NCBI GenBank assembly: GCA_012719655.1
Contig: JAAXZZ010000100.1
Span: 1-36,846 of the forward strand
Length of the DNA stretch: 36,846 bases
Reading direction: 5' to 3'
From: Gammaproteobacteria bacterium
GTDB taxonomy: Bacteria; Pseudomonadota; Gammaproteobacteria; Pseudomonadales; Pseudomonadaceae
A model generated the notes under the pieces. The model made no database searches and was not told the DNA's origin. It saw only the letters and a list, made by a program, of their open reading frames with translations. Shown here piece by piece: positions 1-36,846 of the stretch; positions within the stretch are counted from its first letter, which is position 1; every line of letters begins with the position of its first letter. Position numbers and translations under genes: made by a program.

Positions 1-251
1 CTCATAAAAACTCTACACTGATCATTTAACCGCCATACCTAATACACATCGCTCCTTCATAACCCATTGAAAAACGGGGTAGCACACCACTAGGCACGGC
101 AAAACGCTGCACAGCTTAAGTGGCAAAGCCCAAAGTGTGAACCTTTTAAGGTATTTAAGTTAAAAACAGATGGTCAGCGCGTATTTTATTTATCTATCAA
201 GCACGCACTGATATTTACCGCAGCAAGAGAAATAACTCAGAAATTTGCTGC

Positions 252-1166
252 TTATGCAGCACAGATCGGCCTAGCAAACCAGGTCAAAATCTCATCCCAC
301 AATGGTTGTGCCAGCGGACGAAAATAACCCATGTGGCCAATCGCACCAAACTTCAACGCATAGGCTTGCGGGTCAATATCCCGGTGAATCACTTCTGCAC
401 CGCTGTAGTACTGCATAAAAGCATCACGCGAGACTGGCAGCGCCCAGAGATCATCCAAGGCAACCGCGGCAGTAATCGGCGTGCGAACTTGTGCAAACTG
501 TAGCCTTTTACTTTCACCCACTAACGGGTCATCAAAAAAATAATGCGGCATGCCACACCAGCGCTTCCAAGATCGATACACATCGATCGGCATATCTTCA
601 CCCATGCCGAGCATTTTCCACGGCAAATAACCTTTCCAAGCCACACAAACAGGAAAGACGACATTCCACATAAACTGCACTTTTAAACGCTCCGGCAATG
701 GCATCCAACCATGCCAGCCCGCACCTGTACCGACGCTATAGCAGCGGCTGACTTTCTCATGATTGGGTAACAAACCCAAGGCGTGCCCGCCATAGGAGTG
801 TCCGACTAAATACAACGGCCGACCATCACGATGCATATAGTCGACCGCAGCAGCTAGGTCCAACTGCCCCCAATCTTCAAAGGCCATTTGAAAACCTTTA
901 AGCTGCTTGGGCGCGGACTGACCGGTGCCGCGATAATCCAAGGTCAATACGTTAAAACCTTGAGTGCTGGCGTACTCAGCAAAACGTCGATAGAACTGTT
1001 GACCCACGCCTGTTGCCCCAGCGATCAGCAACTGACCTTTAACAGTCTCAGCAGATGTAACATATAGATAGGCACTGATTGGATAGCCATCGGCAGCCTG
1101 TAAAGTCACTGCTTGCGCAGCTTGGCTCGTATCACTCATAAAACTCTCCGTCTTATTATTCAGCAA
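252..1166 (-). CDS. alpha/beta hydrolase (serine aminopeptidase S33-like)
   Basis: 304 aa ORF; GATGVGQQFYRRFAEYASTQGFNVLTLDYRGTGQS and a GHSYGGHALG nucleophile elbow. Start may be the internal Met (MSDTSQ) at 1139. Confidence 0.85.
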   Translation of the reverse strand: MLNNKTESFMSDTSQAAQAVTLQAADGYPISAYLYVTSAETVKGQLLIAGATGVGQQFYRRFAEYASTQGFNVLTLDYRGTGQSAPKQLKGFQMAFEDWGQLDLAAAVDYMHRDGRPLYLVGHSYGGHALGLLPNHEKVSRCYSVGTGAGWHGWMPLPERLKVQFMWNVVFPVCVAWKGYLPWKMLGMGEDMPIDVYRSWKRWCGMPHYFFDDPLVGESKRLQFAQVRTPITAAVALDDLWALPVSRDAFMQYYSGAEVIHRDIDPQAYALKFGAIGHMGYFRPLAQPLWDEILTWFARPICAA

Positions 1167-1284
1167 GCGATTGCAGGCTCACTGTATTTTTGTACTCAAG
1201 AGTTTATTAATTCGTCGAGCAAATGCCTAGCGTTAAATAACGTCTTAACAATTCTTCACAAAACTGTGTTTTCTAACCCAGTCT

Positions 1285-1322
1285 AAAAAAAATGCCGATC
1301 AGCTAAGCTGAGCGGCATTTTT
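1285..1322. terminator. Rho-independent terminator, probably bidirectional, downstream of nhaD
   Basis: aaaaaaa-aatgccg-a-tcagct-a-agctga-g-cggcatt-tttt: 13 paired bases with one mismatch, flanked by A-run and T-run. Confidence 0.85.
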
Positions 1323-1352
1323 AACCGTGTCAATTGTTGCGCTGCAAATTGA

Positions 1353-2582
1353 TTAAATCAAATAGCTCACCGCAAACACACCAAGGAAACCCACGCTGTA
1401 CGCCAACAACAAATAGCCAAAGTAGCGTAAGTAAGCCACAAAAGTGAGTGCCGAAATTTTGCTCATTGCTACCACACCAGCCGCTGAACCAATCGCTAAC
1501 AAAGAACCGCCGACACCGACAGAGTAGGTTAAAGTTAGCCATTGACCTTCACTCATCTCAATTCCCGATTTAAGCAAGGCAGCGGTTAGAGGGACGTTAT
1601 CAATCAGTGCTGAGAATAAACCCACTGAATAGTTAGCGACGACAATCGGTAGTTTTTCGTATAACGCTGGGAAGTGTTCCAGCACATGCAGCTCTTTGAG
1701 CATGCCAACTAACAGCAACACGCCTAAGAAAAACAGCAAGGTATCAAACTCGATTTTGCGGATGTATTCGAGCACAGCCTCATCTTTATTGAGGAAATGC
1801 ACGGCCATAAACATCACTGCTAAGCCAAATAAGAACGACAGTACCGGCGGAATACCGAAAGCGACGTTCGCACCAATGGTGCCGATAATGGTGGCTAAGA
1901 AGAGTCCTGCAATGATCTGATCGCCTTTAGCAATATCGGTTTGGCGTTTGACCAACACCACATCGCCAGTCAGACTGCGCGACAAGATAAAAGCTAAAAA
2001 CAACACCGCTAACAAAGCTGGCACACTCAATAACACCAAATCAGCAATTTTGACTTTGCCGGCCAAGAAAATCATCAGCGTGGTCACATCACCAGTGATC
2101 AATGCCGCACCACCTGAGTTGACCGCAAACACCACCAAAATAATGTAGCGCAGCAGTTTATCAGTGCTTAGATTGAGGCTGAGCAATACCGTAATGCACA
2201 CTAAGGTGGCGGTAATGTTATCGGCCATTGATGAAAAGAAGAAAGCAAACAGGCCCGTCACCAGCATCAAGCGCCGCTCAGTCATGCGCGTTGGCATGAC
2301 TTTATTGACGATGCCATCAATCACGCCTTTGTGTGACACATAAGCTACAAAGGTCATCGCCGCCATTAAAAACAACCACAAGGTGGCGATCTCTAAAAGG
2401 TTTTCATTCAACGAATGCATCAATTGTTCAGTGCTTAAATCACCGGGCGGAGCAATGAAATACAGCACCCACACCAGCGTGCCAAAAAACAACGTGGCTT
2501 TGGCTTTATCAATTTTTGTAAAATCTTCCGCAACAATTGATAGAAAGCCCAAGAACGCTAAAACCAGTAGAACGGTTGTCAT
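1353..2582 (-). CDS. nhaD: NhaD-type Na+/H+ antiporter
   Basis: Multi-TM protein; FFSSMADNITATLVCITVLLSLNL, VNSGGAALITGDVTTLMIF, LIDNVPLTAALL, VGGSLLAIGSAAGVVAMS are typical of NhaD/ArsB-superfamily transporters. Start placed at MTTVLL rather than the upstream ORF start at 2603. Confidence 0.88.
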   Translation of the reverse strand: MTTVLLVLAFLGFLSIVAEDFTKIDKAKATLFFGTLVWVLYFIAPPGDLSTEQLMHSLNENLLEIATLWLFLMAAMTFVAYVSHKGVIDGIVNKVMPTRMTERRLMLVTGLFAFFFSSMADNITATLVCITVLLSLNLSTDKLLRYIILVVFAVNSGGAALITGDVTTLMIFLAGKVKIADLVLLSVPALLAVLFLAFILSRSLTGDVVLVKRQTDIAKGDQIIAGLFLATIIGTIGANVAFGIPPVLSFLFGLAVMFMAVHFLNKDEAVLEYIRKIEFDTLLFFLGVLLLVGMLKELHVLEHFPALYEKLPIVVANYSVGLFSALIDNVPLTAALLKSGIEMSEGQWLTLTYSVGVGGSLLAIGSAAGVVAMSKISALTFVAYLRYFGYLLLAYSVGFLGVFAVSYLI

Positions 2583-2747
2583 ATGAGTCCTCTGTGAGCA
2601 CATTAGAAAAGGTGCCGAAGTTTATGCCTTTCTATGCACAAAAACCTATAGCGTCCATCAAGTCAAAAAAGAAATATTGATCTATAAAGCGTAAGCAAAT
2701 ATATCAGGCGGGTAATACAGAGTGATGCGGGTAGAAGGGCGCTTATC

Positions 2748-3011
2748 TCAGCGCAATTGACTGTCTTTACTGCCGCGGCGATTGTAACCGCTGAAGCGGG
2801 TTTGTTGATCTTCAAGTGATTGGCAGGTGATGCACAGTTGCACACCTGGCATGGCGAGTCTGCGGCCTTCAGGAATCAGGGCATCACAGTTCTGGCAATG
2901 CTCAGCACTGGGCCCTTGCGGCAATTGCTGACGAACACGCTGCACAGCATCTTCAATACTGCTATCAATTTGCTCTTGCACGGCGCCATCATGCGCCCAA
3001 CCGGTTGCCAT
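2748..3011 (-). CDS. DksA/TraR-type C4 zinc-finger protein (YbiI-like)
   Basis: 87 aa; CQNCDALIPEGRRLAMPGVQLCITCQ zinc finger, no long coiled coil. Confidence 0.85.
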   Translation of the reverse strand: MATGWAHDGAVQEQIDSSIEDAVQRVRQQLPQGPSAEHCQNCDALIPEGRRLAMPGVQLCITCQSLEDQQTRFSGYNRRGSKDSQLR

Positions 3012-3039
3012 AACCGCCTCCTTACGCGTAGGAGTGATG

Positions 3040-3210
3040 CTACTCTGCGTTTTTCACATCTACAGCGGCTTGCTCTGCGGCCTGCTTCGCTGCGTTTTGC
3101 TCAGCTTGCCACGCCTGCATATCTTCGTAATAAGTGTCCCACACACAAGGTGAACAACCACTTTCACAGCATTCATAGTCTTCTGGTGGTGTTGGCTTCT
3201 CACGCATCAT
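3040..3210 (-). CDS. small oxidoreductase-like N-terminal domain protein (56 aa; absent from supplied ORF track)
   Basis: Hand translation of the minus strand: MMREKPTPPEDYECCESGCSPCVWDTYYEDMQAWQAEQNAAKQAAEQAAVDVKNAE*. The PxPPxxxxCCxxGCxxCVWDxYYEDMxxW pattern matches the Oxidored-like family; ORF falls under the 60-aa cutoff. Confidence 0.8.
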   Translation of the reverse strand: MMREKPTPPEDYECCESGCSPCVWDTYYEDMQAWQAEQNAAKQAAEQAAVDVKNAE

Positions 3211-3321
3211 CGCTCTCAACTCTAATTAACATGATAACAAGCCACTTCAATCCTGCGGCTCCAGTCGCCTTATCATTTTAACGCAATCGACAGTGACTTG
3301 GCAGTGCTAAGGCACGAACGC

Positions 3322-3747
3322 CTATTTACTTGGCAAGTACTGGGCTAAACGCGAAGCCATTTCAGCCGCCAAAGCCTGCAGAGCATTGAGTGGACGAATC
3401 ATCACCTCAAACTCAACGATCTTGCCACTCTCGTCAAAGCGAATCATATCGATGCCTTTGAGCTGCTTGCCATTGACTTTGGCGCTGAACTCAAGCACCA
3501 CGCTTAAGCCATCTGCAGTGGACAATTCACGCAAATACTCGAAATCAGTAAATACTTTGGCGACCGTGTTTAAAATCAAAGCCACCACCGGAGCGCCAGG
3601 GTAGGGCGTATGCGCAACGGGCGAACGAAACACCGCCTGCGCATGCAAAATGCTCGGCAGCGTCGATAAATCACCTTGTGCTACCATCCTGTGCCAATGA
3701 GCCAGGGCTTGGCTAACGGCTTCAGGTCGAGTTACAGATGTCATCAC
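3322..3747 (-). CDS. SnoaL/NTF2-like nuclear transport factor 2 family protein
   Basis: 141 aa; ...LSTLPSILHAQAVFRSPVAHTPYPG...KQLKGIDMIRFDESGKIVEFEVMIRPLNALQAL, SnoaL-like. Confidence 0.75.
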   Translation of the reverse strand: MMTSVTRPEAVSQALAHWHRMVAQGDLSTLPSILHAQAVFRSPVAHTPYPGAPVVALILNTVAKVFTDFEYLRELSTADGLSVVLEFSAKVNGKQLKGIDMIRFDESGKIVEFEVMIRPLNALQALAAEMASRLAQYLPSK

Positions 3748-3759
3748 ATGACCTCGTGT

Positions 3760-5442
3760 TTATTGTGGTTGACTGACAGCTTGTGGATCGCGCAATTGTG
3801 CCCGCAAGATTTTCCCCACCGGCGACTTCGGCAACTGCTCACGAAACTCAATGTATTTAGGCACTTTGTAGCCGGTCAGTTGCTTGCGGCAATAGTCGAT
3901 GATTTCTGCTGCTGTCAAGTTAGCGTTGCGCGAGCAGATATAAGCGCACACCGCTTCACCGCTGTTGTCATCAGGGCGACCAATCACCGCCACTTCGATA
4001 ACATCTGGATGCAGGGCAATTACGCCTTCCACTTCATTGGGGTAAACGTTAAAGCCTGACACTAAAACGATGTCTTTTTTGCGATCCACAATTTGCAAAA
4101 AGCCATTTTCATCCATCACCGCCATATCACCGGTAAAAAACCAGCCGTTGCGTAAACTGGCTTGGCTTTCTTCTGGTTGATTTAAGTACTCATTGATCAC
4201 ATGCGGACCACGCACAGCCAATTCGCCCGCTTCACCAAAAGGCAGGTCCTGGCCATCCTCAGCGACAATGCGCACTTCGCAGGCCGGTAAGGGCAGGCCG
4301 ACATAGCCTAGACGCACCTGTCCTAGCGGCGGATTGAGGGAAACAAAGCAACTGGTTTCAGTCAGGCCATAACCTTCTAAAATCGGGCAAATACGCTGCT
4401 GCCATTGCTTGGCAGTGCTCGGTCTGAGTGCCGTACCACCGGAGACGACGTATTTAAGATGCAGTGGTTGTTCAGTAAACCAAGGCTCGGCTAATAAACC
4501 GGCATAGAGCGTATCAACCCCAGTCATCCAACCAATTTTAAATTGCGCAAAAGCAGGTTTAAGGTTGCTTAATGGTCTTGGATTAGGCACTAAAACGTTG
4601 CAAGCACCCTGTTTAAAAAACAGTAGGAAATTAAAGTTAAAGGCAAAAATATGGTACAGGGGCAGGGCTGTCAGAATCGTCTCATTCGGCGTTATTTGAA
4701 TATCATAAGCATTGACATACACCTGTGCCATTTCCAGCACAGCCAGTAAGTTCGCATGGGTTAACGGCGCGCCCTTACTGCGTCCTGTGGTTCCTCCGGT
4801 GTATTGATATAAAGCCACAGGATGGGCTTCTCGCTGCACTGGCGGCATCTGCGCACCAGCACTCAGAGCATCGCTAAAGGTTTGATACTGCGAGGCATCG
4901 AGCTCAAGCTTAACGCCAAGATGTTGACGAATGGCAGCCGCAATTGGCTCAGGGAAAAAGTCTGCCATGGAGCACAAGACTAGCGCTAAACTCTGCTGCT
5001 CAACCACCGGTTTCACCGTATTGGCAAACAGGTCAGAAGCAATCAAAAGCTTGGCATTGCTGTCTTCAATCTGCAGTGCGACTTCACGGGCGGTATACAG
5101 CGGGTTCATATTGGTAATGATCAAACCGGCTTTCCAAGCGCCCATCACTGCAATCGGATAGTGCAAGCTGGTCGGCAACTGAATCGCAACCACATCACCA
5201 CGCTGCAAACCTTGCGCCACCAAAAAGGCGGCAAAGGCAGTTGATAAATCGTCCACCTGCTTAAAAGTTAAGCTTTGCTGCAAGCCATTGGGGAGCACCA
5301 TGCTAAAAGCATTGCTATCTGGGTATTGTGCAGCACCTACAGCGCTGAATTGAGCAACACTGCCTTGCATAACAGCGGCAGGCACTTGGTAGTTACGAAT
5401 GGATTCAGGATAGCTCTTCTGCCAGGGATTAACTGCCGTCAT
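3760..5442 (-). CDS. long-chain fatty-acid-CoA ligase / AMP-dependent synthetase
   Basis: 560 aa; YQYTGGTTGRSKGAPLTH, ILEGYGLTETS, GWFFTGDMAVMDENGFLQIVDRKKDIVLVSGFNVYPNEVE, KSPVGKILRAQLR. Confidence 0.93.
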   Translation of the reverse strand: MTAVNPWQKSYPESIRNYQVPAAVMQGSVAQFSAVGAAQYPDSNAFSMVLPNGLQQSLTFKQVDDLSTAFAAFLVAQGLQRGDVVAIQLPTSLHYPIAVMGAWKAGLIITNMNPLYTAREVALQIEDSNAKLLIASDLFANTVKPVVEQQSLALVLCSMADFFPEPIAAAIRQHLGVKLELDASQYQTFSDALSAGAQMPPVQREAHPVALYQYTGGTTGRSKGAPLTHANLLAVLEMAQVYVNAYDIQITPNETILTALPLYHIFAFNFNFLLFFKQGACNVLVPNPRPLSNLKPAFAQFKIGWMTGVDTLYAGLLAEPWFTEQPLHLKYVVSGGTALRPSTAKQWQQRICPILEGYGLTETSCFVSLNPPLGQVRLGYVGLPLPACEVRIVAEDGQDLPFGEAGELAVRGPHVINEYLNQPEESQASLRNGWFFTGDMAVMDENGFLQIVDRKKDIVLVSGFNVYPNEVEGVIALHPDVIEVAVIGRPDDNSGEAVCAYICSRNANLTAAEIIDYCRKQLTGYKVPKYIEFREQLPKSPVGKILRAQLRDPQAVSQPQ

Positions 5443-5548
5443 CTTGGTGCTCCAAAGGATATTATTGTTATTAGCAGCGTAATTATTGCGCCAGTTAGCA
5501 AGTCACTCTCGTGGCGCAGAATCGTTGTTGAGGTTCAGGCTATAATTG

Positions 5549-5587
5549 AATCTTAACACTGTCAAGATCATAAGCAGTGCTAAGATT
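5549..5587. promoter_or_regulatory. dyad-symmetric putative operator between fadD-like and tetR genes
   Basis: aatcttaacactg-N13-cagtgctaagatt, 12 of 13 positions symmetric; lies between divergent genes, one encoding a TetR regulator. Confidence 0.5.
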
Positions 5588-5629
5588 TGGCTCGGCTGCA
5601 ACTGTATTTTCTAGACTCAAGGACTTTTT

Positions 5630-6265
5630 GTGAGCGCACAACAACCAAACTCGCGTCAGCACTACCACGTTGGTAATTTGGCTGAACAACTCTTATCTAG
5701 CGCGCGCAACATGCTGGAAGAAGTGGGTGTGGCGAAGTTATCCATGCGTGCGTTATGCAGCGCGCTCGGTGTCACGGCGACGGCGGCTTATCACCACTTT
5801 ACCAACCGTGCCGAACTGCTCGCACAACTGGCCACTCAGGGCTATTTAGAGCTGGCAGAGGAGCTCAATGAAAAGGCGGTGGCGCTACCGGTCGAGGAAA
5901 AAATACGCGGTTTTTGTTTAATTTATCTTAATTTTGGCCGTCGTAATCCAGCGCTTTATCAGTTGATGTTTGGACCTGAATTGGAGTTTGAGCAGATGCC
6001 CGAACACTTGCTTAATGCTCGGCAACAGGCCTTTTCTAGACTGGAATTGATGGTTGCAGATTTACTCAAACAAACACCTGACAGCCCTGATGTGCGCAGC
6101 GCAGCATTGGCCAGTTGGTCGTATATTCATGGTTTGACCTCGCTGCTTTTGCATGAGGTTTTACAGCGGCCTAAAGACATCTCTGATCAACGCATTATTG
6201 AGCGAACTTTGACAGGTTTTGAGCTATTGTTTAACGTCTACGCTGCAAACATCAATCCTGCTTAA
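5630..6265 (+). CDS. TetR/AcrR family regulator (WHG-domain type)
   Basis: 211 aa, GTG start; MLEEVGVAKLSMRALCSALGVTATAAYHHFTNRAELLAQLA HTH, then a WHG-like C-terminal domain. Confidence 0.88.
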   Translation: MSAQQPNSRQHYHVGNLAEQLLSSARNMLEEVGVAKLSMRALCSALGVTATAAYHHFTNRAELLAQLATQGYLELAEELNEKAVALPVEEKIRGFCLIYLNFGRRNPALYQLMFGPELEFEQMPEHLLNARQQAFSRLELMVADLLKQTPDSPDVRSAALASWSYIHGLTSLLLHEVLQRPKDISDQRIIERTLTGFELLFNVYAANINPA

Positions 6266-6288
6266 CCCCACCCGAGCAAGGAGCCAAT

Positions 6289-6810
6289 ATGTCAACGTCA
6301 ACAGTCAAAACCATTGAATTCTCCACTACCGAAACCGCTTTTGCTGCGATTTTATTAGCGCGCAGTGAAAAGGGGATTTGTACTATTTTGCTCGGTGACA
6401 GCCAAGCCGAGCTTGTCGAAGATTTACAACAACGCTTGCCCAAAGCAAAACTGGTCAAAAATGATCAGGCTCTGGCGGCATCGTTAAAGACAGTGACTGA
6501 GTTTTTAGACAAGCCTTTGACACCTTTAGATTTTCCTTTGGATATCCAAGGCAGCGATTTTCAGAAAAGTGTGTGGGCGGTATTACAGACGATTCCAGTG
6601 GGGCAAACACTCAGTTATAGCGATGTTGCCGAGCGTTTACATAAACCTAAAGCAGTCCGCGCTGTGGCCAATGCTTGCGCGGCTAATCCGCTGGCTTTAG
6701 TGATTCCATGCCATCGTATTTTACGTGCCGATGGCGGGATTTCTGGTTATCGCTGGGGCGTAGAACGTAAACGCGCATTACTGACGAAGGAGCAGCAGGC
6801 TTGTCAGTAG
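6289..6810 (+). CDS. ogt: methylated-DNA--[protein]-cysteine S-methyltransferase
   Basis: PCHRILRADGGISGYRWGVERKRALL active site; FQKSVWAVLQTIPVGQTLSYSDVAERL. Confidence 0.92.
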   Translation: MSTSTVKTIEFSTTETAFAAILLARSEKGICTILLGDSQAELVEDLQQRLPKAKLVKNDQALAASLKTVTEFLDKPLTPLDFPLDIQGSDFQKSVWAVLQTIPVGQTLSYSDVAERLHKPKAVRAVANACAANPLALVIPCHRILRADGGISGYRWGVERKRALLTKEQQACQ

Positions 6811-7028
6811 AAGGTTTTGTTAAAGCTACAGAAGCGCGCTATGCCATTGTTGCGGCCTTGAGCGCGCGAGCAGCTAGGACGCTATGCGCACGCCGTACCC
6901 TGCAGGTCAGTGATGTTGTTTAAGAATTGGGAGCGCGGGCAGCCTGCCCACATTGCAACTTACGCAGAGTTACCAACTTTTAGCATAACGAAGCAGTGAG
7001 AACGCTATGCGCATACCGTACCTTGTGG

Positions 7029-7052
7029 GTATCGCTATTCCCTCAGCGATAC
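7029..7052. repeat. perfect 8-bp stem hairpin inside the REP-like region
   Basis: gtatcgct-attccctc-agcgatac. Confidence 0.7.
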
Positions 7053-7060
7053 ATGGGAGC

Positions 7061-7077
7061 GCGGGCCGCTGGCCCGC
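7061..7077. repeat. perfect 7-bp GC-rich hairpin (REP-like)
   Basis: gcgggcc-gct-ggcccgc. Confidence 0.7.
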
Positions 7078-7166
7078 AACGCTTTGACGGTTCTTTTAAA
7101 GCAAATATTCCATTGTCTGTAGCTGCCTAAAACTGCAATAGTGCCAACAACGCCAATGCTCAACGA

Positions 7167-7265
7167 GTACTTCGGGGTGGGTGTGACAAGCGAGCCAAGG
7201 ATGGCTAGCGCCGCAGTTGAACCCTGGATGGGTTCATCGACGGATAAACACTGACCCCGAAGTAC
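7167..7265. repeat. 99-bp structured element with terminal inverted repeats
   Basis: Terminal arms gtacttcggggt (7167-7178) and accccgaagtac (7254-7265) are exact reverse complements; inner hairpins agcca-agga-tggct and tgaaccc-tggat-gggttca. Confidence 0.75.
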
Positions 7266-7319
7266 GACATGCACAGAATTGCTTGTAGGCTCTAACAAAA
7301 CAACCATTACAGTTTAGTT

Positions 7320-8291
7320 TTATTCTGGCCTTGGTGCATAGGAAAACACATCAGCGTGCATTTGCTCTGGCTGCATACCAGCGGCCACTAGCGCATCAAA
7401 AGTGCCGTAAACCATCGCTGGCGAACCACTCACAATCACGTGGTAATCACTTAGATGTTGAATATCCAGACACACCGCCTCATACAACATCCCCATCCGA
7501 CCACTCCAGCCAGTACCTTCACTGACAATCTGATGAAAATGCAGATTAGGCATTTGCTGCCAAACAGCTAAGTTCTTCAGCGAATAAAAATCCTCAGCCA
7601 ACCGTGCCCCCCAATAGACATGGATCGGCTGGTTGAACCCCATCGCACGGCAATGCTCAATTAAACTATGGATCTGCGCCATACCCGTGCCAGCAGCAAT
7701 CAGCAATAACGGACGTTGATCAGCAGCAGCCAAATGCACGTCACCAAAGGGCATTTTAATACGCGCAATACGCTCTTTTTGCAGTTGTTTGAGCAACTCA
7801 ACGGCTGGATTATCGCGAGCCAGAATATGCAATTCCAATTCGCGGCCTTGCTGTGGCGCAGACGCTATAGAGAAAGCACTGGATTCACCATTTTCACGCT
7901 CAATCAATAGATACTGACCGGCATGATAACGCACCACTTTTCCAGCCGGCAGACGCAAATGCACCGAAAAAACATCAGCACCTAAAGGCGTGACACTGAC
8001 TAACTGGCATGCCACTTTACATAAAGGCAACTCATTTGCGGCAAGCACGCCATCCCAATGCAATTCACAATCGCTTAAGGGTTCAGCAAGACAAGTAAAC
8101 AACTCACCTGACTCAAAAATATCGCTACCTTGACGAACTTTACCGCTGATTAAATTGGCGGCGCAAATATGGCAATTACCATTGCGACAGCTTTGTGGCG
8201 CATCAAAACCTAGGCGGCGCACCGCATCAATAATTTTTTCGCCCGGCAACAGTTCAATGACATGGCCTGACGGTTGTAACATGACTTTCAT
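7320..8291 (-). CDS. 2Fe-2S ferredoxin / ferredoxin-NAD(P)H reductase fusion (CDP-6-deoxy-delta-3,4-glucoseen reductase-like)
   Basis: CRNGNCHICAANLISGKV 2Fe-2S motif, then YHAGQYLLIERENGESSAFSIASAP flavin-binding and LLIAAGTGMAQIHSLIEH NAD-binding motifs. Start set at MKVMLQ. Confidence 0.88.
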   Translation of the reverse strand: MKVMLQPSGHVIELLPGEKIIDAVRRLGFDAPQSCRNGNCHICAANLISGKVRQGSDIFESGELFTCLAEPLSDCELHWDGVLAANELPLCKVACQLVSVTPLGADVFSVHLRLPAGKVVRYHAGQYLLIERENGESSAFSIASAPQQGRELELHILARDNPAVELLKQLQKERIARIKMPFGDVHLAAADQRPLLLIAAGTGMAQIHSLIEHCRAMGFNQPIHVYWGARLAEDFYSLKNLAVWQQMPNLHFHQIVSEGTGWSGRMGMLYEAVCLDIQHLSDYHVIVSGSPAMVYGTFDALVAAGMQPEQMHADVFSYAPRPE

Positions 8292-8340
8292 GCGTATTTT
8301 GTTCCCTGTGTGTGCACAACACAATCATCACTCAAGCGCA

Positions 8341-9807
8341 TTAATCAATACCAAGCTCAGCCCAGAGCGCATCAACGCGCTCTTTTACCGCAGGATCTTG
8401 CTCAATCACACGACCCCACTCTCGAGTGGTCTCACCTGGCCATTTATGTGTCGCATCCAAACCCATCTTGCTACCTAAGCCAGAAACAGGGGAGGCGAAG
8501 TCTAAATAGTCGATTGGTGTATTATCAATTAATACCGTATCGCGACTTGGATCCATACGCGTGGTAATCGCCCAAATCACATCATTCCAATCACGTGCAT
8601 TGACATCATCATCGGTGACAATAACGAATTTGGTATACATAAACTGCCGCAAGAAACTCCACACACCCAGCATCACCCGCTTGGCATGCCCAGGGTATTG
8701 TTTCTTAATCGTCACCACCGCCATACGATAAGAACAACCTTCTGGAGGGAGATAAAAATCGACAATTTCTGGAAATTGCTTTTGCAAAATTGGCACAAAC
8801 ACTTCATTGAGTGCCACGCCTAAAATAGCCGGCTCATCCGGCGGACGGCCGGTATAGGTACTATGGTAAATGGGGTTTTTACGATGGGTGATACGCTCCA
8901 CAGTAAAGACCGGAAAGCTATCCACTTCGTTGTAATAACCCGTGTGATCACCGTATGGACCTTCATCGGCCATCTCACTTGGGTAAATATGCCCTTCCAG
9001 TACGTACTCAGCTTGCGCAGGTACTTGCAGATCGCTGCCAATCGCCTTAACCAACTCCGTACGTGAACCACGCAATAGACCAGCAAAAGCATACTCAGAT
9101 AAAGCATCAGGCACAGGTGTGACGGCACCTAAAATGGTTGCTGGGTCAGCACCGAGAGCCACCGCAACGGGGTAGGGGCGACCTGGATAGGTTTTGCACC
9201 AATCACGAAAGTCTAACGCACCGCCACGGTGGCTGAGCCAGCGCATAATCACTTTATTGCGCCCCAAAACTTGCTGGCGATAAATGCCCAGATTCTGGCG
9301 TTCTTTATTCGGGCCCTTGGTGATGGTTAGTCCCCAAGTAATAAGCGGCGCAGCATCGCCTGGCCAGCACGTTTGAACGGGCAAGGCGTTCAAATCAACA
9401 GCATCGCCTTCAATAATCACTTCCTGACAAGGACCATCTCGACGCACTTTAGGAGCCATCGACAAGACTTTTTTATACATCGGCAGCTTACTTAAAGCAT
9501 CCTTAAAGCCTTTGGGTGGTTCAGGCTCTTTCAGCGCTGCTAGCAACTTACCAATCTCACGTAGCTCTGTCGTACTTTCCGCTCCCATACCCATGGCCAC
9601 ACGTTTAGGCGTACCAAAGAGGTTACCAAGCACGGGGGTGGTAAAACCAACAGGGTTTTCAAACAACAAAGCCGGACCACCTTTACGTAAGGTACGATCA
9701 CAGATTTCAGTCATTTCTAAAATAGGAGAGATGGGCGTGAGTATACGCTTGAGCTCACCACGCTGCTCAAGGCCGCTGATGAAGTCTCGAAGATCAGTAT
9801 ATTGCAT
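8341..9807 (-). CDS. ubiD: 4-hydroxy-3-polyprenylbenzoate decarboxylase UbiD
   Basis: 488 aa; [22 protein letters not shown]...[11 protein letters not shown]...[12 protein letters not shown]...[26 protein letters not shown]. Confidence 0.96.
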
Positions 9808-9828
9808 GATATATGTCCGTAGCAGATC

Positions 9829-9858
9829 AAGCGCTAAGCGGCTAAGCCGTCAGCGCTT
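9829..9858. repeat. two-part hairpin in the rho-ubiD intergenic region
   Basis: aagcgct-aa-gcggct-a-agccgt-c-agcgctt (one G-T wobble); no T-tract visible on the minus strand. Confidence 0.5.
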
Positions 9859-9875
9859 GTAGTACTAAACAAGAG

Positions 9876-11138
9876 TTATTTGCTGCGCTTCATCGACATG
9901 AAAAACTCATCATTGGTTTTTGTGTCTTTAAGCTTATCTAACAAAAACTCGATGGCGGCCGTTTCATCCATAGGATGCAACAGCTTGCGTAAAATCCACA
10001 TACGCTGCAATTCATCTTCGCTGGTTAACAGCTCTTCACGACGGGTACCTGAACGGTTGATATTAATCGCAGGGAACACCCGTTTTTCAGCAATACGGCG
10101 CTCAAGTTGCAGCTCCATATTACCGGTGCCTTTAAACTCTTCGTAGATCACTTCATCCATTTTCGAACCGGTCTCAACCAAGGCCGTCGCGATAATGGTC
10201 AAAGATCCACCTTCTTCGATGTTACGCGCTGCACCAAAGAAACGCTTTGGTTTCTCTAACGCATGGGCATCCACACCACCGGTGAGTACCTTGCCGGAGC
10301 TTGGAATCACCGTGTTGTAAGCACGGGCTAAACGCGTGATCGAATCGAGCAAAATTACCACGTCTTTTTTGTGCTCAACCAAACGCTTGGCTTTTTCGAT
10401 GACCATCTCAGCCACTTGCACGTGACGAGTCGGTGGTTCATCAAAGGTTGAGGCAACCACTTCACCGCGCACGGTACGCTGCATTTCCGTTACTTCTTCA
10501 GGGCGCTCATCAATCAGCAAAACGATTAAATGGCACTCTGGATTGTTACGGGTAATGTTTGAAGCAATATTTTGCAGCATGATGGGTTTACCGGCTTTGG
10601 GCGGTGCCACAATCAAACCACGTTGACCTTTACCAATTGGCGCAGCCAAATCAATCACCCGGCCGATTAAATCTTCAGTCGAGCCATTACCGATTTCCAT
10701 GGTCAAGCGCTGATTTGGAAACAGCGGAGTCAGGTTTTCAAAAAGAATCTTATTGCGTGCGTTTTCTGGACGATCAAAGTTAATCGAATCCACTTTCAGC
10801 AGTGCAAAATAGCGTTCACCTTCTTTTGGCGGACGAATTTTACCAATAATGGTGTCGCCCGTTCTTAAGTTAAAACGGCGAATTTGACTGGGCGATACAT
10901 AAATATCGTCCGGGCCAGCTAAGTATGACGAGTCTGCTGAACGCAGAAAGCCAAAACCATCTTGTAATATTTCCAGAACACCATCACCAGAAATCTCTTC
11001 ACCACCACGCGCATGACGCTTTAGGAGTGAAAAAATAATATCCTGCTTACGCGAACGAGCCATGTTGTCTAGGCCCATTTGTTCAGCTATTTCTAGCAAT
11101 TCAGCAACGGGTTTTTGTTTTAGTTCGGTCAGATTCAT
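9876..11138 (-). CDS. rho: transcription termination factor Rho (Walker A reads AGKP)
   Basis: 420 aa; [77 protein letters not shown]. The P-loop reads [13 protein letters not shown]. Confidence 0.97.
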
Positions 11139-11318
11139 AGGGAATGACGATGATATAATTTAGAGGGAATGAGCAAGCTCTTAGCTTGTGAGGCGTACCG
11201 CGAGGAGAACAGTCGATTGTTTGTTCAGAGCCGTAAAGATATCGGCGACGGCATGCAGGCTTGTAGTTGTAATGGCTTATGCACTACAGAAATGGAATCT
11301 ACCACTTGTAAAGAGACG

Positions 11319-11355
11319 CGTCTAGTGTACAAATTGATAATATGCACACTAGACG
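11319..11355. repeat. 10-bp perfect inverted repeat in the trxA-rho intergenic region
   Basis: cgtctagtgt-N17-acactagacg. Confidence 0.6.
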
Positions 11356-11385
11356 TCAATACAGCTGAGCGATTCTCGCAGTAAT

Positions 11386-11712
11386 TTAGAGGTGGCCTTC
11401 TAAAAAAGCGACTAACTGGCTTTTTGATAAAGCACCTACTTTAGTGGCCTCAACGTTACCGTTTTTAAACAACATCAGAGTTGGAATGCCGCGCACGCCA
11501 TACTTTGGCGGAGTGGCTTGGTTGTCATCAATATTTAATTTACAAATTTTTACTTTGCCAGCAAATTCAACGGCAACATCTTCTAAAACTGGAGCAATCA
11601 TTTTGCAAGGACCGCACCACTCAGCCCAGTAGTCAACCAGCACAGGGCCGTCGGCTTGCAGTACATCTTGCTCAAAGCTTGAATCGCTAATATTGGTAAT
11701 GTGATCGCTCAT
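11386..11712 (-). CDS. trxA: thioredoxin TrxA
   Basis: [55 protein letters not shown]. Start at the internal Met rather than 11739. Confidence 0.95.
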
Positions 11713-11900
11713 GAAACCTCTCCGAAACAGCGGATGCAAATTAAAGTTTTATAATCATAACGTGACTTGCCCTTTAACGAAAGTAACCGAGCAAAACACT
11801 GCGATGATTTTTTCTCATCATACCGGCAAAAAACTTTTTTACATTGGCGAATCTGTCGTGGCATGGCACGATACACTTATTATTTCTTTGGAATAGCGGC

Positions 11901-13403
11901 ATGCCCAATTCTGCTCCCAAACACTTCCCATTGATCGCCGCCATTGATCTGGGATCCAATAGTTTTCATATGGTTCTGGCTAAAACTGACCAACGCGAGA
12001 TACGAATTCTTGAGCGCATTGGCGAAAAGGTGCAATTGGCTGCCGGTATCAATGCAGAGCTAGAGTTACAAGATGACGCGATTGAACGTGGCCTTGACTG
12101 CTTGCGACGCTTTGCTCAACTGATCAGCGACTTACCCCAAGGCGCCGTGCGGATTGTTGGTACCAGTTCGTTAAGGGTGGCACATAACCGTCAAGACTTT
12201 ATTCGCCGCGCTGAAGAAATATTAGGCCACGATGTCGATGTCATTTCGGGCCGCGAAGAAGCACGGTTGATTTATCTGGGGGTATCTCACTCTCTAGCCG
12301 ATACGCCGGGCAAACGTTTGGTGGTGGATATTGGCGGTGGTAGTACAGAATTTATCATTGGCCAACAGTTTGAATCTCAGCTACGTGGCAGCTTGCAGAT
12401 GGGTTGTGTCAGCTTCACTCAGCGCTTCTTTAAAGATGGCATGGTCACTCCCGCCCGTTACGCGCAAGCCTATACAGCCGCACGTCTCGAACTGATGGAG
12501 CTTGAGCAAAGTCTGCGCCGAATGGGCTGGCAAGATACTGTTGGTGCTTCTGGAACCATTCGTTCAGTCGGCCAAGCCCTTGCTGCTGCCGGCCTAACCA
12601 ATGGCGAAATCACCAATTCCGGGCTGACCTGGCTCAAACGCAAGGTGCTAAAAATCGGTGACACTAGAAAGATTGATATTGCCGGCGTCAAACCTGAGCG
12701 CAGTGCTATTTTACCGGCGGGTTTAGCAATTATCGAAGCCATTTTTGATGCTTTAAACCTTGAGCAAATGGCACCTTGTGATGGCGCATTACGTGAAGGC
12801 GTACTCTACGACTTACTGGGTCGCCATCAGAATGAAGATGTACGTGAGCGCTCGATCCAAAGCTTAATGGAACGCAGTCATGTTGATTTTGAACATGCGC
12901 AAAAAGTTGAAAGCAAAGCCCTTGAGGCCTTAGAGCAAGTGGCTGAAGCCTGGCAACTCAATGAAGAATGGCACAGCGATATGCTCAGCTGGGCAGCTCG
13001 TGTGCATGAAGTGGGTTTAGACATTGCTCACTATCATTACCACAAGCACGGTGCTTATTTAGTCGAGCATTCGGACTTAGCCGGCTTCTCCCGCCAAGAT
13101 CAACAAATGCTCGCGCTGTTAGTGCGGGGTCATCGCCGCAATATCCCTAAAGAGCGTTTTGCGGAGTTTAACGCTGAAGGCCAACAGTTATTGCGCCTGT
13201 GTATTTTGCTGCGTTTTGCCATTCTTTTGCACCACATTCGTGGCTCTCAAGAAGTTCCTAAGCTAGAACTGACGGCGAAAACCAACAGCTTGCACATCCG
13301 CTTCCCTGAGCACTGGCTAGACAATAACCCTCTAACCTTGGCTGATTTTCAAAAAGAAGCGGGCTGGTTAGAGCGCATCGACTTTACCTTAACGGCTGAG
13401 TAG
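11901..13403 (+). CDS. ppx: exopolyphosphatase (Ppx/GppA family)
   Basis: [53 protein letters not shown]; start placed at MPNSAPKHF. Confidence 0.94.
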
Positions 13404-13438
13404 CTCTGTTTACCAGTGGTTAGTTATCTAATTGCGTC

Positions 13439-13876
13439 TTAAAGCTTAGATCGCCACTCACTCAACTGAACCACGGTGTTTTGCCCTGCATGGGTTTGCG
13501 CTTCACTGGTGCTATGCTGTGTGTGCACAACATTATTGCCGTCTACTGTCTGCATGGTTTCATAAGTGGGATAAGCCTGCAGTTCAATCCTAGCTAAATG
13601 GCGACCATACATCGCCACTGTGCCATTTAAGCGCTCTTGGCTGGTGACAGTAAACTCAAAGCTATAAATACGCGCCAAGCGCTTACGCTGGCTACCATCA
13701 GTCATGATTTTCCAGCCTTTAAAGGCCACATTACCGTCCAGCAGTTGCACCGAGTGCCGCTGACAATGGCCTCGCGCATGCTCTAGGGCACACTCACGTA
13801 CCCCATGTCCGCGCCAGATCCAAGCAATACTCAAAGCCACTAGCAACCAAGCGGTTAACTCACCCAACGTTATCAT
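13439..13876 (-). CDS. DUF3301-type membrane-anchored protein
   Basis: 145 aa; N-terminal TM segment ITLGELTAWLLVALSIAWIW, then ALEHARGHCQRHSVQLLDGNVAFKGWKIMTDGSQRKRLARIYSFEFT. Confidence 0.75.
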   Translation of the reverse strand: MITLGELTAWLLVALSIAWIWRGHGVRECALEHARGHCQRHSVQLLDGNVAFKGWKIMTDGSQRKRLARIYSFEFTVTSQERLNGTVAMYGRHLARIELQAYPTYETMQTVDGNNVVHTQHSTSEAQTHAGQNTVVQLSEWRSKL

Positions 13877-13969
13877 TTCTTTACCTTGCGTATGTGCAAT
13901 TTATCACGACACAGCAGCGCTGCTGGATCAATATGTAGCTTGTAAAAGGCTGCGCTATTTTTACCATGC

Positions 13970-13978
13970 CTGTGGATA
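13970..13978. promoter_or_regulatory. DnaA box upstream of dnaA
   Basis: tgtggataa is the exact reverse complement of the TTATCCACA consensus; lies 62 bp before the dnaA start and overlaps the -35 position of a candidate promoter with tacaat at 13996-14001. Confidence 0.8.
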
Positions 13979-14039
13979 ACTTTACCTCTGACGGCTACAA
14001 TAGCCTGTCGTAATTACTATGTTTTATTGAGGGATCTCT

Positions 14040-15542
14040 GTGTCTGTCGAACTTTGGCTACAGTCTATCGATTTTTTACGCGATGAACTGCCTGCTCAGC
14101 ATTTCAACACCTGGATCCGTCCATTACAAGTTGAAGCCGTCGGTGATGAACTGCATATTTTCGCACCGAATCGGTTTGTATTAGATTGGGTCAATGATAA
14201 ATATATCAACCGCATTTTAGAGTTGATGGCCGAGCGTAATAATGGCGAAGTTCCGCCTATTGCTCTGCAAATTGGTAGCAAGGGCAATGCCCGCACTAGC
14301 TTTAGTAGCGCACCTAACATACCAACCCGCAGCCAATCTAACAGTCAAGTTTCTGCCGCGGCAACTGCAGTACCTATCGTAGAGACTCTGGCTACACAGG
14401 CCGAGACGACTCTGCAACAATCGACCACCAATCCAGCACCTGTGCCTATCCATAACGTTGCTCCTGCGCCCAGCCCCCCCACAAGCGAGCGCGGCGCACC
14501 GGCAAAAGGTGCAATCAAGCACGTTAGCGCACTGAATCGCTCATTTACCTTTGATAGTTTTGTCGAAGGTAAATCGAACCAACTGGCGCGCGCTGCCGCT
14601 TGGCAGGTAGCTGACAATCCTAAGCATGGTTACAACCCACTATTTTTGTATGGCGGTGTTGGTTTAGGGAAAACTCACTTGATGCATGCGGTTGGTAATC
14701 ATTTACTGCAGAAAAACCCGAACGCAAAAGTCATTTATTTGCATTCTGAGCGCTTTGTGGCCGACATGGTCCGTGCCTTACAAAACAATGCGATCAATGA
14801 GTTTAAAAACTATTACCGCTCGGTTGATGCGCTACTGATTGATGACATTCAATTCTTTGCCAACAAAGAGCGCTCACAAGAAGAGTTTTTTCACACCTTT
14901 AATGCCTTACTTGAAGGTAATCAACAGGTCATTCTTACCAGTGACCGCTACCCGAAAGAAATTGACGGCCTTGAAGAGCGCTTAAAATCACGTTTTGGTT
15001 GGGGTCTAACGGTTGCTGTAGAGCCACCTGAACTAGAAACGCGCGTCGCTATTTTGATGAAAAAAGCCGAGCAGAGCAGGGTACAACTCTCGCATGATTG
15101 CGCATTCTTTATTGCTCAGCGTATCCGCTCTAACGTTCGTGAACTAGAAGGTGCATTGAAACGCGTCATTGCTCACTCACACTTCACCAATGAACCCATC
15201 ACAGTGGAACTGATCCGCGAATCACTGAAAGACCTATTGGCACTGCAAGACAAACTTGTCAGTATTGATAACATTCAGCGCACAGTGGCTGAGTACTACA
15301 AAATTAAAATTTCCGATATTTTATCAAAACGTCGTTCACGCTCAGTGGCCCGCCCCCGTCAGGTGGCAATGGCTCTCGCCAAGGAAATCACCAATCACAG
15401 TTTGCCTGAAATTGGTGACGCCTTTGGTGGACGCGATCACACCACTGTTTTGCATGCTTGTCGGAAAATTGCTGAACTGAGCGAAACCGATGCGGACATC
15501 CGCGAAGACTATAAAAACCTACTGCGCACGTTAACGACATAA
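14040..15542 (+). CDS. dnaA: chromosomal replication initiator DnaA
   Basis: 500 aa, GTG start; [65 protein letters not shown]. Confidence 0.98.
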
Positions 15543-15577
15543 CAGCAGTGCTAGCACTCTCACGCAAGGGAATAACC

Positions 15578-16681
15578 ATGCACTTCACCATCCAACGCGA
15601 AGCTTTGTTAAAACCGCTGCAACTGGTGGCCGGTGTTGTTGAACGCAAGCAAACCATGCCTGTGTTATCCAACGTCCTCCTGGTCATCGAAGGGCAGAAC
15701 CTATCCATGACAGGTACCGATACCGAAGTTGAACTGGTCGGCCGCATTACACTGCAAGAGCCAGCGCAAGCCGGTGAAATTACTGTACCGGCTCGTAAAC
15801 TCATGGATATTTGCAAAAACTTACCGGCTGATGCAATGATTGACTTCAAAGTCGATGATCAAAAAGTGTTGATCAAAGCCGGTCGCAGTCGTTTTACCCT
15901 GACCACATTACCCGCCTCAGATTTCCCTTCGTCAGAAGAAACGCCTGGCTCATTATGCTTTACCCTTGAGCAAAGCAGTGTCCGTCGTTTGATTGAACGC
16001 ACCAGTTTTGCTATGGCGCAGCAAGATGTCCGTTATTACTTAAATGGCCTGATGCTCGAAGCTAAGCAAGGTCAATTACGCGCTGTCGCCACTGATGGTC
16101 ACCGCTTAGCAATGTGCTCAGTACCCGCCGGCATTACCGAAGACATTCAGCACCAAGTCATCGTTCCGCGCAAAGGCGTTTTAGAATTAGCCCGTTTAAT
16201 GACCGAAGACAGCGCAGAAGTCAGCATTATTTTTGGTAGCAACTACATTCGCGCAACCACTGATGAGTTCACCTTCATTTCTAAACTGGTTGACGGTAAG
16301 TTCCCTGACTATGAGCGAGTGCTACCCCGTGGCGGCGACAAAACTGTATTGGCAGATCGTCAAAGCCTACGTGAAGCATTAAACCGTGCCTCTATTCTAT
16401 CCAATGAGAAGTACCGAGGCATTCGTTGGCAGCTAGAGCCAAGCTTACTGAAAATCCAAGCCAACAACCCTGAGCAAGAAGTTGCAGAGGATGAAGTTAC
16501 CGTAGACTACAGCGGCAGCACTTTAGAAATCGGCTTCAACGTTACCTATCTGCTCGACGTGCTCAGCGCCACCTCATCGGAGCAAATCAGCATTGTGCTA
16601 TCAGACTCCAACAGCAGCGCATTAATTCAAGAGGCCGACAACGACAGTGCTTCTTATGTTGTTATGCCAATGCGTCTGTAA
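15578..16681 (+). CDS. dnaN: DNA polymerase III subunit beta (sliding clamp)
   Basis: MHFTIQREALLKPLQLVAGVVERKQTMPVLSNVLL ... YVVMPMRL; start at 15578. Confidence 0.98.
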   Translation: MHFTIQREALLKPLQLVAGVVERKQTMPVLSNVLLVIEGQNLSMTGTDTEVELVGRITLQEPAQAGEITVPARKLMDICKNLPADAMIDFKVDDQKVLIKAGRSRFTLTTLPASDFPSSEETPGSLCFTLEQSSVRRLIERTSFAMAQQDVRYYLNGLMLEAKQGQLRAVATDGHRLAMCSVPAGITEDIQHQVIVPRKGVLELARLMTEDSAEVSIIFGSNYIRATTDEFTFISKLVDGKFPDYERVLPRGGDKTVLADRQSLREALNRASILSNEKYRGIRWQLEPSLLKIQANNPEQEVAEDEVTVDYSGSTLEIGFNVTYLLDVLSATSSEQISIVLSDSNSSALIQEADNDSASYVVMPMRL

Positions 16682-16693
16682 TAGTTATTTAGT

Positions 16694-20211
<3,518 letters not shown>

Positions 20212-20222
20212 GCGCGCTTGGC

Positions 20223-20256
20223 CTGCCGCTGTATCACGCAACGGATACAGCGGCAG
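20223..20256 (+). terminator. strong hairpin downstream of gyrB
   Basis: ctgccgctgtatc-acgcaacg-gatacagcggcag, 13-bp perfect stem; T-tract weak. Confidence 0.7.
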
Positions 20257-20486
20257 CATTCTTATGTCTCAAGCGATCCTGTCACAGCATAATCTTAGCG
20301 CTGGGTTAAAGTACGCGATGCTTTAGCCAAATAACACGCAGTTCCAGCAGATATTTTGTAATAAAAAAATTACGATCTCATAGGGTCAATCCATTTTTTT
20401 ATGTCATCATGTGCGTCGTTACAAACCACGCAAGGAATGCAACACGCATCTTAAGGCATGCTACTGCCTTTAATTGAGTATTTTCC

Positions 20487-21407
20487 GTGAAGATGACCCC
20501 GTTTTTTAAAGCAGGCCTGTTGGCAATCAGCCTGTTCACTGCAAGCCATTACGCAATTGCTGCACCATTAAACAATAACCTTAAACATCAAGAATTGGCT
20601 GCTGGCAGTGCTTTATTAGTCGATTTAAAAACCAATCAAGTGCTTTACTCAAGCAACCCAGACTTTATCGCACCGATTGCTTCAGTCACTAAACTGATGA
20701 CGGCGATGGTGACGCTCGATGCCAAACAGCCACTGGATGAAAAGCTTCCTATAGTGATTAAAGACACTGCAGAAATGCAGGGTGTGTTTTCAAGGGTAAG
20801 GGTCGGTAGTCAGCTTAGCCGCCACGATACGCTGTTAATCACCCTAATGTCCTCAGAGAACCGTGCCGCCGCCAGCTTAGCCCATCATTACCCGGGCGGG
20901 CATGAGGCATTTATTCAAGCGATGAATGCCAAAGCGCAAGCATTAGGCATGCACAGCAGCCACTTTGTTGAGCCAACCGGTCTTTCTGAAAAGAATGTTT
21001 CCAGCGCCCACGACTTAGTATTGTTGATTAAAGCAGCGCAGCAATATCCGTTGATTAAACAATTCAGCACCACCGATGAAAAAACCATTGCCTTCACTAA
21101 GCCTAATTACACTCTTGGCTTTCGCAACACCAACGCACTGGTGCGCAAAGACAACTGGAATATTCAGCTCAGCAAAACCGGCTTCACCAACAGTGCAGGG
21201 CATTGCTTAGTGATGAGTACAGAGATGAATAATCGTCCAGTGGCTTTTGTCGTGTTAGATGCTTTTGGTAAATACACCCATATGGCTGACGCCAACCGCC
21301 TAAAAAAATGGCTGGAAACAGGCACAGTTACACCGGTACCGGCAGCAGCGCTAAGCTATAAACTAGCCAAGCAACAAGAACGTCAACAGGTCATTGCTGT
21401 GCAATAA
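20487..21407 (+). CDS. pbpG: D-alanyl-D-alanine endopeptidase (PBP7/8 type)
   Basis: Signal peptide; SVTK (SxxK), SEN (SxN) and KTG motifs present. Confidence 0.9.
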
Positions 21408-21410
21408 CGG

Positions 21411-22733
21411 CTATTGGCTAAGCGGCAAATAGACAATGGCATCTAAACCAGCCTCGGGGGCAGCTTGTAATAACAACTGGCCGCCATAGCGTTGACACAC
21501 CGCTTGCACAATGGCCAAACCTAAACCACTGCCATGTTCAGCGCTGGCAGTGCTCCAAAAGCGTTGTTTAGCTTGCTCAAGCTGTTCGCTTGATAAACCT
21601 GATCCAGCGTCTCTAACGCGCAAACATAAATATCTACCTTTGATAGTCAACTGCAACTCAACGGGACTGTCTGCAGGACTATAACGCAAAGCGTTATCCA
21701 ATAAGTTACGCAGCACAGCAACAGCCAAGGATTCAGGTAGAGCGATATAGACATCTGCGCTCAGCTCACTGTGCACCTCAATGCGCTCATTACCGGGCAC
21801 CCCAATTAAGTCAGCGAGGGCATGCCGTGCAATGGTTTGCGCACTGCTGCAGGCCGCTTGATCAAAGTCCTGAGCACCTTCTACCCGTGCTAATAGCAAC
21901 AACTGCTCAAGGGTACGCTGCATACGCTCAACCGCCGTCTCAGCTTGCTGTAAAGCGTAAGCAGCCCCTTGCGCGGGACTCATCTGCGCCACTTGAATGT
22001 GAGTTTTGATTGCAGTTAACGGTGTGCGCAATTCATGCGCCGCATCATTGGTGAAACGTCGTTCACGCTCTAAGGCAGCAGCAATGCGAGTAAACAGCTG
22101 ATTAATCGTCGCCACCAGCGGCTGCAAATCTTTCGGCAAACGCTCGACATGCACCGGTTGTAAGTCCTGTGCATCACGCTCAGCCAAGACGGAGCGTAAT
22201 GTTTGTAAGGGTGATAAGCCACGGCCAATGCCAAACCAAATCAGCAATAAGCTACCCAATAAGGCTAAAGCAACCGGCAAGGCCGCGGCAAAAACAATTG
22301 AAGACTGCAATACTTGTCGCTCATCCACTCGGTCTGCGGTGGTGACCCAAAGATTTTCACGCTTCAAGGTAAAGGTGCGCCAACGCTCGCCAGAAAAACT
22401 GATCTCATGGAAACCTGTGGCATATTCCAGCATGTTCTGGTTTGGCATATTGGGTGTACGCACCAAGACTTCGCCACTCAGAGAACGCACCTGACAGACC
22501 AAGCCACTTTCCAAGCCCAACTCCATCGCCGTCAAAGGGTTCGGCGATGACAGCAGCGGCTGCGGTAATTGCTCCAGCAGTCCTGCTACCATCCGCGCCG
22601 ATGAAGCCAGGCGCTCATCTAAGGCTACATTCACTTCACGACGTAAGTCGCCGAGCAACCATAGCGCCGCCAAACTCCACAACACTATGAAAGTGCCACC
22701 CAAAATCAATAACAAACGATTACGTAGGCTCAT
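21411..22733 (-). CDS. sensor histidine kinase (QseC/DsbS-like)
   Basis: FTNDAAHELRTPLTAIKTHIQ H-box, LLDNALRYSP N-box, GSGLGLAIVQAV G-box; two TM segments flank a short periplasmic domain. Confidence 0.9.
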   Translation of the reverse strand: MSLRNRLLLILGGTFIVLWSLAALWLLGDLRREVNVALDERLASSARMVAGLLEQLPQPLLSSPNPLTAMELGLESGLVCQVRSLSGEVLVRTPNMPNQNMLEYATGFHEISFSGERWRTFTLKRENLWVTTADRVDERQVLQSSIVFAAALPVALALLGSLLLIWFGIGRGLSPLQTLRSVLAERDAQDLQPVHVERLPKDLQPLVATINQLFTRIAAALERERRFTNDAAHELRTPLTAIKTHIQVAQMSPAQGAAYALQQAETAVERMQRTLEQLLLLARVEGAQDFDQAACSSAQTIARHALADLIGVPGNERIEVHSELSADVYIALPESLAVAVLRNLLDNALRYSPADSPVELQLTIKGRYLCLRVRDAGSGLSSEQLEQAKQRFWSTASAEHGSGLGLAIVQAVCQRYGGQLLLQAAPEAGLDAIVYLPLSQ

Positions 22734-23403
22734 GCGGTACTCCCATGCGATAACCCAAGCCACGTACTGTTTTCACCACATCGCTGCCTAACTTGCGCCG
22801 TAAATTATAAATATGCACATTGATCGCATTACTCTCCACACCATCACCCAGTCCATACAAACTGTCTTGCAATTGTTCAGCACTTAAAATGTGACCTGGC
22901 TTTTGTAATAGAGCAGTCAATAGTGCCTGCTCGCGGCGGGACAAATGAACGGTTTGACCATGCAATTTCACGGTCTGACTGGCAGGGTCAAAGGTTAAAC
23001 CGTGATGCTCAATTATATTACTGCTGCGACCACTGCTGCGCCTTAATAAACTGTGTAAGCGCGCCGCCAGTTCACGCAAATCAAAGGGCTTGAGTAAGTA
23101 ATCATCTGCGCCAGCTTGTAAGCCTGCGACGCGCTGCAGCACGGTATCGCGCGCACTTAAGATCAGTACAGGCAAATCTTTGCCCTGACTACGGATGCGG
23201 GTTAATAACTGCAACCCATCCTCATCGGGCAAGCCAAGGTCAAGAATCATCACATCAAAATGCCCTAACTGCAGAGCCTGCTCAGCCGCTCGTGCATGCG
23301 CCATATGATCCAAGGTAAAACCTTGCAACTCTAAGCCGGCGACTAAGCCTTGGGCGATTAAAGGATCATCTTCGACCAACAATACATGCATAAAGGTAAT
23401 CAA
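22720..23403 (-). CDS. OmpR-family response regulator (DsbR/QseB-like)
   Basis: VLLVEDDPLIAQGL, VMILDLGLPDEDG, LKPFDLRELAARL, and a C-terminal winged helix ending NVHIYNLRRKLGSDVVKTVRGLGYRM. Confidence 0.93.
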   Translation of the reverse strand: MITFMHVLLVEDDPLIAQGLVAGLELQGFTLDHMAHARAAEQALQLGHFDVMILDLGLPDEDGLQLLTRIRSQGKDLPVLILSARDTVLQRVAGLQAGADDYLLKPFDLRELAARLHSLLRRSSGRSSNIIEHHGLTFDPASQTVKLHGQTVHLSRREQALLTALLQKPGHILSAEQLQDSLYGLGDGVESNAINVHIYNLRRKLGSDVVKTVRGLGYRMGVPHEPT

Positions 23404-23536
23404 CTCTCAACATAAGAAACCAATGGATTGACTGTAGCAAAAATTAGCCTACAACACTTTAAGCATAACGTAACTGTTAATGCTGTCTTAATTAAGCCCC
23501 TGCATAGTGCGGCTAAATTCAATAGGAAACACTCGT

Positions 23537-25264
23537 ATGCGGTATTTTTTCATTGTCGTATTACTTTCATTCAGTGGTCTCAGTCAGGCATTTATCAGTA
23601 ATCAGCAGGATTTTTTGCCTGTTGAAGAAGCCTTTCACTTTGAATTGATGGACGATGTTGAGCCTGCTGTTTTGGTTTGGCAAATTACTCCTGAACATTA
23701 TTTGTATCGCGACAAGCTCAGTATTAGCGATGCTAAGGGCAACCCTGTGCCAATTGACTATCCTGAGGGTATTGAGCACTCCGATGAGTTTTTTGGTGAT
23801 ACGCAGATTTATCGTCAATTACTACAGCTGCCTCTAAATAGCACTATTGCACAGCCTTTACAGGTCACTTGGCAAGGTTGTGCCGATGCGGGCTTGTGCT
23901 ATCCACCACAGACCGCCAGTGTCGGCAGTGGCACAGCAACAGACGAGGTCACTGCAGTAACGTCAACCAGCAAGGTTTTAGCCGAAGACCAATCAATTGC
24001 TAAGCGCTTAGCCGACTCAGGTTTGCTACTGAACATTCTGGCGTTTTTTAGCATGGGCCTCTTACTTGCCTTCACCCCATGTATGCTACCGATGCTACCA
24101 ATTCTAACCAGTGTCATCAGTGGTTCTAAAAGTGGTGGCTGGCAGGGCGCTCGATTAGGCTTAGCCTTTATTCTACCCATGGCTTTAGTCTATGCCGCGC
24201 TCGGTGTGGTAGCGGCCAAGCTCGGTAGCAATCTTTCGGCAACACTGCAACAACCTTGGTTACTTATCCCTTTTGCCGGTATTTTTATTCTCTTGGCCTT
24301 AGCTCAACTTGGCGCCTTTACCTTACAGTTACCGGCATTTATCCGTGAGCGACTACAAGGCGCTGACCAAAACATCAAAGGCGGCAGCTTGGTCGGCGCT
24401 GCGGCGCTCGGAGCTTTATCCGCTTTATTGGTGGGCCCATGTATGACCGCGCCTTTGGCTGGAGCACTGCTGTATATTGCCCAAAGCGGCAATGTGGTCA
24501 ACGGTGGTCTAGCGTTATTCTCGCTAGGCTTAGGCAGCGGCTTACCTTTGTTACTGGCAATTACTATGGGTATGCGCTGGCTACCTAAACCGGGTCACTG
24601 GATGCAAAGTGTTAACCGTGTGTTTGCATTTGCGTTATTCGCCACAGCGATTATTGTACTGCGGCCGATTTTAACTGGGCCGCTATTTTTAGCCCTATGG
24701 GGCGCGTGGCTACTGGCGATTGCCTTAAGTATCGCAAGCATTGAACGTGTTAGCTGGCGCTTTTCCAGCCGTTACATTGCCTTACTGTTAGGGATTTGGA
24801 GCGGTGCCATGTTACTCGGCGCAGCAGCAGGTGGCGATGATCCATGGCAGCCACTGAGCAATGTCGGTTTACAAGCCAGCGAGTTACCCAGTCAGCACAG
24901 CATGCAACGCTTTGCCGATGTGCAGCAGTTGCAAGAGCAACTCAAACAAGCAGAGCAGGACGATAAATGGGTACTATTGGATTTTTACGCAGACTGGTGT
25001 GTCTCATGCAAAGTGATGGAGAAAACCGTCTTTGCGCAACCCCAAGTACAAGCCGCATTGGCCGATTTGCGTTTACTGCAAGCTGATGTAACCTTGAATA
25101 CAGCAGATCAACAACAACTGATGCGCGATTTACAGATTATGGGGCCGCCAACTATTTTGTTTATCAATCCTCAGGGCTCAGAGCAACGCAAACAGCGCAT
25201 CACCGGTGAAGTCTCCGCAAGTGAGTTTTTACAACAGCTCAGCAGCGCACAAAAGGACAGTTGA
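23537..25264 (+). CDS. dsbD: thiol:disulfide interchange protein DsbD
   Basis: N-terminal CADAGLCYPP; TM-domain FTPCMLPMLPIL and VGPCMTAPLAGALLY; C-terminal DFYADWCVSCKVME. Confidence 0.93.
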   Translation: MRYFFIVVLLSFSGLSQAFISNQQDFLPVEEAFHFELMDDVEPAVLVWQITPEHYLYRDKLSISDAKGNPVPIDYPEGIEHSDEFFGDTQIYRQLLQLPLNSTIAQPLQVTWQGCADAGLCYPPQTASVGSGTATDEVTAVTSTSKVLAEDQSIAKRLADSGLLLNILAFFSMGLLLAFTPCMLPMLPILTSVISGSKSGGWQGARLGLAFILPMALVYAALGVVAAKLGSNLSATLQQPWLLIPFAGIFILLALAQLGAFTLQLPAFIRERLQGADQNIKGGSLVGAAALGALSALLVGPCMTAPLAGALLYIAQSGNVVNGGLALFSLGLGSGLPLLLAITMGMRWLPKPGHWMQSVNRVFAFALFATAIIVLRPILTGPLFLALWGAWLLAIALSIASIERVSWRFSSRYIALLLGIWSGAMLLGAAAGGDDPWQPLSNVGLQASELPSQHSMQRFADVQQLQEQLKQAEQDDKWVLLDFYADWCVSCKVMEKTVFAQPQVQAALADLRLLQADVTLNTADQQQLMRDLQIMGPPTILFINPQGSEQRKQRITGEVSASEFLQQLSSAQKDS

Positions 25265-26094
25265 TGTTAAGTTTTAATTTAGGCCCTTTAGCCATTCCCA
25301 TGGATTTAGCGCTGCTCTACGCTGCATTTTTTATTGCTTGGCTAAGCGGTTGGCTCATCGGTAGAAAACGCGGCTGTAACCCTGAAGCCGCCTTATTTAA
25401 CATGTTGTTGATCGGAGCCTTGGTGGCTCGCGTAGCCTTTGTCTTGCAGTACTTCGAGCAATACAGCAGCAACTTCTGGCAGATGATTGATATTCGTGAT
25501 GGTCGATTTTTATTGTTTCCCGGCGTAATCGCTGCGCTCTTGACTGGGATTTATAAAGCATGGCGACAAACGCCTTTACGTGTGCCACTGGCCATTGGTG
25601 TTGCTATTGGCTTGATCGCTTGGGGCGTTAGTTTCTCAGTGCTCAGCGCCTTACAAAGCGGTCAAAAACTACCTGATTTAGCCGTTCGTGATATTGCTGG
25701 CGAGCCGGTCTTGCTGCAAGATCTGCTTGGTAAACCTTTAGTCATCAATCTATGGGCAACGTGGTGTCCACCGTGTCGCCGAGAAATGCCCGTGCTAGCT
25801 GCCGCGCAAGCAGCCAATCCAGATATTCACTTTGTTTTTGTTAACCAAGGTGAAGGGCAAGCTCTAGTAGAGAAATTCTTAGCACAGCAGCAACTTAGCT
25901 TAGACAATAACCTGCTCGACAGCGGAGGACGTCTCGGCCAAGCCGTTGGCTCATTATCATTACCCACCACATTGTTTTACAGCGCCGATGGCATGTTAAA
26001 AAACAATCATTTAGGTGAGTTATCGCAAGCTAGCTTAAAGCATGCATTAGGTCACATCCGTACAGAAACCCCGAACATTAATTTAGAGGAATAA
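25264..26094 (+). CDS. TlpA-family thioredoxin with N-terminal Lgt-like membrane region
   Basis: N-terminal multi-TM LGPLAIPMDLALLYAAFFIAWLSGWLIGRKRG; C-terminal INLWATWCPPCRREMPVLAAA. Start codon overlaps the dsbD stop. Confidence 0.88.
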   Translation: MLSFNLGPLAIPMDLALLYAAFFIAWLSGWLIGRKRGCNPEAALFNMLLIGALVARVAFVLQYFEQYSSNFWQMIDIRDGRFLLFPGVIAALLTGIYKAWRQTPLRVPLAIGVAIGLIAWGVSFSVLSALQSGQKLPDLAVRDIAGEPVLLQDLLGKPLVINLWATWCPPCRREMPVLAAAQAANPDIHFVFVNQGEGQALVEKFLAQQQLSLDNNLLDSGGRLGQAVGSLSLPTTLFYSADGMLKNNHLGELSQASLKHALGHIRTETPNINLEE

Positions 26095-26096
26095 CC

Positions 26097-26852
26097 ATGA
26101 CATTCACAAAAATCTTACCGGCGCTGGCTCTGCTGACGCTACCCATCATGGCGCAAGCAGAAAAATATCCAGCACCTGTAGAGGCGATGCGTGAGCGTGG
26201 CGTGGAAGTACTAGAACGCTTTGATGCGCCGAGCGGTTTGACCGGTTACACCGCTTTATTTAACGGCCGTCCTTTGGCGTTGTATGTGACTGAAGATGGA
26301 AAGCATGCACTGATCGGTAGCTTGCTGAATGCTAAAGGTGAAGACTTAACCGGTGCAGTGTTAGAAGAAAAAGTCAGCCGTCCACAAAGTAAAGTAATGT
26401 GGGAAAAACTGAAAGACAGCAGCTGGATTGCCGATGGTTCCGATACAGCAGAAACCATAGTGTATGTCTTTACTGATCCTAATTGCCCCTACTGCAAACG
26501 TTTCTGGAATGATGCACGCCCTTGGATTGATGCTAAGAAAGTGCAACTGCGGCATATCATGGTAGGTACGCTGGGTGAAAGCAGTCAAAAGAAAGCTGCC
26601 AGCATGCTAGCAGCTAAAGATCCTAAAGCCGCTTTACAAGGCAATGAAAGTGGGAAAAAACCAGCGCAAGAAGCCAAAAATATTGATGCTAAACAGCGTC
26701 AGCAACTGGATGATAACCAGCAGCTGATGGGCTTACTCGGTGCAACGGGTACGCCTGCAATTTTATACCTTGATCCAACCGGCATGCTGCAGATGCATCC
26801 AGGTGCTCCGCAGGGCGAACAACTACTTGAGTTATTCGGCCCGCGTCCTTAA
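26097..26852 (+). CDS. dsbG: thiol:disulfide interchange protein DsbG
   Basis: Signal peptide; VYVFTDPNCPYCKRFWNDARPWI; GTPAILYLDPTGMLQMHPGAP. Confidence 0.92.
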   Translation: MTFTKILPALALLTLPIMAQAEKYPAPVEAMRERGVEVLERFDAPSGLTGYTALFNGRPLALYVTEDGKHALIGSLLNAKGEDLTGAVLEEKVSRPQSKVMWEKLKDSSWIADGSDTAETIVYVFTDPNCPYCKRFWNDARPWIDAKKVQLRHIMVGTLGESSQKKAASMLAAKDPKAALQGNESGKKPAQEAKNIDAKQRQQLDDNQQLMGLLGATGTPAILYLDPTGMLQMHPGAPQGEQLLELFGPRP

Positions 26853-26889
26853 CAGGCAATATTAGCGTTAACTAAAAACTCACTGTGCG

Positions 26890-27699
26890 CTAGTCACGCG
26901 CATGGTGAACACCATTGCCTAAAGCGCGACACAGCGTTAATACCGCATCAAGCGCATGATCGGGCGTGCTCGCGCTTGCAATCAAATCAACAAACGCAGA
27001 ACCCACCACTGCGCCATCCGCTAAGCGAGCAATATTGGCCGCATGCTCAGGCGTGCGAATCCCAAAGCCGATACACACTGGCAAATCAGTATGGCGACGC
27101 AAACGTGTTACCGCTTCTTCAATATGCTCCATCGTCGCTGAGTTACCACCGGTTACACCAGCAACTGAAACGTAATAGACAAAACCTGAGCTATTTTTGA
27201 GTACCGTCGGCAAGCGCACATCATCGGTGGTTGGCGTGGTTAAACGAATAAAATCCAGACCTGCCGCTTGTGCAGGGTCACAGAACACTGAGTTATGTTC
27301 AGGTGGCAAATCAACAATAATCAGGCCATCAACACCCGCCGCTTTGGCATCTTCAATAAACAACGGCACACCGTAGTGATGAATCGGATTAAAGTAACCC
27401 ATCAGCACCACTGGCGTATGCTGATTGTCGACACGAAACTCGCGCACCATTTGCAAAGTTTTGCTTAAGGTTTGTCCGTTTTTTAACGAGCGAATATTGG
27501 CTAATTGAATCGCTGGACCATCGGCCATTGGATCGGTGAAGGGCATGCCCAATTCAATGACATCAGCGCCAGCTGCTGGTAAACCTTTAAAAATACGCAT
27601 GGCCGTGGCGTAGTCTGGATCACCGGCAGTCACAAAGGTAACTAAAGCCGCACGATTTTGTTTCTTCAGTTGGGCAAAGCAAGCTTGAATACGGCTCAT
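26890..27699 (-). CDS. trpA: tryptophan synthase alpha chain
   Basis: [56 protein letters not shown]. Confidence 0.97.
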
Positions 27700-28907
27700 A
27701 CTGACTGCTCCTGTTTCTCAAAGTGATGCATAACCGTTTGCATATCCTTGTCACCACGACCGGATAAGTTCACCACCATTAAATGATCTTTGGGTAATTG
27801 CGGCGCACGCTTAAATACTTCAGCTAAGGCATGGGCTGATTCAAGCGCAGGAATAATGCCTTCCAACTTGCAGCACAAATGGAAAGCGGCCAGCGCTTCA
27901 TCATCTTTGACAGAGGTGTACTCAGCGCGGCCAACATCATGCAACCATGAATGCTCTGGACCAATACCTGGATAATCCAAACCTGCCGAAATCGAATGGG
28001 CATCAACAATTTGTCCATCAGCATTTTGCAGTAAGTAGGTACGGTTACCGTGTAGCACGCCAGGAGTACCGCCTTGTAAACTGGCCGCATGTTCACCAGT
28101 CTCAATGCCATGCCCTGCGGCTTCTACACCAATAATTTTAACGCTGGCATCATCCAAGAATGGATGGAACAAACCTAAAGCGTTGGACCCACCACCAATA
28201 CAAGCCACCAGACTATCGGGCAGGCGACCTTCTTGGGCTTGCAACTGATCACGGACTTCTTTGCCAATTACGGCTTGGAAATCACGTACCATCGCTGGGT
28301 AAGGATGCGGACCGGCCACAGTGCCGATCAAATAGTAGGTATCAGCAACGTTAGTGACCCAATCACGCAGTGCTTCATTCATTGCATCTTTTAAGGTACC
28401 AGTACCGGCCACCACTGGGCGCACTTCAGCACCCAGCAGCCTCATCCGAAAGACGTTGGCTTGCTGACGATCAATATCAGTGGTGCCCATATAAATCACG
28501 CACTGCAAACCAAAACGTGCCGCCACCGTGGCAGTAGCAACACCGTGCATGCCAGCACCTGTTTCAGCAATAATGCGTTTTTTACCCATGCGCCGGGCCA
28601 ATAGAATCTGACCGATGCAGTTATTAATTTTGTGCGCACCCGTGTGATTCAGCTCTTCACGCTTCAGATAAATTTTAGCGCCACCGCAATACTCGGTTAA
28701 GCGTGCGGCAAAGTAGAGCGGGCTAGGGCGGCCGATATAATCGCGCTGAAAATACGCTAACTCCTCAATAAAAGCCGGATCATCTTTGGCTTTTTCATAT
28801 TCGCGGCCTAATTCCAGAATCAAGGGCATCAAGGTTTCAGCAACATACTGACCACCAAAGTCACCAAATAAACCATGCTCATCAGGGCTATTAAAAAAAG
28901 AACTCAT
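27696..28907 (-). CDS. trpB: tryptophan synthase beta chain
   Basis: [18 protein letters not shown]-type motif ([22 protein letters not shown]); [16 protein letters not shown]; overlaps trpA start by 4 bp. Confidence 0.98.
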
Positions 28908-29014
28908 GACCCACTCCCGAACTGAATAAGATATTTTTCTATGTAGGCTAAACTACCCCATAGCCTTCACGACGAAAAGCGATATGATTGCAGCAATAGG
29001 TTAGGAAAACTCAC

Positions 29015-29905
29015 ATGTCTGATTCTTTTAACTTGCCGCCCCTAAATGCTTTGAAAGCTTTTGAAGCCAGCGCGCGCTTACAAAGTATTACTTTGGCTGC
29101 AAAAGAGCTGCATGTCACCCATGGTGCGGTCAGTCGTCAGGTTAAGCAACTCGAAGAATATCTGGGTATAACTTTACTCAGTAAAGATGGACGCGGCATT
29201 AAACTCACCGATGCCGGTATGCGTCTGTATCAGTCAAGTCACGAAGCGTTTAGCCAGATTCATCAGTCTTGCGCCGATATTAAACGGCAAACCCAGCAAG
29301 CGCCTTTTGTTTTAGCCTGTCCGGGCAGTCTGCTGGCACGCTGGCTCATTCCTCGTCTTGAGCAATTGCAACATGACTTACCTGGCTTGCGCTTACAGGT
29401 CATCACCAATGCCGGCGATGACAACACTTTGCAGCAATCCGACGCCGACGCCAGCTTAGTGTTTTTAGATCAAGCCTGCCCAGAGTCGATGCACGCCTAC
29501 ATATTAGACAGTGAACGCATTGGTCCGGTATTAAGTCCCCTTTATCAGCATGCAGATACACTGCGTAGCGCCTCTGCAGCACAACTTTTAGAGGAACCCT
29601 TGCTCTTTACCCATTCTCGACCACAAGCCTGGCCGCAATGGGCTCAAGCACAGCAGCTAAATGCATCCGCCTTAACCTATGCGCAAGGTTTTGAACATCT
29701 CTACTATTTATTAGAGGCAGCCGTCTCAGGACTCGGCGTTGCCATTGCGCCAGAACATCTTGTGCGCAGCGACATTGCCAACGGCCGCTTGATTGCCCCT
29801 TGGGGTTTTGTAGAAACCTCCGCCAAGTTGGTATTACTCACGCGCAAAAACCAGTATAGGCAACATGCACAGCAACTGGCTCAGTGGCTAATCAATAGCC
29901 TTTAA
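29015..29905 (+). CDS. trpI: LysR-family trp regulator TrpI
   Basis: LPPLNALKAFEASARLQSITLAAKELHVTHGAVSRQVKQLEEYLG; divergent from trpBA as in pseudomonads. Confidence 0.92.
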   Translation: MSDSFNLPPLNALKAFEASARLQSITLAAKELHVTHGAVSRQVKQLEEYLGITLLSKDGRGIKLTDAGMRLYQSSHEAFSQIHQSCADIKRQTQQAPFVLACPGSLLARWLIPRLEQLQHDLPGLRLQVITNAGDDNTLQQSDADASLVFLDQACPESMHAYILDSERIGPVLSPLYQHADTLRSASAAQLLEEPLLFTHSRPQAWPQWAQAQQLNASALTYAQGFEHLYYLLEAAVSGLGVAIAPEHLVRSDIANGRLIAPWGFVETSAKLVLLTRKNQYRQHAQQLAQWLINSL

Positions 29906-29988
29906 TCAGCAATTCAACACCGCCATTGAATTTGCTCTATACTGCAAGTGACATTGATATCTCTTAATAGTCTGCTGCAGGAGGCATT

Positions 29989-30258
29989 ATGCAAATCTCA
30001 GCAAACCTATTCTCAGCAGGATTATCTGCCATCAAAACAGGCCAAGAACAAATGGCCAACGCTGCGCAAGCCATTGCCCAACCCAGTAGTAATGCAGCGA
30101 GCACACCGGCGGCAACCACTGCGCCTACTCTCGACATTGCTAATATAACTGAGCAACTTATGCAGCTCGAACAAGCCAAACAAATGAGTCAACTGGGCGC
30201 GCGAATGCTCAGCACAGCGGATGAGTCACTTGGCACGCTAATAGATATTCAAGCTTGA
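29989..30258 (+). CDS. small protein resembling fused termini of flagellar rod/hook proteins
   Basis: 89 aa; N-term MQISANLFSAGLSAIKTGQEQMANAAQAIA and C-term NITEQLMQLEQAKQMSQLGARMLSTADESLGTLIDIQA joined by a low-complexity Ser/Ala/Thr linker. Confidence 0.7.
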   Translation: MQISANLFSAGLSAIKTGQEQMANAAQAIAQPSSNAASTPAATTAPTLDIANITEQLMQLEQAKQMSQLGARMLSTADESLGTLIDIQA

Positions 30259-30319
30259 GAAAAAAAACAAATAAACTCATCGAGCAGTGCTTGACAACAC
30301 TAAAATAGATCCGTAACTT

Positions 30320-30335
30320 TCAAACAGTCGTTTGA
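30320..30335. promoter_or_regulatory. PsrA-like operator
   Basis: T-CAAAC-AGTC-GTTTG-A matches the G/CAAAC-N2-4-GTTTG/C PsrA motif; 108 bp before an acyl-CoA dehydrogenase start. Confidence 0.65.
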
Positions 30336-30442
30336 TTACTCTTGCATATGCGCATCTAAGCTAATTGCGCTGCTAAAAACAGATCTGTGCTCATTGCAGG
30401 TTCACTCAATAATAAAGGCTCCACTGTTAGAGGTTTATAGCT

Positions 30443-32248
30443 ATGGCTGAATATAAAGCCCCCTTGCGTGATATCCGTTTTGTACGTGATGAATTGTTAG
30501 GCTACCCAGAACATTATGCAAACCTACCTGGCTGTGAAGATGCCACGCCAGATATGGTCAGTGCGATCTTGGAAGAAGGTGCAAAGTTCTGTGAAAACGT
30601 TATTGCTCCGCTAAACCGTGTTGGTGATACCGAAGGCTGCACCTGGACGCCTGAAGGTGTTAAAACCCCAACTGGATTTAAAGAAGCCTATCAACAATAT
30701 GTTGAAGGCGGCTGGCCAAGTCTTGCTCACGATATTGAGCACGGTGGTCAAGGTTTACCTGAATCGTTAGGTATTGCTATCAGTGAAATGGTTGGCCAAG
30801 CCAACTGGTCATGGGGCATGTACCCAGGCCTATCACATGGTGCAATGAACACTTTGCACGCACACGGTACTGCAGAGCAGCAAGCCACCTACTTGAGCAA
30901 ATTAGTTTCAGGTGAGTGGACTGGCACCATGTGCTTAACTGAACCTCATTGCGGTACTGACCTCGGTATGCTGCGCACTAAAGCAGAACCACAGGCCGAC
31001 GGCAGCTACGCAATTACCGGTACCAAGATCTTCATTTCTGCTGGTGAGCACGATCTAGCCGACAACATCGTGCACATTGTGTTGGCACGCCTACCTGATG
31101 CGCCACAAGGTACTAAAGGTATTTCATTATTTATCGTACCTAAATTCTTACCCAATGCTGAAGGTGGTATTGGTGAGCGTAATGGTGTTCATTGCGGTTC
31201 GATTGAACACAAGATGGGTATTCATGGTAACGCCACCTGCGTGATGAACTTTGATGGCGCCAAAGGTTTCTTAATTGGCCCAGAAAACAAAGGTCTGAAC
31301 TGCATGTTCACCTTTATGAACACTGCGCGTATCGGTACAGCATTACAAGGTTTAGCTCACTCAGAAGTGGCTTTCCAAGGTGGTATTGAATATGCACGTG
31401 ACCGTTTACAAATGCGTTCACTGACTGGCCCAAAAGCACCGGAAAAAGCTGCTGACCCAATCATTGTGCACCCAGATGTACGCCGCATGCTGTTAACTAT
31501 GAAAGCCTTCACTGAAGGTAACCGTGCAATGCTGTACTACGCAGCACAGCAAGTTGACGTAATGCAGCGCAGTAAAGATGAAGAAGAACGCAAAGCTGCC
31601 GATGGCATGCTCGCTTTCTTAACTCCAATTGCTAAAGCCTTTATGACTGAAGTCGGTTTTGAAGCGGCAAACCATGGTCTACAAATTTATGGCGGCCACG
31701 GTTACATCGCCGAGTGGGGCATGGAGCAGAACGTTCGTGACAGCCGTATTTCCTGCTTGTACGAAGGTACAACCGGTATTCAGGCACTGGACTTGCTAGG
31801 TCGTAAGGTTCTTATGACACAAGGCGAAGCACTGAAAGGCTTCACCAAAATTGTACACAAGTTCTGCAAATCCAACGAAGCTAACGACGCCATTCAAGAG
31901 TTCGTTAAGCCATTGGCTGAGCTGAACAAAGAGTGGGGCGACATCACTATGAAAGTAGGGATGGCGGCTATGAAAGATCGTGAAGAAGTGGGTGCAGCAT
32001 CGGTTGATTACCTAATGTACTCAGGCTATGCCTGCTTAGCTTACTTCTGGGCTGATATGGCGCGTGTTGCTGCTGAGAAATTGGCTGCAGGTACTGACGA
32101 AGAAGCCTTCTACACAGCTAAGCTGCAAACTGCACGCTTCTACTTTGCACGCATTTTGCCGCGTACCCGTACACACGTAGCGGCGATGCTGTCAGGTGCA
32201 AACAACTTGATGGATATGGCCGCAGAAGATTTTGCACTGAGCTACTAA
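30443..32248 (+). CDS. acyl-CoA dehydrogenase, long (~600 aa) type, copy 1
   Basis: 601 aa; [50 protein letters not shown] (catalytic Glu). Confidence 0.95.
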
Positions 32249-32270
32249 GCATTATCTTTTGATGCTGTAA

Positions 32271-32328
32271 AAAAACCCGCTGCGTGAAATGGCCTAGCTA
32301 CTAGACTTAATTCATTCAGCGGGTTTTT
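32271..32328 (+). terminator. Rho-independent terminator after acyl-CoA dehydrogenase copy 1
   Basis: aaaaacccgctg ... cagcgggttttt, 12-bp complementary arms with terminal U-run. Confidence 0.75.
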
Positions 32329-32337
32329 AATTGAACA

Positions 32338-32379
32338 AATAAAACCAATAAGTCATAAAAAGATCTTATTGGTTTTATT
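32338..32379. repeat. 15-bp perfect AT-rich inverted repeat between the two acyl-CoA dehydrogenase genes
   Basis: aataaaaccaataag-tcataaaaagat-cttattggttttatt; pairing resumes outside after one mismatch. Confidence 0.75.
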
Positions 32380-32482
32380 CGTTTGTAATGTAAACTCAAA
32401 AACCTAACCGTTGCTTACCAACACATTGGCTTTGCGTTGTGTAACTGCGCCGCTGAACAAGGTTAATCAAGAGGAATGCCTC

Positions 32483-34261
32483 ATGGCAGATTACAAAGCA
32501 CCCTTACGTGATATGAGTTTTGTGCTCAACGAAGTATTCGAAGCAGGCAAGCTTTGGGCACAACTACCAGCCTTAGCAGAAACCGTTGATGATGAAACAG
32601 CAGCCGCTATTTTAGAAGAAGCCGGTAAAGTTGCTGCCGGTTCAATTGCACCGACCAACCGCAGTGGCGACGAAGAAGGTTGCAGTTGGAATGAAGGCGT
32701 TGTAACTACGCCTGCAGGCTTTATCGAAGCCTACAAGACCTACGCCGAAGGCGGTTGGGTTGGTGTCGGTGGTGATCCACAATTTGGCGGCATGGGCATG
32801 CCCAAGATGATCACCGCGCAAATTGAGGAAATGATCAACTCAGCGAACCTGTCTTTTGGTTTGTACCCAATGCTTACTGCAGGTGCATGCTTATCTATTC
32901 ATGCGCATGCCAGCCAAGAGCTAAAAGAAAAATATCTACCCAATATGTACAACGGTACGTGGTCGGGTTCAATGTGCTTGCCCGAACCTCACGCCGGTAC
33001 GGACTTGGGGATGATCCGCACCAAAGCCGAACCACAAGCCGATGGCAGCTACAAAGTCACAGGTACGAAAATCTTTATTACCGGTGGCGAACATGATTTA
33101 ACCGAAAACATCATCCACTTGGTACTGGCAAAACTGCCTGATGCACCAGCCGGTGCCAAAGGTATTTCCCTGTTTTTAGTACCTAAAGTGATGGTTAATG
33201 ATGATGGTTCACTCGGTGAGCACAACAGCCTGTCATGCGGCTCAATTGAACACAAAATGGGCATCAAAGGTTCTGCCACTTGCGTAATGAACTTTGATAA
33301 CGCCACTGGTTACATCATTGATGCACCGAACAAAGGTTTGGCCGCCATGTTCACCATGATGAACTACGAGCGTCTCGGCGTAGGTATCCAGGGCTTATCT
33401 CTAGGTGAACGCTCTTACCAAAGTGCCATTGAGTACGCCAAAGACCGTATTCAAAGCCGTGCTCCAACCGGTCCAGTGGCGCAAGACAAACAAGCCGATC
33501 CAATCATTGTGCATCCTGATGTGCGCCGTATGCTGCTCACCATGAAAGCCCTCAATGAAGGTGGCCGTGCGTTTTCCAGCTACGTTGCCATGCAGTTGGA
33601 TATCGCTAAACACAGCGAAGAAGCAGAAGCCAGCAAGCGCGCCGAAGAATTAGTGGCCTTGCTCACACCAATTGCTAAAGCGTTCCTAACCGATATGGGT
33701 CTAGAATCAACCATTCATGGTCAGCAGATTTTTGGTGGCCACGGTTATATTCGCGAATGGGGCCAAGAGCAACTGATTCGTGACTGCCGCATCACGCAAA
33801 TTTACGAAGGCACCAACGGTATTCAATCGCTGGATTTAGCCGGTCGTAAAATTGTTGGTAATGGTGGCGCGTTCTACCAGCACTTCTCTAATGAAGTGAA
33901 AGCCTTTATCTCATCAACGGATAGCCAGTTGGCTGAGTTCATTACGCCACTTAAAGCGGCAATTGAAAACCTTGATGACTTAACCGCGTGGTTATTGGCT
34001 GAAGCAAAAAACAATCCAAATGAGATTGGCGCCGCATCGGTAGAATACCTGCAAGTGTTTGGTTACACCGCTTATGCCTACATGTGGGCATTAATGGCTC
34101 GTGCTGCGCAAGGCAAAGAGCAAGAAGATGACTTCTATGCCAGCAAAATGGGCACTGCACGCTTCTTCTTTGCGCGCTTATTACCACGCATTCAGTCTCT
34201 GAGCAGCTCGGTTAAAGCCGGTAGTGAATCCTTGTACTTGTTGGATGCAGCACAGTTCTAA
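32483..34261 (+). CDS. acyl-CoA dehydrogenase, long (~600 aa) type, copy 2
   Basis: MADYKAPLRDMSFVLNEVFEAG; CLPEPHAGTDLGMIRTKAEP; QIYEGTNGIQSLDLAGRK; clear paralog of the upstream gene. Start at 32483 rather than 32411. Confidence 0.95.
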   Translation: MADYKAPLRDMSFVLNEVFEAGKLWAQLPALAETVDDETAAAILEEAGKVAAGSIAPTNRSGDEEGCSWNEGVVTTPAGFIEAYKTYAEGGWVGVGGDPQFGGMGMPKMITAQIEEMINSANLSFGLYPMLTAGACLSIHAHASQELKEKYLPNMYNGTWSGSMCLPEPHAGTDLGMIRTKAEPQADGSYKVTGTKIFITGGEHDLTENIIHLVLAKLPDAPAGAKGISLFLVPKVMVNDDGSLGEHNSLSCGSIEHKMGIKGSATCVMNFDNATGYIIDAPNKGLAAMFTMMNYERLGVGIQGLSLGERSYQSAIEYAKDRIQSRAPTGPVAQDKQADPIIVHPDVRRMLLTMKALNEGGRAFSSYVAMQLDIAKHSEEAEASKRAEELVALLTPIAKAFLTDMGLESTIHGQQIFGGHGYIREWGQEQLIRDCRITQIYEGTNGIQSLDLAGRKIVGNGGAFYQHFSNEVKAFISSTDSQLAEFITPLKAAIENLDDLTAWLLAEAKNNPNEIGAASVEYLQVFGYTAYAYMWALMARAAQGKEQEDDFYASKMGTARFFFARLLPRIQSLSSSVKAGSESLYLLDAAQF

Positions 34262-34290
34262 CGCGTCATACTCTAAGACTGTCGCCAAAT

Positions 34291-34322
34291 TGCGCAATGT
34301 AAGCAAATGCTTACATTGCGCA
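34291..34322. repeat. near-perfect 32-bp palindrome downstream of acyl-CoA dehydrogenase copy 2
   Basis: tgcgcaatgtaagca-aa-tgcttacattgcgca: 15-bp arms, 2-nt loop. Confidence 0.8.
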
Positions 34323-34461
34323 GAGCCTTTTGCTTGCTGTGTGATTGCCATCATCGCATTACAATCTTCAGCAAGGATTTACGATGGATTGCATTATAAC
34401 CATAAAGGAAAAGTGGTTAAGGCCAAGCTGGCCATTACACGGATGTCAGGAAGCAGTCTGC

Positions 34462-34486
34462 AAACCCCGCTTACGCGGGGTTTTTA
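34462..34486 (+). terminator. Rho-independent terminator, about 200 bp past the previous CDS
   Basis: aaaccccgc-ttac-gcggggttt-ttt, 9-bp stem, tetraloop, U-tract on the plus strand. Confidence 0.85.
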
Positions 34487-34504
34487 ATTTCAGCCTCATT
34501 AAAG

Positions 34505-35122
34505 TCAATACAGCACACCAGTGCCTCTTAGGCCACAATAGCCATTTGGGTTCTGCACTAAATACTGCTGATGCACACCTTCTGCGTAATAAAAAACCGG
34601 GGCTAAGCTGATCTCTGTTGTAATTTGCCCACGTCCTGCAGCATCTAAACGAGCCTGGTAGTGGCGACAACTTTCTTCTGCCTGTTCAAGTTGCTGGCGA
34701 TCCATACAATAAATTGCTGATCGGTACTGGCTGCCAATGTCATTGCCTTGGCGCATACCTTGGGTTGGATCATGGGCCTGCCAAAACACTTTTAACAGTT
34801 CAAGAAAGCTCACTTGTGCAGGATCAAACACCACCAACACCGCCTCGGCATGTCCCGTCAAACCACTGCATACATCGTGATAATTTGGATTTTTGCTTTG
34901 TCCACCGGCATAGCCAACGGCAGTAACCCAGACTCCAGTTTGCTGCCAGAAACGCCGCTCAGCTCCCCAAAAACAACCCAGCGCAAATAGCGCATAATGG
35001 CAATTCTCAGGGAAGGGTGGATAAATGCTGCGCTGTAATAGTCGATGCGAAGCGGCCACTGAAGTCACAGGCAAGCCTTCTGCAGCGACAAACTGTTGAT
35101 TATCTATCGTTGTATGATGCAT
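34505..35122 (-). CDS. msrA: peptide-methionine (S)-S-oxide reductase
   Basis: [50 protein letters not shown]. Confidence 0.96.
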
Positions 35123-35283
35123 CTGGAACTCCTCCGACCTATGCTTAAAAAATCGCTATGGGCTAAACTAACAGTTTATGCAATACCCGTGTGCAGTTGA
35201 TACCAATCAAGGCAACTGCACGGCCTATTTGTTGTACCGTGCCTTTTGTGCACAAATTTGCGACAATAGCCTATTAATTTTTA

Positions 35284-36363
35284 ATGGACGCTAATATGAC
35301 TGCTCTGAAAAATGATCGTTTTCTCCGCGCCCTGCTCAAACAGCCGGTTGATGTCACGCCAGTATGGATGATGCGTCAAGCGGGTCGTTACTTGCCTGAG
35401 TATAGAGCCAGCCGCGCCCGTGCCGGCGGTTTTATGGACTTATGCATGAACGCCGAGATCGCTTGCGAAGTTACTTTGCAGCCACTGGATCGCTATCCAT
35501 TAGATGCTGCGATTCTTTTTTCAGATATCTTAACCATCCCAGATGCCATGGGTTTAGGGTTATATTTTGAAACAGGTGAAGGCCCTCGCTTTAGAAAAGT
35601 TGTTGATACAGCTGAAGCGATTGAAGCTTTGCCTATTCCTGATCCTGAAAAAGATCTGGGTTATGTAATGAATGCGGTTCGCACTATTCGTAAAGAGCTC
35701 AATGGCCGTGTACCTTTAATTGGTTTCGCAGGCAGCCCTTGGACACTCGCTACTTACATGGTCGAAGGCGGATCATCAAAAGACTTCCGCAAAAGTAAAG
35801 CGTTGCTCTACGATGATCCAAAAGCGATGCACATGCTGCTGGATAAGCTCGCACAGTCGGTCACCAGCTACTTGAATGCACAAATTCTTGCTGGCTCACA
35901 AGCCGTACAAATTTTTGATAGCTGGGGCGGTAGCTTATCGTCAGCGGCTTATCAGGAGTTCTCACTGGCGTATATGCAGAAAATCGTCAACGGTCTAATC
36001 CGCGAGCATGAAGGCCGCCGCGTTCCAGCCATTCTATTCACTAAAGGTGGAGGTCTGTGGCTTGAGTCAATGGCGGCTACTGGCGTTGAAGCCCTGGGCT
36101 TAGATTGGACCTGTGATCTCGGTGTAGCACGTCAGCGTGTCGGAGACAAAGTTGCTCTACAAGGCAACATGGATCCTACGGTTCTGTATGCCAACCCAGC
36201 GGCTATTGAAAAAGAAGTCGGCCGTATCCTAGAAAGTTACGGTAATGGCTCCGGACATGTCTTTAATCTTGGCCATGGCATTACTCCAGAAGTGAAGCCA
36301 GAGAATGCTGGCGCATTTATCAATGCGGTGCATGATTTGTCGGCCAAGTATCACCAAGGTTAA
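35284..36363 (+). CDS. hemE: uroporphyrinogen decarboxylase
   Basis: [66 protein letters not shown]. Confidence 0.98.
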
Positions 36364-36380
36364 TCCTTCTAAGCTGTACA

Positions 36381-36410
36381 TAATTAAGGCCGCTTTTGCG
36401 GCCTTAATTA
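36381..36410. terminator. bidirectional terminator between convergent hemE and the edge CDS
   Basis: taattaaggccgc-tttt-gcggccttaatta, 13-bp perfect stem. Confidence 0.9.
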
Positions 36411-36417
36411 TTTTCAA

Positions 36418-36846
36418 TCAGGGATAGCCTGTTTCACTCGGATCAATAATCACCTCGCGCACCCGCCATGTGCTGCTATATGCCGATTGATTAGAAAAAA
36501 CAATTTTACCTTGCCCCCTGTATAAATGGTAATTTCGAACTGTGTCTCTACCTCTAAAATTAAAAGGCACGAAAGCTTTCCCGGTAATATGATTCGCAGT
36601 AGATGTTGGTGGTCCAGCAAGATCATTAACTTCTTCTAGGCTCATTCCAGGATATATGTGTTCAATGGGTAAATATTGCTTTTGTGACTGCACAGGGTCT
36701 TGAGACATTGCTCTTTCTACTTGTGCGGGACGATAATTACGCAAAGTCGCCAATGAAACCTGTCCAACTTTGTATTGTTGAACATTTGATTTTTTTAAAG
36801 ATTTTAAAGATTTTTTTGTATGCTTAGCAATTTTAGAATGCTTAGC
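36418..36846 (-). CDS. hypothetical protein with SmpA/OmlA-like segment, truncated by window edge
   Basis: Frame stays open beyond the listed TTG start to the window edge: AKHSKIAKHTKKSLKSLKKSNVQQYKVGQVSLATLRNYRPAQVERAM...YLPIEHIYPGMSLEEVNDLAGPPTST... Confidence 0.65.
   Translation of the reverse strand, partial: AKHSKIAKHTKKSLKSLKKSNVQQYKVGQVSLATLRNYRPAQVERAMSQDPVQSQKQYLPIEHIYPGMSLEEVNDLAGPPTSTANHITGKAFVPFNFRGRDTVRNYHLYRGQGKIVFSNQSAYSSTWRVREVIIDPSETGYP

Follow-up and report, generated by a model that had tools for sequence, protein, structure and literature searches.

The window, the whole 36,846-nucleotide stretch of DNA analysed here, carries a 99-bp element at 7167–7265 between two convergent genes, ogt (6289–6810, + strand) and a 2Fe-2S/NAD-binding oxidoreductase gene (7320–8324, − strand). 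The initial annotation had correctly placed the element between ogt and a ferredoxin-reductase-type gene, and its description of 99 bp delimited by a perfect 12-bp terminal inverted repeat (GTACTTCGGGGT and ACCCCGAAGTAC) is exact; the two GGA-loop hairpins that it drew are present at 7193–7206 and 7218–7236. The features are listed below.

7167–7265 (+): type-A repeat, folded core, with a 12-bp closing stem, a three-way junction and two GGA-loop hairpins (covariance model R1)
7193–7206 (+): hairpin 1, AGCCA-AGGA-TGGCT, loop AGGA closed by A-T, GGA at 7199–7201
7218–7236 (+): hairpin 2, TGAACCC-TGGAT-GGGTTCA, C[TGGAT]G pentaloop, GGA at 7226–7228
7133–7166 (+): left flank, CTGCAATAGTGCCAACAACGCCAATGCTCAACGA, conserved and unpaired (20 copies of the own genome aligned together with their flanks; column statistics)
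7266–7275 (+): conserved right flank, GACATGCAC, family form GRCATGCRC, unpaired (same flank alignment; column statistics)
7012–7054 (−): B copy truncated to its 3' half (profile positions 73–115), in opposite orientation to the A copy and directly adjoining the REP at 7055 (nhmmer with the B profile, E 1.6e-6)
6880–6906 (−): possible additional fragment from the 3' end of a B copy, at low confidence (sequence comparison only)

The 99-bp extent holds for the folded core, but not for the repeat unit, which is longer (~115–145 bp, roughly 7133–7275) given conserved flanks that end in TGCYAACAACGCCAATGNTCAACGA on the left and begin with GRCATGC on the right. The flanks are unpaired and conserved in both types of the repeat (TCAAYGA on the left, GRCATG on the right). 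The GGA of hairpin 2 lies downstream of that of hairpin 1 at a spacing of 24 nt. Relative to the family form of hairpin 1, GC-GA-GCCA[NGGA]TGGC-GA-GC with its tandem G.A mismatches, the window copy has lost one G and may be decaying because G.A positions are lost. Around this copy, neither a promoter-like nor a terminator-like site was found. Two REPs at 6929–6953 and 7055–7079, both short and of the GGGAGCGCGGGC..GCCCGC type, belong to another family, and the one at 7055–7079 directly adjoins the truncated B copy. One pair of perfect 12-bp inverted repeats spanning 60–140 bp occurs in the window, and ~0.5 would be expected in first-order Markov sequence, so the lone inverted repeat proves little; the significance of the element rests on its branched fold, the repeat family and the covariation within that family.

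That family is large in its own genome. Model R1 matches the window copy at 7157–7271 (92 bits, E 1.9e-19) and gives 72 matches in the 2.7-Mb genome, where blastn finds about 21 near-full copies. Every one of the 12 genomes searched within the genus (Denitrificimonas-like) carries the repeat, named records being Denitrificimonas caeni and related Pseudomonadaceae metagenome-assembled genomes; blastn found no copies in 26 genomes drawn from other genera of the same family and order. Copies fall into two homologous types: A, the type of the window, with arms close to GTACTTCGGGGT, and B, with highly variable arms that differ completely among copies yet remain self-complementary. No known Rfam RNA matches the element, either at the gathering score or with permissive filters, and the exact core sequences were not found in the literature texts searched. 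One A copy (G000:C47, L019 134–290) is bordered on each side by sequence resembling the left flank, as though it had arisen by recombination between two copies.

The fold is exceptionally stable and is maintained by compensatory change. For 7147–7285, the minimum free energy is −58.8 kcal/mol (z −5.31), and none of 200 shuffled sequences folds as well, which bears out the long closing stem and branched interior predicted at the outset; with DNA parameters the fold is equally strong (z −5.06). In an alignment of B copies (A2), which was not fitted to the model, 97.1% of pair cells are paired, 27 of 34 pairs show double-sided change and 178 cells are compensatory, against 50 in shuffles; in the outer 18-bp stem, 17 pairs have changes on both sides. 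The joint A and B alignment (A4), which was fitted to the model, has 97.9% of pair cells paired and 831 compensatory cells, against 249 when shuffled and 80–148 in slid controls. Non-canonical features are conserved too, with tandem G.A mismatches beside both hairpins and a T.T mismatch below hairpin 2; between these features, in the joint alignment, a pair switches among A-U, G-C and C-G. Wobble counts (G-U:A-C) are 203:23 in the joint alignment, 64:13 in B and 63:2 in the Pseudomonas set introduced below. As G-U is far commoner than A-C, one strand folds, and it is the strand with GGA in both hairpin loops; these statistics do not separate RNA from single-stranded DNA (ssDNA). The initial annotation had proposed a covariance-model copy search and a check for compensatory change; both were run, and copies and covariation are clear, the opposite of the outcome that it had named as refuting and in agreement with its reading of a dispersed palindromic repeat, or else of a structured RNA. 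The element is a real, widely distributed, strand-specific structured repeat.

Beyond the genus, R1 weakly matches four genomes of another genus in the family, which we take from their sequences to be Pseudomonas. This version is multicopy (14–40 matches per genome), and a second model built on it, R2, matches 60 of 343 genomes of the order, in 29 genera, and 24 of 274 genomes of a class sample, and recovers the A/B elements in return. Plasmid and phage collections held no copies apart from one Aeromonas caviae record (NZ_AP026896.1, L227 751–886), where a two-GGA-loop element has the same fold; this record, labelled a plasmid, is 4.9 Mb and chromosome-sized. An impression that GGAT-loop hairpins recur between pseudomonad genes, voiced in the initial annotation, proved right, with the same two-GGA-loop architecture found across Pseudomonas and beyond.

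The GGA of the two loops is nearly invariant. Loop 1 contains it in 47/48 type-A, 35/35 type-B and 33/33 Pseudomonas copies, and loop 2 in 44/48 type-A, 34/35 type-B (the last one only gap-shifted in the alignment) and 33/33 Pseudomonas copies, against a mean column identity of 82–89% in the same sets. Copy sets gathered by blastn only, which are free of ascertainment by a model containing GGA, give 20/20 (loop 1) and 17/20 (loop 2) for own-genome A copies and 33/33 for each loop of Pseudomonas-type copies. In distant lineages, the outer stems are unrelated to each other and the two NGGAN loops persist (ACATGGATGT, CCAGGGATGG, GACAGGAAGTC and GCAGGGATGC), a conservation that is partly ascertained because R2 already contains GGA.

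All 134 copies placed relative to genes are intergenic, and 24 of 48 regions with copies lie between convergent genes, against 6 of 30 in the comparison; these counts rest on genes called with a simple script. Where the neighbouring genes are in tandem, 20 copies are on the same strand and 22 on the opposite one, with no strand preference. Neighbouring copies form inverted A/B pairs in 95 of 108 cases, with tail-to-tail gaps of 49–58 bp in most of 40 pairs and head-to-head gaps of about 100–180 bp. The interval between ogt and the oxidoreductase gene is syntenic in all 12 genus genomes; four have between one and four complete elements there, and eight have none (gaps of 24–116 bp); one locus (L208) has an intact B at the place orthologous to the truncated B of the window. 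Empty alleles were met at the ogt site only and, at ~75–85% identity, are too diverged to fix insertion boundaries; no target-site duplication was identified in this comparison with diverged empty alleles.

Because the two loops stay NGGAN while the stems change, the family points to a protein with a recognition site of GGA in a loop, which is the kind of site that CsrA/RsmA binds. The loops match the Pseudomonas aeruginosa RsmA consensus CANGGAYG (PMC7705225), the Rsm consensus RUACARGGAUGU (PMC7937890) and the CAGGAAG/CAGGAUG loops of the RsmY model, with a weaker match in hairpin 2 of type A, where C rather than A precedes NGGA. The sequence marks of a CsrA/RsmA-binding RNA, GGA in hairpin loops, the consensus CANGGAYG/CAGGAUG and at least two such sites, are found. 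The genome carries two csrA/rsmA genes with the RNA-binding motif VHREEIYQRIQ. It also has an RsmY-like small RNA in the window (34373–34484, + strand; RF00195, 48 bits, under the gathering score of 57), which ends in a GC hairpin and a T-run and is present in all 12 genus genomes.

We propose, with a probability of roughly 50%, that the GGA strand of this REP/BIME-like, non-autonomous repeat forms a bivalent CsrA/RsmA site, a link that the initial annotation had not drawn. The window element is a type-A copy of a dispersed family found across Gammaproteobacteria, which would be non-autonomous, kept and spread as inverted A/B pairs and presumably mobilised by some enzyme. Its + strand folds when single-stranded, be it as a putative transcript or as short-lived ssDNA, and forms a long variable stem that leads through a junction to two hairpins. 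Both hairpins display an NGGAN loop, and the two loops together could hold a CsrA/RsmA dimer. Each transcribed copy might then act as a local decoy or mark the 3' end of the adjacent mRNA, and many copies jointly might add to an RsmY-type sponge. Binding at the DNA level is possible, since an Rsm protein, RsmQ, recognizes GGA/AnGGA at the apex of hairpins in ssDNA and slightly prefers ATGGA/AGGGA; RsmE was assayed on the same oligonucleotides (PMC9928087). In P. putida KT2440, RIP-seq recovered intergenic ISPpu8-associated RNAs among the targets common to RsmA, RsmE and RsmI, one of them termed a long palindromic region (PMC7937890). These regions resemble the repeat, by description, in being intergenic, palindromic, repeated and enriched in Rsm pull-downs; in the original study they were interpreted as flanks or insertion sites of ISPpu8 (PMC7937890), and the parallel is only suggestive of binding. 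An ISPpu8-type insertion sequence beside Pseudomonas copies was considered and rejected, as the recurrent flanking homology consists only of further repeats. The lack of strand preference in tandem contexts makes a fixed role in particular mRNAs unlikely and favours a selfish element or a diffuse decoy, and one partner of each A/B pair is always antisense, which also counts against the proposal. Unlike RsmY, RsmZ, CsrB and CsrC, with which it shares several GGA motifs in C-G-closed hairpin loops of the CAGGAUG and CANGGAYG types, the repeat is multicopy and dispersed, has no promoter or terminator of its own in view, and combines only two GGA loops, as putative binding sites, with a long closing stem.

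A possible, though doubtful, alternative is that the repeat is selfish DNA of the REP/REPIN kind and CsrA is uninvolved, the fold being an ssDNA structure recognized in trans by a transposase or other DNA enzyme that itself reads GGA. Much of the genomic behaviour fits: inverted heterodimers with constrained tail-to-tail spacing, as for REP dimers (PMC3733652), strictly intergenic placement with enrichment between convergent genes, absence of orientation bias, presence/absence alleles at ogt and a fold that is as strong under DNA parameters. The repeat indeed behaves like REP/BIME/REPIN elements of the GTAG and CGTC super-families, being dispersed, intergenic and palindromic, arranged in inverted head-to-head and tail-to-tail heterodimers and arrays, and biased towards convergent genes, but it fails two REP features, the tag and the RAYT. 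Where a REP is a single hairpin of 20–40 bp with unpaired GTAG or CGTC at its foot, the present element is ~115 nt long, has a three-way junction and two GGA-loop hairpins, and carries neither tag; its flanks are TCAAYGA and GRCATG, and the GTAC at its foot is paired. The linked RAYT/Y1 transposase suggested by the initial annotation did not materialize. Y1_Tnp searches show no link to A/B elements, on which grounds mobilisation by a RAYT was rejected: the Y1/RAYT gene of the own genome (L021 1426–2055) is crowded by GGGAGCGCGGGC REPs, a different family that coexists with the repeat; no A/B element was found beside any Y1 gene in the genus; and no Y1/HUH transposase was found in a complete, copy-rich genome (G004) or in five other genus genomes (G002 and four more). 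The coincidence of both hairpin loops with the RsmA consensus further opposes a reading without CsrA, and no transposase known to us recognizes GGA in loops.

It is improbable that the repeat is a structured 3'-end element, a bidirectional barrier to transcription or a stabiliser of mRNA tolerated between convergent genes, with GGA forming merely stable apical loops. Such a role would suit the very stable fold and the convergent-gene enrichment, for which the tail-repeat-tail bias described for P. fluorescens repeats (PMC2718517) offers a parallel; it gives no reason for a near-invariant GGA with a variable N on either side, a conservation beyond the needs of a stable loop, and the window copy shows no T-run or terminator-like pattern. 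An intrinsic terminator was rejected on the same lack of a T-run. The MITE-like label of the initial annotation is not supported: dispersal, presence/absence and terminal inverted repeats would be compatible with a classical MITE derived from an insertion sequence with the same termini and mobilised in trans by a DDE transposase, but fixed terminal inverted repeats shared among copies were not found. Instead the termini differ completely between copies and stay self-complementary, the reverse of a fixed transposase-bound end, and neither a target-site duplication nor an insertion sequence with such ends was seen in the loci read, which leaves this origin highly improbable. Integron attC sites, considered since copies lie in arrays, were rejected on inspection, with spacers of ~50–180 bp that lack genes and no conserved R'/R'' core sites.

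Extending the proposal of a bivalent CsrA/RsmA site, we tentatively suggest that an undescribed class of mobile repeat in gammaproteobacterial chromosomes may have captured the CsrA/RsmA recognition code, with dozens of dispersed two-GGA modules per genome binding this global regulator as RNA, or as ssDNA during mobilisation, and imposing a copy-number-dependent decoy load. If the loops bind CsrA/RsmA, genomes with tens of repeats would hold titratable regulator sites beyond RsmY/Z-type sponges, and repeat number, which is quick to change between relatives, would tune networks of secondary metabolism, biofilm formation and motility. Binding could also account for puzzling intergenic signals in Rsm pull-downs and would give a structured repeat a functional reason to persist across a whole class. 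Should binding fail, the repeats would still be a sharply defined structured family that Rfam lacks and for which no mobilising enzyme was found.

The Pseudomonas version may have been sighted before. The P. fluorescens repeat R178 is 101 bp long, multicopy and present in all three strains examined (Silby 2009, PMC2718517); it is likened to our element by description, on the basis of similar size, copy number and internal inverted repeats, and the passages describing it mention no GGA loop or CsrA link. In one genome (G019, L225 ~800–2000), a Pseudomonas-type element adjoins a dense array of several repeats with long spurious open reading frames.
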